The translations under genes were made by a program, and so were the position numbers. Below, in pieces: positions 1 to 64,000 of a stretch of 64,000 nucleotides of DNA (position 1 is its first letter; the number at the start of each line of letters is the position of its first letter). This stretch comes from Thalassovita sp. Its GTDB lineage: Bacteria > Bacteroidota > Bacteroidia > Cytophagales > Flammeovirgaceae. Below the pieces are notes generated by a model. It was not told the DNA's origin. It made no database searches and saw only the letters and a list, made by a program, of their open reading frames with translations. The stretch covers positions 1 through 64,000 of the forward strand of contig PBYL01000463.1 of NCBI GenBank assembly GCA_002729595.1. The letters are read 5' to 3'.

Positions 1-1617
1 AGGAGATTTTTCATCTTTAGAAAGCACAGTAACATATAATGCTCTAGTTATCGGATGTTCGTAGGAGCTCATATCTAACCAACCTGTGTTGAGTGCATAG
101 TTAGTGCTCGAAAGGAAATACAAATATTTTCCACTTGCATCCCAAACTGGCGACATAGCATCAGACATGCCGTCTGTTAATTGATGTATTTGCTTTGTCT
201 CAACATTGTATACTTTAATAGCTTTTAGTTGAGTATCGAGCAATTTTGAATAAGCAATCCATTTACTATCTGGCGACCAAACAGGCTGTAAGGTTCGGTT
301 TGGGTGTGCATATCTATCTGTATCAGCTTTTTCTAATTTTCCACTTTCAACAGCAATGTACCACAAATTATAGTCTGTATCTGTAAAGGCTATAAACTTA
401 CCATTTGGAGACCAAACAGGACTAAAAAAGAATGTAGGATTAGGGATTTTATAGGCTTTTTTAATTTGCATTCCCTTTTGATCTGAAATCACCAGTTGGT
501 ATTCTCCACTTTCGTCTGTGAACCAAGCAATTTCATCACCATCTGGTGACCATGAAGGGTATCTGTCTGCTGCGGCTGAATTGTGGCTAATGTTTCTCCA
601 ATCGCCATGTTCTTTAGGAACTGTAAAAATTTCTCCTCTATATTCAAAAAGTGCTCTGTTACCTTCTGGCGAAAGTGAGGCATTACTCAGTCTGCTAGCA
701 GGAATGTTTTCCCATCTCTCTCTTGCCCAATCAAAATCTCCTTCTACAGTAATGTTTAGTTGTTTGCTTTCTCCATTTTCTGGGTTTAGTAAATGTAAAT
801 ATCCTCCTTGTTCATATACGATTTGCTCAGGTCCAGCATCCAAACTTTTCACATCAAAATCTTTATGAAAAGTCATTTGCTTTAATTCGTCGGTTTCTGG
901 ATTAAAAGACCAGATATTATTCGCATAATCTCTTTCTGAAAGAAAATAGACGATGCCTTTATGCCAAACCGGATCTGTATGTCTTTCATTATCTGTTCTA
1001 GGAGTCGTTTTTAGAGAGTAGTCTTTTGTATTTACTATCCAAATTGGTTTGGCTTGTCCACCTCTGTAATTTCTCCATTCCGGATCCCAAAATCTAAATA
1101 GTTGATAAGCTATATATTTTCCATCATCAGAGATTTCCCCTTTATAAGCTCTGGGTATGCTAAGAGCTTCTGGCATTCCACCTTCTATATTAATGGTATA
1201 AAACTTTTCTTCTTTGGTAGGAGCTCCTTCCCTACCAGAATTAAATAAAACACTTTTACCATCAGGTGTCCATCCACTCACTCTATCTTCTCCGGGGTGC
1301 CAAGTTAATCTTTTGGGTTGTCCACCACTTGTAGGTATGGTATATACATCTGTATTTCCATCATATTGGCCTGTAAAAGCAATAGTTTTTCCGTCTGGCG
1401 AAAAATGAGGATGGTTTTCAGCGCCAACATTGCTGGTTAATCTCTTTGTTGCGGTTCCATCGATATTGCTTATCCATAAATCGTTTGCGTAAACAAATAC
1501 GACTTTTTCTTTGTAAATGCTTGGCTCTCTTAGTAATTGAGTGCCTTGTCCAAATGTATGATGAGAGATTGCTAGTAGTAGGGTTATTAGCACGTAATAA
1601 CTTTTAACAATATTCAT
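1..1617 (-). CDS. Tricorn-like protease (S41 family), N-terminal part, truncated by window edge
   Basis: The minus-strand frame is open from ATG at 1617 to the window edge, giving 539 codons with no stop. It begins with a signal peptide (MNIVKSYYVLITLLL..., ending near GQGTQLL). The rest is a beta-propeller of TolB/PD40-type blades, with repeated SPDGK-like turns such as FSPDGKTIAF and WTPDGKSVLF. At the edge the sequence reads LSKDEKSP, resembling the junction after the propellers in tricorn homologues. Members of that family are about 1,070 residues long and carry PDZ and serine-protease domains in the second half, which would lie outside the window. The role would be periplasmic peptide degradation, known from the family and not shown here. 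A different propeller protein (for example an amidohydrolase fusion) cannot be excluded without the missing half. Confidence 0.8.
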   Translation of the reverse strand, partial: MNIVKSYYVLITLLLAISHHTFGQGTQLLREPSIYKEKVVFVYANDLWISNIDGTATKRLTSNVGAENHPHFSPDGKTIAFTGQYDGNTDVYTIPTSGGQPKRLTWHPGEDRVSGWTPDGKSVLFNSGREGAPTKEEKFYTINIEGGMPEALSIPRAYKGEISDDGKYIAYQLFRFWDPEWRNYRGGQAKPIWIVNTKDYSLKTTPRTDNERHTDPVWHKGIVYFLSERDYANNIWSFNPETDELKQMTFHKDFDVKSLDAGPEQIVYEQGGYLHLLNPENGESKQLNITVEGDFDWARERWENIPASRLSNASLSPEGNRALFEYRGEIFTVPKEHGDWRNISHNSAAADRYPSWSPDGDEIAWFTDESGEYQLVISDQKGMQIKKAYKIPNPTFFFSPVWSPNGKFIAFTDTDYNLWYIAVESGKLEKADTDRYAHPNRTLQPVWSPDSKWIAYSKLLDTQLKAIKVYNVETKQIHQLTDGMSDAMSPVWDASGKYLYFLSSTNYALNTGWLDMSSYEHPITRALYVTVLSKDEKSP

Positions 1618-1756
1618 ATGATCTTAATGATTTTATGTGATTATACCTTCTATAAATGAAATTCTATATTTCCTTTAAATATAGAAATCTTTGCGAGTCT
1701 ATCTTGCTTAAGTTTAGAGTAAGTTTAATAAAATGTATGTTGTGTAAACAATAAAT

Positions 1757-1769
1757 ACACTGTGTACAT
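1757..1769 (+). repeat. ACACTGTGTACAT site, copy 1 (direct)
   Basis: Exact 13-mer, shared with 1894-1906 and, inverted, with 2233-2245. The core TGTGTACAT recurs at 2400-2408 and, inverted, at 3419-3427. Likely a binding site for the adjacent ParAB system or an iteron; function inferred. Confidence 0.6.
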
Positions 1770-1893
1770 TACTGTTTTAATCATACTCTATCAAACCTAT
1801 TACTAAATTGAATAGGAGAAATAAGATTTGATGTTAAGACCGACATCAAAATTAAGCTTGATAAAACGTTAGGGATTATAAATTTAAAATACC

Positions 1894-1906
1894 ACACTGT
1901 GTACAT
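1894..1906 (+). repeat. ACACTGTGTACAT site, copy 2 (direct)
   Basis: Exact second copy of the 13-mer, 137 bp from the first. TACAGTG follows 4-5 bases later, so the site is partly palindromic with its flank. Confidence 0.6.
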
Positions 1907-2232
1907 ATATTACAGTGCGTTCAATTAATTTCACTAATGAGATTATTTAATTCTTTTTTCAAAATTGATTATTACTCAAAAGTGATTTTTGAATGATGAA
2001 AAATTAAATGATTTGAATAGAATGAATAATGAAGTTGAGTTAAGATGCAATTCAACGAAAAAAAGTTCTAAAAACCCTTAAAAATGATTCATTATCCGAT
2101 TTTTCCCATTGAATTATAACTTTATAGTGAGCTTGCACCTCAATATTATCTAATTTGTGATAATTCTTTACTTTCAAATGCGAGAGGGTAATGAATGATG
2201 AAACTCTTTTTATTGGTGTTACACAACGTACA

Positions 2233-2245
2233 ATGTACACAGTGT
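2233..2245 (-). repeat. ACACTGTGTACAT site, copy 3 (inverted)
   Basis: Exact reverse complement of the 13-mer (ATGTACACAGTGT), about 165 bp upstream of the parA start. Orientation is opposite to copies 1 and 2. Confidence 0.6.
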
Positions 2246-2384
2246 GTCTATTGATTTTCTTCAAAAATTCTTTCAACTCAAATTGAAAGGCTAGAGCTTT
2301 TAAAAAAATTATATCTCATGAAATTATTTCTGGACTTAACCTTTGCCAACTAAAAAATACTATGTTACTTTGTGTGCATAGTAA

Positions 2385-2408
2385 TAAGTGTGTTAAGTGT
2401 GTACATAA
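2385..2408 (+). promoter_or_regulatory. Tandem TAAGTGTGT repeat ending in TGTGTACAT, directly upstream of parA
   Basis: Two adjacent copies of TAAGTGTGT (2385-2393 and 2394-2402) run into ACAT, so the second copy completes the TGTGTACAT core (2400-2408) shared with the upstream 13-mers. The block ends one base before the preferred parA start at 2410. This is where an autorepressor operator would sit; binding is inferred, the repeat is seen. Confidence 0.5.
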
Positions 2409-2409
2409 T

Positions 2410-3057
2410 ATGAGTAATACAGCGAAGTTTATTTGTTTTGCCACTCAAAAAGGTGGAAGTGGTAAAAGTTTTCTCTGCATGTCAACAGCTGCGGCTCTTT
2501 TTAAAAGGACTGATTATAAGCTATTGGTAATTGATGCGGATTTTCAGCAAACTGTTTATAAGGCCAGAGAGCTGGAAGAAGATGAAGAAGTGGAAGGTTT
2601 TGACATTATTCCATTTAATTATGAAACTGACGATATCAATGCATTAATAAAATATGCACAAGACAATTATGATTTAGTCTTGGTAGATACTCCGGGTAGG
2701 TTACAAGGCTCAGATATTCAGATGTTATTAGCTGTTTCTGATTTTGTAATTACACCAATTGTAGCAGCAGCTTTTGATATTTCGAGTACAATGGATTTTG
2801 CAGCAACGATTAGTGACTTAAAAGATGAGTTTGGTTTTGAGTTATATGGTGTGTTAAACAAGAGAGATCAAACATCTGAACACAAAGTGATCGAGCAATT
2901 GGAGTTTTCAGGTTTAAAGATGTTTGAAAGCAACTTGAGATATCTGGCACGTTATAAACGTCTTTCTTCATTAGAAGAAGTGGTTACAGAAGATAAAAAG
3001 TTTGATGAGTTTAATTTGTATTATCAGGAGTTTAAGAAAAAGTGTAAAATTAAATAG
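2410..3057 (+). CDS. parA: ParA-type partition ATPase (small, type Ib-like)
   Basis: Encodes a 215-residue deviant-Walker ATPase that would move or position plasmid DNA with a DNA-binding partner. Residues 14-20 are KGGSGKS, the ParA/MinD Walker A with its signature lysine. LLVIDADFQQT and LVLVDTPG follow as the A' and Walker B motifs. There is no N-terminal helix-turn-helix domain, as in type Ib ParA proteins. The frame is open back to an ATG at 2362, but that would add a cysteine-rich stretch encoded by the repeat DNA, and homology starts at MSNTAKFICF, so 2410 is preferred. The next gene begins 2 bases after the stop, giving a two-gene operon. Chromosomal orphan ParA proteins look similar, so a plasmid origin is likely but not proven. 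Confidence 0.87.
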   Translation: MSNTAKFICFATQKGGSGKSFLCMSTAAALFKRTDYKLLVIDADFQQTVYKARELEEDEEVEGFDIIPFNYETDDINALIKYAQDNYDLVLVDTPGRLQGSDIQMLLAVSDFVITPIVAAAFDISSTMDFAATISDLKDEFGFELYGVLNKRDQTSEHKVIEQLEFSGLKMFESNLRYLARYKRLSSLEEVVTEDKKFDEFNLYYQEFKKKCKIK

Positions 3058-3059
3058 TT

Positions 3060-3401
3060 ATGGCTAAAGAAAGACCCGAAGACAAATTACTAAAGTTTCA
3101 AAAACAACAAAGAACGAAAAGTACTCCAAGCACTAATGCTGGTGGTAGTGTAGGTTATACTCCTAAAAGTTATATGAGAAAGCAGGAGAGGCCACCTTCA
3201 GAAAAAGGAACTAAAGAAGGGTATACCAGATATACTGTAATTGCTAATAAAGAACAGATTAGAGTTGCAAAGGCAATTGCTTGGTTTGAGCGCAAAGAAA
3301 TTAAACATGTGATAGAAGAAGCTTTAGATGAGTACTTCCAGCACTTTAACTTAAATAAGATATTAAAAGAGTACGAAGGGCAAGATAAACGCAATCTGTA
3401 G
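3060..3401 (+). CDS. Small ParB/ParG-like partition partner (ribbon-helix-helix type)
   Basis: A 113-residue basic protein encoded 2 bases downstream of parA. Residues 1-55 are low-complexity and Lys/Ser/Gly-rich, which suggests a flexible tail like those that stimulate ParA ATPase in type Ib partners. Residues 57-95 (TRYTVIANKEQIRVAKAIA, then an EIKHVIEEALDEYF helix) fit a beta strand followed by two helices of a ribbon-helix-helix DNA-binding domain. The expected job is binding the repeats around this locus and repressing its promoter. The assignment rests on position and fold pattern; I do not recognise a named family. Confidence 0.7.
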   Translation: MAKERPEDKLLKFQKQQRTKSTPSTNAGGSVGYTPKSYMRKQERPPSEKGTKEGYTRYTVIANKEQIRVAKAIAWFERKEIKHVIEEALDEYFQHFNLNKILKEYEGQDKRNL

Positions 3402-3436
3402 TGTACGTAATGTTTACTATGTACACACAGTACACT
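3401..3436. repeat. GTGTAC/GTACAC cluster with inverted TGTGTACAT core after parB-like gene
   Basis: GTGTAC at 3401-3406 is followed by GTACAC at 3421-3426 and again at 3431-3436. ATGTACACA (3419-3427) is the inverted core of the sites upstream of parA. The parAB pair is therefore bracketed on both sides by the same motif. Confidence 0.5.
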
Positions 3437-3670
3437 TTTGGTTAATTTAGTTTTAGATTTTCTAGCCAAAAAAGTATACTCTATTCAATAGAATACTATA
3501 CTATTTCAAGAATATAATTCAAAATAGGTAAAAATTGACCTAGACAATTGGTTGTAAACAGGCAAAACATTAGTTTCATTATACTGATGACTTTAATACT
3601 AATTTTTCCCTGAATACCAGAAACTACCTAGTTTCTATGGTATATTTTTTTAGATCAATTCCGAGTGTCA

Positions 3671-6340
3671 ATGAATTTAAAGATTATTGATCAGCTACTT
3701 CTGCATACAGAAGAAGTTTTAATAGAGTTAACATCAGAGGGAATTATTACTTATCTCTCAAACAACTGGGAAGAAAAAACGGGTCTGCCAGTACAAAGAG
3801 TTCTAAATCAGCTATTGTTTAATTATTTGTTAGAGGATGAAGCCGTAGATTTTAAACACTTTTTAAATAGTGCTTCAAACTCATTTTCTCAGAAATTACA
3901 ATTTTCAATTGAACATTTCCAATATAATATAGAGCCGCTCTTTTGTAAAGTACAAAATGGTGAAGGTCTCAAAGTAGCTGGTAAATTAAAATTTATCCCA
4001 AAACAGCAACAGTTACCACCTGAAACTCCACACTTGACCTTCCAAACTAGTTTGCATAAATCTGATGACAGGATAAAAAAGTTGAGTCAAGTAGATTTTA
4101 AAAATATCCAGACAAAAGAGCTAATCAATCAATTTACTAGTGAAGTTAAACTGGGATTTTGGGAGTATTACAAATCGACTCAGCAGCTTGTCTGGTCAAA
4201 TGAGCTTTTCCATATCTTCGATTTGCCCCTAAATACATCAGTTAATCTAGATAAAATATTCTCTTATTGTGAGGAAGAATTTAGAGATGTATTGATAGCT
4301 AAGTTTAATTTATTGCTAGACGACGGAATTGAGTTTGATTTTACGATAAATGTAAATACAGAAAAAGAGCAAAATAAGTGGCTAAGGTTTATTGCTAAAA
4401 CAAATAACTCAGAACAAGGTGAAGCTAAGTTTTATGGAGTTATTCAGGATATTACCAACCAGATTGAAATCTTATTTGAAGCTGATAAAACGAGATCTCA
4501 GTTCCAGTTAATTGCCAAAAATGCGAGTGGCCTTATTAGTACACATTTTGAAGATGGTACATATAAATTTGTTTCTCCCTCTGCCAAGCAACTAACAGGT
4601 TACGATGCGGAAGAATTAATAGGAGCAAACCCTTTCGATTATGTGTATAAAGGTGATATAGAGGCTTTTAAGAATCATGTGTTTAAGAATCAAAAACCGA
4701 AAGAAGATAATCTGGTTTTACACAGGTTTATCAAAAAGGATAAATCATTGGTTTGGTTTGAAACAGTTACCAGTCCGATATTGGTAGACGAAGAGTTGAT
4801 AGGCCATATAAGCTATTCTCGTGATGTTACTGAAAAAAGAAAAAATGAAATTGCCCTTCAAAAAAGTGAGCACAGATTAAAGTTGGCTTTAGAATCTGGT
4901 AAAATGGGAATTTGGGAATGGATGATTCCAGAAGACAAGTGGTTGCTCTCAAACAATATGTTAGAATTGCTCGGAATTTCTAATGATGAATTTTTGGGTA
5001 CTGAAGAAGAAGTGATTAAGAAAATCCATCCGGAAGATAGCATTGTATTTTTAAATTCTTTGAAGAATGCATTGAAATACAAAACCAGAAATTGGTCAAT
5101 TACACATCGGCTTATTGGCGACATGAACAAGGTTATTTGGCTTGAGTGGAATGGCGAGTTATATGTTGATAAAAAGGGCAATCCGGAATACTTTATCGGA
5201 ACAGCCTCAGATGTTACTACCAAAAAAGAATATGAAAGAGAAGTGCGTAAACTTGCTTTGGTGGCTAAGAATACAGTTAATGCAGTCATTATAACTGACA
5301 AATTAGGCAATGTAGAGTGGGTAAACGAAGGTTTTGAAACCTTACTTGGTTACTCACTTGATGAAGTAAGAGGCTATAATCCATTAGAGTTTATAAATGG
5401 AAAAGAGACTAATACTGAAACTATAAAGCAGTTTGAATTTGCTATAGAGCAGAAAAAATCTTTTCGAGCTGAGTTTTTCAACTATAATAAAAAAGGGCAA
5501 AAGTATTGGGTAGAATTAAACTTGCATCCGGTATTTGATAATGCAGGTAATCTGGAACGGTTCATTTTTATCCAAAATGACTTATCTCGGTACAAAGAGC
5601 AGGAAGAAGAAATGGTTCGGCATAATGATAAGCTCCAAAAAGCCAATGAAGAATTAGACAACTTTGTTTATCGGGTTTCTCATGATTTACGAGCGCCAAT
5701 TAGTTCTAGCTTGGGTTTATTAGAGGTGATAGAAATGGAGAAAGAAGAAGAGCATGGCAGTAAATACCTCGAACTTCTTCGACATAGCATGATCAGGATG
5801 GATAATTTCATTAGAGATATACTCAACTATTCTAGAAATGCCCGAATGTCTATAAACGCCGAGACATTTAACCTCATTGACCTTATTAATGAAACTATAG
5901 AGCATTATAAGTTTATACACCGAGATATTACTTTAAGAGAGATTAGAGATTATGAAAATGCTTTGTACATCAGTTCTGATCGATTGAGGTTGAGCATTGT
6001 GCTTTCAAACTTAATTTCAAATGTGTATAAATTTTGTAATCAAGATGCCGATAAACCTTATTTGTGGGTGTCTGCAAAAGAAGAAAACAATTCTATAGAA
6101 ATTATCATTGCAGATAATGGAATTGGCATACAAAAAGAATTTGAGTTAAAGGTATTTGATATGTTCTTTAGAGCGACCAATCAAGGAGGAGGTTCGGGTT
6201 TGGGTTTGTATATCGCTAAAGAAACAATTGAAAAAATTGGTGGGTCAATATCGCTTAAATCTGTTGCAGATAAGGGAACCACAATTAAGTTGTTGCTTCC
6301 CAAAAACCATCGATACGGCTTTAAACTCTTAGATAATTAA
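3671..6340 (+). CDS. Multi-PAS sensor histidine kinase
   Basis: An 889-residue protein without an obvious signal peptide or membrane span, so probably cytoplasmic. It contains four to five PAS-type modules: one near the N-terminus, then about residues 150-265, 275-390, 400-525 and 530-650. Several end in the typical DIT, DVT or ASDVT signature. A HisKA dimerisation domain follows, with phospho-acceptor His671 in RVSHDLRAP, then a HATPase_c domain with DNGIGI and GSGLGLYI. There is no receiver domain and no response-regulator gene next to it, so the target is unknown. A GTG at 3665 is in frame six bases earlier; the ATG at 3671 is preferred. It starts 269 bp after the partition operon and ends at a strong terminator. 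Confidence 0.9.
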   Translation: MNLKIIDQLLLHTEEVLIELTSEGIITYLSNNWEEKTGLPVQRVLNQLLFNYLLEDEAVDFKHFLNSASNSFSQKLQFSIEHFQYNIEPLFCKVQNGEGLKVAGKLKFIPKQQQLPPETPHLTFQTSLHKSDDRIKKLSQVDFKNIQTKELINQFTSEVKLGFWEYYKSTQQLVWSNELFHIFDLPLNTSVNLDKIFSYCEEEFRDVLIAKFNLLLDDGIEFDFTINVNTEKEQNKWLRFIAKTNNSEQGEAKFYGVIQDITNQIEILFEADKTRSQFQLIAKNASGLISTHFEDGTYKFVSPSAKQLTGYDAEELIGANPFDYVYKGDIEAFKNHVFKNQKPKEDNLVLHRFIKKDKSLVWFETVTSPILVDEELIGHISYSRDVTEKRKNEIALQKSEHRLKLALESGKMGIWEWMIPEDKWLLSNNMLELLGISNDEFLGTEEEVIKKIHPEDSIVFLNSLKNALKYKTRNWSITHRLIGDMNKVIWLEWNGELYVDKKGNPEYFIGTASDVTTKKEYEREVRKLALVAKNTVNAVIITDKLGNVEWVNEGFETLLGYSLDEVRGYNPLEFINGKETNTETIKQFEFAIEQKKSFRAEFFNYNKKGQKYWVELNLHPVFDNAGNLERFIFIQNDLSRYKEQEEEMVRHNDKLQKANEELDNFVYRVSHDLRAPISSSLGLLEVIEMEKEEEHGSKYLELLRHSMIRMDNFIRDILNYSRNARMSINAETFNLIDLINETIEHYKFIHRDITLREIRDYENALYISSDRLRLSIVLSNLISNVYKFCNQDADKPYLWVSAKEENNSIEIIIADNGIGIQKEFELKVFDMFFRATNQGGGSGLGLYIAKETIEKIGGSISLKSVADKGTTIKLLLPKNHRYGFKLLDN

Positions 6341-6350
6341 ATGAATAGAT

Positions 6351-6388
6351 AAAAAGCGAGACTCATGGTAAATGAGTCTCGCTTTTTT
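6351..6388. terminator. Bidirectional terminator between convergent genes
   Basis: AAAAGCGAGACTCAT and ATGAGTCTCGCTTTT form a long perfect stem with loop GGTAA. An A-run precedes it and a T-run follows, so it can serve the kinase gene and the opposing propeller gene. Confidence 0.9.
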
Positions 6389-6394
6389 GTATGC

Positions 6395-9300
6395 TTATTC
6401 CGTTTTGTAAGGAATAATTACAGGATTAATTTCTTTGTTTTTTACAAGATCATTATATGCTTTTAAGTCTTCATTAAGGATTTTCTCCAAAGGAGCAATC
6501 ATAGTTTCATATTCCTTCTTTAAGTCCTCGTATCTTTCTAACATACCACCTGTAGGTTGGTTATGATCGTCGATAACTACCTGATATAACCTTGCAATAT
6601 GATTAGTAAACTTTCTAGGGTAGTTAATTTCATCTTGGCTCACCTCTATCTTGTTTTGAAACAAACTGTCTTCTACTGCTGTGAGTTTTGCAGCGAGTTC
6701 ATCTGCTTTGTTTTTAAGTTCTTTGCCTTTTCCAGCCAATTCAGCCAAATGAGCAATTTCTGTTATCTGCTTTCTAATAGACCTGATGTTTTTAATTTGT
6801 CTTTGAGACTTTGTAATCAATTTTGAAATGTCTTGTGCCAGATCAAATTGTTTTTGGTAGTCTTCAACAGACACATCTTCCCATCTTGGATCAGATTTTA
6901 AACTAAAGGTTTCTGTTTGTTGCCAATCACCTACACTTAGTTTTACTTGGTATTCTCCAGGAACAGCGTATGGTCCAGGTGCATTGCTACTAAAAACCAT
7001 TGCTACAAAATTTTCAGCCATCTCAGGCCCTTCATATTTTAAATCCCAACTTATATGATTCATCCCTTCTTGTAAGAATAGTTTGCTGTCACCTTCATCA
7101 GGATTACTTGCATAAGTTTTTACTACATCACCTGCTTTATCAGTAATTTCAAACTTCACATTTTCAGTAGAATCAGGTGTTTCTTTAAAATAGAAGTAAA
7201 ATTCTGCTGGAGTGCCAGACCAACCACCAACACTGGTTCTATAAGCTTCTCTTGGTGCATATAAGAATTGTTCTTTTGCCATCAATTCGTCATTTAATTG
7301 ATGCAAAGGGGTAAGGTCGTCTAAAATCCAGAAAGCTCGGCCTTGTGTACTTATTACCAAATCTTTTTCGTGTACTTCCATGTCTGTAATAGGTACATGA
7401 GGCATATTTAACTGAAAGGCTTGCCAATTTGCTCCATCATCAAAAGAAATGTACATACCAAACTCAGTTCCTGCATAAAGCAATCCTTTTTTATCAGGGT
7501 CTTCGGCAATTGCTCTTACAAAATGGTTTGAAGGAATGCCATTGTTTCCTTTGGTAAGCAATTCCCAAGTTTTACCAAAATCGTTGGTTCTGTAAATGTA
7601 AGGTAGGAAGTCTCCCATTCTATATCTTTGAGCGGCAATAAAAGCTCTACCAGAAGCATGTGTAGAAAGCTCAATTTTGTTGATGGTAGCTTCTTTGGGT
7701 AAGCCAATAGGAGTGATGTTTTGCCATGTTTTTCCTGCATCTCTGGTAATATGTACCAAGCCATCATCAGAACCTGCCCATAATTCACCTGCTGTTAAAG
7801 GTGATTCTTCCAGAGCAAAAATGGTTGAATAGATTTCTACACCAGTTCCATCGTGTTGAACAGGACCTCCAGGAATATCTAAATTAGCAGCTTTACCAGT
7901 TGTGAGATCATCACTGATTACTTCCCAAGTTTGACCTTGGTTGGTAGACCTGTGTACATAGTTTGAACCTTGATAAATTTCATCCGGATTATGTTGTGAA
8001 ACCAGAACCGGGTAATTCCACTGCCAACGATATTTTAAATCTGCTTGTCTGGTTCCTTCGGTATAATGCGGATAAGCGGTTAATTGTCTTTGTTGACCAT
8101 TTTCGAGGTTAGTATACGTAATCTCACCACTGTAACTAGTAGCATAAACTATATTCGGGTTTCTTGAGTCAACGGCTACATCTGCACATTCTCCACCACC
8201 AACTTCAAACCAATGTTCAGTATTAGAAAGGCCACTTAAATGTTTTGATGGAACAGAAACGGTTGTATTATCCTGTTGACCTGCATATAATCGATATGGA
8301 AACTGATTATCAACTGTAACTCTGTAAAATTCTGATGTTGGTTGATTTAATAGCTCAGACCAAGATTTTCCAGCATTTAAACTCACATTTGCTCCACCAT
8401 CATTACAATTAATCATAATATTGGTATTATTCGGATTAATCCAAACACCATGATTATCTCCATGTGGAGTTCTGATTACATCAGCAAAATGCTCACCTCC
8501 ATCTACAGAGCGTAAAAACTGCACATTGTTTACATAAACAGTGTTAGGGTCTTTAGGATCAGCCGTGATGTGGGTGTAATACCAACCACGTTGAGTAAGT
8601 CTGTGATCGCGATTAATTTTACTCCAACTTTTGCCTGCGTTTTCAGTGCGATATAGTCCTGAGTCTTCTTCTTTTTTGGCAACTATTAAAGCCCAAACTC
8701 TTTGAGGATTAGTTGGAGATATTGCTAAGCCTATTCTCCCTAATATTCCCTCAGGTAAATCAGTTTTTAATTTCTCCCAGTTTTTTCCTCCATCTTCTGT
8801 TTTGTAAATGCCACCTTTATCACCTCCATCAATCATTGTCCAAGGTTTTCTTTCTGCTCTCCACATAGCTGCATACATAATTCTCGGATTATCTGGGTTA
8901 ATTACCATATCAATCGCTCCAGTGCTGTCATTTACATAAAGTATCTTTTCCCAGCTTTCTCCACCATCATTAGAGCGAAAAACACCTCTTTCTGAATTGG
9001 GCTTAAAAATATTTCCTAGGGCGGCAACATACACCAAGTCTGGATTTTTTGGGTGAACTATCACTTTGGCAATTTGCCCAGCTTCTGGAAGTCCGATAAA
9101 TTTCCAAGAGTAACCGCCATTGGTGGTTTTGTACATCCCGATACCAGCAGATATATTTCCTCTAGCACAGGCAGAACCAGTTCCCACATACATTACTTGA
9201 TTATCTGAGGGAGCTACTTCTATTGAGCCAATCGATCCTGCTTCGATTTGCCCATCTGAGATGTTCTCCCAGTTTGTGCCTGCATCAGTCGTTTTCCAAA

Positions 9301-9538
9301 CGCCACCGCCAGTGGTTCCCATAAAAAAGGTGAAAGGTTCTTCTGGATTACCCGTAATTGCGGTTGCTCTTCCTCCACGACTCGGCCCCACATTACGGTA
9401 TTTCATTTCAGAAAAATACTTTTCTGGTATTTGAGTGGGTGTTGTAGCGTTTTTTTGATTTTTAGATTGCTTTTTTTGAGCAAAAATAGGGGTGTTGATC
9501 AAAATTAAGATGAGAAAAAATAGATAGTTGTTCTTCAT
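6395..9538 (-). CDS. Secreted BNR/sortilin-type beta-propeller protein (glycosyl hydrolase-like)
   Basis: A 1047-residue exported protein with a clear signal peptide (MKNNYLFFLILILINTPIFAQ). From about residue 45 to 730 it has repeated BNR/Asp-box and sortilin-like blades of the form SxDGGxxW (for example TTDAGTNWENI, RSNDGGESWEKI, TRDAGKTWQNI). The last 300 residues contain a probable beta-sandwich (EFYFYFKETPDS...) and a helical, coiled-coil-like segment. Bacteroidota proteins of this length and layout are usually annotated as glycosyl hydrolase or VPS10-domain proteins, but the enzymatic activity of most is untested. There is no operon partner; it faces the sensor kinase gene across a shared terminator. 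Confidence 0.8.
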   Translation of the reverse strand: MKNNYLFFLILILINTPIFAQKKQSKNQKNATTPTQIPEKYFSEMKYRNVGPSRGGRATAITGNPEEPFTFFMGTTGGGVWKTTDAGTNWENISDGQIEAGSIGSIEVAPSDNQVMYVGTGSACARGNISAGIGMYKTTNGGYSWKFIGLPEAGQIAKVIVHPKNPDLVYVAALGNIFKPNSERGVFRSNDGGESWEKILYVNDSTGAIDMVINPDNPRIMYAAMWRAERKPWTMIDGGDKGGIYKTEDGGKNWEKLKTDLPEGILGRIGLAISPTNPQRVWALIVAKKEEDSGLYRTENAGKSWSKINRDHRLTQRGWYYTHITADPKDPNTVYVNNVQFLRSVDGGEHFADVIRTPHGDNHGVWINPNNTNIMINCNDGGANVSLNAGKSWSELLNQPTSEFYRVTVDNQFPYRLYAGQQDNTTVSVPSKHLSGLSNTEHWFEVGGGECADVAVDSRNPNIVYATSYSGEITYTNLENGQQRQLTAYPHYTEGTRQADLKYRWQWNYPVLVSQHNPDEIYQGSNYVHRSTNQGQTWEVISDDLTTGKAANLDIPGGPVQHDGTGVEIYSTIFALEESPLTAGELWAGSDDGLVHITRDAGKTWQNITPIGLPKEATINKIELSTHASGRAFIAAQRYRMGDFLPYIYRTNDFGKTWELLTKGNNGIPSNHFVRAIAEDPDKKGLLYAGTEFGMYISFDDGANWQAFQLNMPHVPITDMEVHEKDLVISTQGRAFWILDDLTPLHQLNDELMAKEQFLYAPREAYRTSVGGWSGTPAEFYFYFKETPDSTENVKFEITDKAGDVVKTYASNPDEGDSKLFLQEGMNHISWDLKYEGPEMAENFVAMVFSSNAPGPYAVPGEYQVKLSVGDWQQTETFSLKSDPRWEDVSVEDYQKQFDLAQDISKLITKSQRQIKNIRSIRKQITEIAHLAELAGKGKELKNKADELAAKLTAVEDSLFQNKIEVSQDEINYPRKFTNHIARLYQVVIDDHNQPTGGMLERYEDLKKEYETMIAPLEKILNEDLKAYNDLVKNKEINPVIIPYKTE

Positions 9539-9687
9539 AAATAATCGGTTTTGTAATTCGCAGACAATATAGGGATTGCAGAATAATTCGAGAATAATTC
9601 AAATCATTTTTATTGAATTCAAATCCTTAAAAAAGTCATATTAAGTTTGCTTATTATTTTTATGTGATTGAGATGATGAAAGAAACT

Positions 9688-10554
9688 TTAAGTGATAATG
9701 TTGTCTTCTAATAATTTTCTGTACGCACTAGGAGATTTACCAGTAATTTTTTTGAATTGCCTACTAAAGTATGAAGCTTCATTAAATCCACATTCATACA
9801 TGAGTGAAGAGATACCAGTTCTTTTTTGATGCATGAGTTCTTGCACTTTTACAATTCGATACTCCGTAAGGAATTGAACAAAACTCTTTCTGGTAATTTT
9901 CTTGAAAAACCGACAAAATGAAGGTGGGCTTAACTGGCAAAGTTCAGAGACTTCTTCTAAAGAAATATGTCTTTGGTAATTCTCACTCACTAATTCATAG
10001 ATTTTATTCATGCGCTCGTAATCTGGGCTAGAAATTTCCAAGGCAATATTGCCCACCTTTAGCAATTCATACTCTTTGGTTTTAGCTAAAATATCTAAGA
10101 CTTTAATGAGAGTGAGTAGTTTGTTGAGTGGTGAAGCAATCACCATATAATTAAGCATAGGAGCTGTTTTTTCTTTAACAGCTTTAGAAAAAGTGATGCC
10201 TTGCTTACTTTTTTGTAAAAGCGTTTTGATCTGGCTAGCTTCTGGAAGAAGTGGCAGTTGTTGAGTGAAAAAATCAGAGCCGAATTGAATAACTATTTCG
10301 ATATTGTCTTCAAATTCTTTATTGCCAAAAGGTTGGTGTGGCATATGAGGCCCAAGCATAATTAATTCACCATCTCTGTAATTAGAAATATGGCTGCCTA
10401 CACACCTAACTCCATTTCCATTTTTAATATAGACAATCTCATATTCTGGATGGATATGCCAATACGGTGTATGGCAAAGATCATCGTGCTCAAACTTTTC
10501 AATAAAAAATGAGCTCCCCGGATTAGGCTCTATTCTTTCAAAAATGGGTTTCAT
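9688..10554 (-). CDS. AraC-family regulator with N-terminal cupin domain
   Basis: A 288-residue regulator. The first 110 residues form a cupin sensor domain (HIHPEYEIVYI, then a GELIMLGPHMPHQ turn). Residues about 185-285 carry two helix-turn-helix units with the AraC signature CGFNEASYFSRQFKKITGKS. Such proteins usually respond to a sugar or other small metabolite and activate a neighbouring gene. It is transcribed away from the VOC/MFS pair across a 119-bp gap, so these are its most likely targets. The ligand is not deducible. Confidence 0.9.
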   Translation of the reverse strand: MKPIFERIEPNPGSSFFIEKFEHDDLCHTPYWHIHPEYEIVYIKNGNGVRCVGSHISNYRDGELIMLGPHMPHQPFGNKEFEDNIEIVIQFGSDFFTQQLPLLPEASQIKTLLQKSKQGITFSKAVKEKTAPMLNYMVIASPLNKLLTLIKVLDILAKTKEYELLKVGNIALEISSPDYERMNKIYELVSENYQRHISLEEVSELCQLSPPSFCRFFKKITRKSFVQFLTEYRIVKVQELMHQKRTGISSLMYECGFNEASYFSRQFKKITGKSPSAYRKLLEDNIIT

Positions 10555-10654
10555 AGAGTGATATTAACCAGAAAAATAAAATAATTTAGTAATAATGTTA
10601 AAATAAGTCAAGTAATGGCAAAATACATACAACAAGAATTTCAAGCCGCCTCTT

Positions 10655-10662
10655 TATCTTTG
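10655..10662 (+). promoter_or_regulatory. Bacteroidota -7 box before the VOC gene
   Basis: TATCTTTG matches the Bacteroidota sigma-A -7 consensus TAnnTTTG exactly and lies 11 bases before the ATG, implying a very short leader. No clear -33 TTG is seen at the expected distance. Confidence 0.45.
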
Positions 10663-10673
10663 TCAAAAACAAT

Positions 10674-11072
10674 ATGAAATTGGAACACATTGCAGTCTGG
10701 ACATACCAGATTGAAGCATTAAAAGCATTTTATGAAAAGTATTTTGAGGCAAAGGCAGGAGAGAGGTATGTAAATGAGAAGAAAAAATTTCATTCTTATT
10801 TTTTAAGCTTTGATGGAGGTGCTCGACTCGAAATAATGGAAATGGAAGGAATTCCAGTATCTGAAAATGATATTTACAAACAGTTTACAGGTTTAATTCA
10901 TATGGCTTTTGAATTAGAAAGTCAGTCGGCTGTAGACGCATTAACCGAAAGATTGCACCAAGATGGTTTTGAGGTTGTAGGTCAGCCCAGAATTACAGGT
11001 GATGGATATTATGAAAGTGTTATTCTCGATCCTGATGGCAATCGGTTAGAGATCACTTTCAATCTCAATTAG
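10674..11072 (+). CDS. VOC-family (glyoxalase/bleomycin-resistance fold) protein
   Basis: A 132-residue single-domain protein with the paired beta-alpha-beta-beta-beta layout of the vicinal-oxygen-chelate fold. It starts LEHIAVWTYQIEALKAFYEKYF and ends YYESVILDPDGNRLEITFN, typical first and last strands of the fold. Metal-site residues are plausible: His near the N-terminus, His in the GLIHMAFE strand and Glu in the last strand. Substrate is unknown; relatives include glyoxalases, dioxygenases and antibiotic-binding proteins. The MFS gene starts 3 bases after its stop, so the two are co-expressed, probably under the divergent AraC regulator. Confidence 0.85.
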   Translation: MKLEHIAVWTYQIEALKAFYEKYFEAKAGERYVNEKKKFHSYFLSFDGGARLEIMEMEGIPVSENDIYKQFTGLIHMAFELESQSAVDALTERLHQDGFEVVGQPRITGDGYYESVILDPDGNRLEITFNLN

Positions 11073-11075
11073 AGT

Positions 11076-12221
11076 ATGAAACCATTAAGAATTTTTTTTA
11101 CAAGCAGAAAGTATTTTGCAATCGGTTTTTCTTTTGCAGCGATTAGTTTTTTGTTCAGTACATGGATTATTTATATCCCTTTCACTGCTGAAAAGCTGGA
11201 TTTAGATGAAAAACAAATTGGACTTGCACTGTTTTTTATTTCATTAGGGGCATTTACAATTATGCCCCTCAGTAGCCGTATTCTCGACGCTTTAGGCGAA
11301 GGGAAGGCGGTTGTTATTACGATTTTGACATTAAGTACATTACTCATTTTGCCCTTTCTGGCAGAAACTAAATTTTTGCTCTATACCAGTTTATACTTTG
11401 TGGGTATTTCTTCTGGATTTTTAGGCATTGCTGTAAATGCATTGGTAACAGTAGTTGAAAAGCAAGAAAAGGTTTTGATAATGAATGGCAGCCATGGCTT
11501 TTACAGCCTAGGTGGAGTTACTGGTGCAGGTTTAGGTGGTTTATTGGCTTCTGTGCTTAATAATCCGGTTTGGCATGCGATTATAGTGCTTGTGTTTATG
11601 TCAATTGTTCAATTGTTATTGGCGAGCAGTTACATACATATTAGAACTCACACAGAATTAAAAAAAGAGCATCAACCATTTAACCTAAAGCCAGTTCTTG
11701 GTTTGGCTTTAGTCGGCTTTTCCATCATGATAGGAGAGGGTGCCATAGCAGATTGGAGTAGTTTGTATCTGCAAAGAGTATTAGATGCTCCAACAGAATT
11801 AATCGGTATGGGTTATGCCGGTTTTTCTTTTATGATGGCAATCGGCAGATTTTATGGAGACAAAGTAACTGCTCATTGGGGTTCTGCAAAGCTGATTCAA
11901 ATAGGTTGCTTAATTGGTGCTACAGGTTTATTGTTGGTGATAACTGCGAGTTTAATTCCTGTACTTTTAGGCTTTATGCTAATAGGTTTGGGATTTTCAG
12001 GCATTATTCCCGAAATCTATAGACTGGCAGGAAGCATTGAAAATGTAAAACCATCTGAAGGCATCGCAGCAGTTTCAGGTACTGGGCATGTTGGCTTTTT
12101 AATTGGGCCAGTAGGTTTAGGTTACATTGCGGGTTTAATGGGGCTTCAGGCAAGCTTTGGCGTTTTGCTTTTAATTACCTTGTTTTCATTTATCATGTCT
12201 CGTGTTGCCTTAAAAGTCTAA
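11076..12221 (+). CDS. MFS transporter
   Basis: A 381-residue polytopic membrane protein with about twelve hydrophobic segments, in two halves separated by a charged loop near residues 190-205 (HIRTHTELKKEHQPF). The N-terminal TWIIYIPFTAEKLDLDEKQIG region and the GSHGFYSLGGVTGAGLGG helix resemble YbjJ-type major facilitator proteins. It would export or import a small molecule in exchange for protons. Tight spacing with the VOC gene suggests one detoxification or uptake unit, but the substrate cannot be read from the sequence. Confidence 0.85.
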   Translation: MKPLRIFFTSRKYFAIGFSFAAISFLFSTWIIYIPFTAEKLDLDEKQIGLALFFISLGAFTIMPLSSRILDALGEGKAVVITILTLSTLLILPFLAETKFLLYTSLYFVGISSGFLGIAVNALVTVVEKQEKVLIMNGSHGFYSLGGVTGAGLGGLLASVLNNPVWHAIIVLVFMSIVQLLLASSYIHIRTHTELKKEHQPFNLKPVLGLALVGFSIMIGEGAIADWSSLYLQRVLDAPTELIGMGYAGFSFMMAIGRFYGDKVTAHWGSAKLIQIGCLIGATGLLLVITASLIPVLLGFMLIGLGFSGIIPEIYRLAGSIENVKPSEGIAAVSGTGHVGFLIGPVGLGYIAGLMGLQASFGVLLLITLFSFIMSRVALKV

Positions 12222-12401
12222 GCTTTTTAATAATTAGGGTATTTCATGCATAATCCCACATTCTGTTCTAAAAATCATCTTTTTTGATCAGAGTTACACT
12301 TGTTGATTTTTTATTGCAGTTGGTTGAAATTTTTATTCAGTAAAAGTTTTTATAAGCAACTTAGCAATGCCTGGAAACTTAAAAATCAATAAAGTATATC
12401 A

Positions 12402-15200
12402 ATGAAATCTCTACTTACTTTTTTATTTATTTGCATATCTACATTAGCATTTGCTCAAGACCAAACTTACCAGATTAATGGAGTTTTAAAAGACAGTACA
12501 GATAGTGACCCTCTTATTAGTGCCACAATTATCCTGATAAACGAAGCAGATTCTTCTAGAAAATACACAACATCCGATTTGGAAGGAAATTTCGCGTTTA
12601 AAAACCTCGAAAATGGTAAGTATAGTTTACTGTTCAGATATGTGGGTTATAAGACATTTCAAGTGATGCAAGAAGTAAATGGGAAGAATATAAACTTGGG
12701 AGCAGTTATTCTTAACCCCAAAGAAGAGATGTTAGAAGTGGTCGAGATCGAAGGTAAAATACCACCAGTAGTGCAGCAAGGAGATACAACTCAATTTAAT
12801 GCTGCTGCTTACAAAACGAATCCAGATGCAAGTACAGAAGATTTAATTAAAAAGATGCCGGGTATTACGGTGGAGCAAGGTACGGTAAAAGCGCAAGGTG
12901 AAGATGTGCAACAGGTTTTGGTAGATGGTAAACCGTTTTTTGGTGATGATCCGAGCCTTGCTCTAAAAAACCTTCCAGCAGAGATTGTAGATAGAATTGA
13001 GGTTTTTGATCAACAGAGTGAACAAGCACAGTTTACAGGTTTTGATGATGGAGAATCTAAAAAGACCATCAATATTGTTACCCGTGAAGATATGCGTAAT
13101 GGTACATTCGGTAATTTTTATGCAGGTTATGGTGACGGAGACAAATATAAGGCTGGCGGAAATATAAACTTGTTTAGGGACGACCAGAGAATTTCTATAG
13201 TTGGCTTATCAAACAATATAAACGACCAAAACTTTTCATCTCAAGATTTACTAGGCATTGCCAGTGGTAGTGGAGGAAGAGGTGGCCGCAGGGGCGGCGG
13301 AGGTGGAGGAGGTGGCAGACCAGGTAATGATGTTGGAAACTTTTTAGTTGGTCAGTCAAGTGGTATAAATACAACCTCTTCTTTCGGTATAAACTATTCT
13401 GATGAGTGGGGAGAGAAGCTAAAAGTGAGTGGTAGTTATTTCTTTAACTATTCTGAAAACACCAACGATCAGTTACAAGATAGAGAGACTTTTATAAGCG
13501 AAGATTCGAGCCAGTATTATACAGAAAGTAGTGAGAGCAATAGTGAAAATTATAATCATCGCCTAAACCTAAAACTAGAATACGATATAGACGATAATAA
13601 CTCAATTGTTTATTCGCCTAGCTTTAGCTATCAAGATAATCAGTCTCTGAGTTACACAGATGCAGCCACTACCCAGCAAGGAGGGGCATTGTTGAATACT
13701 TCTATCAATAATTACTTTGCAGAGAATAGCGGTTACAACTTCTCGAATAACTTATTATTCAGACACCGATTTTCTAAAAGAGGTAGAACAGTTTCTATGA
13801 GGTTTAGAACAGATCTAAACGATAAAGATACCTATTATTCACTTTTTGCTGAAAATGAGTATTTCAATACCATTACAACTTTAGATACAACCGATCAGCA
13901 ATCTTTTGCTAATACTTCTGGTAATACTTATTCTGGCAATATCAGATATACTGAGCCAATTGGTAGACGTGGGCAGTTAATGTTGAGCTTAGAAAGATCT
14001 CTCACAAAAAATAGTTCAGATAAAAAAGTGTATGATCTTAATCCAGAAACCAGCACTTATAACCAATTAGATTCTTTACTTTCTAATACATTTGATAATA
14101 CTTACAATACAACCAGTGCTGGAACCAGTTACCGCCTTAGAATTAGAAAAGGATTCTTTAATGTTGGGTTAGAATACCAATACGCAGAGTTAAACAGTGA
14201 TCAAGTATTTCCGGTAGTTGAAGGAACAGATATTAGCAAAAGCTTTAAAAATGTATTGCCTAATATGATGTTGATGTATCGATTCTCTAAAAGCTCTAAT
14301 CTGAGAGTATTCTATAGAACCAACACAAATGCTCCATCAGTTTCTCAGTTGCAAGATGTAATCGATAATACAAACCAGTTATCGCTATCTACTGGTAATC
14401 CCGATTTGAAACAAGCATTTTCTCATAGCTTGGTAGGTAGGTATTCAAAAGTAAATCCAGATAAAGGTTCTAACTTTTTTGCCTTTGTTAATCTAAGCCA
14501 GACTGATAACTATATCAGTAATGCAACCATAGTCGCTACACAAGATACACTTATAAATAATGATGTAGTCTTACAAAAGGGTTCTCAACTTTCAGTTCCG
14601 GTTAACTTGAGTGGTTATTGGAATGCACGAAGCTTTATTTCATTCGGCAAGCCTATCGAAGCTTTAAAAAGTAACTTAAACTTTAATACTGGAGTAACTT
14701 ATTCAAGAACTCCTGGTTTGGTAAACTATCAAGAATCGCTTTCAAATACTTATAATCTAAGTCAAGGTGTGGTAATAAGCAGTAATATTAGCGAGAAAGT
14801 AGATTTTACAGTTTCTTACACTGCAAATTATAATGTAGTTAAAAATAAACTGCAACCAGATTTAGAAGCGAATTACTTTTATCAGCTAACCAATGGTAGG
14901 GCAAACTTCATTTTTGGGAAAGGTTTTGTGTTTAATGCCGATATTAATCACTATTTGTACACGGGTTTGAGTGATGGGTTTAACCAGAGCTTTACATTAG
15001 TGAATTTAGGCTTTGGTAAAAAATTCATGCAAAACGATCGTGCCGAGCTTAAACTTACAGTTTATGACCTTTTAAAAGAGAATAGTAGCATCACAAGAAG
15101 TATTACAGAATCTTATATAGAAGATACTATTACAGAAGTATTGCAGCGCTATTTCATGCTCACTTTCACTTATCGCATCAAAGAATTTAAAAGAATGTAA
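12402..15200 (+). CDS. Outer-membrane beta-barrel receptor-like protein with CarboxypepD_reg domain
   Basis: A 932-residue protein with signal peptide MKSLLTFLFICISTLAFAQ. Residues about 24-110 form a CarboxypepD_reg/CNA-like beta-sandwich (NGVLKDSTDSDPLISATI...). A plug-like domain follows (about 130-215, IKKMPGITVEQG...VLVDGKPFFGDD), then a C-terminal barrel rich in alternating strands and ending YFMLTFTYRIKEFKRM. Near residues 288-308 the plug-barrel border has a glycine/arginine-only stretch (GSGGRGGRRGGGGGGGG). Proteins like this are common in Bacteroidota as TonB-dependent receptor relatives; no SusD partner accompanies it and no substrate can be assigned. A strong terminator follows. 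Confidence 0.85.
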   Translation: MKSLLTFLFICISTLAFAQDQTYQINGVLKDSTDSDPLISATIILINEADSSRKYTTSDLEGNFAFKNLENGKYSLLFRYVGYKTFQVMQEVNGKNINLGAVILNPKEEMLEVVEIEGKIPPVVQQGDTTQFNAAAYKTNPDASTEDLIKKMPGITVEQGTVKAQGEDVQQVLVDGKPFFGDDPSLALKNLPAEIVDRIEVFDQQSEQAQFTGFDDGESKKTINIVTREDMRNGTFGNFYAGYGDGDKYKAGGNINLFRDDQRISIVGLSNNINDQNFSSQDLLGIASGSGGRGGRRGGGGGGGGRPGNDVGNFLVGQSSGINTTSSFGINYSDEWGEKLKVSGSYFFNYSENTNDQLQDRETFISEDSSQYYTESSESNSENYNHRLNLKLEYDIDDNNSIVYSPSFSYQDNQSLSYTDAATTQQGGALLNTSINNYFAENSGYNFSNNLLFRHRFSKRGRTVSMRFRTDLNDKDTYYSLFAENEYFNTITTLDTTDQQSFANTSGNTYSGNIRYTEPIGRRGQLMLSLERSLTKNSSDKKVYDLNPETSTYNQLDSLLSNTFDNTYNTTSAGTSYRLRIRKGFFNVGLEYQYAELNSDQVFPVVEGTDISKSFKNVLPNMMLMYRFSKSSNLRVFYRTNTNAPSVSQLQDVIDNTNQLSLSTGNPDLKQAFSHSLVGRYSKVNPDKGSNFFAFVNLSQTDNYISNATIVATQDTLINNDVVLQKGSQLSVPVNLSGYWNARSFISFGKPIEALKSNLNFNTGVTYSRTPGLVNYQESLSNTYNLSQGVVISSNISEKVDFTVSYTANYNVVKNKLQPDLEANYFYQLTNGRANFIFGKGFVFNADINHYLYTGLSDGFNQSFTLVNLGFGKKFMQNDRAELKLTVYDLLKENSSITRSITESYIEDTITEVLQRYFMLTFTYRIKEFKRM

Positions 15201-15520
15201 TTTTATTTCCCAAAATGAAACTTGCATTGTTAAATTGTTTCATTTTGGGATTTATTCCCAAAAAGTGTAAAATTTACCTGTTTAGCTTTTCATAAATTTC
15301 ATTACATATAAAACAATATACTTATTTGTAATTAGTGAAAATAAAAAATGCTAAAATAAGCTAATTTCCCACCTTTTTGTATTCAACAAGGTTTATATCG
15401 AATATTTATCCGACATGCTAAAAATGCCTTTTAATTGGTGTTTTTAGTTTTTTTTTATCTTTTCTCTCACAATACATAGTTTTTGTAATCTTAGAATTGT
15501 ACAAACAATAACTTGCTAAA
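15201..15520. other. Intergenic: terminator plus A+T-rich leader
   Basis: Apart from the hairpin at 15208-15250 this 320-bp gap shows only A/T-rich DNA leading to the next gene. No open frame, repeat or clear promoter stands out. Confidence 0.5.
15208..15250 (+). terminator. Terminator after the barrel-receptor gene
   Basis: TCCCAAAATGAAAC (15208-15221) pairs perfectly over 14 bp with GTTTCATTTTGGGA (15237-15250), with a 15-base loop. The T-tract afterwards is weak (TTTATT). Confidence 0.75.
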
Positions 15521-16333
15521 GTGAAAAAATTAACGCTAATTATACTAACTATCATTTCGGCTAACGTTTACGGTCAGGCTAAGTTTGAAAGCCAGATCGC
15601 TCATAACTTAGAGTTTGTGCATGTTCAAAAAACTAAGCAACTTAAGACAAAGAGATATAGAAAGCAGAACTTAGGTAGTGGTAATAAATTAAAGTTTAGT
15701 TTGGGTTATGGAGTGAGTGTTTACAATACCAAATTACAAGAAACTGCTGATCTAAGAATAAATGAATCATCAGTTTATTTTGGTGAAAATAAAGTAGGTA
15801 CTAGTCAATCTGTTTTAGTGGGAGATCAATATGAGAATAGCATGCAATTGGGCAACAAGAGTGTGCAATGGTATTCAGATGAGCTTCCTACAAATTATGA
15901 ATTAGTAAATGATGCCAATGCCAATAAAAGAACAATAGGTCTTGATTTGGAATTTAGAGCATATAAATATGATGGCTTGGGTTCGCCCACAGGCTTTTTC
16001 TTTAAAACTGGGCTTTATTTTCTTGATAAATCTTTACCGACACTCAATTACCAAGAGAGCGAATTACTTTTCCCGGTTGGTTTAGGTTTAATTATTCCTG
16101 GTGGCAATAGATTTAGAGTGGAGATTGGAGGCAACGGGATGATCGGAAATAAAGGTTGTTTGGGTGGAAAGTTCGATTTTTCCTTTGTGATTGATGATGT
16201 AAAATTCGGCCCAAGCTTCATCTACTTAACGAGTGAACAAGATGTCTCGCTAAAAGCAGGCGGTTTAGGATTTGGTTTATCTTATGTGCCTGTAAAAATA
16301 AAAAAATATAATAAACGACGCAGAAGATTTTAA
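15521..16333 (+). CDS. Exported protein, probable small outer-membrane barrel
   Basis: A 270-residue protein with GTG start and signal peptide MKKLTLIILTIISANVYGQ. The mature part has alternating hydrophobic strands with many glycines (KFSLGYGVSVYN, GLGLIIPGGNRFRVEIGGNG, GGLGFGLSYVPV), which suits a small beta-barrel of outer-membrane type. It ends in a very basic tail (KKYNKRRRRF). No named family is recognised. It stands alone between two terminator-like or regulatory gaps. Confidence 0.6.
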   Translation: MKKLTLIILTIISANVYGQAKFESQIAHNLEFVHVQKTKQLKTKRYRKQNLGSGNKLKFSLGYGVSVYNTKLQETADLRINESSVYFGENKVGTSQSVLVGDQYENSMQLGNKSVQWYSDELPTNYELVNDANANKRTIGLDLEFRAYKYDGLGSPTGFFFKTGLYFLDKSLPTLNYQESELLFPVGLGLIIPGGNRFRVEIGGNGMIGNKGCLGGKFDFSFVIDDVKFGPSFIYLTSEQDVSLKAGGLGFGLSYVPVKIKKYNKRRRRF

Positions 16334-16505
16334 CTGTAAACTATTAATTGTCAGTTGTTTGACTGTATTTTTTAATCTAGCTTGTTTGTTGTTTTTTTAG
16401 ACCAATAATGCTTAAAAGATTTTATTAGGTGAAATCATAGCATTGTGTATTGATAAACTTCGGTTTCTAATGAGGCCGGAGTTTTTTGTTTTATAGCAAT
16501 TTATA

Positions 16506-17111
16506 CTATTCCTTATTGCTCAGGTTAAGTAGCTTGAGTGAGGTGTTTTTATAATACTTCATGCGGCTTAAATATTCCTCTTTGTCTTCTAGCATGCTTA
16601 AGTAATAATAAGCACCATCGATAATGGTAAAAATTAACTGGGAAGTAGCTTTTACATCATCGATCTTGGTGTCTCCAGATTGATTGCATCGCTCTATGGC
16701 ACTCGCCAACATTTCGTGCAATGAATCGTGCAAGGCTCTGTATTTCTCTCTTATTTCTGGATTTCTAAAAGTTAATGCATAGCAACTGTAAAACACACCA
16801 TCATCATACAAAGCATTCCACTGCTTAGAAAACAAATTATCAATAGTTTGGGTAAGTGCTTCGAGTGGGGGAAGAGATTCATCAAACTCTGGTTGATACA
16901 TTAAGCTGTATTTTTCCAGATTATATTCTATCAAAGAAAAAATAAGTTCTTCCTTATTTTTGAAATAGTGAATTACATGGCTGGGTTGTATACCCATTTC
17001 ATCTGCAATTTTAGCAATAGAGGCATTTTCAAGCCCTTCTCGCTTGGCAACTTCATAGAAAGCTTCTACGATTTGCTTTTTTCGAACGTCAGATAAACTC
17101 TTTCTTCCCAT
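16506..17111 (-). CDS. TetR-family regulator beside the SusC/SusD locus
   Basis: A 201-residue regulator beginning MGRKSLSDVRKKQIVEAF. Residues about 10-55 are the TetR helix-turn-helix (ENASIAKIADEMGIQPSHVIHYFKNKEEL), followed by a helical ligand domain. The HTH and the LALTFRNPEIREKYR-type core resemble BetI-like members. The frame extends upstream to 17165, but the extra 18 residues lie outside the domain, so the ATG at 17109-17111 is preferred. It is divergent from the SusC gene, with about 190-220 bp between them depending on starts. This makes it the natural repressor of that locus. SusCD loci are more often controlled by HTCS, AraC or anti-sigma systems. Confidence 0.9.
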   Translation of the reverse strand: MGRKSLSDVRKKQIVEAFYEVAKREGLENASIAKIADEMGIQPSHVIHYFKNKEELIFSLIEYNLEKYSLMYQPEFDESLPPLEALTQTIDNLFSKQWNALYDDGVFYSCYALTFRNPEIREKYRALHDSLHEMLASAIERCNQSGDTKIDDVKATSQLIFTIIDGAYYYLSMLEDKEEYLSRMKYYKNTSLKLLNLSNKE

Positions 17112-17332
17112 ACCTGCAAGATAGGCAGATATGCTAAAAAAACAAACTATAGATTGTTTGAACATTCATTTAATATAATTGTAAATTTCGCTTAACAGCC
17201 ATGTAATTTCCTTTTTAAACCTTTGTATGGATTCAAATGTGACTGGGTAATTCCCAATTCAAATTAGCCAATTTTTATTTTTAATCTCTTCAGGTTTATA
17301 TGAACTTTTTTTTACCAAATTTCAAAGTCTGG

Positions 17333-20300
17333 ATGAAGCGATTACTGAGGTTTTCAGCTTTTGTCTGGTGTTTTTTAATGCTAAGTAATATGCTTGCTTA
17401 TGGGCAAGTTGCAGTTACAGGAACTGTAAATGATGCAGAAGATATGCCGCTTCCTGGTGTGAGTGTAATTATTAAAGGCTCTAGCACAGGAACCGTAACT
17501 GATATTGATGGTAACTTCAGGTTAGAAGTTAAAAACGAAGATGCTGTTTTAATTTTCTCTTATGTAGGCTTTTTAAGCAAAGAGATTCCTGTGGGTGAGC
17601 AAACCACCTTTAATATTAAGCTCGATGAAGATGTTGAGCAATTGAGCGAAGTAGTAATTGTAGGTTATGGAGCTCAGAAAAAAGTAAACCTATCTGGTGC
17701 GGTAGATCAAGTAGATGCCAAGCAACTAGAAAACAGACCAATTTCTAACATTGCTCAAGGTCTACAAGGTGCAGTACCTAACCTGAATATAGATTTTATG
17801 AGTGGTGAGCCGGGCAAAGCTGCCAACATCAACATACGTGGACTTACTTCAATTAATGGTGGTAATCCTTTAATTCTAATCGATGGAGTTCCTTCTGAAC
17901 CGATTGAGTTAAACAGAATTTCTCCACAAGATATTGAAAGTATTTCTGTATTAAAAGATGCTTCTTCTGCTGCGATTTATGGAGCTAGAGCTGCTTTTGG
18001 TATTATTATGATTACCACGAAAACTGGTAAAGGAGAGAGAATGCAAATTAGCTACTCAAACAACTTCTCTTGGGATAAGCCAACCATTCTTCCAAACAAA
18101 ATCACAGATCCTTACATTTATATGAGGTTATTGGAGACTTCAACCGATAATACTCCTTGGGATAATGTAAATTATAGTGATGAGTCTTACCAATGGGCAA
18201 GAGAGCGCTCAGATGATCCAGACGGAACTACAGGAGTAAGAGTAAACCCGAATGATGCTTCTAGCTGGGAGTATATGGGAAATAGAAACTGGGCAGATTA
18301 TTTTATGAGTGATTATTCAGTTTCTCAAAACCACCAAATCTCACTTTCTGGTTCTTCTGACAAAGCCAACTATTTTATTTCTGGTAATTACAACAAACAA
18401 AATGGTGCTTTAAAACTGGCCGACGATTATTACGATCGCTTTGGTGTAAGAAGTAAAGTGGAGTATCAGCCATATAAATGGTTAAAAGTGGGAAATAACA
18501 CTTTCCTTTCTGCTACAGATAGAGTAATACCTTCTCAAATGGATATTACTGCTATTTACAATTTCCATCCAACAGATTGGGATAAAAATCCTGATGGTAC
18601 ATGGGCAAATACTTCTGTAGGAAGTATGGGCGCTAGATTAACAAATGGCGGTATGTCAAACGAAACGTATAATGGTCTACAATCTCGTTTTACTGCACAA
18701 GTAAGTGTATTACAAGATATCTTAAAGTTAAATGCTGATTTTACCTTCCGCAGAGGAGAAACAACTCTAGCTTGGGATACAAAAAAATATCAAATTGGTT
18801 ATGGTCCAGAAGATGTAAGAGAAACAGGTTCTAATACAGCTTACAAAAGTTCAGAAACAGAAGAGTACAATGCCTTAAATATCTATGGTACTTTCGATAA
18901 GTCTTTTGGCGCTCACCACCTTACCGCCATTGCTGGTTTTAATCAAGAATATTATAGAAGTGAGTGGTTTTATGCACAGCGTAATGATGTAATTTCTGCT
19001 TCGCTACCAACCATTGCGCTAGCGACAGGGAACACTTTAGTAGATGAAGAAATTTCTGATTGGGCAATTAGAGGTGCATTTTACAGATTAAACTACATTT
19101 TAAAAGATCGCTACATTTTTGAGTTAAATGGTCGTTACGATGGTTCTTCGAAATTCCCTAAAGATGACAGATTTGGTTTCTTCCCTTCTGCATCATTAGC
19201 TTGGAGAGTTGATGAAGAGGCTTTCTTTACGCCATTAGAAAATGTAATGAGTACCTTAAAGCTAAGAGCTTCTTATGGTTCTTTGGGTAACCAAGCAGTA
19301 GGAGAGTATGGTTATATTTCTAGTATGGATGCTTATCAAGCAAGTTTGCTTGTAGGTGGTGAAAGACCTGTTGCTATCACTCCTCCTCAGTTAGTTTCTT
19401 CAAATTACTCTTGGGAAAGTGTTTCTACCTTCAACTTCGGGGTGGATGCTGGTTTCTTAAATGGAAAAGTTACGGCAAACTTCGATATCTATAAGCGTAA
19501 CACCAAGGATATGCTTACACAAGGTAGAGATTTGCCAGATGTTTTAGGTGCAGGTGAACCAAAAGAAAATGCTGCTGATATGGAAACCAAAGGTTGGGAA
19601 TTCTCTTTGGCTTACAATGATCAGTTCTTAGTGGTAAACAAACCATTTAGCTTTAATGCAAGATTTATCATTTCTGATAGTAGATCGTACATCACCAGAT
19701 TTGACAATCCAAACGGAAACTTAACTCAATACTATGAAGGCATGGAATTGGGTGAAATCTGGGGCTTACAAAGTGATGGTTTATTCCAAAGCGAAGACGA
19801 GATTGCTTCTTTAGACGAATCAAGCATTATTCCTTGGGGAGCGCTTACAATTGTGCCGGGTTGGCCAAAATATCAAGACCTAGATGGTAACGGTGCTATC
19901 GAAAAAGGTTTAACTACTTCTGATCCTAAAGATTTATCAGTTATTGGTAACATCTCTCCACGCTATCGCTATGGATTAAACTTAAGTATGAACTGGGGAC
20001 AGTTTGATGCTTCTATATTCTTACAAGGTGTTGGAAAAAGAGAATACTATCCGCTTGATTACTTATACTGGGGTTTTTATCAGCAACCTTATGCTGGTGG
20101 TGCACCGCATTTGTTGGATTTCTACAGAGCCACTGCTGATAGTGAAGTAGAAAGAGCGCAACACTCGCAAGCTTATATAGATGCAGGTTTGGCAGACGCT
20201 AATCTTGACGCAAAATATCCCGTTTTACAATCTTGGTTAGCAGATAGAAACCTTGGTGAAAGAGTGGATGAATCTATGGGTCTGGCAATTCCGCAAACTC

Positions 20301-20581
20301 GCTATATGTTAAATGCTGCTTACCTCCGTCTTAAAAACCTAACTATTGGTTATACGCTTCCTCAAAGTCTTACAAGTAAAATAAATGTGGGTAATGTGAG
20401 AATTTATGTGAGTGGCGAGAACTTGGCAGAATGGTCTGAAGTGAAGGATTATTACGATCCTGAAGCGATCAACGATAATTTGAGATACGATCCATCAGTA
20501 AGCACTGCAAGAGGTACTGGTAAAGGATATTCTTATCCATTCTTAAGAAGATATGCGATTGGTCTGAATGTGAACTTTTAA
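17333..20581 (+). CDS. SusC-like TonB-dependent receptor
   Basis: An outer-membrane importer, about 1082 residues from ATG 17333 (MKRLLRFSAFVWCFLM..., cleaved near MLAYGQ). An in-frame ATG at 17300 would add 11 residues before the signal peptide. A CarboxypepD_reg domain (about 27-105) precedes a TonB-box region (EVVIVGYGAQKK), the plug (NIRGLTSINGGNPLILIDGVP, ISVLKDASSAAIYGARAAFG) and a 22-strand barrel ending RRYAIGLNVNF. SusC proteins pull oligosaccharides through the outer membrane using TonB energy, with a SusD lid. The SusD gene begins 21 bases downstream. Confidence 0.95.
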   Translation: MKRLLRFSAFVWCFLMLSNMLAYGQVAVTGTVNDAEDMPLPGVSVIIKGSSTGTVTDIDGNFRLEVKNEDAVLIFSYVGFLSKEIPVGEQTTFNIKLDEDVEQLSEVVIVGYGAQKKVNLSGAVDQVDAKQLENRPISNIAQGLQGAVPNLNIDFMSGEPGKAANINIRGLTSINGGNPLILIDGVPSEPIELNRISPQDIESISVLKDASSAAIYGARAAFGIIMITTKTGKGERMQISYSNNFSWDKPTILPNKITDPYIYMRLLETSTDNTPWDNVNYSDESYQWARERSDDPDGTTGVRVNPNDASSWEYMGNRNWADYFMSDYSVSQNHQISLSGSSDKANYFISGNYNKQNGALKLADDYYDRFGVRSKVEYQPYKWLKVGNNTFLSATDRVIPSQMDITAIYNFHPTDWDKNPDGTWANTSVGSMGARLTNGGMSNETYNGLQSRFTAQVSVLQDILKLNADFTFRRGETTLAWDTKKYQIGYGPEDVRETGSNTAYKSSETEEYNALNIYGTFDKSFGAHHLTAIAGFNQEYYRSEWFYAQRNDVISASLPTIALATGNTLVDEEISDWAIRGAFYRLNYILKDRYIFELNGRYDGSSKFPKDDRFGFFPSASLAWRVDEEAFFTPLENVMSTLKLRASYGSLGNQAVGEYGYISSMDAYQASLLVGGERPVAITPPQLVSSNYSWESVSTFNFGVDAGFLNGKVTANFDIYKRNTKDMLTQGRDLPDVLGAGEPKENAADMETKGWEFSLAYNDQFLVVNKPFSFNARFIISDSRSYITRFDNPNGNLTQYYEGMELGEIWGLQSDGLFQSEDEIASLDESSIIPWGALTIVPGWPKYQDLDGNGAIEKGLTTSDPKDLSVIGNISPRYRYGLNLSMNWGQFDASIFLQGVGKREYYPLDYLYWGFYQQPYAGGAPHLLDFYRATADSEVERAQHSQAYIDAGLADANLDAKYPVLQSWLADRNLGERVDESMGLAIPQTRYMLNAAYLRLKNLTIGYTLPQSLTSKINVGNVRIYVSGENLAEWSEVKDYYDPEAINDNLRYDPSVSTARGTGKGYSYPFLRRYAIGLNVNF

Positions 20582-20602
20582 GATTTAAGCAGAAATAATA
20601 TC

Positions 20603-22396
20603 ATGAAATATATATATAAAATCATATTAGTTGCAGGATTGATCTTTAGTGCCTCAGCCTGTAATGATGAATTTCTAGAGCGTTTCCCTGAAACTGAAAT
20701 TGGTACTGAAAACTTCTTTAACACCGAAGAAGACCTTAAAATCTATTTATACAACTTGTACAATTTTGCTGGTATCGGTAGCTACGGAAGTGATGCTGCA
20801 ACAGATAACCAAGCAACTACGGGCAATACTGAGTTAAAAACCATTATGGTTAGCAATGCTTCTGCCGCAACCATCACTAGTGGTTGGGACTGGAATGGTT
20901 TAAGAGCTATCAATATCTTTCTTGCAAACAGTAGCAAAGCGCAAATAAGCGAAGAATTACTTAACCACTATGTGGGTGTAGGTAGATTTTTTAGAGCCAA
21001 GTTTTACATCAATAAAGTAAAGCGTTTTTCTGATGTGCCTTGGTATGAAGAGCCAATTGAAACTGGTGACGAAGAAGCCCTTTACAAAGAAAGAGATTCA
21101 AGAGAATTTGTAGTAGGTAAGATTATGGAAGACCTTGAGTTTGCTGCGGAGTATGTGCAAGACGGTCAGGCTACTGGTGAAGTGGATGTTTGGGTAGTAA
21201 AATCGTTTTTAGCTCGCTTTGCTTTATACGAAGGTACATATAGAAAATACCATAGCGAATTAGGTTTAGAAAGCACATCTACTGAGTTTTTAACTACTGC
21301 TGCTACAACTGCTCAAGACATTATGGATAATGGTGATTTCTCAATCTATAATACTGGAAATCCTGCAACTGACTATGCTGAACTATTTGTAAGCACTAGT
21401 TTAGAAGATAATCCAGAAGTGATTTTGGGTACTTATTACGAATCGGATGTATTGAACAGTGGTTGGGGACAATGGTATTTTGGAAACTATGAGTCGAGCC
21501 CTTCTAAAGATTTAATGCAGTCTTATTTAATGGCAGATGGTTCTTATTATACTAACCAAGATGGTTATGAGACAAAATTGTTTGTAGAAGAATTCGAAAA
21601 CCGCGATGCTAGATTAAGCCAGACTTATGCTTTTCCGGGTTGGGAATTGGTGAATACAGGCACATATGCACAAGGTGGAGGAGTTTATGTACAGCAGTTG
21701 CAAAAAAACTTTTCTGGTTACCATATGATCAAAGGTTTTGTGAATAACACCGATCAAGAGGTAATCAATAGTGTAGATTTTCCGGTAATAAGATTTGCAG
21801 AGATTCTTTTAATTTATGCTGAATCAAAGGCTGAATTGGGAGAACTTACTCAGGCAGATTTAGATGCTTCTATCAACCAATTGCGTGCACGTGCTGGCAT
21901 GCCAGATTTAATGTTGAATCCTGAGGTTGATCCTGTGCAACAGGCAAGGTATCCATCAATTAGCAATGCAACATTGTTGGAAATTAGAAGAGAAAGAAGA
22001 ATTGAGTTGGCATTAGAAGGCTATCGCTATGATGACATCATGCGCTGGGGAGCTGGTGATAACTTAGAAGTTGAGCCAGAGGGTCTGTATTTTCCGGGAC
22101 TTGGCAAATATGATTTAACAGGTGATGGAATTGAAGATATCATTTTAATCGCTAATTCTGAGTCAATTCCATCAGGAGAAGACAGAGAAGTAAATGAGCT
22201 GGGAGAAACACTGATATATTACAGAGTGGGTAGCCAAGGTGATGATGCTTCGGTTTATCTGGAAAATGGAGAATCTGGAACAGTACAAACTGTAGCAGAT
22301 AGAGGTGAGTTTGTTGCTCCAAAGTATTATTACCGCCCAGTACCTCAAACTCAGGTAACTCTCAATCCAAATTTGACTCAGATTTTCGGATGGTAA
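20603..22396 (+). CDS. SusD/RagB-like outer-membrane glycan-binding lipoprotein
   Basis: A 597-residue lipoprotein with signal MKYIYKIILVAGLIFSASAC, lipobox cysteine C20, then the typical NDEFLERFPETEIGTENFF SusD start. The middle is helical with TPR-like units. The C-terminal part has the conserved RFAEILLIYAESKAELG, LRARAGMP and IRRERRIELALEGYRYDDIMRWG segments. It would cap the SusC pore and bind the incoming sugar. The cargo may be a beta-glucoside because of the neighbouring GH1 gene; this is inferred from position only. Confidence 0.95.
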   Translation: MKYIYKIILVAGLIFSASACNDEFLERFPETEIGTENFFNTEEDLKIYLYNLYNFAGIGSYGSDAATDNQATTGNTELKTIMVSNASAATITSGWDWNGLRAINIFLANSSKAQISEELLNHYVGVGRFFRAKFYINKVKRFSDVPWYEEPIETGDEEALYKERDSREFVVGKIMEDLEFAAEYVQDGQATGEVDVWVVKSFLARFALYEGTYRKYHSELGLESTSTEFLTTAATTAQDIMDNGDFSIYNTGNPATDYAELFVSTSLEDNPEVILGTYYESDVLNSGWGQWYFGNYESSPSKDLMQSYLMADGSYYTNQDGYETKLFVEEFENRDARLSQTYAFPGWELVNTGTYAQGGGVYVQQLQKNFSGYHMIKGFVNNTDQEVINSVDFPVIRFAEILLIYAESKAELGELTQADLDASINQLRARAGMPDLMLNPEVDPVQQARYPSISNATLLEIRRERRIELALEGYRYDDIMRWGAGDNLEVEPEGLYFPGLGKYDLTGDGIEDIILIANSESIPSGEDREVNELGETLIYYRVGSQGDDASVYLENGESGTVQTVADRGEFVAPKYYYRPVPQTQVTLNPNLTQIFGW

Positions 22397-22429
22397 TCAA
22401 ATTATGGTTCTATACATAAATTTTGGAGG

Positions 22430-22454
22430 TGCCCCAGTCTTGGGGCATTTCCTT

Positions 22455-22455
<1 letters not shown>
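22430..22455. terminator. Terminator between susD-like and GH1 genes
   Basis: TGCCCCA (22430-22436) and TGGGGCA (22441-22447) form a perfect stem with loop GTCT, followed by a T-rich tract. It separates two convergent genes. Confidence 0.85.
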
Positions 22456-23933
<1,478 letters not shown>

Positions 23934-24009
23934 TTACATGTAAGCATATAAATAGAAACATATCGCAAATACAAGATTGGCTAATTTAGGCAGGCAACAA
24001 GCTTAAGAT

Positions 24010-25746
24010 TCAAGTTTTGCTTGTTTCAGGTTTGAGATTGCCGTTCATTTTTTCTACTTGTAAGATAATGTCAATCAGGTTGTCTTCTCTTTCCAAATTC
24101 AGCTTTTTGCGCAATCGGTATCTGGCTGTTTTTACACTTTCTGGTGCAATACCCAAAATAGTTGCCGCTTCTTTCAGATTCATGTTTAACCTCAACAAGG
24201 CACAAAGTTTTAATTCACTTTGAGTCAGTTCTGGGCAGTAATCTTTAAGTGAAGTAAAAAAGTCTTTGTGTACATTCTCGAAGTATAGCTTGAAATCTTC
24301 CCAATCGCGATCGTTGTGAAAATTGCCTTCTACTTGGCGATAAAGAGAATTGAGTTGCTTGCTTAATTCTTTTGGCGCTGCTTTTTTAATTTCAATAATT
24401 TTCAACTTCAGTTCTTCCATCAACTCATTTTTTTGAATGAAGTTGAGGGTGTAACTGGTGAGTTCTTTGTTCTTAAATCGCAGTTCTCTGGTGAGCTCTT
24501 CTTGTTTGAGTTGATGGTTTTCCATCTTAGTTTTATTAAGAACCTGCTCATTTAAAAAGAGTTGTTTGTCTTTATCGTGTTTTATTTTTTGGATGCGATA
24601 GATTAAGAAACCTAGGGCTACCACAAGCACAAAACCGATAGCAAAAACATTTAACCAAAGATTGTTTAATTGCTGCTCTTTGCGTAGAAGAGTGATTTTC
24701 TGCTCTCGAATTGTAATTTCTTGATTCTTACGTTCTAACTCATTTTTGTTTTCTAACCATACCATTGCCCGCATTTTTTCAATATTCATCATGCTATCTT
24801 GCAAGGCAGTATAAGCTTCTTGATATTCTAAAGCCTGATCGTAATTTTTCTGGATTACGGAGATTTCTTTTAGCTTTGAATAGATATTACTAAGTATTTT
24901 TTTAGAACTCACCAACTTGGCTTTTTCAACACCTTCTTCGTAATAGCTTTTTGCTTTGTTGTAATCTCCCATTTCGAAGAATATATCGCCAAGTGTTTCA
25001 TAATTATCAGCAAAACCCACTCTGTCTCTAAATTTCTGCTGATATTCCATAGATTCTAAACAGAGTATTTTGGCGGAATCAAGCTTGTTTTGAGCTTTGT
25101 ATAGTACCCCAAGATTGTGCAACGCCGTGCCAGACCCGTAAATAGAATTTACCTCGTTACTGAGTTTTAGTGCAAGTTGATAATACTCGAAAGCTTTGTC
25201 ATAATTATTATCCCGATAGTAAGCTTTGCCGATGTGATTCGCCGTATTAATCATTCTTTCGGTTTTATCTAACCTTTCGAAGGTGTGGAAAGCCTCCAGA
25301 AAGTGATTAAGGGCTTTATCTATCTCTCCTTGGTCGCTGTAAATCAAGCCAATATTCATGGTGGAGTTGGCGATACCGAGAGAGTCTTCTAGTAATTGAT
25401 AGAGCTTTTGGGATTCTAAAAGATGTTTTAAGCCGCCTTCGTAATTGCCTCTTGCCCAGTGCGCCACACCAATTATTCTATTGGCATAGGCCATTCCAGG
25501 GAGGTATTTCAATTCTGAAGCTAATTCTAATGCATTAGTGCCATATACCTCAGAACTATCTGCCTGATATATCCAATATGAAAAGCCAATCTGGTTAAGC
25601 AAATTTACCTTGGTGGTATCTTGCTTAGTATCTGCTTGTAATTGTTTTTTGTACTCTTGAATTGCCGGTGATTGGCAATAAACTATATGGGAGGTTGAAA
25701 AAATAATTACAGCAAATAAGAGATTTCGAAGCATCTTAAATGCCAT
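24010..25746 (-). CDS. TPR-transmembrane-HTH regulator
   Basis: A 578-residue membrane-bound regulator. A signal or anchor sequence near the N-terminus (MLRNLLFAVIIFSTSHIVYC; an internal ATG at 25734 is also possible) is followed by about six tetratricopeptide repeats (about 50-320). There is then a transmembrane helix (NLWLNVFAIGFVLVVALGFLIY, about 365-385), a coiled coil, and a C-terminal LuxR-like helix-turn-helix (ELKLCALLRLNMNLKEAATIL, then ESVKTARYRLRKKLNL). This periplasmic-TPR/cytoplasmic-HTH layout is common in Bacteroidota, often near carbohydrate genes. It lies 166 bp beyond the GH1 start on the same strand and may sense a sugar or envelope signal; the target is unknown. Confidence 0.85.
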   Translation of the reverse strand: MAFKMLRNLLFAVIIFSTSHIVYCQSPAIQEYKKQLQADTKQDTTKVNLLNQIGFSYWIYQADSSEVYGTNALELASELKYLPGMAYANRIIGVAHWARGNYEGGLKHLLESQKLYQLLEDSLGIANSTMNIGLIYSDQGEIDKALNHFLEAFHTFERLDKTERMINTANHIGKAYYRDNNYDKAFEYYQLALKLSNEVNSIYGSGTALHNLGVLYKAQNKLDSAKILCLESMEYQQKFRDRVGFADNYETLGDIFFEMGDYNKAKSYYEEGVEKAKLVSSKKILSNIYSKLKEISVIQKNYDQALEYQEAYTALQDSMMNIEKMRAMVWLENKNELERKNQEITIREQKITLLRKEQQLNNLWLNVFAIGFVLVVALGFLIYRIQKIKHDKDKQLFLNEQVLNKTKMENHQLKQEELTRELRFKNKELTSYTLNFIQKNELMEELKLKIIEIKKAAPKELSKQLNSLYRQVEGNFHNDRDWEDFKLYFENVHKDFFTSLKDYCPELTQSELKLCALLRLNMNLKEAATILGIAPESVKTARYRLRKKLNLEREDNLIDIILQVEKMNGNLKPETSKT

Positions 25747-25798
25747 TTCTGATGGTTATTAGTGTCTAGTTAATTTAAATATACCAATTTGCTGTATA

Positions 25799-25836
25799 AT
25801 AAAAAAAAGAATCACCTGCAGAGCGGGCGATTCTTT
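25799..25836 (-). terminator. Terminator downstream of the TPR lipoprotein gene (minus strand)
   Basis: AAAGAATC (25806-25813) pairs with GATTCTTT (25829-25836), and CCTGC with GCGGG inside. On the minus strand the hairpin is followed by a run of T, fitting an intrinsic terminator for the gene at 25927-27690. Confidence 0.85.
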
Positions 25837-25926
25837 CTGTAACTAAATATAATTATAAGTAATGTGCTGATTTTAAATTCTATCCTCAGAACATGAAGTA
25901 AAGATTATTTGATTGAATACATTAGG

Positions 25927-27690
25927 TTATCCATTGTTGCTTTTGCAAATAGCTACCACCGGAATGTTTACCAGATATGATTTTGGCGCTTTAATTTTAA
26001 ATGATTTTACCGCAAGTACATCTATTCTAGAATCTTCTAATTTAATATTGGCGTATTGCCAAGCTTTATTAAATCGCTCTTTCACTTTTATGGCCTCTTC
26101 AGGTTTTTTCTGAGCAATTAAGCTATTGTATAAGCCATTTAATGCCCATCCATTTTCAGGATAAAAAGCAAGGTCTTCTAAATAGATTTTTTCTGCATCT
26201 TCATACTTCTCAGCTTTTAATAAAACTGCTCCTAAACTATGTCTTACAGAGAAAAACCAATCTGGTGGTTCATTATAAGTAAGAGCATCCTCAAGTTCAA
26301 CTGCTTTTGTTAAGAGTTCAGCCGATTTTGTATAATTCTCTTCTTTTTCGTTAAGGTCAGATTCCAGCATGAGCACTGCAATATCTACTAAGTCTTTTAC
26401 TGCATTTAAATCCCATATGGTTATCTCATTTAACACTTCCAATTTGGCAATTTCTTTAAGGCTATCAAGAGCTTCATTTGCCTTTGCTTTATCACCTTGA
26501 GACGAAAAAGCCATACCTCTTGCATAATGCCAAATAGCTTTCGGGTAAACCAAGTCTTCATCTGGTGAAGGTTGGTTTAGAATATTTTCCCACTGCCCGA
26601 ACTTAACCATAACATACAGAGGAATGGTTGTATAATGCTGAAGTGTCTCATATCCCGGTGTGCGCAAAAAGCTGGTGTCTGCCAAAGCTGCTACTTGTAC
26701 GGCTGCATCTAAAGCTTTATCAGCTCTACCTTCTAATGCCGCAGTTGCTGCCATAAAATGGTAATTGTGCGGGTAATATGCCATTGGGTAAAGGCCTTGA
26801 GCATCGCAGGTTGCTAAATAAACACTATCTGCAAATGCTGCTCTTTCGTTTATAATTGTACCTTCATGGTAATGCCCAGTTTTAATATAGATGTGGCAAG
26901 GCATATGTACCATATGTCCAGCACCCGGCATTAATTCACTTATTACATTCGCACTTTGGAGACCTCTTTCAGGCTCGCTAGAAGCTTCTATTGAGTGTAT
27001 ATATAAATGATGAGCCAATGGATGTTTAGGAGCATTCTTTAAAGTTTGTTCTAAAACATCAACTATCGGTTGTGTCCAAGACTTGGCAGTGCCATCATGT
27101 TCGTATAAATCCCAAGGGTGCAAATCCATTAAAGATTCTGCATATAAGCTAGCAATATCAGTATTATCTGGAAATGCCTTGTAAACTTCTTCCATCGCAT
27201 TGGCATAGTCCAAATCTAAAATGCTTCTATCATCAGTTTTGCTGTAATTGTATCTTTTAGCAGTTGCTTCAATCAATGCTTTTTCCCAATCTGTCGCTAT
27301 GTTTTTAAACTTCTGGGCTTTCTCTATAGATCGGCTTACTTCTTTTAAATTGGCATCGTCCATACCAGCATTAATGTTGGGACCTAAAGTATAGGCAACT
27401 CCCCAATAACACATGGCACAGGTACTATCTATTCTAGCAGCTTCTCTAAATGCTCTGGCTGCTTCATCGTGATTAAAACCATAAGTCAGGTTTAGCCCCT
27501 GATTAAAAAGTCTTTGAGCTAGTTCTGATTTGGTGCTTATTTTTAAACTGTGTTCTCCTAGGTTATCGAATAAAGGTGCTCTTAGTTCTGGAGAATTAGA
27601 CTGATTACAAGAAACAATACTGGCTAGTATGAGCAAATACAGCAATATGTATTGCATTTTGAGATAATCAACTCGCTTTAACTTGTCCAT
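25927..27690 (-). CDS. TPR-containing lipoprotein
   Basis: From the ATG at 27690 this gives 587 residues; an ATG at 27657 would start directly at the signal peptide (MQYILLYLLILASIVSC). IVSC is a lipobox, so the protein is probably anchored in the envelope. TPR-like repeats carry the conserved segments FNHDEAARAFREAARIDSTC, MCYWGVAYTLGPNINAGM and GAGHMVHMPCHIYIKTGHYHEG, which recur in a widespread but uncharacterised family. Cysteine and histidine are enriched in these segments. No catalytic assignment is possible. Further upstream starts (to 27735) lack support. Confidence 0.75.
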   Translation of the reverse strand: MDKLKRVDYLKMQYILLYLLILASIVSCNQSNSPELRAPLFDNLGEHSLKISTKSELAQRLFNQGLNLTYGFNHDEAARAFREAARIDSTCAMCYWGVAYTLGPNINAGMDDANLKEVSRSIEKAQKFKNIATDWEKALIEATAKRYNYSKTDDRSILDLDYANAMEEVYKAFPDNTDIASLYAESLMDLHPWDLYEHDGTAKSWTQPIVDVLEQTLKNAPKHPLAHHLYIHSIEASSEPERGLQSANVISELMPGAGHMVHMPCHIYIKTGHYHEGTIINERAAFADSVYLATCDAQGLYPMAYYPHNYHFMAATAALEGRADKALDAAVQVAALADTSFLRTPGYETLQHYTTIPLYVMVKFGQWENILNQPSPDEDLVYPKAIWHYARGMAFSSQGDKAKANEALDSLKEIAKLEVLNEITIWDLNAVKDLVDIAVLMLESDLNEKEENYTKSAELLTKAVELEDALTYNEPPDWFFSVRHSLGAVLLKAEKYEDAEKIYLEDLAFYPENGWALNGLYNSLIAQKKPEEAIKVKERFNKAWQYANIKLEDSRIDVLAVKSFKIKAPKSYLVNIPVVAICKSNNG

Positions 27691-27756
27691 AATATTTATC
27701 AATAATTCATGAATACTTTTGTGTTCGTGAAGCATGTTTAGTACTCATCATAAAGA

Positions 27757-27787
27757 AAAAAATATAGTAGCCGTAAAATACGGCTAC
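27757..27787 (-). terminator. Terminator after the OB-fold gene (minus strand)
   Basis: GTAGCCGTA (27767-27775) pairs perfectly with TACGGCTAC (27779-27787), loop AAA. On the minus strand the stem is followed by TATATTTTTTT. It would end transcripts from the genes at 27998-29360. Confidence 0.8.
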
Positions 27788-27997
27788 CATACCCACGACT
27801 TACTAAACACAAAGTAATGAGGTTGGCTATTTTATAACCGAGTGTTCTTCACTGGTTATTCAAGCTAATATTTTTAATAATCGGGCTGGCTTGTTAAGCT
27901 GATTGTAATGGTTGGTTTGGAGATGATTGTTGATTTAAAAAAATAGTTTTTCTGGTAGTGATTCAACTATCTGGTGTATACTAATTTACTTATTAAT

Positions 27998-28411
27998 TTA
28001 AGGATTAACTAATTGGCAATTGTTGAGATCGACGTTCATTGTATACCCTGTACACATGCCTGTTAACCCTACCCACATACCTTCTTTCAGTTCTTTGTTT
28101 AAAGTAGATGACTCTTTATCCATAATACATTTTAAATAGTAGAGCATCTTACTTGGGCCTAAATAGATTACTATTTCGTCTTTTTCATTTTTGGCAACTC
28201 GCTGTACTTTTCCAGATACATAGAGTTCTTTGTTTAGGTATTTTTGCTCCGCCTTTGGGCTGTTGAGTGTAAACTCTTCGAATACCTGTTCTGCACTTAA
28301 ATGATAGGCTATTCTGTTGCTAAAAACCTGAGCTTGATTAAACGAAAACCAGCATAGCGATAAAACAAATAAAACAGCTATGGTTTGACAGTTGAATATA
28401 TACTTAATCAT
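27998..28411 (-). CDS. Exported OB-fold (tRNA_anti-like) protein
   Basis: A 137-residue protein from ATG 28411 (MIKYIFNCQTIAVLFVLSLCWF), an N-terminal membrane anchor or signal sequence. The frame is open to 28471 but the extra 20 residues are polar. The mature part has a helix with YHLSAEQVFEEFTLN, then strands KYLNKELYVSGKVQRV and IVIYLG and a WVGLTGMCTGYTM strand. These match the small OB-fold domain often named tRNA_anti-like. Despite that name such exported forms have no known nucleic-acid role. It follows the repeat lipoprotein gene on the same strand. Confidence 0.7.
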   Translation of the reverse strand: MIKYIFNCQTIAVLFVLSLCWFSFNQAQVFSNRIAYHLSAEQVFEEFTLNSPKAEQKYLNKELYVSGKVQRVAKNEKDEIVIYLGPSKMLYYLKCIMDKESSTLNKELKEGMWVGLTGMCTGYTMNVDLNNCQLVNP

Positions 28412-28574
28412 TTCCTGTATTTTGATTTTAGATCTTCTGCTTAAAGTATATCTGGCTAGTTCAGCTGGCATTCGTCAATTGTTTACTGGTTTAAATCACA
28501 CAATGGTGTTGAATATTGGCCTTCTTAGAAGGCAAGCGTGCGATTATCACACACCTGCCTGTATAATCAATCTA

Positions 28575-29360
28575 TTAAAGCTCTTCAGAAATATCTGAGT
28601 TACCGAATACTAAGAAGCCATTTACATCATGTCCGTTAGTATCTCCTCTGTTCTCATCGTTCACAAAGAAATACATTGGTTTTCCTTTGTAAGTATTCTG
28701 ATCAGAACCTTCTACTTTACCAAAGTCAGATGCTACAAGAATAGACGGTAAGTATTTGATCTCTTCAGTAAATGGAGGCCATACATCAAGACAACCACCA
28801 GAACAATTGCTTATATCTTCTTCATCATTAGATGAGTTGTAAAGTGTATTTCCAGTTTGGTCTACTAAGTAGATGTTTATGTCTTCAGAGATTTCTTTAC
28901 CACCAATCATTAAAGTATAATCTGGCTTAGCAACATAGAATAAGTTAAGTACCTTGTCGCCATTGATATCACCAGGTTTCTCGTCATTATTAAAGAAATA
29001 AAGCGGCCATCCTTTGTAAGTGGTTTGTTTGCCACCATCTTCGTTGGTAATTGTACCAAAGTCACTTTTGCTTAAGCCTTCGCTTACTTTAATTTCTTCT
29101 TCAAAGAATACAGTCCAATTGTTTAAACAACCACCTGAGCAATTACTGATACCTTCAACATCTCTACCGAAAAAGTAAAGAGAGTTACCTTCTTTATCTG
29201 TTAGAATATTACCAAATTCAGAAGTACTAGCAAGCTGTACTGTATAATCTTCTGGGTATATATCATCGTCGTCATTATAGTCATCTTCATCACATGAGAT
29301 TACAAAAGAAGTCAAGCCGATTAAAAGCATTAAAATCCAGTTTCTTTTAAAGGAATTCAT
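28575..29360 (-). CDS. Lipoprotein with PF03640-type secreted repeats
   Basis: Starting at ATG 29360 (MNSFKRNWILMLLIGLTSFVISC), a lipoprotein of 261 residues with the lipobox cysteine followed by an acidic linker (DEDDYNDDDD). Two long repeats share SNCSGGCLNNW / SNCSGGCLDVW, LYFF / MYFF and NDEKPGDINGD / NDENRGDTNGH. This CSGGC plus YFFxxD pattern is the secreted repeat of unknown function found in Lipoprotein_15 proteins. The aspartates and cysteines suggest metal or haem binding, which is inference. The ORF extends to 29399, but that start lies before the signal peptide. Confidence 0.8.
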   Translation of the reverse strand: MNSFKRNWILMLLIGLTSFVISCDEDDYNDDDDIYPEDYTVQLASTSEFGNILTDKEGNSLYFFGRDVEGISNCSGGCLNNWTVFFEEEIKVSEGLSKSDFGTITNEDGGKQTTYKGWPLYFFNNDEKPGDINGDKVLNLFYVAKPDYTLMIGGKEISEDINIYLVDQTGNTLYNSSNDEEDISNCSGGCLDVWPPFTEEIKYLPSILVASDFGKVEGSDQNTYKGKPMYFFVNDENRGDTNGHDVNGFLVFGNSDISEEL

Positions 29361-29660
29361 TTGAAATAATAGTTTGAGTTGAAAAAAAATTTTTGACACT
29401 AGAAGTAAATTTTATGATGTGCATTTACATCTGTAACTGTGCAGCAAAGTTAACGGGGCTGGTTACGGAAAGGCTAAAAAAGAAGGTAGACAAAAGGTAA
29501 TCTCAGGTATTTTGAGTGTGTACAATATGTAGACAATTTCACCGAAAAAATGCTCTTATAAGCACAGAAAAGCGATTTTAATCTTTTTTAAAAGTTTACA
29601 AAAACCTGTTTTTTAGGGTTAAAAAGGCTGTGAATTACAGGAAATTAAATTGCCACTATT

Positions 29661-29681
29661 TTGACAATTTGTGTTTGTCAA
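29661..29681. promoter_or_regulatory. Inverted repeat TTGACAA-N7-TTGTCAA upstream of hsp20
   Basis: Perfect 7-bp arms (29661-29667 and 29675-29681) about 245 bp before the hsp20 start. It shares its TGACAA half-site with the repeat at 29788-29821. A regulator-binding role is inferred. Confidence 0.4.
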
Positions 29682-29787
29682 CCTACTGTCTACTTATACA
29701 TGTTACCTTAATATTTCAGTATGAGAATGTGAAATCGTAGAAGAAAAACCCATATATGACATTATGACTGCTGATTGATTTATTTTA

Positions 29788-29821
29788 TGACAAAATGACT
29801 TATTAGACTTAAATTTTGTCA
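29788..29821. promoter_or_regulatory. Inverted repeat TGACAAAAT-N16-ATTTTGTCA upstream of hsp20
   Basis: Perfect 9-bp arms (29788-29796 and 29813-29821), about 100 bp before the hsp20 start. It does not match CIRCE (TTAGCACTC-N9-GAGTGCTAA). It is a candidate operator or promoter-associated structure. Confidence 0.45.
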
Positions 29822-29912
29822 GAGAAAATCTGCAAAAAAGCTAAAAAATCCACTTGGCATTAATTCTGAATATCACTTATCAGATTTACAAATTAATGTT
29901 CAACTTAAAAAC

Positions 29913-29918
29913 AGGAGG
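29913..29918 (+). promoter_or_regulatory. Strong Shine-Dalgarno before hsp20
   Basis: AGGAGG sits 5 bases before the ATG at 29924. Nearly all other genes in the window lack such a site, as is usual in Bacteroidota, so this one stands out. Confidence 0.7.
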
Positions 29919-29923
29919 TTAAC

Positions 29924-30382
29924 ATGTCACTTGTAAGAAGAAATCACGACAATTATTTTCCAACACAATCATTTGGAGGATTATTAGATCAGTTTTTTAA
30001 CACAGAATTATTCGACTGGCCAACACGTAATTTTTCTAGCACCAATACCACGCTTCCTGCAATAAATATTAAAGAGGAAGAAGATAGATTTACCGTGGAA
30101 ATGGCAGCTCCGGGAATGAAAAAAGAAGATTTTAAACTGGAGATTGACAACAACAAGTTAACTATTTCTTCTGAACACAAAACAGAAAACGAGGAAGTTG
30201 GTAATGACAATTATACTCGAAGAGAGTTTAGCTACCAAAGCTTTGTAAGATCATTCAATTTGCCTGAAACTGTAGATAGCGATCAGATTAAAGCTAGCTA
30301 CGAAAATGGCGTTTTATTGCTAGATATCCCTAAAAAGGAAGAAGCTAAGCCGAAACCAGTTAAGTTGATTGATGTGAAATAA
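29924..30382 (+). CDS. Hsp20/alpha-crystallin small heat-shock protein
   Basis: A 152-residue ATP-independent chaperone that holds unfolding proteins. The alpha-crystallin domain spans about residues 42-135 (PAINIKEEEDRFTVEMAAPGMKK..., with the GVLLLDIPK strand near its end). The N-terminal arm is rich in Phe and Asn, and the C-terminus has KPVKLIDVK in place of a strict IxI tail. It precedes a second, more divergent Hsp20 gene by 88 bp on the same strand. Inverted repeats upstream point to tight control. Confidence 0.95.
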   Translation: MSLVRRNHDNYFPTQSFGGLLDQFFNTELFDWPTRNFSSTNTTLPAINIKEEEDRFTVEMAAPGMKKEDFKLEIDNNKLTISSEHKTENEEVGNDNYTRREFSYQSFVRSFNLPETVDSDQIKASYENGVLLLDIPKKEEAKPKPVKLIDVK

Positions 30383-30470
30383 AGCGATTAAGATATAAGG
30401 TTGGGGTGGTTTTATCCACCCTTTACAGAAGTAAATAATTTCTTTATGTTGTTTTAAATAGTAGAGAACT

Positions 30471-30908
30471 ATGAAACTTTTAGATAAAGAAATCAACCTA
30501 AAAAAAGATTTTCCAACATGGTTTAATAAGGTTTTAGGAAAATTGAATTTGCTGCCAGATAGGTTAAGTAATGGTTTGCAAAATATAACTACAGCGTTTA
30601 CTAAAGATGATAATACTTACGACCTGAAAATTCAGATGCCGGGTCTTAAGAGAAAAGATATACAGATTGAAATAAGGGATAATTATTTAATTATATCAGC
30701 TGAAAAGACATCTGAAAGAAAAAACAAAGGAAGCAACTGGTTAAGCGAATCTTACAGTTACTCATCCTATACCAGAACTTTTAAAATTCCAGATGGAGTT
30801 GATAAAGATAAAATAGATGCTCGAATGAAGCATGGAATACTTACCATTAAAATGAAATACAAATTATTAGATGGTATGAAAAACAAAAGGATGATTCCAG
30901 TTGCGTAA
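30471..30908 (+). CDS. Second Hsp20-like protein, divergent
   Basis: A 145-residue alpha-crystallin-domain protein (core about 40-135: AFTKDDNTYDLKIQMPGLKRKD, HGILTIKMKY near the end). It is more basic than its neighbour and lacks a C-terminal IxI motif (it ends KNKRMIPVA). It probably arose by tandem duplication and may form mixed oligomers with the first protein; that is inference. No separate promoter is obvious in the 88-bp gap. Confidence 0.9.
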   Translation: MKLLDKEINLKKDFPTWFNKVLGKLNLLPDRLSNGLQNITTAFTKDDNTYDLKIQMPGLKRKDIQIEIRDNYLIISAEKTSERKNKGSNWLSESYSYSSYTRTFKIPDGVDKDKIDARMKHGILTIKMKYKLLDGMKNKRMIPVA

Positions 30909-30957
30909 GTGTAGTCGGAGATAAAGTTTAGAACAGCGTAAAATGAGTGAATAGTTT

Positions 30958-30983
30958 ACCGGGCAGAAATGCCCGGTTTTTTT
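30958..30983 (+). terminator. Terminator after the hsp20 pair
   Basis: ACCGGGCA (30958-30965), loop GAAA, TGCCCGGT (30970-30977) and a T-run: a textbook intrinsic terminator with a tetraloop. Confidence 0.92.
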
Positions 30984-31000
30984 ATGTCTAATTGATTCGA

Positions 31001-32518
31001 TCAAATACTTTCCACAGCTTCCTGCTTCTTAGTATCTTCTTTTACCTGCTTGTTCAGCTTTTTATTTAATAGCATAAAAGCACTTATGGCGATAGCAAAT
31101 TGAACAAGGCAAGTCATAAGACTGTAAGATTGAAATGGATCGTACCATTTATCCACTTTAGCAGCATCTACCAAAAACCAAATAACCAAACCAGTACCAA
31201 TAGGAGGAACCAGATAGTTCATAATAATTTTCCATATAGGTTTAATTTTCCAGTCATCGTTTTGCTGTTGGTTTTCGTCTTCTCTAAGTTTATCCAGCCC
31301 ATATTTAATTAACACAATAGAAAAGAATACACCGGAGAGAATAAGTGCTACACCCCAAACAAAATCCTGATTGCCTAATATATCCAGACTAATTGCCGAA
31401 GGGATACCAAAAGCATAACTGGCAATACCAACAATTAAAAGTGCTTTGCTTCTAGAAAAACCAAAATCAACAAAAACCCTAGCAGGCAATTCTAATTGCG
31501 CGATTAATGATGAAAAACCCGCAAATGTTAAACCCATAAAGAATAAAACAGCCAGTACATTTCCACCAAACATTTTGGCAAACAATTGCGGCATCCATAT
31601 AAATGTAAGACCAGTAGAGGCAGGGCCACTGGTTTTTACAACCTCAAGTAGCTCTGTTTCAGACATTCCCATATCATTTTTTAAGATCGCGAATACTGTC
31701 CCGAAAATTACTATGGCAGAAATAAGGGATATACAGTTATTGCCTATTCCAGTAAAAAAGGCATTTTTTACAATTCCCTGCTCAGATTTCATGTAAGCGG
31801 CATAGGTGATAAAAAGCCCCCAGCCAGCACCAGTATCCCAAGCATTTTGTGTGAGTGCCTCCACCCAGATTTTAGGGTTGCTCAGTTGAGACCAATCTGG
31901 CGTAAATAAGTAATTGATTCCTTCTAGCGCACCATCTAGCGTGAGTGCTCTTATGATGCATAATATCAATATCACCAGCAAACTGGGAATTAAAACCTTA
32001 TTTACTTTCTCGATAGAAGATACGCCTTTCCAAATAGCCAAACAACCCACAACTAGAGCCAATGTGTGTGTGGCTAATGGCCAGTAACTTTCTTGATAAC
32101 TATTCCAGATAAACATGGCAGTTTCTGTGTTTTCTGGTAGTGAGTGGCTCATCATGTAGAAGAAATAATAAATACACCAACCCACCACTACAGAATAGAA
32201 AAATGTAATGGCTGTTGCTACAAAAGCCATAAAAGCACCCATCCATGTGAGTTTGCCATTTGTTGCTCCCTTCATCGCTCCAATCAATCCCATTCTAAAC
32301 TTTCTGCCAATGGCATATTCTCCTATAATTAAAGGTATACTCCATATAAGTAGAAAAATAACCCAAGCAAAAATGAAAGCTCCGGCACCACTTTCAGAAC
32401 CATTTTGAGCCACAATTCTTGGAAATCGCCAGATGTTTCCTGTACCAATTGCAATACCTAGTACACTAAGTAGAAAAGCTGTTTTTGAAGAGAATCTTTG
32501 ATGTATGCTTTTGTCCAT
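31001..32518 (-). CDS. Sodium-dependent neurotransmitter-symporter (NSS/SNF) family transporter
   Basis: A 505-residue inner-membrane protein with eleven to twelve hydrophobic segments. The first helix holds SVLGIAIGTGNIWRFPRIVAQNG, the signature of the LeuT/NSS family in which unwound TM1 binds sodium and substrate. The GWGLFITYAAYM segment matches TM6. Relatives import amino acids or related amines with sodium. The substrate is not deducible. The gene faces the GH51 gene across a long divergent gap, with no sign of shared function. Confidence 0.92.
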   Translation of the reverse strand: MDKSIHQRFSSKTAFLLSVLGIAIGTGNIWRFPRIVAQNGSESGAGAFIFAWVIFLLIWSIPLIIGEYAIGRKFRMGLIGAMKGATNGKLTWMGAFMAFVATAITFFYSVVVGWCIYYFFYMMSHSLPENTETAMFIWNSYQESYWPLATHTLALVVGCLAIWKGVSSIEKVNKVLIPSLLVILILCIIRALTLDGALEGINYLFTPDWSQLSNPKIWVEALTQNAWDTGAGWGLFITYAAYMKSEQGIVKNAFFTGIGNNCISLISAIVIFGTVFAILKNDMGMSETELLEVVKTSGPASTGLTFIWMPQLFAKMFGGNVLAVLFFMGLTFAGFSSLIAQLELPARVFVDFGFSRSKALLIVGIASYAFGIPSAISLDILGNQDFVWGVALILSGVFFSIVLIKYGLDKLREDENQQQNDDWKIKPIWKIIMNYLVPPIGTGLVIWFLVDAAKVDKWYDPFQSYSLMTCLVQFAIAISAFMLLNKKLNKQVKEDTKKQEAVESI

Positions 32519-33009
32519 ATTTATCTTCCAGAAAATTTAGATAATTGATTTAAACTTAAGATGTATCCGAATGGATTGATGAATGTGTAATTACAAATCT
32601 AAAGTGTAACTTATACACATATAAGACTGATATTGACTATAACTTATACTATTTTTGCATGACTACACCGTGAGATTAGATATTCAAGTAAAAAACTGCA
32701 CAATTTAATCTGATTACTAGAATATTTCATCAAAATCGTACAAGTAGTGGGTAAAATTTTTGAAAACTGAAATTTGAATGATCGCTACTTTTAAAAAATG
32801 ATTAAATGGGGATTTTGCAGGGTAAAATGGATGGGCTTTTTGACTGGTTGGCTGGGTTGTTTCGCATTAAATAACAATGCGTTTTTACAAAGAAATTGAA
32901 ATCATGTAAATGTAAATATGGATTGCGGGTAGTCTTTTAATTAAGACTGCCTGCTTTTGAGAAGTGTTAAATTATGATGTTTAAAAAATTAGATTTATAC
33001 AATTCTATT
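32519..33009. other. Divergent intergenic region between NSS and GH51 genes
   Basis: No gene is seen. A short stem CGCATT-N7-AATGCG followed by TTTTT lies at 32863-32886 and could act as an attenuator or weak terminator in the GH51 leader. Otherwise the stretch is A+T rich. Confidence 0.4.
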
Positions 33010-35562
33010 ATGACGAACAAACTCTTTCTATTTACACTGTTCTTTTCGGCAGTTTCATTCAAATTATTTTCTCAAGAAGCCAATATTACCATCAATACGA
33101 AAGAGTTGGGAGCATCAGTTTCGCCTAGTTTGCATGGTATCTTTTTCGAGGAAATTAGCCATGGAGGTGAAGGTGGGTTATATGCAGAGCTAATACAAAA
33201 TAGAGGATTTGAAGAAAGTCGTGTGCCAGAAGGTTGCTCTCTAGATTCTGGTTGGATTATCCCTCCAAGAACCCCGCATTTTAGAACAGGGAAAGTAATA
33301 GATTGGAAGATGAAGTTCGAACCGACCAACGATTGGCCTGCTTGGTCTCTATCAACATCCGGTAAATCTGAAGCAGAAATTTCACTTACTCAAGATCAGC
33401 CATTAACCAAAGCGACTCCAAATTCATTGCAAATAGATATTTCTAGTTATGATGAACAAGGAAGAGTAGCAGTTGTAAACGAAGGATTTTGGGGAATTAA
33501 AGTAGAAAATGGCGCCACTTATAATTTATCATTTTACCTTAGAACTGATAAAAAATATAAAAGTCCAGTAACGGTTTCGCTCGAAACAGACGAGGGAGCA
33601 GTATTGGCAAAACACACTTTTAATAAAGTAAACTCAAAAAACTGGCAAGAGCATACTTGCGCTTTAAAAGCAACGGCATCAGCAGCAAAGGCTAAATTCT
33701 ACATTACTTTTGAAGGTGAAGGAACAGCATGGTTAGATTTCGTTTCTTTATTTCCTGAAAAAACTTTTAAGAACAGACCCAATGGCATGCGTCCAGATTT
33801 GGCTCAATACTTAGCAGATTTAAAACCTGCTTTTGTAAGGTGGCCAGGTGGTTGTTTTGTAGAAGGTATTAGCGTAGAAAGTGCACCGAACTGGCAAAAA
33901 AGTTTAGGTAAATTAATCGACAGACCGGGTACTTATAGCCCTTGGGGATACTGGTCTAGTGATGGAATTGGCTACCACGAATTTTTGCAGTTTTGTGAAG
34001 ATATAGATGCAGATGCCATGTATGTATTTAATTGTGGTATCGCTTGCGAAATGCGTGCAGGGCCTTATCTGCCAGAAGATCATGTCCCATCGATTATAGA
34101 AAATGTGTTGAATGGGATTGAATATGCGATTGGTCCGGCTGATTCTGAATGGGGTAAAGTGAGAGTAGCTAACGGACATCCAGAGCCATTTCCGCTTAAA
34201 TATATAGAAGTGGGTAATGAGCAAAAAGGGCCAGAATATGGCGCTAGATTTAACACTTTCTACGAGGCAATAAAAGAAAAATATCCGCAATTAACCATTA
34301 TTGCTAGCATGGGGATTTCTCATGTAGATAAGGCAACTGTTGAGTCGATTGATAAAATGGATATGGCAGATGAGCATGCTTATAAAGGTATTTATTGGCC
34401 AATGATCTACCACGATTGGTACGATAAATATGAGAGAGGTGATTGGAAATTGTATGTAGGTGAGTATGCTTGTAACAGTGGTGTAGGTAGCGGAAATATG
34501 ATGGCGGCTTTAAACGATGCTACTTATATATTAGGTATGGAGCGCAACTCCGACATGATTACCATGACCAGTTATGCGCCGTTACTTGAAAACATGAATG
34601 ATACCGATTGGCCAGTTAACCTCATTAGGTTCGATAATGAAAGAAGCTTTGCCAGAATTTCTTACTATGCCATTCAGATGCTTAATGAGAACAAGGCGAC
34701 TGTAAACCTAGATACTAAGATTGATATTAAAGCTAGTGAAGAAGTAAGTGCATCTAAGTTTGAAGGTAAAATTGGTTTAAGCACTTGGGATACCTATGCC
34801 GAATTTAAGGATATTGAAGTCATTCAAGATGGTAAAACCATCTATCAATCAGATTTTGCGAAAAGCGCAGACGAGTGGAAAACAACCGGTGGCAACTGGG
34901 AAGTAAAAGATGGCGCTTTGGCACAAACAGATTATGGAGTTTGGCCTCTGGCAATTCTGAAAGATCAAGATTACAGCGCTTACACATTAAAACTGAAAGC
35001 AAGAAGAACTGGTGGTTACAATGCTTTTATGATTCCTATTGCCATTAAAGATCATGATAATTACCTGAGAGCACATATTGGTGCTTGGCTAAATCGTGTA
35101 GCTGCTTTTGAGTTGGTAACGAATGGCACTGATGCGATGGTAACGCAACCAGTCACACTTGAAAACCCCATTGAAACCGACAAATGGTACAATGTGGAGC
35201 TGCAAGTAAATAATGGAACCATCGATTGTTATCTAGATGGGGAGTTACTCATGACCTACAAAGACCCAAGAAGATTTTTTAGCATTGCTGGAAAAGATGA
35301 AGCAACTGGTGAAATTGTAGTGAAGGTGGTAAATGCCAGCGATAGCCCTTACCAGACGGCAATTAATTTGGAAGGTGTGGATACAGTGAATCCTGTTGGA
35401 AAAGTTATTACGCTCTCAGCAGAATCTGCCAATGACGAAAACTCTTTGGATGAACCAGAAAAGTATGTGCCTGTTGAAACTGTTTACAAAGAATTTAAAC
35501 CAGAGTTTGAAATGGCATTTAAACCTTGGTCGGTAACAGTTCTCAGAATTAGTACTAAGTAA
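33010..35562 (+). CDS. GH51 alpha-L-arabinofuranosidase, multidomain
   Basis: An exported enzyme of about 850 residues from ATG 33010 (MTNKLFLFTLFFSAVSFKLFSQ, a signal peptide); an ATG at 32974 would add 12 residues before it. A carbohydrate-binding-like sandwich lies at about 100-260. The (beta/alpha)8 domain follows, with likely acid/base Glu404 in EVGNEQKGPEYG and nucleophile Glu485 in YVGEYAC. GGCFVEG and WPGG motifs match GH51. An extra jelly-roll module of about 180 residues (from FKDIEVIQDGKTIYQ) interrupts the C-terminal region before a final sandwich strand (MAFKPWSVTVLRIS). It would release alpha-L-arabinofuranose from arabinan or arabinoxylan side chains. The GH127 gene follows by 48 bp. 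Confidence 0.9.
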   Translation: MTNKLFLFTLFFSAVSFKLFSQEANITINTKELGASVSPSLHGIFFEEISHGGEGGLYAELIQNRGFEESRVPEGCSLDSGWIIPPRTPHFRTGKVIDWKMKFEPTNDWPAWSLSTSGKSEAEISLTQDQPLTKATPNSLQIDISSYDEQGRVAVVNEGFWGIKVENGATYNLSFYLRTDKKYKSPVTVSLETDEGAVLAKHTFNKVNSKNWQEHTCALKATASAAKAKFYITFEGEGTAWLDFVSLFPEKTFKNRPNGMRPDLAQYLADLKPAFVRWPGGCFVEGISVESAPNWQKSLGKLIDRPGTYSPWGYWSSDGIGYHEFLQFCEDIDADAMYVFNCGIACEMRAGPYLPEDHVPSIIENVLNGIEYAIGPADSEWGKVRVANGHPEPFPLKYIEVGNEQKGPEYGARFNTFYEAIKEKYPQLTIIASMGISHVDKATVESIDKMDMADEHAYKGIYWPMIYHDWYDKYERGDWKLYVGEYACNSGVGSGNMMAALNDATYILGMERNSDMITMTSYAPLLENMNDTDWPVNLIRFDNERSFARISYYAIQMLNENKATVNLDTKIDIKASEEVSASKFEGKIGLSTWDTYAEFKDIEVIQDGKTIYQSDFAKSADEWKTTGGNWEVKDGALAQTDYGVWPLAILKDQDYSAYTLKLKARRTGGYNAFMIPIAIKDHDNYLRAHIGAWLNRVAAFELVTNGTDAMVTQPVTLENPIETDKWYNVELQVNNGTIDCYLDGELLMTYKDPRRFFSIAGKDEATGEIVVKVVNASDSPYQTAINLEGVDTVNPVGKVITLSAESANDENSLDEPEKYVPVETVYKEFKPEFEMAFKPWSVTVLRISTK

Positions 35563-35610
35563 AAAGACATCATCGAATTATTGACATATTAATAATATTA
35601 GAAAATCAGA

Positions 35611-38019
35611 ATGAAGAAGGTTTTAGAATTAACGCTAATTATTTTAATTATCGCCACTCCATTTGCTTGTGAGCAGAAGGAGAAAAAACAAGACTACCCA
35701 ATACAACCAGTATTATTTACCTCGGTACAATTTAACGATAGCTTTTGGGCTCCAAAAATAGAAACAAACAGAGCGACTTCTATTCCAAGTGCATTTGGCA
35801 AATGCGAAGAGACAGGCAGGTTCCACAACTTTGCTTTGGCTGGCGGCTTATCAGACGGAGAGTACATCGGAAATTTCCCTTTCGATGATACCGATGTTTA
35901 CAAAGTATTGGAAGGTGCTTCTTATACATTAGCAGTGCAAGACGACAAAAAACTGGATGCTTTTCTAGATAGTGTAATCAATTTGATTGATGCAGCGCAA
36001 GAAGAAGATGGCTATTTGTTTACGGCTCGAACCAACGAGAGTGAGCGCTTAAGAGGTTGGATGGGTTCTAAACGTTGGGAGAGATTAAACAGCCACGAAC
36101 TATACAATACAGGTCACTTACTAGAAGCAGCCGTTGCACACCACGAGGCAACAGGCAAAGACAATCTTTTAAAGATCGCGATCAAAAATGCTAACTTGAT
36201 CAATCAAGATTTTGGCCCTGCTGAGCAGCAGAAACATTGCCCTTCTGGCCACCCGATTGTTGAAATGGCACTAGTAAAATTGTATCGCGAAACTGGCGAC
36301 GATCGCTATTTAAAACTAGCTAAATATTTTATTAACGAAACTGGTATTGCTACAGATGGTCATGATTTAAGCCAGTACAGCCAAGATCATATGCCAGTGG
36401 TAGACCAAAAAGAAGCAGTTGGACATGCAGTGCGTTTTGGTTATTTGTATTCTGGTGTTACAGATGTGGCTGCACTTACAGGCGACGAAGCTTACAAAAA
36501 AGCAATTTTAAACTTGTGGGATAATGTAGTTTCTAAAAAATTATACATCACAGGTGGTATAGGTGCTAGATCGATGGGTGAGGGATTCGGTGAGAATTAC
36601 GAGCTACCAAACATGACGGCTTACTGCGAAACTTGTGCTTCCATCTCTAATGTTTATTGGAACCACCGCATGTTCTTGTTATTTGGTGATTCTAAATACT
36701 ACGATGTTTTAGAAAGAACCCTTTACAATGGTTTAATCGCAGGTATTTCTTTAAGTGGCGACAAATTTTTCTATGACAATCCATTGGAATCAGACGGTTC
36801 TCACGATCGTGCTCCTTGGTTCGATTGTGCTTGTTGTCCAGGGAACATTACCCGATTTATGGCTTCAGTTCCGGGATATCAATATGCAGTAAAAGATGAA
36901 GCTGTGTATGTAAATCTATTTGCAACAGGTGAGTCTAAACTGGATGTAGAAGGCAAGAAATTCCATTTAAAACAAACCACCAAATATCCTTGGGAAGGTC
37001 AGGTAGCTATTGAGGTAACCAAACCCATTGGTAGCGAACTTGACTTGAAAGTTAGAATTCCGGGCTGGGCTAAAAATGAAGCGATTCCTTCAGATTTATA
37101 CAAGTTTATAGAAGGGCAAAAAGGAGATGTAAAAATCAGCATCAATGGTGAAGAGGTAGACTACAAAACCGAGCAAGGTTATGCGGTGCTTTCTAAAGAT
37201 TGGGAAGCGGGTGATGTTGTTTTGGTGAATCTTCCATTAGAAGTAAAAAGGGTAGAAGCACATGAAAATGTAGTGTACGACAGAGGTAAAACTACTTTCC
37301 AAAGAGGACCGGTTGTATATTGTTTCGAGGGTGTAGATTATGATAAAGGAAGCATTTTTAGCACTTATGTTCCAGAAGGAGCGGCGGTAAATGCTGAGTA
37401 CAAAAAAGACTTTTTAGGTGGTGTAGTTACTTTAGATGTTGCCGGAAAAGGCTTGTTTAAAGAAGGTGAAACCATAAAAGAAGAGGATGTAACATTACAA
37501 GCAATTCCATATTATAGCTGGAATAACCGTGGCAAATCTGAAATGCTTATTTGGATGCCAGATAATGCTGAAACGGCTGTAGTAAGAGACATGAATTCTT
37601 TAACAGCTCAAGCGACTCCTTCAGTAGAAGGTTATGATAAAGGCTTTGGGTTAAAAGATGGCTTTACTCCAAAGAACTCAGGCGATGTAGATAAAAACTT
37701 CTTTTTCTGGTGGTTAAAAAATGGTTCAGAAGAATGGGTAAAATACGAGTTCGAGAAGCCAGTAAAAATATCTAAATCGGATGTATACTGGTTAAAATAC
37801 GACCATTACGATTACACAGCTAGAGCGCCTAAATCGTGGGAATTAGAATACTTAAAAGGTGAAGACTGGCTTCCGGTAAAAAATAAAACTTCTTATAATA
37901 CCGAACTCGACCAATTCAACTCCGTTGAGTTCGAACCAGTAACTACTACTGCCATTAGGCTAAATGCTACAATGCAAGACAGCGTTTCGGCAGGTATACT
38001 GGAATGGAGAGTTGAATAA
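35611..38019 (+). CDS. GH127 beta-L-arabinofuranosidase, lipoprotein
   Basis: An 802-residue protein with lipoprotein signal MKKVLELTLIILIIATPFAC (C20). The (alpha/alpha)6 catalytic domain keeps the zinc-thiolate site of HypBA1-type GH127: Glu340 and Cys342 in CETCAS, Cys408 (expected nucleophile) and Cys409 in DCACCPGN, and Glu324 in GEGFGE as the expected acid/base. The last 100 residues form a discoidin-like sandwich (VYWLKYDHYDYTARAPKSWELE), possibly a carbohydrate-binding module. It would remove beta-L-arabinofuranose, complementing the alpha-specific GH51 enzyme encoded just upstream. Residue roles are inferred by alignment to HypBA1 by eye. Confidence 0.92.
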   Translation: MKKVLELTLIILIIATPFACEQKEKKQDYPIQPVLFTSVQFNDSFWAPKIETNRATSIPSAFGKCEETGRFHNFALAGGLSDGEYIGNFPFDDTDVYKVLEGASYTLAVQDDKKLDAFLDSVINLIDAAQEEDGYLFTARTNESERLRGWMGSKRWERLNSHELYNTGHLLEAAVAHHEATGKDNLLKIAIKNANLINQDFGPAEQQKHCPSGHPIVEMALVKLYRETGDDRYLKLAKYFINETGIATDGHDLSQYSQDHMPVVDQKEAVGHAVRFGYLYSGVTDVAALTGDEAYKKAILNLWDNVVSKKLYITGGIGARSMGEGFGENYELPNMTAYCETCASISNVYWNHRMFLLFGDSKYYDVLERTLYNGLIAGISLSGDKFFYDNPLESDGSHDRAPWFDCACCPGNITRFMASVPGYQYAVKDEAVYVNLFATGESKLDVEGKKFHLKQTTKYPWEGQVAIEVTKPIGSELDLKVRIPGWAKNEAIPSDLYKFIEGQKGDVKISINGEEVDYKTEQGYAVLSKDWEAGDVVLVNLPLEVKRVEAHENVVYDRGKTTFQRGPVVYCFEGVDYDKGSIFSTYVPEGAAVNAEYKKDFLGGVVTLDVAGKGLFKEGETIKEEDVTLQAIPYYSWNNRGKSEMLIWMPDNAETAVVRDMNSLTAQATPSVEGYDKGFGLKDGFTPKNSGDVDKNFFFWWLKNGSEEWVKYEFEKPVKISKSDVYWLKYDHYDYTARAPKSWELEYLKGEDWLPVKNKTSYNTELDQFNSVEFEPVTTTAIRLNATMQDSVSAGILEWRVE

Positions 38020-38041
38020 TTAAAAATGGATGAATAGATAG

Positions 38042-38072
38042 AAAAAAGTCGGATACTTGTCCGGCTTTTTTT
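38042..38072 (+). terminator. Terminator after the GH127 gene
   Basis: AAAAAAGTCGGA (38042-38053) pairs with TCCGGCTTTTTT (38060-38071), one G-T wobble, followed by T. Ends the GH51-GH127 operon. Confidence 0.88.
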
Positions 38073-38301
38073 ATGCCTGAAATCTTAGCAACTGATATAA
38101 ATCTTTTACTCATAATATAGTATACACGCCTTTTAAAAATAAAATCTTCCGGCAAGCATAAAGCTATACACTGCTTGAACTTATTTCACTATATTAGAAT
38201 TTATAAAATACTTCCCGACTTACTAAACCACCAGTATTAGCATTCATACATTGCCGAACACAAGCTCGGTACATATCTTTTTTGTTAAAATTTTTTGAGT
38301 G

Positions 38302-40143
38302 ATGAATACACCCACGGCGACAAAGAATAAGGAAATTACGGTGGCAGTTTTACCTTTCCAGCTTTACAACAATCCTGATGAGTTTAGCCCTTTGCATTTA
38401 GGTTTTACAGAAGACCTCATAAATAATTTTTCGATGTTTATGGGTCTTTCGGTTATCTCCCAATATTCTACTCAGCATATTAAAGATATTTCTAACGAAA
38501 CCGAAATACAGAAACTCGGTGCCGACTATTTGGTGACAGGCAGCTTTCTAAATCTAGGTATCGATATTCGTATTGGCTTGCAACTCATCAGAACCGAAGA
38601 TAAAAAGGTGGTTTTTTCAAACCAATACAGAGTGAAGCCGGAGTCTTTACTGAATGCAGAAGATACCATTACTCAACAAATTGTAAGTATTTTGCAAGAG
38701 AAAATCGATTATGATTTACTTACTTTTTCATACAAAAAACAAACTGTACAATTAGCTGCTTACGAGAACTGGCTTATTGGTATGGATTATCTCAAAAAAT
38801 GCAGTTTAGAAGATGATCAAATAGCCAGAGAATACTTTGAAGCAGCATTAAAGATCAACCCGAAATATGCTCGTGCACATACGGGTATTTCACTTTCTTA
38901 TTTTAATGAATGGAGTTGCCAGCTTTGGGAACGTTGGGATGAAAGCCACAAAGGCGCAATGGAAAATGCTCGCAAAGCACTAGAACTGGATGAAAACGAC
39001 TATCAAGCATTAATGATTTTAGGAAGGTGTTATTTGTATTCTAATGATTTTGAAAGGGCTGAGCATTGCTTGAGAAAGTCTTTAAAAATGAATCCGAATG
39101 ATTCACAAAATCTATTACATGTGGCATTTTGGTTTACCTTTTTGGGCTATGCAGATGAAGCCGAGCAATATTATTTACGTGCTAAAAAACTCAATCCTTT
39201 CTATAATGATACCTACTATACTTATGGCATACAAGTTTATTTTGAGTTGGGCAACTATGAGAAATGTATTGAGTATGCTAAAAAAATAGATATTAATAAC
39301 TATTGGGTTGATTTGCCTGCGTATATGGCTGCCATATATTTCCACCTATCGGATATGGAAAAGGTAAAAGAGTGTTGGCAGCTTTATTTAAAAAGGTTTA
39401 AGGCTTATATTCTTAAAAATGATGCTGATACAGAGAATGCCCAAATCACCAAGAACATGGATTGGCAAACAGATTCTTTTTCGCAAAAAGCTTTTGAGTG
39501 GCATATTTCGGTAAATCCATACAGAGACAAAACCAACCTGAAACCTTTCTGGGAATTTATTTCTAACAAACTCAATATACATACGCAGCCAGAAACTGTC
39601 AAGCCAAAGAAACAGGCAGAAGCTGCCTTTGTACAAATAGGTGAAATGTGGGAAATGACTTTCCAACAAAAAACAGTAATGCTAAAAGATGCCAAAGGTT
39701 TTCACGATTTACTTGCCTTATTAAAATCACCAGAAAGAGAAATCCACTGTATGGAATTAATGGGTGTGCAAGCATCCGATTCTCAAGGCGTAGAGGTGAT
39801 AGATTTATCTGCAAAGTCTAATTATGTAAAGCGGATTAAAGAGTTGCAGCACGAAATTGCGGAGGCAGAAGATATGAATAATTATGAAGTGCTTGGCAGC
39901 TTGCAAGAAGAGTATGAACAATTGTTAGATCATCTTTCTAAAAACTTGGGCATTGATGGCAAACCCAGAGAAACTGGTTCTAGTATTGAAAAAGCACGTT
40001 CGGCAGTAACTTGGAGAATTAGGAGTGCCATTAAAAAAATAGAAAGCCAGCATCCGGCATTGGCAAAGCATTTTTCTCTTACTGTAAAAACGGGTACATT
40101 TTGTTGTTACCAACCCGAAACTCCTATAAACTGGCAATTATAA
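38302..40143 (+). CDS. FlgO/TolB-like plus TPR protein with unusual C-terminal module
   Basis: A 613-residue protein without signal peptide (a GTG at 38299 is also in frame). Residues 1-140 resemble the FlgO/TolB-type domain that precedes TPRs in adenylate-cyclase-like and regulatory proteins (VAVLPFQLYN, LGFTEDLINNFS, LGADYLVTGSFL). Four to six TPRs follow (about 155-365). The last 175 residues (MWEMTFQQKTVMLKDAKGFH, EIAEAEDMNNYEVLG, RSAVTWRIRSAIKKIE, TVKTGTFCCYQP) resemble a module I recall at the C-terminus of large ATPase/TPR regulators of Actinobacteria and Myxococcota. A signalling or DNA-binding role is plausible. It begins after the arabinofuranosidase terminator, so it is not clearly part of that operon. 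Confidence 0.7.
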   Translation: MNTPTATKNKEITVAVLPFQLYNNPDEFSPLHLGFTEDLINNFSMFMGLSVISQYSTQHIKDISNETEIQKLGADYLVTGSFLNLGIDIRIGLQLIRTEDKKVVFSNQYRVKPESLLNAEDTITQQIVSILQEKIDYDLLTFSYKKQTVQLAAYENWLIGMDYLKKCSLEDDQIAREYFEAALKINPKYARAHTGISLSYFNEWSCQLWERWDESHKGAMENARKALELDENDYQALMILGRCYLYSNDFERAEHCLRKSLKMNPNDSQNLLHVAFWFTFLGYADEAEQYYLRAKKLNPFYNDTYYTYGIQVYFELGNYEKCIEYAKKIDINNYWVDLPAYMAAIYFHLSDMEKVKECWQLYLKRFKAYILKNDADTENAQITKNMDWQTDSFSQKAFEWHISVNPYRDKTNLKPFWEFISNKLNIHTQPETVKPKKQAEAAFVQIGEMWEMTFQQKTVMLKDAKGFHDLLALLKSPEREIHCMELMGVQASDSQGVEVIDLSAKSNYVKRIKELQHEIAEAEDMNNYEVLGSLQEEYEQLLDHLSKNLGIDGKPRETGSSIEKARSAVTWRIRSAIKKIESQHPALAKHFSLTVKTGTFCCYQPETPINWQL

Positions 40144-40150
40144 GATAAGT

Positions 40151-40208
40151 GTAAGTACGCCTTACAATGTGATTTCCCCCAAACTTACATTGTAAGGCAA
40201 AAACTTAC
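40151..40208. promoter_or_regulatory. Extended palindrome between TPR-regulator and hydroxylase genes
   Basis: GCCTTACAATGT (40159-40170) and ACATTGTAAGGC (40187-40198) are perfect 12-bp arms around a 16-base spacer. Outer GTAAGT (40151-40156) and ACTTAC (40203-40208) extend the dyad. No T-run follows on the plus strand, so a simple terminator for the upstream gene is unlikely. A regulator site or an RNA structure is possible. Confidence 0.5.
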
Positions 40209-40252
40209 GCATAAGAAAGTGATTAGCAATAACACTTTAAAATCTTATAATT

Positions 40253-41050
40253 ATGCCAACACCAATTGAAATTTTATTAGATCCAATATCCCTAATAGTA
40301 ATCGCTATGTATATGGGATTAATGATTTGGGAAGCACTTTTTCCAGCAAGAAAATTACCTTATGTAAAAAACTGGAAACTAAAAGGAATTGCAGCATTTG
40401 CCATTTACTTCTTTCTGTCTTCGTATCTGCCTTTAATGGTAGACCCTTACTTAGAAAAATTCAGGTTATTCGATTTAACAGGCTTGGGTGATTATGGAGG
40501 AGCCTTGGTAGGTATTTTATTATACGCTTTCGGCGAATACGTATGGCACCGAATTATGCACCGTTCAGACTTTTTATGGAGAACAGTTCACCAAATGCAC
40601 CACAGTGCAGAAAGGCTAGATACTTATGGTGCTTTTTTCTTTAGTCCGGCAGATATGATCGGATGGACTTTGTTGGGCAGTGTGTGTTTTGCACTACTTG
40701 TAGGCATAAATCCGCAGGCAATCACCATTGTTTTACTTGTAACTAATTTTCTCGGGATATTCCAACACGCCAATATCAAAACGCCTCATTGGATGGGTTA
40801 CTTCATTCAAAGACCAGAGAGCCATGCGGTACACCATCAAAAAGGTTTGCATAAAGGAAATTACTCTGGTTTGCCCATTTTCGATATACTGTTTGGTACT
40901 TTCTACAACCCAAAAGCTTTCGAAAGCGAAACAGGTTTTTACAATGGTGCATCTGCTAGAATTGCTGATATGTTACTCTTTAAAGACATCAGTTCAGATG
41001 ACTCGAAGCACAAGCCGAAAGATGAAAATAAAGAAATGGTGAAAGCTTAA
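40253..41050 (+). CDS. Sterol desaturase/fatty acid hydroxylase superfamily membrane enzyme
   Basis: A 265-residue integral membrane di-iron enzyme with four to five hydrophobic segments. The histidine clusters are intact: HRIMH (HX3H), HQMHH (HX2HH) and HAVHH (HX2HH), plus FQHAN between them. Such enzymes hydroxylate or desaturate lipids using oxygen and two iron atoms held by these histidines. The GNAT gene starts directly after its stop codon, so the two are co-expressed. The pairing might mean lipid modification followed by acyl transfer, but the substrate is unknown. Confidence 0.9.
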   Translation: MPTPIEILLDPISLIVIAMYMGLMIWEALFPARKLPYVKNWKLKGIAAFAIYFFLSSYLPLMVDPYLEKFRLFDLTGLGDYGGALVGILLYAFGEYVWHRIMHRSDFLWRTVHQMHHSAERLDTYGAFFFSPADMIGWTLLGSVCFALLVGINPQAITIVLLVTNFLGIFQHANIKTPHWMGYFIQRPESHAVHHQKGLHKGNYSGLPIFDILFGTFYNPKAFESETGFYNGASARIADMLLFKDISSDDSKHKPKDENKEMVKA

Positions 41051-41887
41051 ATGCAGACGATGAATATTTATAAAAATAGAATTCAAGATCATCTGGCATA
41101 TGCCTTAGAGTATAGCGAAACGACCTATTGGAGCAAGCTATATAGCAGCCATCTAAATGGATTAAGGTCTTTTAGTAATGTAATCGCAGGTGCTTTTACC
41201 GGCGCTTTGCCAGAGGTAGATGTGTTAGCCATGAACAGAGTTTTAGGCTTAGGAATGGATAGAAAAATAGAGCAGAACGATATTCAAAAGATTATAGACT
41301 TTTATTATAAATCTGGCTCTAAGCGATTTTTTATACAGGTGAGTCCGTATGCACAACAAGAAAACCTTACAGAATTACTTGCTCAAAATGGATTGCAATT
41401 GCATAACAATTGGGTGAAGCTAGTAAGACCAGCCCACAAAGTATTGCTTCAAAATAATCCAGACTTAAAGCATATAAAAATCGGCAAAGAAAAGGCGATG
41501 CTTTATGGCAAAATCATTTTCGAAAGCTTTGACTGGACAGATACTCGATTGATGGAATGGTTAGCAGCATCGGTAGGACAACAAGGTTATCATCATTATT
41601 TGGTGATGCACAACGATGTTGCAATTGCAGCGGGAGCCATGCATATTATGGGCAATTTTGCTTCAATGGCTTTTGCAGGAACTTTGCCAGCATACAGAGG
41701 TTTAGGCGCCCAAAATATCTTGCTTAAAAAGAGAATTTCAGATGCTTTAGAAATGGGTTGTACTTATTTCATTGCTGAAACCGGCGAAGATTTGCCTCAT
41801 AAGCCAGTTGCCAGTTACAGAAATATGATGAGAATTGGTTTTGTACCAGCCTATCTCAGGCAAAACTGGATTTTTCAATTTAATTAA
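41051..41887 (+). CDS. GNAT-family N-acetyltransferase
   Basis: A 278-residue protein starting immediately after the hydroxylase stop. The C-terminal half has the GNAT acetyl-CoA loop (AGTLPAYRGLGAQNILLKKRI, with the Q/RxxGxG/A-type turn) and a following FIAETGEDLP strand. The N-terminal half (about 1-125) looks like a degenerate second GNAT-like lobe. Acceptor substrate unknown. A hairpin terminator follows. Confidence 0.82.
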   Translation: MQTMNIYKNRIQDHLAYALEYSETTYWSKLYSSHLNGLRSFSNVIAGAFTGALPEVDVLAMNRVLGLGMDRKIEQNDIQKIIDFYYKSGSKRFFIQVSPYAQQENLTELLAQNGLQLHNNWVKLVRPAHKVLLQNNPDLKHIKIGKEKAMLYGKIIFESFDWTDTRLMEWLAASVGQQGYHHYLVMHNDVAIAAGAMHIMGNFASMAFAGTLPAYRGLGAQNILLKKRISDALEMGCTYFIAETGEDLPHKPVASYRNMMRIGFVPAYLRQNWIFQFN

Positions 41888-41902
41888 TATTTGCCTTAAC
41901 AT

Positions 41903-41956
41903 AATAAGCCAGTGGGTTACAATTACTTCTGTAATCTGCTGGCTTATTTATTTAAT
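41903..41956 (+). terminator. Terminator after the hydroxylase-GNAT operon
   Basis: AATAAGCCAG (41903-41912) pairs with CTGGCTTATT (41939-41948); TTAC/GTAA pair inside the loop; a TATTTATTT tract follows. Confidence 0.7.
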
Positions 41957-42032
41957 ATATGGGTGATTTTAAAAACTTTTTTTACGCGTTGATCTTCAAT
42001 ATATTTGCTACAGAATGTTGATAGAGAGAGAT

Positions 42033-44504
42033 ATGAAGATCATTTTTTTGAGTATTTTGCTGTTTTCGGTGGTTCAGTGTTTTGCTCAAACCGATTCATT
42101 ATCAGAGAGTAATTCAAGCTCAGAAGATACCGCACAAGCTGAAGTAGATTCTATTTTTTCTGATGCTTTTTTAAAGATTGAAATTCTAAAAAGAAGCTTA
42201 CAAGAATTAGAAAGTGATATTCCAAGTGATAAAAAACTGGAAGAAACATCTTTAAGTTTTCAGAATCAAATTGAATATTATGATTCACTAATTGAAGTGA
42301 TATCAGAGAGTTCTTTAGAGTATAAAAGACTTGATGATCTTCGGGATTTAGAAAAAGTTAAAAATGAGAATCTAGAAAAAATTGCTTCTTTACAATCTAA
42401 AGTGAGAGGTTTTACTTCAGAAGTAACAGATTATAGAGATCGACTAATTAAGTTATTTGAAAAGCTAAATGAGATCAAAAGCGATTCAGTAGAACTTTCG
42501 AATAACTCAAGATTATTTAACGACTACTCCCAGATCAAAAGCAAAATTGAAACGCAAAGTAATGGCTTTGGGAAGATACTTGGCAAGATGCAGAAAGAAC
42601 TCACTTTGCTGAATGACTTGCAAGGAGTAGAGCAGGAAAATATACAAAACATAAAAAAGGTTACCCGAACCAAGATACGCAAACAATCGGTACCCATTTG
42701 GCAATCAGAAGTAAAAGATAACATTCCCCAAAGAGCATGGATATCTTTTAAAAATAGTGTTTTTGATATCTATAAATACCTGAAGGATAATCCTGAGCGC
42801 ATATATGCACATATTTTTGTTTACGCCATTATCTTATTAATTGCCCTTTATTTTAAGAAGAAAGAACATCTTTGGGAGAAGTATATAGGCAAAGAAGAGG
42901 AGATTAAAAATGTGTTGCATCCATTGCAAAGACCTTATACTTCTAGCTTGCTGTTATCGATTACTATTTCTCCTTGGATTCACGATGGGGCACCTTCCGA
43001 CTTTTTCGATACCACGCTCATTTTTCTGTTGATACCAATCTTGGTTTTTCTTTACAGCTCAAATATTAAGAATCTGTTTAGAGAATCGGTGTATTTCTCA
43101 ATCATTTATTTTATCATCCACATACAGCATTTTGTGTATGACAACACCCTGTTTCAGCGGATAACCATGTTGGTTCTGGCATTACTGCTAGTAATTGTGG
43201 TAAACAGGTTGAGAAAGATTTATGATGGCGCGAATGTCGTTTTCTTTAAGCAATTGTTTAAAGGAGCAATAGCGCTTTTATTAGCTTCTATTCTGGCAAA
43301 TATTTTCGGCTATTTTGCCTTTTCGGAGTTTTTGCTCTCCAAAGTGGCTGCAGTAATTGTTTTGGCTGTAGTTTTCCATATTTCCACCTTTGCCATTATT
43401 GATGTTATTAAACTGATTATGCTCACCGAAAGGGTAAATAAGTTTAATTCGGTGAAGCTTTACTATGAAACTATCAAAGATACCATCACTAAGTATGTGC
43501 GGCTCATTGCCTTTTTCTTTTGGATAATTGTGGTATTAAGAATATCGGGCTACTACGATACAGTAATGTCGAGAGTATTAGGCTTTTTAACACATCAGCA
43601 TTCCCTAGGCTCTATCAGCTATACTATTAAAGGCATTATCCTCTTCATTTTGACCATTTATACCTCCGTAAAAATTTCTAACATATTAGAGATTTACTTT
43701 AAAGAAGATTACGGTAGAGGTAATGAGGGAACAAAGCGAAGTATAGGAACCATCACTATTATGATACGCTACAGTATTATTATAATAGGTTTTCTATTTG
43801 CCATTTTATTCTCAGGTTTACCAATAGAAAATATAACCATTGTGGCGGGTGCTTTGGGTGTAGGTATTGGTTTTGGTTTGCAAAACATCATCAACAATCT
43901 TGTATCCGGATTTATTCTGGCCTTGGAAAGACCCATACAAATTGGAGACATTGTGCAGCTAGATCAGTTTACAGGTGAAGTGCAAGATATAGGAATTCGA
44001 GCAAGTAAGATTAGAACTTTTGATGGTTCCGAAGTGATTGTGCCTAACGGAGAGTTGATCTCGAAACAGGTAGTTAACTGGACTCACTCAGATAATTATC
44101 GCCGAATAGAAATTTTTGTGGGCGTTGCTTATGGTTCACCAACCGAAAAAGTGAAAAAGCTATTGAATCAGGCTATTAATTCTTGTTCGCATATTCGCAG
44201 TAACCCAGCACCATTGGCGCTTTTCCACGATTTTGGTGATAACTCATTGAACTTTAGAATTCTTTGTTGGACCAGTATTGATACACTTCTACTTGCCAAA
44301 AGTGAAATTATAACTGAAATTGATAATTTATTTAGAGCGAATAATATCAATATTCCATTCCCGCAAAGAGATATTCATGTGCGCACTTTAGACCCTTCAA
44401 TTCAGTTTACAAAACCCGAAGAGAAACAACCTGAGTCTAAAGAGTCTAAACCAGAAAAACATCCTGAGCCTGAAGATCACGAAGAGGAAAACGATGAAAA
44501 TTAA
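42033..44504 (+). CDS. MscS-family mechanosensitive channel, large form
   Basis: An 823-residue inner-membrane channel from ATG 42033 (MKIIFLSILLFSVVQCFAQ, a signal peptide; ATG 42015 also in frame). A periplasmic coiled-coil region (about 25-220) precedes roughly ten hydrophobic segments. The pore helix and beta domain of MscS are clear: GALGVGIGFGLQNIINNLVSGF, then LERPIQIGDIV, and FDGSEVIVPNGELIS. The tail is acidic and Lys/Glu-rich. It resembles the MscK/MscM type that relieves turgor on hypo-osmotic shock. Single-gene unit, convergent with an oxidoreductase gene. Confidence 0.92.
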   Translation: MKIIFLSILLFSVVQCFAQTDSLSESNSSSEDTAQAEVDSIFSDAFLKIEILKRSLQELESDIPSDKKLEETSLSFQNQIEYYDSLIEVISESSLEYKRLDDLRDLEKVKNENLEKIASLQSKVRGFTSEVTDYRDRLIKLFEKLNEIKSDSVELSNNSRLFNDYSQIKSKIETQSNGFGKILGKMQKELTLLNDLQGVEQENIQNIKKVTRTKIRKQSVPIWQSEVKDNIPQRAWISFKNSVFDIYKYLKDNPERIYAHIFVYAIILLIALYFKKKEHLWEKYIGKEEEIKNVLHPLQRPYTSSLLLSITISPWIHDGAPSDFFDTTLIFLLIPILVFLYSSNIKNLFRESVYFSIIYFIIHIQHFVYDNTLFQRITMLVLALLLVIVVNRLRKIYDGANVVFFKQLFKGAIALLLASILANIFGYFAFSEFLLSKVAAVIVLAVVFHISTFAIIDVIKLIMLTERVNKFNSVKLYYETIKDTITKYVRLIAFFFWIIVVLRISGYYDTVMSRVLGFLTHQHSLGSISYTIKGIILFILTIYTSVKISNILEIYFKEDYGRGNEGTKRSIGTITIMIRYSIIIIGFLFAILFSGLPIENITIVAGALGVGIGFGLQNIINNLVSGFILALERPIQIGDIVQLDQFTGEVQDIGIRASKIRTFDGSEVIVPNGELISKQVVNWTHSDNYRRIEIFVGVAYGSPTEKVKKLLNQAINSCSHIRSNPAPLALFHDFGDNSLNFRILCWTSIDTLLLAKSEIITEIDNLFRANNINIPFPQRDIHVRTLDPSIQFTKPEEKQPESKESKPEKHPEPEDHEEENDEN

Positions 44505-44511
44505 AATCTTA

Positions 44512-44541
44512 AAGATGGAATTATAGGCTTAATTCCATCTT
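44512..44541. terminator. Convergent-gene hairpin
   Basis: AAGATGGAATTA (44512-44523) and TAATTCCATCTT (44530-44541), a perfect 12-bp stem with a 6-base loop, overlaps the 3' end of the oxidoreductase gene. T-tracts are short on both sides. Confidence 0.6.
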
Positions 44542-45651
44542 CCTCCCAGATTTAACAGCGCTGTAAATCGCATCAATAATTTTTAAATCTTTTACGCCTT
44601 CTTCTCCATCAACCGGTACAATAGGCTTTTTACCATTGAGAATGATTTCTGCCATTTCATCCATTTGGATGGTTTGATGTGTTTTATGCGGATGAGTTAA
44701 CTCGCCTTTGTGGGTACGACCTTTTATTGGGCCATAACCAGAAGCAGGTTGTAGCTCTGCAAAACCATTTACTCCATTTAGAAAGAAACTGTCGAGGTTA
44801 TTCATCGCATAGGTAGACAGGCAAGAAGCTACTGCACCGCTTGGGAATCCCATTTGAAACTGGATGGTTTCATCAACACCTTCTTTAAATTTGACCGGAT
44901 CAGTTTTGGTTTCTTGAGCAGTTACCCAAATAGGTTCCTCACCGACCAAATAACGAGCTCCATTGATAGAGTAAACACCGATATCCATCATAGAACCACC
45001 ACCAGCAAGCACTGGGTCTAATCGCCATTGGTTTGGATTACCAATTATAAAACCAGATAAACCTTGAAAAAACTTAATTTCTCCAAATTCACCTGCCTTT
45101 CTCATTTTGATGATCTCCAGTGTTTTAGGTTCGAAATGCATTCTGTAACCGACTAGCAATTTCACATTGGCAGCCTTACAGGCATCTACCATTTCTTGCC
45201 CTTCTATGGCATTTACTGCCATAGGTTTTTCGCAAATGGCATGTTTGCCAGCCTTAGCTGTTCTTATCACTCCCTCACGATGTAAAGAATTAGGTGTGAT
45301 GACGTACACCGCATCGATATCAGGATTATCTTTTATAGAATCGAAGTTTTCGTAATTGTAGCAGTTTTTGTCTGGAATATCGTACTTCTTTTGCCAAACC
45401 GGAATCTTGGAAGGAGTTCCACTAACTACACCAACTAACTTTGCCATTTTACAATCCTTCATTGCCTCAGCAACCCTATTTGCGTAACTGCCCAAACCCA
45501 TAAGCGCCACCCGAAGCACAGGTCCATCATAAGGCTGTGTATCAAAAGGTTGTGCATTGGCTTCTTTATCTCCTGTATTAAAAGTGTAGAAAGAAGGTAT
45601 TGCTAAAGCAGAAAAACTAAGTTTTTGCAAAAAATTGCGGCGAGAGCTCAT
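44521..45651 (-). CDS. Gfo/Idh/MocA-family oxidoreductase, exported
   Basis: A 376-residue dehydrogenase with a twin-arginine-like leader (MSSRRNFLQKLSFSALAIPSF), suggesting folded export with bound NAD(P). The Rossmann motif is VALMGLGSYANRVAEAM; HAICEKPMAVN carries the family EKP lysine; GGGSMMDIGVYSINGARYLVG lies in the substrate domain. Resembles glucose-fructose oxidoreductase-like members acting on sugars or inositols. It has no co-directional sugar gene next to it. The start fits the leader. Confidence 0.88.
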   Translation of the reverse strand: MSSRRNFLQKLSFSALAIPSFYTFNTGDKEANAQPFDTQPYDGPVLRVALMGLGSYANRVAEAMKDCKMAKLVGVVSGTPSKIPVWQKKYDIPDKNCYNYENFDSIKDNPDIDAVYVITPNSLHREGVIRTAKAGKHAICEKPMAVNAIEGQEMVDACKAANVKLLVGYRMHFEPKTLEIIKMRKAGEFGEIKFFQGLSGFIIGNPNQWRLDPVLAGGGSMMDIGVYSINGARYLVGEEPIWVTAQETKTDPVKFKEGVDETIQFQMGFPSGAVASCLSTYAMNNLDSFFLNGVNGFAELQPASGYGPIKGRTHKGELTHPHKTHQTIQMDEMAEIILNGKKPIVPVDGEEGVKDLKIIDAIYSAVKSGRKMELSL

Positions 45652-45760
45652 GACAGAGATAGTTTAAATAGGTTCGAGTTAATTTATCATTTTCAAAAAT
45701 TGACTCAACTTAATACAATATTTGAGTAATTAAAAATAAAACTTCTCCGAGGGAGTATTT

Positions 45761-46432
45761 TTAATCTATTGGTAATATTTGGGTGAGAAGTGGTTTTTTA
45801 ATCATTGCAGTAAGTACTCCATTAGACTTTTGCTGTTTCATAATTTTATTAGTTCGGAGATTTTCATAAATGCGATTTTTATGAACAACTTCTAAATGTT
45901 TTTCTTCTAACATTTCGAATTCAGAAAAATAATCTTTTATAAATGACCACTCAAGCATCTGAGGTTCTGTAAAAGTCGGATAGCTATGAATATCTACAAT
46001 TAGTAAGAATATGCCTCCAGGCTTCAATACTCTTTTAATCTCATTACAAGATTCAACCAAACTTTCAACATGATCGATAGAATTGAAAGAAGTAATTACA
46101 TCAAAATAATTATCTGAGAAAGGAATGTTTTCGACATAAGCTTTTACATATTCCATTTGATGGTTATTTGCCCCCATCTTGATGTATTTGTCTGTAAGTG
46201 GGTCAAGTCCGATTCTTTCTTTTGTCATATTAGCCCATTCGAGAGAACCTCTAGGTCCACAGCCAATATCTAATACTTGTTTATCCTGATAGAAGGATTT
46301 TGGCAAAGAAAAATACTCCGTAAAAAAGTACTCATAGTGGTGATTGGTTAATTTTTTTTCAAAAAACTTGACATATCGCCAATAGCCCAGTTCAAAGAAC
46401 TCTTTAATTGGAGCATAAGTAAGACTGATCAT
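45761..46432 (-). CDS. SAM-dependent class I methyltransferase
   Basis: A 223-residue protein with SAM motif I VLDIGCGPRGSLEW, then IPFSDNYFDVITSFNSIDHVE (post I/motif II) and RVLKPGGIFLLIV (motif III). This is the Methyltransf_11 layout. The acceptor is unknown. It lies 109 bp upstream of the oxidoreductase gene on the same strand and could be transcribed with it. Confidence 0.85.
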   Translation of the reverse strand: MISLTYAPIKEFFELGYWRYVKFFEKKLTNHHYEYFFTEYFSLPKSFYQDKQVLDIGCGPRGSLEWANMTKERIGLDPLTDKYIKMGANNHQMEYVKAYVENIPFSDNYFDVITSFNSIDHVESLVESCNEIKRVLKPGGIFLLIVDIHSYPTFTEPQMLEWSFIKDYFSEFEMLEEKHLEVVHKNRIYENLRTNKIMKQQKSNGVLTAMIKKPLLTQILPID

Positions 46433-46592
46433 TTATGGTATAGTGCTAAGGGTTGAGTTATTTAAGGACTAAAAATATTGAATTATTTCTTCGAAAGTTA
46501 TAGATGGTTTTATTTCTTCAAATTTTTTAAATCAAGTACTGGTAATAATTTATCTGATAAAGCGAACTAACAAAGAAAATCTTCAACAAACT

Positions 46593-46773
46593 ATGAACAA
46601 CATTTTCAAACTACTTACTATTTGCTTTCCTTCTTACTTCTTGTAACCAATCTTCAGAGTTTAATGGCAAATGGCTAAAACTCACTTTAGATTCTTATTC
46701 ATTGCAGGATACTATTGAGCTTGTTAGGAGTATTTCAAATTTTTATTGGGGTATAAATATAGTTAATAAATAA
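46593..46773 (+). pseudogene. Frameshifted, truncated small lipoprotein gene
   Basis: ATG at 46593 opens MNNIFKLLTICF and then hits a stop in its own frame at 46644. If one T is removed from the TTT at about 46626-46628, the reading continues as ICFLLTSC, a perfect lipobox, then NQSSEFNGKWLKLTLDSYS to a stop at 46771-46773. EFNGKW after the lipid cysteine is typical of lipocalin-like lipoproteins, which are usually over 120 residues. The restored product is only about 60 residues, so the gene is both frameshifted and shortened. A sequencing error could explain the frameshift but not the short length. Confidence 0.6.
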
Positions 46774-46790
46774 AACAGACAAGTCTGTTT
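46773..46790. promoter_or_regulatory. Palindromic operator upstream of TetR gene
   Basis: AAACAGAC-AA-GTCTGTTT, a perfect 8-bp-arm dyad; its 14-bp core ACAGACAAGTCTGT (46775-46788) recurs as the exact reverse complement at 47411-47424. It abuts the -33-like TTTG at 46788-46791 of the TetR promoter, so bound protein should block RNA polymerase. Confidence 0.75.
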
Positions 46791-46811
46791 GTTTTTGAAA
46801 ATAATCCCGCA

Positions 46812-46819
46812 TACATTTG
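46812..46819 (+). promoter_or_regulatory. Bacteroidota -7 box of the TetR gene
   Basis: TACATTTG matches TAnnTTTG and lies 20 bp after the -33-like TTTG (46788-46791). It ends 4 bases before the ATG, so the message would be nearly leaderless. Confidence 0.6.
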
Positions 46820-46823
46820 TTAT

Positions 46824-47384
46824 ATGAAAAAGCCAGGAGTGAAGGAAAGAATTATTGATACTGCCTCTAGATTGTTCTACTATGAGGGTTTTAATCAGAC
46901 GGGGATCAATAGGATAATTGAAGAAGCCGGAGTGGCTAAGGCGAGTATGTATCAACACTTTAGGTCGAAAGAAGATATTGCGGTTGCTTATTTGGAGAGA
47001 AGGCACCAAGAGGGTTTTGTAAAAATGGCTGAATATGTAGCGGATAAACCTAATTATAAAGAAAAGGCTCTGGCTGCATTTGATTATTTATACGACTGGC
47101 TCAGTTCGGTCAATTTTAGAGGTTGTGTTTTTCAGAATATCATTACTGATCTGCCGAAAGATCACATAAAAATTAGAGATAAAGTAAGAAACCAAAAAGA
47201 CGAACGTCGCAATTGGATTCAAAACCTGATTAAAAGTGGAGGTGAGCATACAACCGAAGAAGCCGAAAAATTGGGTGACGAAATTATGGTTTTAATGGAA
47301 GGGGCAATCATTATGACGCAAATACAACAAGACTGTTGGCCAATAAAAACAGCTAAGGAGACCTGTAGAAAATTATTAGGTTAA
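46824..47384 (+). CDS. TetR/AcrR-family repressor of a GAPDH locus
   Basis: A 186-residue regulator. The helix-turn-helix occupies about residues 8-55 (ERIIDTASRLFYYEGFNQTG, then EAGVAKASMYQHFRSKEDI). The C-terminal helical domain has a CVFQNIITDLPKDH segment and a TetR_C-like ending. Members of this AcrR-like branch often sense electrophiles or drugs. Copies of one palindrome flank the gene on both sides, so it should repress itself and the downstream genes. The start is fixed by the short leader after the -7 box. Confidence 0.92.
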   Translation: MKKPGVKERIIDTASRLFYYEGFNQTGINRIIEEAGVAKASMYQHFRSKEDIAVAYLERRHQEGFVKMAEYVADKPNYKEKALAAFDYLYDWLSSVNFRGCVFQNIITDLPKDHIKIRDKVRNQKDERRNWIQNLIKSGGEHTTEEAEKLGDEIMVLMEGAIIMTQIQQDCWPIKTAKETCRKLLG

Positions 47385-47410
47385 GCCTAAAAAAATTTAA
47401 ATAAAAAAGA

Positions 47411-47424
47411 ACAGACTTGTCTGT
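47411..47424. promoter_or_regulatory. Second copy of the TetR operator, before the GAPDH gene
   Basis: ACAGACTTGTCTGT is the exact reverse complement of the 14-bp core at 46775-46788. It lies 27 bases after the TetR stop and upstream of the GAPDH gene, so both transcription units are probably under one regulator. Confidence 0.75.
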
Positions 47425-47547
47425 ATGTAAATCATTTTGAGAATAGAGAAAAAGTACAAGCATTTTGATAATTAATCAATTTACCAGCAGGCAGTTTATG
47501 TCTAAGTTAACTACAGTTTTTGTTTTGAGTTGAAAATGAAGTAATGG

Positions 47548-47618
47548 AAGGAAAGACAAGGCAATTTAGAAGTTCGTAGCTAAAGCTACGGGCTGAAAAA
47601 TTAACGAAGTCTTTCCTT
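47548..47618. repeat. Nested palindrome in the GAPDH leader
   Basis: Outer arms AAGGAAAGAC (47548-47557) and GTCTTTCCTT (47609-47618) enclose a perfect inner hairpin CGTAGC-TAAA-GCTACG (47575-47590). It may be a REP-like element or a structured mRNA leader. No second copy was noticed in the window. Confidence 0.5.
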
Positions 47619-47694
47619 TCAAGACGAATTTGCAGACTAAAGAAAAGCTTTAGCTAACTTATTGAAATAGAATCACATAAAACATATAAATACA

Positions 47695-48681
47695 ATGAAA
47701 AGAATTGCAATTAATGGAATGGGAAGAATAGGAAGAACTTCCCTTAAAATAATTTTAGATACTCCAGAACTCGAATTAGTAGCAGTAAACGACATTGCTC
47801 CAATTAACAGTATCGCATATTTGCTTAAGTACGACAGTGTGCAAGGCAATTACGATAAAGAGATTGAAGTAAAAGAGGAAGGCTTGATTATAGGCGATCA
47901 GAAAATTATGTTTCTGAATGAAAAAGATCCTGAAAAACTTCCTTGGGCTGCACTAAAAGTTGATGTGGTTATCGAAAGTACCGGGATTTTTACTTCAGAA
48001 GAAGATGCCTCCAAACACATTAAAGCGGGAGCAAAAACAGTAGTACTTTCTGGCCCTACTAAAAGTGCCAATCTACCAACAGTTGTGCACGGTGTAAATA
48101 CTGATGATGGCAAGGTGAGTATTTTCTCTTGCGCGAGCTGTACCACCAATAATATCAGTCCGGTGATTGAAATAATTGGTAGGAGAGTTGGCATTAAAAA
48201 AGCGATTATGACGACCATCCATGCGAATACCGCTTCGAACAAAACTGTCGATTTACCCGGAAGAGATATGCGAATGGGTAGATCAGGATTAAACAACTTA
48301 ATTCCAACTACGACTGGTGCTGCTGTAGCTACCACCAAAGCTTTACCAGAATACGCTGGCAAGTTCGATGGTTTGGCCATTAGGGTTCCAGTTGCTGTAG
48401 GTTCGATCTCTGATATTACCATCGTAACAGATCGCCCAACATCAGCACAAGAAATCAACGAAATATTAACGCAAGAAGCTAAGACTGATCGCTATCAAAA
48501 AGTTTTCACGGTGACGAATGACCCAATAGTTTCTTCAGATATTATTAAAAGTCCATATGCTTCTATAGCCGATTTATCTATGACCAAAGTAGTTGATGGA
48601 GATTTACTGAAAGTTTTAACATGGTACGACAACGAATGGGGTTTTACCAATCAAATGATTAGACAGATTCTCGAACTATAA
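47695..48681 (+). CDS. Divergent glyceraldehyde-3-phosphate dehydrogenase
   Basis: A 328-residue NAD-dependent dehydrogenase. NGMGRIGRTS is the NAD motif; catalytic Cys149 (SCASCTTNN) and His176 (TIHANTAS) sit at their canonical positions; PTTTGAA and YDNEWGF are kept. Deviations: Cys146 where Asn is usual, Asn153 where the second Cys of CTTNC is usual, and an altered loop after His176 (HANTASNKTVD instead of HAYTNDQ-type). These suggest a specialised paralogue, not the glycolytic enzyme. It would oxidise GAP or a similar aldehyde to an acyl phosphate. It follows the TetR gene and shares its operator type, and may be induced by electrophiles. Confidence 0.85.
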   Translation: MKRIAINGMGRIGRTSLKIILDTPELELVAVNDIAPINSIAYLLKYDSVQGNYDKEIEVKEEGLIIGDQKIMFLNEKDPEKLPWAALKVDVVIESTGIFTSEEDASKHIKAGAKTVVLSGPTKSANLPTVVHGVNTDDGKVSIFSCASCTTNNISPVIEIIGRRVGIKKAIMTTIHANTASNKTVDLPGRDMRMGRSGLNNLIPTTTGAAVATTKALPEYAGKFDGLAIRVPVAVGSISDITIVTDRPTSAQEINEILTQEAKTDRYQKVFTVTNDPIVSSDIIKSPYASIADLSMTKVVDGDLLKVLTWYDNEWGFTNQMIRQILEL

Positions 48682-48695
48682 CGCTATCCATTTTA

Positions 48696-48731
48696 CCGGA
48701 AGATGTGTTGTACAAGCAGCTATTCTTCCGG
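48696..48731 (+). terminator. Weak hairpin between GAPDH and PPOX genes
   Basis: CCGGAAGA (48696-48703) pairs with TCTTCCGG (48724-48731) around a 20-base loop, followed by CTTTATTA. It may attenuate read-through into the next gene. It overlaps an upstream in-frame ATG at 48703, which argues for the later start at 48757. Confidence 0.45.
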
Positions 48732-48756
48732 CTTTATTACACAAATTTCTACTCAA

Positions 48757-49356
48757 ATGAATTATGCAAAATTGGCATTTACAGATGCTGTAAAGAAATT
48801 GCAGGAGCAAAATGGGAGTCGGAAAAGCTATGAGAGAATGGAGCAGTTTACCAATGATGATGGTTTATCTGCACGAGAGGCAAGGCATATCCAAAATAGA
48901 GATAGCTTTTATCTGGCAACCTATGGCGAAAATGGCTTTCCTTACATCCAACATAGAGGTGGACCCAAAGGATTTTTAAAGGTGTTAGATTCTCAAACTA
49001 TCGGCTTTCTAGATTTTAGCGGTAACAAGCAATACATTTCTACGGGTAACATCCAGCATAATAATAAAGTATCACTTTTTTTGATGGATTACCCTACCAA
49101 AACGCGATTGAAAATTTATGCCGAAACTGAGGTTTTAGCTTTAGATGAGAAACCAGAAATTACGGAGAAACTTCAGCTAAATAATTACCGATACAGTGCT
49201 GAGCGAGTGATGTTATTCCATGTGAAAGCATTTAATTGGAATTGCCCACAACATATTACGCCAAGATATTCTGTAGAAGAAATGGAAGATGTATTTACTG
49301 CACAGCAAGAATATATTAAAACCCTAGAATCTGAAATTAAAAGGTTGAGAGGCTAG
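48757..49356 (+). CDS. Pyridoxamine-phosphate-oxidase-fold FMN-binding protein
   Basis: A 199-residue protein from ATG 48757 (MNYAKLAFTDAVKKLQEQNG). The split-barrel FMN domain is seen at about residues 35-165: FYLATYGENGFPYIQHRGGP, IGFLDFSGNKQYISTGN, KVSLFLMDYP and KIYAETEVL. A C-terminal coiled coil (FTAQQEYIKTLESEIKRLRG) follows. These proteins use FMN or F420 to reduce or protect small molecules; the substrate is unknown. It lies 75 bp after the GAPDH gene on the same strand. Confidence 0.82.
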   Translation: MNYAKLAFTDAVKKLQEQNGSRKSYERMEQFTNDDGLSAREARHIQNRDSFYLATYGENGFPYIQHRGGPKGFLKVLDSQTIGFLDFSGNKQYISTGNIQHNNKVSLFLMDYPTKTRLKIYAETEVLALDEKPEITEKLQLNNYRYSAERVMLFHVKAFNWNCPQHITPRYSVEEMEDVFTAQQEYIKTLESEIKRLRG

Positions 49357-49410
49357 CCAAATTCATTTTTCATTTATATTTACTCAATCAATAAAACAGA
49401 TGGATTAAAT

Positions 49411-49998
49411 ATGGAAAATGAGGTTTTGCAATACCTAGAGCAATTTGTTACACTAACAGAAGAAGAGAAACAGGTAATTAGCAGAAATATATCGATACAG
49501 AATTTCTCCAAAGGTACAATTCTGGTAAAAGAAGGCGATGTTGCAGATCAGTCTTATTTTGTAATTAAAGGATGCATTAGGCAGTATTATCTTTCTGGCA
49601 TCGAAGAGAAAACAACTCATTTTTACACCGAAGAACAATCCACTCCCACTTATTCTACAAAAGACAAAAAAGTACTAGCCAAGCATTATTTAGCTTGTAC
49701 AGAAGACACTACGGTGGCAGTTTGCAAAGCTGGCGACGAAATGAATATCTTTCAGGATAATCCGAAACTGGAATCGCTTTCAAGGATGATTGCCGAACAA
49801 GATGTAGCCGAATCTCAGGAAGCTTTTGCCAATTTTATCACCTCTTCTCCAGAAGAACGCTATCTCGATTTGCTTAAAAACCGACCAGATTTAGTGCAAA
49901 GAGTACCGCAATATCAGTTGGCTAGTTATCTGGGAGTTACACCGGAATCTTTAAGCCGAATTAGAAAGCGACTGCATAGAAATGCTGCTTCTAGTTAA
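49411..49998 (+). CDS. Crp/Fnr-family regulator
   Basis: A 195-residue protein with a cyclic-nucleotide-binding-type beta-roll (about 15-115: SKGTILVKEGDVADQSYFVIKGCIRQYY) and a C-terminal helix-turn-helix (PQYQLASYLGVTPESLSRIRKRL). It lacks Cys clusters typical of Fnr. The ligand is unknown. It sits 54 bp after the FMN-protein gene and may be in the same operon. Its 3' end overlaps the convergent DUF4386 gene by 48 bp. Confidence 0.9.
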   Translation: MENEVLQYLEQFVTLTEEEKQVISRNISIQNFSKGTILVKEGDVADQSYFVIKGCIRQYYLSGIEEKTTHFYTEEQSTPTYSTKDKKVLAKHYLACTEDTTVAVCKAGDEMNIFQDNPKLESLSRMIAEQDVAESQEAFANFITSSPEERYLDLLKNRPDLVQRVPQYQLASYLGVTPESLSRIRKRLHRNAASS

Positions 49999-50685
49999 TT
50001 GCATATTTTTCTCATTAACACCTACAAAAAGTAGATACAAGCAGAAAGAAAATTCTGCAACATCTGCCAGAATAGTCATGTATTCTGCTATGAGTAAATA
50101 GGTGTCTGGAAGAAGGAAATAGATAAAGAAATCTATCATAAAACTGAAACTGCCTGCTATGAGTAGTACGCCAATTATTCTTGGTAAGAAGCCGGACTTA
50201 AACACCAAATAGCCTAGTGGTAGAAGCCAAAGCCCAAAAAATAATTGCGCTATGTGATAGCCTTGTTTGTGCATATCCATATAGAATAAAATCCTGCTTT
50301 GTAGCTCACTTATCTCCATCGTATTTGTGTAAGCTTCTTTACTCAGCAGTAATAAAGGTGCATAGCTATTTAACATATTTACACTCATAATTGCAACAGC
50401 GACTAACACAAGTAAAACCATCAATCTCGCAAAATCTTTATGTATGTCTTTTAACACTTTATATAAAGTAATAGGGAGTAGAAAGAAAGCCGTTTGCATC
50501 AGCAAATCACTTACAAAGCCCAGACGAAACATAAACTCATGTTGTTGGATGTTTTGCAAGGTGATTTGAGCATTGTTAAAATCCACATATTTTCGCCTAA
50601 CAAACATCTCGGCAAATACACCGCAAATAATCACTATTAAATAAAGCAGTCCCGATAGTCTAGCAAATTTCTTCTTTTCTCTCAT
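49951..50685 (-). CDS. DUF4386 membrane protein
   Basis: A 244-residue protein with about six hydrophobic helices, starting MREKKKFARLSGLLYLIVIICGVFAEMFVRR. This start and the SYAPLLLLSK and GYHIAQLFFGLWLLPLGYLVFKSGFLPRIIG segments match the DUF4386 family of unknown function. It overlaps the convergent Crp/Fnr gene by 48 bp, so transcripts from the two may form antisense pairs. Confidence 0.82.
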   Translation of the reverse strand: MREKKKFARLSGLLYLIVIICGVFAEMFVRRKYVDFNNAQITLQNIQQHEFMFRLGFVSDLLMQTAFFLLPITLYKVLKDIHKDFARLMVLLVLVAVAIMSVNMLNSYAPLLLLSKEAYTNTMEISELQSRILFYMDMHKQGYHIAQLFFGLWLLPLGYLVFKSGFLPRIIGVLLIAGSFSFMIDFFIYFLLPDTYLLIAEYMTILADVAEFSFCLYLLFVGVNEKNMQLTRSSISMQSLSNSA

Positions 50686-50924
50686 AGGTAATTGACACTT
50701 TTTGTAATATCACAAAAAAATACAGCCGAACTCAAAAAGTCCATTGACTTAAGATAAGAAAGTAAAATCTTGAGTAGGTTTGACAAAAAGTATCGATTTA
50801 GGTAATAAGATGAAAAAAATGTAGACTCACTTAGCAAATCAATAATTATAAAAAATAGCTATGCTAACTTGCTTTTATAAGAGTTGAGTGACATTTTGAG
50901 CAAAATTTATATAGAAGAAAGGAG

Positions 50925-52781
50925 ATGAAAATATACCATGATAATGTCAGTAAGTATGCCGAGAAAAGTGAAGTACTGGCAAAAGTGTTAAGCAATCTAT
51001 CTTTGTGGAGGGTAATATTTTTTATTGCTGCATTTGCATTAATTGTCTTTCTAGCAAATGAACGCATCTTGCTTGGTTTAATAGTAACAGCAATTGTTTG
51101 CGTTGCAGGTTTTGTTTATCTGGTAAAGCGATATAACCGCACAGATTATAAGTATAAGCATACGAAGTTTCTCAAAGAGATAAATGAGCAAGAGATACAG
51201 CGACTCGAAAACAAGCTGGCAGAATTTGAATCTGGTAAAGATTTTATCAAAAGAGCGCATCCTTATATAGCCGATATAGATACCTTTGGTACACATTCAC
51301 TTTTTCAACTACTCAACAGAACCACCACCGAATCGGGGAGTTTACTTTTGGCAGAATGGTTATTGGCTCCGGCTTCTAAATCAATCATTGAAGAAAGGCA
51401 AGAAGCTGTAAAAGAACTGGCTCCAAGGTTAGATTGGCGACAAGATTTTGAGGCAGCGGGTATGCATTTTAAAAATGCTAAATCGGATGTAAACCACCTG
51501 TTAAATTGGCTTAGCAAGCCAGTACATTTATTAGAAAATCAAACTAAATACTTGTTGATAGAAGGTGTGTTAGCCATTTGCTCTTCAATAGCTTTAGTGT
51601 ATTTTTTAGCTCAGTTTATCAGCTTTGGCTACTCTAAGCCTGCCATCATCGCCATGCTTATTCTGGGTGTTTTTGTCGCTATCAATCAGGTGATTATTAA
51701 TAGAGTTAGAAAGAATGCTGATGAAATTGCCAAGGATAACGATAAGCATTTAAAAACTTTGGGAGGCTATAAAGAACTGATTGTTAAAATCGAAAATGAA
51801 CAATTCAATTCTGGCTTACTACAAAAACTAAAATCAGTATTTAGGCAAGATAAATACTCGGCAGCAGATGAGATTGGCAAATTGGTTAATATTTTAGAGT
51901 TCTTTCAGCATAGAGGTGTGAGTAAAGAGTCGATGGGTAAAAATGCATTTTATGGATTAATCAATATTTTCTGGCTCATCGATATTTACTTAATCATTCA
52001 AGCAGAAAAATGGAAGGTAAAAAACAGTGCTTACCTAAAAAAATGGGCAGATGCTGTAAGCGAGTTTGAGGCATTAAATAGCTTGGCGGGTTTTCATTAT
52101 TCTAATCCAGAGTATGCTTTTCCAGAAATTGCAGCAGAGCCATACCAAATTCATTTTGAAGAATTAGGGCATCCACTACTTAACAAAGACAAGCGAGTTA
52201 CCAATACTTTTCATCTGGATAAGCGGGGAGAAATTGCCATGATCACCGGCTCAAATATGGCTGGAAAAAGTACCTTTTTACGCACATTGGGTATTAACAT
52301 GGTGTTGGCTTTTACAGGCGCACCTTGCTGTGCTAAATCTGCAAGAGTTTCTTTGTTACAACTTTTTACCAGTATGCGCACGCAAGACAATCTGGAAGAA
52401 GGAGTATCTTCTTTTTATGCCGAATTAAAAAGGATAGAGCAATTGCTCGAATTGATTACCAGTGGCAAACCGATTTTCTTTTTACTCGACGAAATGTTTA
52501 AAGGAACAAACTCTAAAGACAGGTATAAAGGCGGCGTTTCGCTGATAAAACAGTTGAGTGAGTTAAACGCATTTGGTATTATTTCTACCCACGATTTAGA
52601 GTTGGCAAAACTTGCAGGTAAACACATGATGGTCGCCAATTACAGTTTCAATAGCGAAATTAAAGATGGCGAGATGCTCTTTAACTATAAAATTACAGAT
52701 GGCATTTGTAAAGATTTTAACGCCAGTGAATTGATGAGGAGAAGTGGTATCAACATTTTGCCAGAGATTGAAGAACTGTAA
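50925..52781 (+). CDS. Membrane-anchored MutS-family ATPase
   Basis: A 618-residue protein with two hydrophobic helices near the N-terminus (about 27-66: WRVIFFIAAFALIVFLAN and LLGLIVTAIVCVAGFVYLV) and two more around 210-250. The C-terminal MutS ATPase has Walker A GSNMAGKSTF (residues 442-451), then SSFYAELKRIEQ, Walker B IFFLLDEMFKGTN and the STHD switch. The mismatch-recognition domain I (with its Phe-X-Glu) and connector domain are absent, so it is not a mismatch-repair MutS. Similar proteins in Bacteroidota are annotated as MutS-like, function unknown. Confidence 0.88.
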   Translation: MKIYHDNVSKYAEKSEVLAKVLSNLSLWRVIFFIAAFALIVFLANERILLGLIVTAIVCVAGFVYLVKRYNRTDYKYKHTKFLKEINEQEIQRLENKLAEFESGKDFIKRAHPYIADIDTFGTHSLFQLLNRTTTESGSLLLAEWLLAPASKSIIEERQEAVKELAPRLDWRQDFEAAGMHFKNAKSDVNHLLNWLSKPVHLLENQTKYLLIEGVLAICSSIALVYFLAQFISFGYSKPAIIAMLILGVFVAINQVIINRVRKNADEIAKDNDKHLKTLGGYKELIVKIENEQFNSGLLQKLKSVFRQDKYSAADEIGKLVNILEFFQHRGVSKESMGKNAFYGLINIFWLIDIYLIIQAEKWKVKNSAYLKKWADAVSEFEALNSLAGFHYSNPEYAFPEIAAEPYQIHFEELGHPLLNKDKRVTNTFHLDKRGEIAMITGSNMAGKSTFLRTLGINMVLAFTGAPCCAKSARVSLLQLFTSMRTQDNLEEGVSSFYAELKRIEQLLELITSGKPIFFLLDEMFKGTNSKDRYKGGVSLIKQLSELNAFGIISTHDLELAKLAGKHMMVANYSFNSEIKDGEMLFNYKITDGICKDFNASELMRRSGINILPEIEEL

Positions 52782-52852
52782 TGAGTTGGAAAATACACTA
52801 TATATAATGTGAGTGTCAGTTATATAACAAAATAGAATATCATCAATGTAAT

Positions 52853-53176
52853 TTGAATATTAGATATGATTTGCCTAAAGAGATTTGGGATAAAGTACCA
52901 TTGGTTTATGAAAAAATGACGGGTTGGATTGGTTTCGGGGGAAATGGTAATGGAGAAGAAGGCATTCCATATTGGTTTAGTTATAATAATTATGAGAAAT
53001 CGGTTTTAGCTTCTCTTGAATCATCTGGACTTCAATTTTCAGCAAATATGAACTTAGATGAATGGAATAAATGGAAAGCTGAATTTAAGCAAATAGCTAC
53101 AGAAGTTTTAGGGTTTAAAGTTGGTGAAATTGAAGAAGGAGAAGTTGATCACGATATCGAATGGATAAACAATTAA
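52853..53176 (+). CDS. Small acidic protein of unknown function
   Basis: 107 residues from a TTG start (no ATG in the right place). It is strongly acidic at the end (VGEIEEGEVDHDIEW) and rich in Trp, with GWIGFGGNGNGEEGIPYWFSY and LDEWNKWKAEFKQIATEVLG. The family is not recognised; size and acidity resemble immunity proteins, but no toxin gene is adjacent. Lies 71 bp after the MutS-like gene. Confidence 0.5.
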   Translation: MNIRYDLPKEIWDKVPLVYEKMTGWIGFGGNGNGEEGIPYWFSYNNYEKSVLASLESSGLQFSANMNLDEWNKWKAEFKQIATEVLGFKVGEIEEGEVDHDIEWINN

Positions 53177-53270
53177 AACTGCCCGAAGTACTTGCTAAAA
53201 TGCATTTTGAATTAACAAATAGAATATCAAACTAACTTTTTAATCTTAGCTACTTTACTAATTATTTAAC

Positions 53271-54851
53271 ATGAAAATGAAATACAAACAGCAATTCATT
53301 TTGCTATTACTATTCTTATGTGTCTTCAATTCAATATTAATTGCTCAAAGCCAAACCACTCCTGAAAACATCAAATTTGTAAGGCAAGGTGTACGTCGAT
53401 TTATTTTTGATGAAGTGCAAAACATTCCACTGGCAGAGTTAAACCCACAAGAGATTATCGGTATGTCTGCCATGTTTCCTACAAAGCATTATCTGGAAAC
53501 GCATGCCGATATAAAAGTTCTAAATCATCAACTTTCCATTAAGTCAGAAACGGCAACACAAAGCTCGATTTGGTTTGCGGGTTTCAATCCTTTTGCGACT
53601 TACACAATTGATTTAGCTAATTGTAAAGGAGAAGGCGAATTGGGCTTTGAGTTTGCCAATGCCGAAAAATCCACACAATTCTTTATTAGCATCAAGTTTA
53701 ATAATAATGATTTGGTTGATGTGAAGCAGCGAATCATGAAAGATGCTAAAGAAATAGTGAATGAATCTATCGCTACTAAAGGTGCAACTAACTTGAAAGG
53801 AACACTTTCTGGCAAAATCATTTTACAAATGTTGGGCAGTGGCATGGTGCTTTATCTTCAGAATGATGCATTACCAATACCTATCGGGCAGAGTGATTTT
53901 AGCCAATCAATTGACCTACGCAAAAAGCAATATATCAATAGCTTTCAGTCGAGTTTGTATCTGGGAATCAATAGTGGAGAGATAATTATAAACAAAGTAA
54001 GTTCGGCACTCAGCACAGGTATGGGCTTGGCAGATATTAGAGCCATTACTTACGAAGATGGTTCGCCTTTTTTGGAAGACGATAAACTTTGGTACACCAT
54101 GTCTATTCGAGGGCGAGCATTGCCACATCATATTCAAGGAGTTTTTAGTCTAGATCCCACCACATTTAACCTCAAACTCGAAGGTGTTATTCTCTTTGAT
54201 AGAAATGATGGTTTGCTCCGAAATGAAATTGCATCGCATATTTTTTATGATAGAAAAGCGGGAATTTGGAGAGGATTAACAACAGGCTTTAGTGCTTTTG
54301 CCAATCCAGAAGAAGAAAAGCAATTGCTGGCTATAGAGAGCAAAAAAGACCCACGTTTTGGTTTTTCGGTAATGAATGCCACACCTTTTGGCATTGTTGG
54401 AGATATTGAAGACCCGCACATTTTGTTCGATGCTGAGGCTAAAAAATGGAGAATTCTAACCTGTGAAAACCACGAAGGCTATAAAGCTGTGATGCTAGAA
54501 TCAGACACTTGGAATAAAGGTTATCAACTCATTGCAGGGCCAGTAAACTATAATTCTACGGGGACATCTATCCAGAAAGTTGGCAGGAAGCGATATGCAT
54601 TTTCTGGCAGTAGCGACCGCAAGATTCATATTTATACTTATCCAGACCTCAAAGAAGCAGGGATTTTAGACATGGATTTACCTCCTTGGGATGCCGAATC
54701 TGGCACCAGAGTTTGGCCAAATGTGGTGGAGTTGCCAGAAGGTTTTCCATTTAGATATGTGGCTTTAATGATGGACAGATTCAACTATCCTGGATTAGAA
54801 GGACCTAACTGGTCTTATGGTGCGCTATATTTGTATCATGGGTATGATTGA
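53271..54851 (+). CDS. Secreted beta-propeller protein, possible glycoside hydrolase
   Basis: A 526-residue exported protein with signal MKMKYKQQFILLLLFLCVFNSILIAQ. The N-terminal 240 residues look like a beta-sandwich (SIWFAGFNPFATYTIDLANC). The C-terminal half has blades with EDPHILFDAEAKKWRILTCEN and a GADIRAI-type turn (GLADIRAITYEDG), which resemble GH43/GH32-type five-bladed propellers. Acidic residues that could be catalytic (DIEDPH and DIRAI) are present. No exact family could be named. It stands between two unknown small proteins. Confidence 0.55.
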   Translation: MKMKYKQQFILLLLFLCVFNSILIAQSQTTPENIKFVRQGVRRFIFDEVQNIPLAELNPQEIIGMSAMFPTKHYLETHADIKVLNHQLSIKSETATQSSIWFAGFNPFATYTIDLANCKGEGELGFEFANAEKSTQFFISIKFNNNDLVDVKQRIMKDAKEIVNESIATKGATNLKGTLSGKIILQMLGSGMVLYLQNDALPIPIGQSDFSQSIDLRKKQYINSFQSSLYLGINSGEIIINKVSSALSTGMGLADIRAITYEDGSPFLEDDKLWYTMSIRGRALPHHIQGVFSLDPTTFNLKLEGVILFDRNDGLLRNEIASHIFYDRKAGIWRGLTTGFSAFANPEEEKQLLAIESKKDPRFGFSVMNATPFGIVGDIEDPHILFDAEAKKWRILTCENHEGYKAVMLESDTWNKGYQLIAGPVNYNSTGTSIQKVGRKRYAFSGSSDRKIHIYTYPDLKEAGILDMDLPPWDAESGTRVWPNVVELPEGFPFRYVALMMDRFNYPGLEGPNWSYGALYLYHGYD

Positions 54852-54881
54852 TTTTAGATAATAAATCATGATTATTGAAAG

Positions 54882-55577
54882 ATGAAATATTATAGATTTA
54901 GTGAGTCTTCGGAGCTAAAAGTGATAGGCTCAGATTATCCTCAAATTCGTGAATATAGGGATAGTTACGATGCTGATGCTCCTGATAGTATTTATAATTT
55001 TGCTTCAAATGGAGTTTCTGAGATAACTCCAAACTTAGATTGTTTTGTACTATCAAAAGGCGCAAAAGTTACTGATATATTAAGTTGTGTATATGTCAGT
55101 AATGGATTTATTATTAGTGATAAGCTGAAAGATGTGTTCGAAAAACTAACACTGCCTGCACATAAAATGTGGCCGATTCATCTATATCATAAAAAGAAAA
55201 AGATATTAAACTACAATTGGTTCTACTATTTATTTAATGTGGAAAAGTTTGTCGATTTTGATAATTCTATTTTTTATAAATATAATATCCCACATGAAAA
55301 AAGTGGATATATAAAGATTTCAAATTATTGGGAGTATCAAGTTCTAGCTGCAAAATTAAGATATCGCCCACCATATGATATTAGAAAGAAATCTCAATTT
55401 ATTGGAATAGAGAAACTAGTGTTTAATAAAGAATTCGACCAATCATTAGATTTATTTGAGTTACTCCCTTTTTCAGCAACAACATTTATTTCAGAGAGAT
55501 TTAAAATTTTATTAGAAGAAAGTAACTTAACAGGCTTTACTATAAGAGAAAATACAATAGAGTTTGTATTTACCTAA
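54882..55577 (+). CDS. Imm11/DUF1629-like immunity protein
   Basis: A 231-residue cytosolic protein. The ending FPFSATTFISERFKILLEES-type segment plus LTGFTIRENTIEF fits the FIISDRLKxLLEExxLTGFxF pattern of Imm11-type immunity proteins, and NGFIISDKLKDVFEKL occurs earlier in the same protein. Such proteins neutralise polymorphic toxins. No toxin, Rhs or T6SS gene lies nearby, so it would be an orphan immunity gene. The assignment is by eye from the family pattern. Confidence 0.55.
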   Translation: MKYYRFSESSELKVIGSDYPQIREYRDSYDADAPDSIYNFASNGVSEITPNLDCFVLSKGAKVTDILSCVYVSNGFIISDKLKDVFEKLTLPAHKMWPIHLYHKKKKILNYNWFYYLFNVEKFVDFDNSIFYKYNIPHEKSGYIKISNYWEYQVLAAKLRYRPPYDIRKKSQFIGIEKLVFNKEFDQSLDLFELLPFSATTFISERFKILLEESNLTGFTIRENTIEFVFT

Positions 55578-55649
55578 TCCCAGTCGATTCTTTCTTCTTT
55601 CCTAATCTGCTATATATTAACTTGCAGGTTTTAAAAACAATCACTTACT

Positions 55650-58600
55650 ATGAAATATATATATTTCTTTCTTATGCTATGTATTGCCGGTTTGGTAACA
55701 GCTCAGGATAAAAAAGACTGGGATGTAGCTGAGCCTACCGGAGAATGGAATTTTAAAGAATTAAACTTATCTACCACCGAAGGAACCTGGATGAACCTCG
55801 ACGTAAGTCCAGATGGAAGCAAGATTGCTTTCGATATGTTAGGCGACATATATATTATGTCTGCCACTGGTGGCAAAGCAACTGCTTTAAGATCAGGTTT
55901 GCCTTTTGAAGTGCAACCAAGATTTAGCCCTGATGGAAGCAAAATATCTTTTACCAGTGATGCTGGTGGGGGAGACAACATCTGGGTAATGAATATCGAT
56001 GGTTCTGAAGCACATCAAGTAACTAAAGAAGATTTTAGATTACTCAACAATGCTGTTTGGACACCCGATGGCAATTATCTAATCGCCAGAAAACACTTTA
56101 CTTCTGGTCGTAGTCTGGGTGCTGGTGAAATGTGGATGTATCACATTACTGGCGGAAGCGGTATGCAATTAACCAAAAGAAGAAACGATCAGCAAGATGT
56201 AAACGAGCCTTATGTTTCACCAGATGGCAAGTATTTATATTACTGTGAGGATGTTTATCCGGGTGGTTTTTTCCAATATAATAAAGACCCTAACAGCCAG
56301 ATTTATCAGGTGAAGCGCTACGGAATGGAAGACGGCGAGACCTTAACCATCACTGGTGGCCCGGGTGGTGCTTGCAGACCAACCATCTCTAACAATGGCA
56401 AATATTTAGCTTTTGTAAAGCGTGTTCGCACCAAAACTGTGCTCTATCTACACGATTTAAGCACTGGTGAAGAATGGCCTATTTACGATAAATTGAATAA
56501 AGATCAGCAAGAAGCTTGGGCTATTTTCGGTACCTATTCAAACTTCGATTGGTCGCCAGATGATAAATTCATTTATTTCTGGGCAGAAGGCAAGATTAAA
56601 AAAATCGATGTTAGTTCTTTGGCTGTGAGCGATGTGCCTTTCGAAGTAGAAAATACCATCAAAATCGCTGAAGCATTAAAGTTTAAAAGAGATATAAACC
56701 CAGATCAGTTTGAGGTAAAAGACATTAGAAATGCAGTTACTTCACCTGACGGAAAAATGTTGGTGTTTAACGCTTTAGGTCATTTATATAAAAAGCAATT
56801 GCCAAACGGAACTCCCGAAAGAATTACCACAGCGAAAGAGTTTGAGTTTGAGCCAGCATTTTCTGCTGATGGAGCTACTTTAGTTTATGTTACTTGGGAT
56901 GATGAAGAACTAGGTGCAGTAAAGAAACTTGCACTTAAAGAAAGAAAAAGTCAACCAGTAACAATCACTGCTGAAAAAGGAGTTTACCGTTCACCAGCTT
57001 TATCGCCAGATGCTAAAACAGTGGTGTTTGTAAAAGAATCTGGTAATGGTATTTTAGGTGGCACATTCGATAAAAAGCCCGGTATTTATACTATCTCTAT
57101 CAATGGAGGAGAAGCTAAAAGAATTAAACAAGGTGGCGAGTTTCCACAGTTTAATGTAAAAGGTGATAGAATCTTCTTCCAGACAGGAGGCTACTTTTTT
57201 GGCAATCTTACCAAACATCTTAAAAGTGTAAATTTACAAGGTGATGATGAGCAAACTCATGTAGAGTCTAAATATGCAAACAGGTTGATTCCAAGTCCAG
57301 ATAATAAATGGGTAGCTTTTATCAATTTGCATAAAGCTTATTTAGCGCCATTGCCGCTTTCAGGTCAAACATTAAACATCGATCCAAATAGCAAATCTGT
57401 TCCAGTTGCAGCCATTACGCGTGATGCAGGTATCAACTTACACTGGTCAGCAGATAGCAAAAAAATTCACTGGACTTTGGGTGATGAATATTTCACCAAC
57501 GATATTAATGAGCGATTTACTTTCTTAGAAGGTTCACCAGATAGCATTCCACCGATCGATACAGTGGGAGTGAAAGTCGCATTAACTGCAGATACTTATA
57601 AACCAGAAGGTATTATCGCTTTTACTGGTGCGACTATTATTACTATGGAAGGCGACCAAGTAATTGAGAATGGAACCATTGTAATTAATGGTAATAAGAT
57701 TGAAGCGATAGGAGAGGGCTCATCGGTAACCGTGCCTAAAGGAGCAAAAGTGTATGATGCAAAAGGTAAAACCATTATGCCAGGCTTGGTAGATGTACAT
57801 GCTCACGTAAGTGCTTTTGGTTATGGCATTACTCCACAAAAACACTGGCCTTTATATGCGAATTTGGCTTATGGTGTTACTACGGCACACGATCCTTCAG
57901 CGAATACTGAGACTGTTTTTGCACTTTCAGAATTGATAAAATCTGGTGACATGAACGGCCCGAGATTGTTCTCAACGGGTATCATCTTATATGGAGCTGA
58001 TGGCGATTTTAAAGCCAAAGTAAATAACATAGAAGACGCGCGCTCAGCTTTAAGAAGAACCAAAGCTTTTGGTGCTTTCTCGGTAAAGAGTTACAACCAA
58101 CCAAGAAGAAACCAAAGACAGCAAATTATACAAGCTGCCAGAGAATTAAACATGTTGGTAGTTCCTGAAGGTGGTTCTACATTCTACCACAACATCAGTA
58201 TGGTAATGGATGGCCACACAGGTATTGAGCATAACATTCCTGTGGCTCCGGTTTATAAAGATGTATTGGAGCTTTGGGGAGCGAGTAATTCAGGTTATAC
58301 CCCAACTTTAATTGTAAACTATGGTGGTCTAAATGGAGAGTATTATTTCTACCAACACACAAATGTTTGGGAGAATGAAAAACTCCTCAACTTCTATCCA
58401 AGAGGTATGATCGACTCAAGGTCTCGTTACAGAACAATGGCTCCGGAAGAAGAGTATGAGAATGGCCACATTTTGGTTTCTCAAACTTGTAAAGCTTTAG
58501 CAGATCATGGTGTAAAAGTTAACTTGGGCGCACATGGTCAATTACATGGTTTAGGTGCTCACTGGGAGCTTTGGATGTTACAACAAGGTGGAATGACTAA

Positions 58601-58928
58601 CCTAGAAGCTTTAAAAGCAGCAACAATTAATGGGGCAGATTACCTCGGAATTGATGCGCAAGTTGGTTCTTTAAAAGAAGGCAAATTGGCAGACATCATC
58701 GTACTAGATAAAAACCCACTAGAAGATATTCAGAATACTAATTCTGTTATTTACACGATGGTAAATGGTCGTTTGTTTGACTCTGCTACCATGAACGAAA
58801 TTGGAAACAAAGAAGAAACAAGAACACAATTCTATTGGGAAAACAATAAGTATAACCAAGCATTTAATTGGCACGAATCAGCAGAAAGCTACATGAGAGT
58901 AGGTTGTAGCTGTGAAGCTGATCACTGA
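55650..58928 (+). CDS. TolB-propeller amidohydrolase fusion, exported
   Basis: A 1092-residue exported enzyme with signal MKYIYFFLMLCIAGLVTAQ. About residues 45-640 are TolB/PD40 propeller blades (LDVSPDGSKIAFDMLGDIY, FSPDGSKISFTSDAGGGDN). The C-terminal 450 residues are an amidohydrolase (GLVDVHAHVSAF, metal HxH; GVTTAHDPS; later DGHTGIEHNIP and LGAHGQLHGLGAHWELWML). The ADIIVLDKNPL ending is typical. It may act on N-acyl or imidazolone-type substrates; the substrate is unknown. A terminator follows. Confidence 0.9.
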   Translation: MKYIYFFLMLCIAGLVTAQDKKDWDVAEPTGEWNFKELNLSTTEGTWMNLDVSPDGSKIAFDMLGDIYIMSATGGKATALRSGLPFEVQPRFSPDGSKISFTSDAGGGDNIWVMNIDGSEAHQVTKEDFRLLNNAVWTPDGNYLIARKHFTSGRSLGAGEMWMYHITGGSGMQLTKRRNDQQDVNEPYVSPDGKYLYYCEDVYPGGFFQYNKDPNSQIYQVKRYGMEDGETLTITGGPGGACRPTISNNGKYLAFVKRVRTKTVLYLHDLSTGEEWPIYDKLNKDQQEAWAIFGTYSNFDWSPDDKFIYFWAEGKIKKIDVSSLAVSDVPFEVENTIKIAEALKFKRDINPDQFEVKDIRNAVTSPDGKMLVFNALGHLYKKQLPNGTPERITTAKEFEFEPAFSADGATLVYVTWDDEELGAVKKLALKERKSQPVTITAEKGVYRSPALSPDAKTVVFVKESGNGILGGTFDKKPGIYTISINGGEAKRIKQGGEFPQFNVKGDRIFFQTGGYFFGNLTKHLKSVNLQGDDEQTHVESKYANRLIPSPDNKWVAFINLHKAYLAPLPLSGQTLNIDPNSKSVPVAAITRDAGINLHWSADSKKIHWTLGDEYFTNDINERFTFLEGSPDSIPPIDTVGVKVALTADTYKPEGIIAFTGATIITMEGDQVIENGTIVINGNKIEAIGEGSSVTVPKGAKVYDAKGKTIMPGLVDVHAHVSAFGYGITPQKHWPLYANLAYGVTTAHDPSANTETVFALSELIKSGDMNGPRLFSTGIILYGADGDFKAKVNNIEDARSALRRTKAFGAFSVKSYNQPRRNQRQQIIQAARELNMLVVPEGGSTFYHNISMVMDGHTGIEHNIPVAPVYKDVLELWGASNSGYTPTLIVNYGGLNGEYYFYQHTNVWENEKLLNFYPRGMIDSRSRYRTMAPEEEYENGHILVSQTCKALADHGVKVNLGAHGQLHGLGAHWELWMLQQGGMTNLEALKAATINGADYLGIDAQVGSLKEGKLADIIVLDKNPLEDIQNTNSVIYTMVNGRLFDSATMNEIGNKEETRTQFYWENNKYNQAFNWHESAESYMRVGCSCEADH

Positions 58929-58951
58929 TAGAATTTTGATAAATGAAATAT

Positions 58952-58981
58952 AAAACCGGAGCTGTTGCGTTCCGGTTTTTT
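58952..58981 (+). terminator. Terminator after the amidohydrolase gene
   Basis: AAAACCGGA (58952-58960) pairs with TCCGGTTTT (58971-58979), 10-base loop, then T-run. Confidence 0.9.
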
Positions 58982-59111
58982 TGTTTGGTGGAATCTGATA
59001 ATATCCATTTTTTGTGATTTATTTAGCATTATATACTAATTTGTATGTTGATGCCTTTTTTGAAAATTTGGCAAAATAGTGTCTATCAGATTTAAATCTA
59101 CTTACAAACAA

Positions 59112-60338
59112 ATGAATTGCATTTACCCCGTCAGATCATTCATCATCATCTCATTTTTACTTATTAATTTAAATGCGACAGCCCAATATGCTTCGAACAA
59201 GCAGCAAGAAATTATTATCGGCAGCATAGATACCTTGCATTCAAAGGTTTTAAATGAGCCAAGAGGAATTTGGGTGCATTTACCAGAGAATATGGATACT
59301 GCGAATAAGTATCCAGTAATTTATTTGTTAGATGCTCCTGCTCACTTTTACACCGCAACAGGTTTGCTCAAATTACTAACAGAGTGGAATATGCCAGAAT
59401 CTATTCTGGTAGGAATTAACACTTCCGAAACGCGAATTAAAGATTTTACACCTACGAATGTGCCTTTTCATCGTGGGCATCATTCAGAAACATCTGGTGG
59501 TGCACCTGATTTTCTTGAGTTTATAAAAACAGAATTGCAGCCTTATATAGAAAGTAAATATCCGACAGAAAATATCAAAACGATTATCGGGCATTCAACT
59601 GGTGGTTTATTTGTTACTTATGCCTATTTGCATCACCCCGAAGTGTTTGATAATTATCTGGCGATAGAACCAAGCCTTTGGTGGGATAAAGAGATTTTGG
59701 TAAAAGAATCACAAGAGATTTTAAAGAAAGGGAAGCATCAAAACAAGCACTTATATATTGCAGTAGCGAATAGCGATGAGTTCGATACATTAGCTGTAAG
59801 AAAAGATACTACTGTACACACTGAACAAATTAGAGCCAATTTTAACTTTCGCGATGTACTGGCACAGCACAAACAGCAAGTCAATTTCTCATGGGATTTT
59901 TATAATAATGAAAGCCACGGAAGTGTAGTGGTTCCTGCTATGTATAATGGATTGAGAGATTTGTTTTCTTGGTTTCCTTTTCCAGAAATGTGGAGGTTTA
60001 ATACGCCTGCGCAATACACAGTAAAAGAATTGACAGAGCCGTTTTTCATCCATTATGCTGAGCTAAGCAAGCGATTAAAACGTGAGATGAAACCCGATTG
60101 GCAGCTTCTAAATGATGTGGGATTTTTTATGTTATCTGGGCACAATGCTCCCCAAAAAGCACTCGGATATTTAGAAATGAACCTTAAATATTATCCTGAC
60201 GAATCGAGAACTTATGTGGCTTTGGGTAATTTTTATATGCAACAAAGTGAGCAGAATAAAGCCATTTCTTATTTTGAAAAAGCAATTGAGATAGATGGAA
60301 ATGAAGAAGCACAATCTAAATTGAAAGAGTTGAAATAG
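59112..60338 (+). CDS. Exported esterase-like alpha/beta hydrolase with TPR tail
   Basis: A 408-residue protein from ATG 59112 (MNCIYPVRSFIIISFLLINLNATAQ, signal peptide). A GTG at 59079 also opens the frame but adds unlikely sequence. The esterase-D/Fes-like hydrolase core has GHSTGG with the likely nucleophile Ser, and NNESHGSVV with the likely catalytic His. The last 70 residues are TPR-like (YVALGNFYMQQSEQNKAISY). Such enzymes cleave siderophore esters, acylated sugars or feruloyl groups; which one is open. Confidence 0.8.
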   Translation: MNCIYPVRSFIIISFLLINLNATAQYASNKQQEIIIGSIDTLHSKVLNEPRGIWVHLPENMDTANKYPVIYLLDAPAHFYTATGLLKLLTEWNMPESILVGINTSETRIKDFTPTNVPFHRGHHSETSGGAPDFLEFIKTELQPYIESKYPTENIKTIIGHSTGGLFVTYAYLHHPEVFDNYLAIEPSLWWDKEILVKESQEILKKGKHQNKHLYIAVANSDEFDTLAVRKDTTVHTEQIRANFNFRDVLAQHKQQVNFSWDFYNNESHGSVVVPAMYNGLRDLFSWFPFPEMWRFNTPAQYTVKELTEPFFIHYAELSKRLKREMKPDWQLLNDVGFFMLSGHNAPQKALGYLEMNLKYYPDESRTYVALGNFYMQQSEQNKAISYFEKAIEIDGNEEAQSKLKELK

Positions 60339-60462
60339 AAGAATAATCGTTTTTTTTTAAATGGTAATTACTTTCTAATTAGATGAAAGCTGAGAGATTC
60401 AACCACTAAATTGATTGAAATCTCCTATACTTGCGAACTATATTAAACTTAATAAGATCACA

Positions 60463-61416
60463 ATGAATCGCAGAAACTTTATCAAATCAACCACCTTAGC
60501 AGCAGCAACCATAAACCTTCCATTTACCGGATTTACTCAAGACACATCTCTAAAAAGAAAATTTAAACTTTGCCTAAGCCCGGGCAATATTGGAGTAAGT
60601 CTAGATCAAAAAGGTGCATTACAAGCTGCAATCGATTATGGCTATGAAGCCATCGTTTCTTTCCCTAACGAGATTCAAAACTGGTCTGATGATGAAGTAG
60701 CTTCCTTTAAAAAGGAAATGAAATCTAACAAAATTGAATGGGGTTCTGGTGGGCTTCCAGTAGAGTTTAGAAAAGACGAACAAACATTTAAAGACGGATT
60801 GAGCAAATTAGCCAAAGCAGCAGAAGCTTTGCAAAAAGTAGGCGCTAGCAAAATGAATACTTGGATAATGCCAACACATCCTACTTTATCTTATTCAGAA
60901 AATATGAAGCAACATGCCAGCAGGTTGGGCGAATGTGCCAAAATTCTTGCTGACTATGATGTAAAACTCGGCTTAGAATATGTTGGGCCAAAAACCTTAA
61001 TGGCTAGAGACAGATATCCTTTTATACATACTTTGGCAGAGTGCTTAACCTTGATTGAAAATACAAAACAGCCAAACGTTGGAATTCAATTAGATACTTT
61101 TCACTGGTTTTGTGGAGAAGATACCGTAGCCGATTTATTAAGTTTAAAGCCAGAGCAAATTATTACGGTAGACTTAAACGATGCTCGCTCTGATCTTTCG
61201 CGTGACGAACAGCTAGACGGTACCCGTGAGTTAGCTGGTGCAACTGGTGTAATTGATATTACTGCTTTCTTAAAAGCCCTAATGGAAATCGGTTACGATG
61301 GTACAGTTCGTTCTGAGCCTTTCAACAAAAAGCTAAACGACATGGACGATAAAAAAGCCATGGAATTAGATATGCAAAGCTTGCAAGCCGTACTTAAAAA
61401 CTGCGGGGTAAAGTAA
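60463..61416 (+). CDS. Sugar phosphate isomerase/epimerase-like TIM-barrel protein, Tat-type leader
   Basis: From ATG 60463 (MNRRNFIKSTTLAAATINLPF), 317 residues. The leader NRRNFIKST has twin arginines. The TIM barrel of the AP_endonuc_2 family has GLEYVGPK, VGIQLDTFHWF and ITVDLNDARSD strands with metal-binding Glu/Asp/His, and a C-terminal VRSEPFNKK Glu. It probably isomerises or epimerises a sugar or inositol in the periplasm, as do other Tat-exported members. The open frame extends to 60415. Confidence 0.85.
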   Translation: MNRRNFIKSTTLAAATINLPFTGFTQDTSLKRKFKLCLSPGNIGVSLDQKGALQAAIDYGYEAIVSFPNEIQNWSDDEVASFKKEMKSNKIEWGSGGLPVEFRKDEQTFKDGLSKLAKAAEALQKVGASKMNTWIMPTHPTLSYSENMKQHASRLGECAKILADYDVKLGLEYVGPKTLMARDRYPFIHTLAECLTLIENTKQPNVGIQLDTFHWFCGEDTVADLLSLKPEQIITVDLNDARSDLSRDEQLDGTRELAGATGVIDITAFLKALMEIGYDGTVRSEPFNKKLNDMDDKKAMELDMQSLQAVLKNCGVK

Positions 61417-61457
61417 TAGACAAATTCCCTCAGCAATGAGCGTATTTATATAATTAC

Positions 61458-61492
61458 AAAAAAGGTCTTAGTTTCTGACTAAGGCCTTTTTT
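61458..61492 (+). terminator. Terminator after the isomerase-like gene
   Basis: A6-GG-T-CTTAGT and ACTAAG-G-CC-T6 form a long stem with loop TTCTG and one T-G wobble, ending in six T. Confidence 0.9.
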
Positions 61493-61534
61493 ATGAATTA
61501 TTTGTAAACCTAAGTGTTCTTAAAAAAAACTGAT

Positions 61535-61933
61535 ATGAATAATTCATTTGATTCTACATTTCTTTTAAAAACCTCCTATGAAGAAATTAAAGAATCCGAT
61601 TATTGGGTGCATCCAAATGCAGGAGGAATTTCTATTGGTTTAAGTCTTAAAAATGATCAAAAAGTTGAGATAGTTATCTCTTCTCGAGATTTCGATGATT
61701 ATATCCCCGAAGACGATGAACTTTTGATTCCTGGTTGTATCTATATCAATAACCATTTAATCGAATTAAATTCAAAAGAAGAGCAATGGGTTATTATGGT
61801 ACTACAAAAAATGCTCGATCAGCAGAAATTTGGAATACCAGAATCATTAGGGACTTATACAGTTAATGAAGTCATTTCATTTTACAGTTCGGATCAAGCT
61901 TTAATATTTAGAGAAAAGTTATTAAAGGGATGA
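61535..61933 (+). CDS. Small acidic protein of unknown function, immunity-like
   Basis: 132 residues from ATG 61535 (MNNSFDSTFLLKTSYEEIKE; GTG at 61514 also in frame). Acidic, with GGISIGLSLKNDQKVEIVIS, DYIPEDDELLIPGCIYINNH and QWVIMVLQKMLDQQKFGIP. Not assigned to a family; the size, acidity and lack of motifs resemble cytosolic immunity proteins, and two other such genes lie in the preceding 10 kb. It lies just before the mobile element. Confidence 0.5.
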   Translation: MNNSFDSTFLLKTSYEEIKESDYWVHPNAGGISIGLSLKNDQKVEIVISSRDFDDYIPEDDELLIPGCIYINNHLIELNSKEEQWVIMVLQKMLDQQKFGIPESLGTYTVNEVISFYSSDQALIFREKLLKG

Positions 61934-62238
61934 AGTTGAAGTTACCCTGAGTGAAATGCTCCTAATGAGTTATTTTACACTGTGTGTTTAAAATCCCTGC
62001 AAGGGGTTATTTCATCATCAAAGAAAAACTCCTTAAAGGAAATTATGTTAAGTTGTAATTATATTGCTGTAAATTAAAAAGGTGAAGATGGCATTGTGAG
62101 TCAACCGGATAATTTGGATCTTTGAGATAAGAGAAATAACGCGCATGTGCGCGTTACACAAATGTTGAACTAAACCTCCTTGCAGTCGGTGGGATTCCAA
62201 TAATGATTAAATTGAGTTTTTAACTTAAAGTAATCATC
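61934..62238. other. Flank of the IS91-type element, hairpin-rich
   Basis: No gene seen. Contains short stems (CCCTGCAAGGG and TCCTTAAAGGA), the sequence ACACTGTGTG near 61978 that partly resembles the parA-region 13-mer, and a perfect palindrome at 62137-62156. The exact left end of the mobile element could not be placed. Confidence 0.45.
62137..62156. repeat. Perfect GC-rich hairpin at the left flank of the mobile element
   Basis: TAACGCGCA-TG-TGCGCGTTA, 9-bp arms around a 2-base centre. GTTGAAC follows 7 bases later. HUH transposons of the IS91 group carry hairpins at their ends, so this is a candidate terminus; it is unusually GC-rich for this window. Confidence 0.5.
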
Positions 62239-63089
62239 ATGAAAAAAAAGTCAGTCCCTTAAGAGAAAGGTTCATCCAAGAACTCACCTATCGTAGTTAT
62301 AGTCCTCATACCATCTATACCTATCAATGTATGCTCACTAAGATTGGTGGGTTCTACAATAGATCGCCCGAGCTATTGACCCTAGAGGAGATCAAACATT
62401 ATCTGTATCATTGCAAAGAAAAGCAAGGTCTCTCCAGCTCATTTATCAATCAAACGATAAGTGCCCTCCGCATATTGAGACGCGATGTACTCGGAGAAAA
62501 TTGGGAAGATGGCCTACGTTTACATAGACCTCGAAGAGCGCGGAAGCTCCCAGTGATATTATCAAGGGAAGAAGTGAAGCGTTTGTTGTCTATGATAAGC
62601 AATCCCAAACACAGGGCACTAGTGGCAGTACTCTATTCCAGTGGGATAAGGATGAGCGAACTCCTATCATTATACCCAACTGACATAGATGCCGACCGCA
62701 TGGTAATACGAGTAAGGCAGGGCAAGGGAAACAAAGATAGAGAGACAATATTATCGAAAAAGACCCTTGAGTTGTTACGTGAATATTACCGCCATGCTTA
62801 TCCCAAACCGACCAAATACCTTTTCGAGGGAATGGGTGGGCCAGGTTTGAAATATTCAGCTAGTTCAGTGAGGAAGATATTAAAAAGAGCTGCTAGACGT
62901 GCGGGAATCGAAAAAGAAATCGGAGCCCATATCCTTCGTCATACTTTTGCCACACACATGTTAGAACAAGGCACCAACCTGAAGATATTACAGCAGTTAC
63001 TAGGGCATAAGTCTTTAAAGACCACCATGGTATACCTACATGTAACAATGACGGATAGTAGGGTAAAAAGTCCATTCGATGAGCTATGA
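62239..63089 (+). CDS. Tyrosine recombinase of an IS91-type element, apparently needing a -1 frameshift
   Basis: A conventional start at 62331 gives 252 residues but removes most of the SAM-like core-binding domain. The frame continues clearly upstream (SPLRERFIQELTYRSYSPHT...) to 62250 without any ATG, GTG or TTG. The only nearby start, ATG 62239, is in the +1 frame, reads MKKKSVP and stops at 62262. It contains A AAA AAG (62244-62250), a classic -1 slippery heptamer; slipping there joins MKKK directly to the recombinase frame at GTC (62250). The catalytic residues are intact: Arg in SSGIRMSELL, HILRHTFATH, LLGHKSLKTTMVYLH with the Tyr. A plain indel is the alternative. The stop overlaps the transposase ATG (ATGA). 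Confidence 0.75.
62244..62250 (+). promoter_or_regulatory. Slippery heptamer A AAA AAG for -1 frameshift
   Basis: Lies in frame with ATG 62239, inside a run of eight A followed by G. Re-pairing at -1 continues exactly into the recombinase frame. The zero frame ends at TAA 62260-62262. No Shine-Dalgarno-like stimulator upstream was seen. Confidence 0.5.
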
Positions 63090-64000
63090 GCACTGTATCA
63101 GAAAATGTGAACAGGCGGCAAGGACTCGAGCTATCCGATATCTTCCGTAGGTACGGTGAAGATTTCCTTTCCTCGCACATGTTATGTCCGGATCAGTTAA
63201 AGGCCTATCGTACCATCCGTGATTGTAGGACAGTGGCGATGGGTGGCCATGTAGAAGGTTGCGATCATTGTACTTACCACAGGAATGCTTATAATTCTTG
63301 CAGAAATCGGCATTGCAACAAATGCCAGTATGCCAAGCAATTGCAATGGGTGGATAAACTCCAGGCCAATTTACCAGTATGCAGCTATTTCCATGTGGTC
63401 TTTACTATTCCCCAAAGTCTCCATAAGCTGTTCTATATCAATCAGCGGGTGTGTTATGACCTGTTGATGAAATCCTCGTGGCAAGCGGTAAAGAATGTAA
63501 CTGCCAACCCAAGATATCTTGGAGCCAGAACAGGTGCAGTGTCCGTATTACATACATGGGGTCAATCGTTAACCTACCATCCTCATGTACATCTGCTGGT
63601 GCCTGCAGGGGGTATCACCGATGACGAAATGGAATGGAAAGATGCCAAGGATTATCTTGCGCCAGTCAAAGTGCTTTCCAAGGTATTCAGGGGTATCTTT
63701 TGGGAATGGATCTGTAAGTATCTTTCAAAGGAAAAGATAAAACTCTCTGATGATCTCATAAACAAAGTTGATTTGAAAAAGAAGATATATGAAAAGAACT
63801 GGAATGTATATGCCAAAAGGCCACTAGCAAGCCCAAGATCTGTAGTAGGTTATCTGGGCAAATATACCCATCGTGTCGCCATCTGTAACAGCAGACTATT
63901 AGCAATGGGAAATGGAAAAGTAACCTTTAGATGGAAAGATTACCGCAGATCTAGTAGACAGGGTTGGATGACACTTGAGGCTAATGAATTTATTGCGCGG
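63086..64000 (+). CDS. IS91-family (HUH) transposase, truncated by window edge
   Basis: 305 codons from ATG 63086 to the window edge, start overlapping the recombinase stop by 4 bp, so translation is probably coupled. The zinc-binding N-terminus is intact (CDHC, CRNRHCNKCQ), as are VVFTIPQSLH, the HUH pair HPHVHLLVPAGG (His-Pro-His-Val-His) and the downstream VVGYLGKYTHRVAI with the catalytic Tyr. IS91 elements transpose by rolling-circle replication. A tyrosine recombinase next to the transposase is known in Bacteroidota and Proteobacteria IS91 relatives. The 3' end and right terminus are outside the window. Confidence 0.92.
   Translation, partial: MSTVSENVNRRQGLELSDIFRRYGEDFLSSHMLCPDQLKAYRTIRDCRTVAMGGHVEGCDHCTYHRNAYNSCRNRHCNKCQYAKQLQWVDKLQANLPVCSYFHVVFTIPQSLHKLFYINQRVCYDLLMKSSWQAVKNVTANPRYLGARTGAVSVLHTWGQSLTYHPHVHLLVPAGGITDDEMEWKDAKDYLAPVKVLSKVFRGIFWEWICKYLSKEKIKLSDDLINKVDLKKKIYEKNWNVYAKRPLASPRSVVGYLGKYTHRVAICNSRLLAMGNGKVTFRWKDYRRSSRQGWMTLEANEFIAR

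Follow-up and report, generated by a model that had tools for sequence, protein, structure and literature searches.

A TetR-family regulator with a predicted, locus-confined palindromic operator and putative detoxification cargo in Bacteroidota, including a possible stress-inducible GAPDH

Introduction

Repression through several operators is familiar from LacI, and the promoters of Bacteroidota follow a consensus with the -7 box TAnnTTTG. Within the TetR family, known regulators of the LmrA/YxaF type control drug efflux or quercetin-type genes. Two further TetR-family regulators, NemR and RcrR, which respond to reactive chlorine or electrophiles, are described in passages of PMC7464077 and PMC9600549; the sulfenamide switch in which Cys106 of NemR partners with Lys175 is worded in the former as a sulfonamide bond. 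For GAPDH, the relevant passage of PMC5504048, citing Peralta 2015, states that the human Cys156Ser enzyme loses its sensitivity to oxidation (H2O2) and that Val243Thr restores it; it also suggests greater sensitivity for the GAPDH of S. aureus, which has Ser in place of Cys156 and Thr at 243. According to an excerpt of PMC10132988, the Tyr314Phe mutant of GAPDH is redox-insensitive and remains active.

Here we analyse a window of 64,000 nucleotides (contig PBYL01000463.1 of assembly GCA_002729595.1, Thalassovita sp., Bacteroidota) in which a tetR gene is flanked by two matching operators and followed by a GAPDH gene. Comparison across genomes gives good support to the regulatory unit. Through it, a TetR subfamily of which our literature searches found no description gains an operator precise enough to test and a regulon confined to its own locus; searches on the operator sequence with TetR gave nothing relevant, and those on the operon (DUF1348 with TetR; a Bacteroidetes GAPDH, TetR or hypochlorite operon) gave nothing.

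Results

A TetR-family regulator and its predicted operator

The regulatory part of the locus comprises the following features.

46775..46788, no strand: op1, operator ACAGACAAGTCTGT upstream of tetR, adjoining the -33 region of the operon promoter; present in 23/23 orthologous loci at <=1 mismatch
46789..46819, + strand: predicted Bacteroidota-type promoter, TTG-N20-TACATTTG
46824..47384, + strand: TetR-family repressor of 186 aa with an invariant Cys101, assigned by alignments and by Pfam TetR_N and TetR_C_13_2, both above cut-off
47411..47424, no strand: op2, operator ACAGACTTGTCTGT, lying 26 bp 3' of tetR and lacking any recognisable promoter box; present in 22/23 orthologous loci

The operator is a perfect 6-2-6 palindrome, ACAGAC-NN-GTCTGT. 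Both sites match exactly in the window, op1 as ACAGACAAGTCTGT and op2 as ACAGACTTGTCTGT, and the central AA/TT is the sole difference between them. The original prediction had described op2 as the exact reverse complement of op1. The sequences were correct, and the relationship is trivial because a palindrome is one operator read on two strands. That prediction had also asked for a count of the 14-mer across the genome, and the many unrelated copies that would have spoken against it were not found: the assembly of the source genome (8.0 Mb, 7,987,252 bases, in 487 contigs, 77.7% complete) holds two exact copies of ACAGACNNGTCTGT, both at the tetR locus, compared with one hit for a control pattern read backwards. 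Allowing one mismatch added five sites against five control sites, which is background, and a wider operator regulon in the source genome was dropped.

The DNA-binding domain of the repressor is recognised with confidence (TetR_N, 54.7 bits against a Pfam gathering score of 24). Homologues were found in 22 of 395 sampled genomes of the phylum (E<=1e-25). We compared 26 homologue loci, three from relatives and 23 from the phylum sample, and 23 of them carry the palindrome (<=1 mismatch) 30-82 bp upstream of the TetR start; L137, L144 and L147 have no upstream palindrome at that tolerance. A second palindrome lies just 3' of tetR in nine of the 26. The pattern extends beyond the phylum, since a TetR on a Nostoc plasmid, 41% identical, has exact sites on both sides of its gene, 33 bp upstream and 28 bp downstream. 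On a Hymenobacter plasmid, an operator pair again brackets the TetR gene, the second copy with one mismatch.

A close orthologue was found in 21 of 397 genomes of a Flavobacteriaceae group (E<=1e-55; family f24, for which this label was inferred from loci of known organisms). These 21 genomes contain 49 exact palindromes, 48 of them at the tetR locus, compared with three control hits; G476 is the one genome among them without an exact copy. In nine more genomes the palindromes are local to the tetR locus, except for two of the four in G189. The operator is thus exclusive, or nearly so, to the tetR locus. It is very probable that the TetR of the window binds this palindrome. The prediction of one TetR unit with matching operators held up well, the arrangement being conserved across genera with similar spacing.

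Cys101 is invariant in eight aligned TetR sequences and in the translated rows of the 26 homologue loci (L149 is counted for its operator site, its protein row being left out). It aligns with Cys106 of NemR (the GC of structure 4yze, with a chain offset of 2 deduced), and a counterpart also occurs in TetRs without a known ligand, so thiol sensing by the window TetR is only possible. At the position of NemR Lys175, counted by hand, the window, L115, L151 and L152 have Gln, and a Cys-Lys switch of the NemR type is unlikely here.

Three operators and a single promoter box

Operator architecture was compared across 23 orthologous loci (the window, L115, L151, L152 and L204-L222). In the window, the -7 box TACATTTG lies at 46812-46819 and ends four bases before the tetR ATG, from which a near-leaderless tetR mRNA is predicted. 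An exact TAnnTTTG follows op1 in 20/23 loci, where about 3% would be expected from shuffled sequence, and it follows op2 in 1/22 and a third operator, op3, in 0/15. In the window no TAnnTTTG box was found between op2 and the GAPDH gene, and a separate promoter at op2 or ahead of GAPDH was rejected. The restriction of the -7 box to op1 suggests promoter occlusion at op1 combined with promoterless auxiliary operators.

op3 lies inside an alpha/beta-hydrolase gene, in the same codons, in 15 of the 16 loci that have this gene, L212 being the one without it. Its residues are TDLSV, and the codons are nearly fixed (ACA 15/15, GAC 16/16, TCT 14/16), whereas across the 193 conserved columns of the hydrolase the mean share of the top codon is 0.64. 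Such identity was found in only one of 46 five-codon windows in the first three genomes compared, namely the palindrome itself. In the hydrolase homologues L009 and L179, which lack this TetR, both the residues and the codons of op3 differ. Part of the interest of this system is an operator inside a gene, kept there by codon choice.

Operator spacings in the orthologous loci (619-701 bp) cover all helical phases. Helically phased looping was dropped, and looping between the operators is possible.

Operon cargo and the place of GAPDH

Downstream of op2 the window contains the following.

47541..47626, + strand: strong hairpin in a repeat-like element that separates op2 from GAPDH (47540-47670 folds with z -6.1)
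47695..48681, + strand: type-I-like GAPDH, member of a Bacteroidota clade of its own (Cys149 and His176 kept; Cys146; Asn153; Ser239), assigned by Pfam, NCBIfam, alignment and tree
48696..48731, + strand: hairpin just 3' of GAPDH, a possible partial terminator or mRNA stabiliser (fold z -4.4)
48757..49356, + strand: PPOX-type (pyridoxamine 5'-phosphate oxidase-like) FMN-binding protein, a conserved partner (Pfam PNPOx_N above cut-off; searched from 48763, two codons after the likely start at 48757)
49411..49998, + strand: Crp/Fnr-like regulator, adjacent and probably outside the conserved unit (two Pfam models just below cut-off)

The orthologous loci encode DUF1348 in 21/23 cases, the PPOX flavoprotein in 19/23 and GAPDH in 8/23; the cargo table took its references from members of the same 23 loci, and many ORFs are unnamed. 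Further cargo includes AhpD/CMD, isochorismatase-like, TadA-like deaminase, SDR, pirin, beta-lactamase-fold and thioredoxin proteins, of which SDR and thioredoxin were named by eye or local match. In the PDB the hydrolase comes closest to haloalkane dehalogenases and to an alpha/beta-fold hydrolase, and its nucleophile position is occupied by Asp. The original prediction had noted the FMN protein downstream, and its frequency places it in the unit. A Crp/Fnr regulator had been noted there too; a homologue lies near only two of 16 GAPDHs of the clade, so it was discarded as a conserved partner.

Does GAPDH belong to the operon, or is it a bystander? GAPDH is carried in the window, L115, L151, L152 and L211-L214, following other cargo genes in seven of these loci and standing first after op2 in the window. 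There, a gap of 270 bp with the very stable hairpin separates op2 from GAPDH, and an 85% identical copy of the repeat-like element lies at G000:C158:5287-5416, which suggests that intervening ancestral genes were lost. The operon could be genuine and its GAPDH neighbour nonetheless unrelated or expressed on its own, brought beside op2 by a deletion and a repeat-like insertion. This would fit the hairpin-bearing spacer, the frequent occurrence of the clade without a TetR orthologue (G002 and G217, 83% and 76% identical and among the closest GAPDH relatives by sequence, come from genomes in which none was found) and the 15 of 23 orthologous operons that have no GAPDH, which mark it as an optional passenger. 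However, a clade found in only 6 of 395 genomes of the phylum (E<=1e-110) is carried by eight of the 23 operons, in several genera and on the operon strand; the L115 copy is embedded in its TetR operon; and no promoter box of its own was seen before the window GAPDH. In addition, six of the seven sampled Flavobacteriaceae genomes that have both genes carry the TetR and the clade GAPDH 1.2-7.4 kb apart. We consider a bystander GAPDH distinctly unlikely, and TetR probably controls GAPDH in the source genome.

A second GAPDH with a replaced cysteine

The window GAPDH has both Pfam domains of the enzyme, scoring 122.3 bits with Gp_dh_N and 151.4 bits with Gp_dh_C. Being the only GAPDH of the organism would have counted against the original prediction, but it is not: a standard enzyme, 43% identical to it, is encoded at G000:C130:8962-9921. 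In a 50-row tree the 16 members of the clade form one side of a branch with 100/100 support (LG+G4 without a mixture model, with a long-branch warning given).

The alignment agrees with the residues that had been predicted, namely Cys149, His176, Cys146 and Asn153. Cys149, His176, Cys146 and the Tyr of WYDNE are each present in 16/16 clade members. Two supposed marks of specialisation did not survive comparison. Cys146 is shared by the actinobacterial relatives (50-53% identical), which read SCASCTTN, and 1hdg, the solved structure of the Thermotoga maritima holo-GAPDH, reads SCASCTTN as well; a special Cys146-Cys149 CxxC redox motif was dropped accordingly. In the "altered substrate loop", RMGR is close to RGGR, as found in ordinary Bacteroidota GAPDHs, and these also have Gly in place of the phosphate-binding Arg195, so the loss of that residue was set aside.

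Position 153, the counterpart of human Cys156, is Asn in 15/16 clade members and Ser in 1/16. The housekeeping enzyme of the source genome has Cys153 and the actinobacterial relatives keep it, and the change from Cys153 to Asn or Ser is, in these alignments, clade-specific. Asn153 could desensitise the enzyme to oxidants. The clade, however, has Ser at the equivalent of human position 243 (16/16), where Thr restores sensitivity in the Cys156Ser enzyme, so the insensitivity may not hold; this Ser, together with the counterpart of Tyr314 that the window GAPDH keeps, may offset the effect of Asn153. A literature search on a second, oxidation-resistant or paralogous GAPDH gave nothing, and among the 15 of 2,175 papers listed for GAPDH isozymes more broadly none was relevant by title.

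Genomic neighbours were compared within 4 kb at the 16 clade loci and 78 control loci (full windows in 14 and 63). Of the controls, 73 came from a scan of genome contigs, all non-clade, and five from Bacteroidota relatives. PPOX lies near 8/16 clade genes, DUF1348 and AraC 6/16 each, AhpD and the hydrolase 5/16 each and OsmC 3/16, and each of these is found at 0/78 control loci. Conversely, the clade loci (0/16) have none of three families common at control loci (26, 16 and 10 loci), which are likely to be transketolase, PGK and pyruvate kinase; these, like TrxB, RidA, Prx and TSUP, were named by eye. Two clade loci add MsrA, MsrB and redoxin neighbours, and one, L008, has none of the detoxification or redox neighbours. 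The idea of a second, non-housekeeping GAPDH is supported by the existence of the standard copy and by this context, and not by Cys146 or the loop.

This context also raises the question of substrate. The protein might be a detoxifying dehydrogenase whose substrate is a different (phospho)aldehyde, for example a toxic carbonyl or erythrose 4-phosphate, as its neighbours are detoxification enzymes rather than glycolytic ones and its 361 bits fall just below the cut-off of 367.2 for the type I equivalog TIGR01534. However, ASCTTN, H176, TTTGAA and RVP, the active-site motifs examined in the clade, match phosphorylating GAPDH, and the E4PDH model TIGR01532 gives 271.8 bits, far below its cut-off of 530.55. 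We regard this substrate change as unlikely. A pathway of the ArsJ type, in which GAPDH would serve arsenate resistance, is extremely improbable: the NCBIfam model for ArsJ-associated GAPDH (NF033735) does match at 304 bits, but its cut-off is 450, and no ArsJ-like gene was seen among the seven window proteins scanned. The gene might instead be a duplicated target that confers resistance to a natural inhibitor of GAPDH, in the style of a pentalenolactone producer and with TetR as the drug sensor. This reading has a precedent in the inducible pentalenolactone-insensitive isoenzymes noted in a passage of PMC11727764 and would suit the sporadic distribution of the clade; yet several GAPDH-bearing loci lie beside peroxide and methionine repair genes and the TetR operons mostly have no GAPDH, making this very unlikely.

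Discussion

We propose that TetR binds ACAGACNNGTCTGT and that occupancy of op1 would occlude the promoter of tetR and of the operon behind it. op2, and op3 in relatives, which have no promoter boxes, would serve as auxiliary sites, in the simplest case roadblocks: a little tetR could still be made, and read-through into the cargo would be stopped. On this simplest reading, op1 would control initiation for the whole unit while op2 and op3 would hinder elongation. A ligand or thiol-reactive chemical would then release the repressor and the detoxification cargo would be made, comprising the PPOX flavoprotein and, in relatives, DUF1348, AhpD-type and dehalogenase- or epoxide-hydrolase-like enzymes. 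In the source genome the operon appears trimmed to GAPDH and PPOX, perhaps with Crp. GAPDH would be a second isoenzyme, oxidising triose phosphate while the housekeeping enzyme is chemically inactivated. Such a stress stand-in, putative in both its induction and its function, is our best guess for GAPDH and is held tentatively. As a whole, occlusion with roadblocks, chemical release and a GAPDH stand-in is the reading we somewhat favour: sites, architecture, conservation, clade and context are observed, and binding, roadblock, inducer and enzyme role are inferred from them.

More broadly, the subfamily may span Bacteroidota and at least one cyanobacterial plasmid and govern self-contained detoxification operons through positioned operators, with cargo that includes a dedicated stress GAPDH whose redox-switch cysteine 153 has been exchanged, allowing glycolysis to run on when thiol inactivation strikes the housekeeping GAPDH; in this full form we hold the proposal to be conceivable but doubtful. 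If an inducible stand-in without the redox switch is indeed made, nature itself would be offering a test of why the oxidation of GAPDH is tolerated by cells at all, and some bacteria would keep both a switchable and a non-switchable GAPDH, chosen by stress.

Among known systems, NemR of E. coli and RcrR of UPEC, as far as the cited passages describe them, share with this unit the TetR fold, a related C-terminal domain, a Cys106-type cysteine and control over a small detoxification operon in which the regulator itself is encoded. In contrast to NemR, Lys175 is replaced by Gln, the cargo differs (neither nemA nor gloA was found among the identified cargo of the 23 loci, where many ORFs are unnamed), and the predicted operators are paired and intragenic. 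The regulator also resembles the LmrA/YxaF type in scoring above the Pfam cut-off for TetR_C_13_2, while its cargo is PPOX, DUF1348, hydrolase and GAPDH. Multi-operator repressors of the LacI type offer the nearest parallel in layout, with a main operator at the promoter and promoterless ones downstream, one of them intragenic; unlike LacI, the repressor here is a TetR-family member, op2 separates regulator from cargo, spacing varies over 619-701 bp and any looping is hypothetical. The pentalenolactone-insensitive GAPDH of Streptomyces, in the account given in part of PMC11727764, is likewise a second isoenzyme, inducible in that genus and thought to replace the inhibited housekeeping enzyme, whereas the present clade belongs to a different phylum and a redox and detoxification context, with no antibiotic cluster seen. 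Finally, the clade shares with housekeeping type I GAPDH its catalytic residues and the NAD-type Asp32 motif, and departs from it in the sub-threshold score of its window member, its separate place in the tree and the replacement of Cys153 by Asn or Ser.

Sequence elements flanking tetR and the clade GAPDH

Upstream of op1, the palindromic predicted TetR operator that precedes tetR, at least one WGTTAA motif was found in 21 of the 23 orthologous tetR loci (the window counted), at a distance of about 10-30 bp, and 13 of the 23 carry two or more copies, often spaced by about 12 bp. Before op2, the second operator copy just after tetR, the motif occurs in only one of 22 loci. The motifs upstream of op1 are perhaps the site of a second regulator, or else a UP-like element.

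Hairpins lie on either side of the clade GAPDH gene, the second, non-housekeeping GAPDH:

window 47541-47626, a repeat-like hairpin in the spacer that separates op2 from GAPDH
window 48696-48731, a stable hairpin after GAPDH and ahead of PPOX, the downstream FMN-binding protein gene

An intergenic copy of the former element, 85% identical, is present in the same assembly (G000:C158:5287-5416), and the latter hairpin could be a partial terminator.

GAPDH and TetR relatives in other genomes

In Flavobacterium macacae and Algoriphagus (L010 and L011, around 4001-4987), the clade GAPDH is adjoined by MsrA, MsrB and a redoxin, and AraC-type regulators are also close by. Genome G002 holds a third GAPDH with a different TetR gene immediately 5' and a nitroreductase nearby (L180 4128-4712 and 4728-5816). 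On a Nocardioides sp. JS614 plasmid, a GAPDH with 53% identity (L223 8001-9047) has a universal stress protein, a transaldolase and a slipin gene in its vicinity.

More distant members of the TetR family (38-39% identical; L127, L153, L154 and L155) are followed by a gene of about 248 aa, labelled SDR-like by eye. On a Nostoc plasmid (L225 4932-5581), TetR is bracketed by the same operator, with an HPP-family gene as the cargo.
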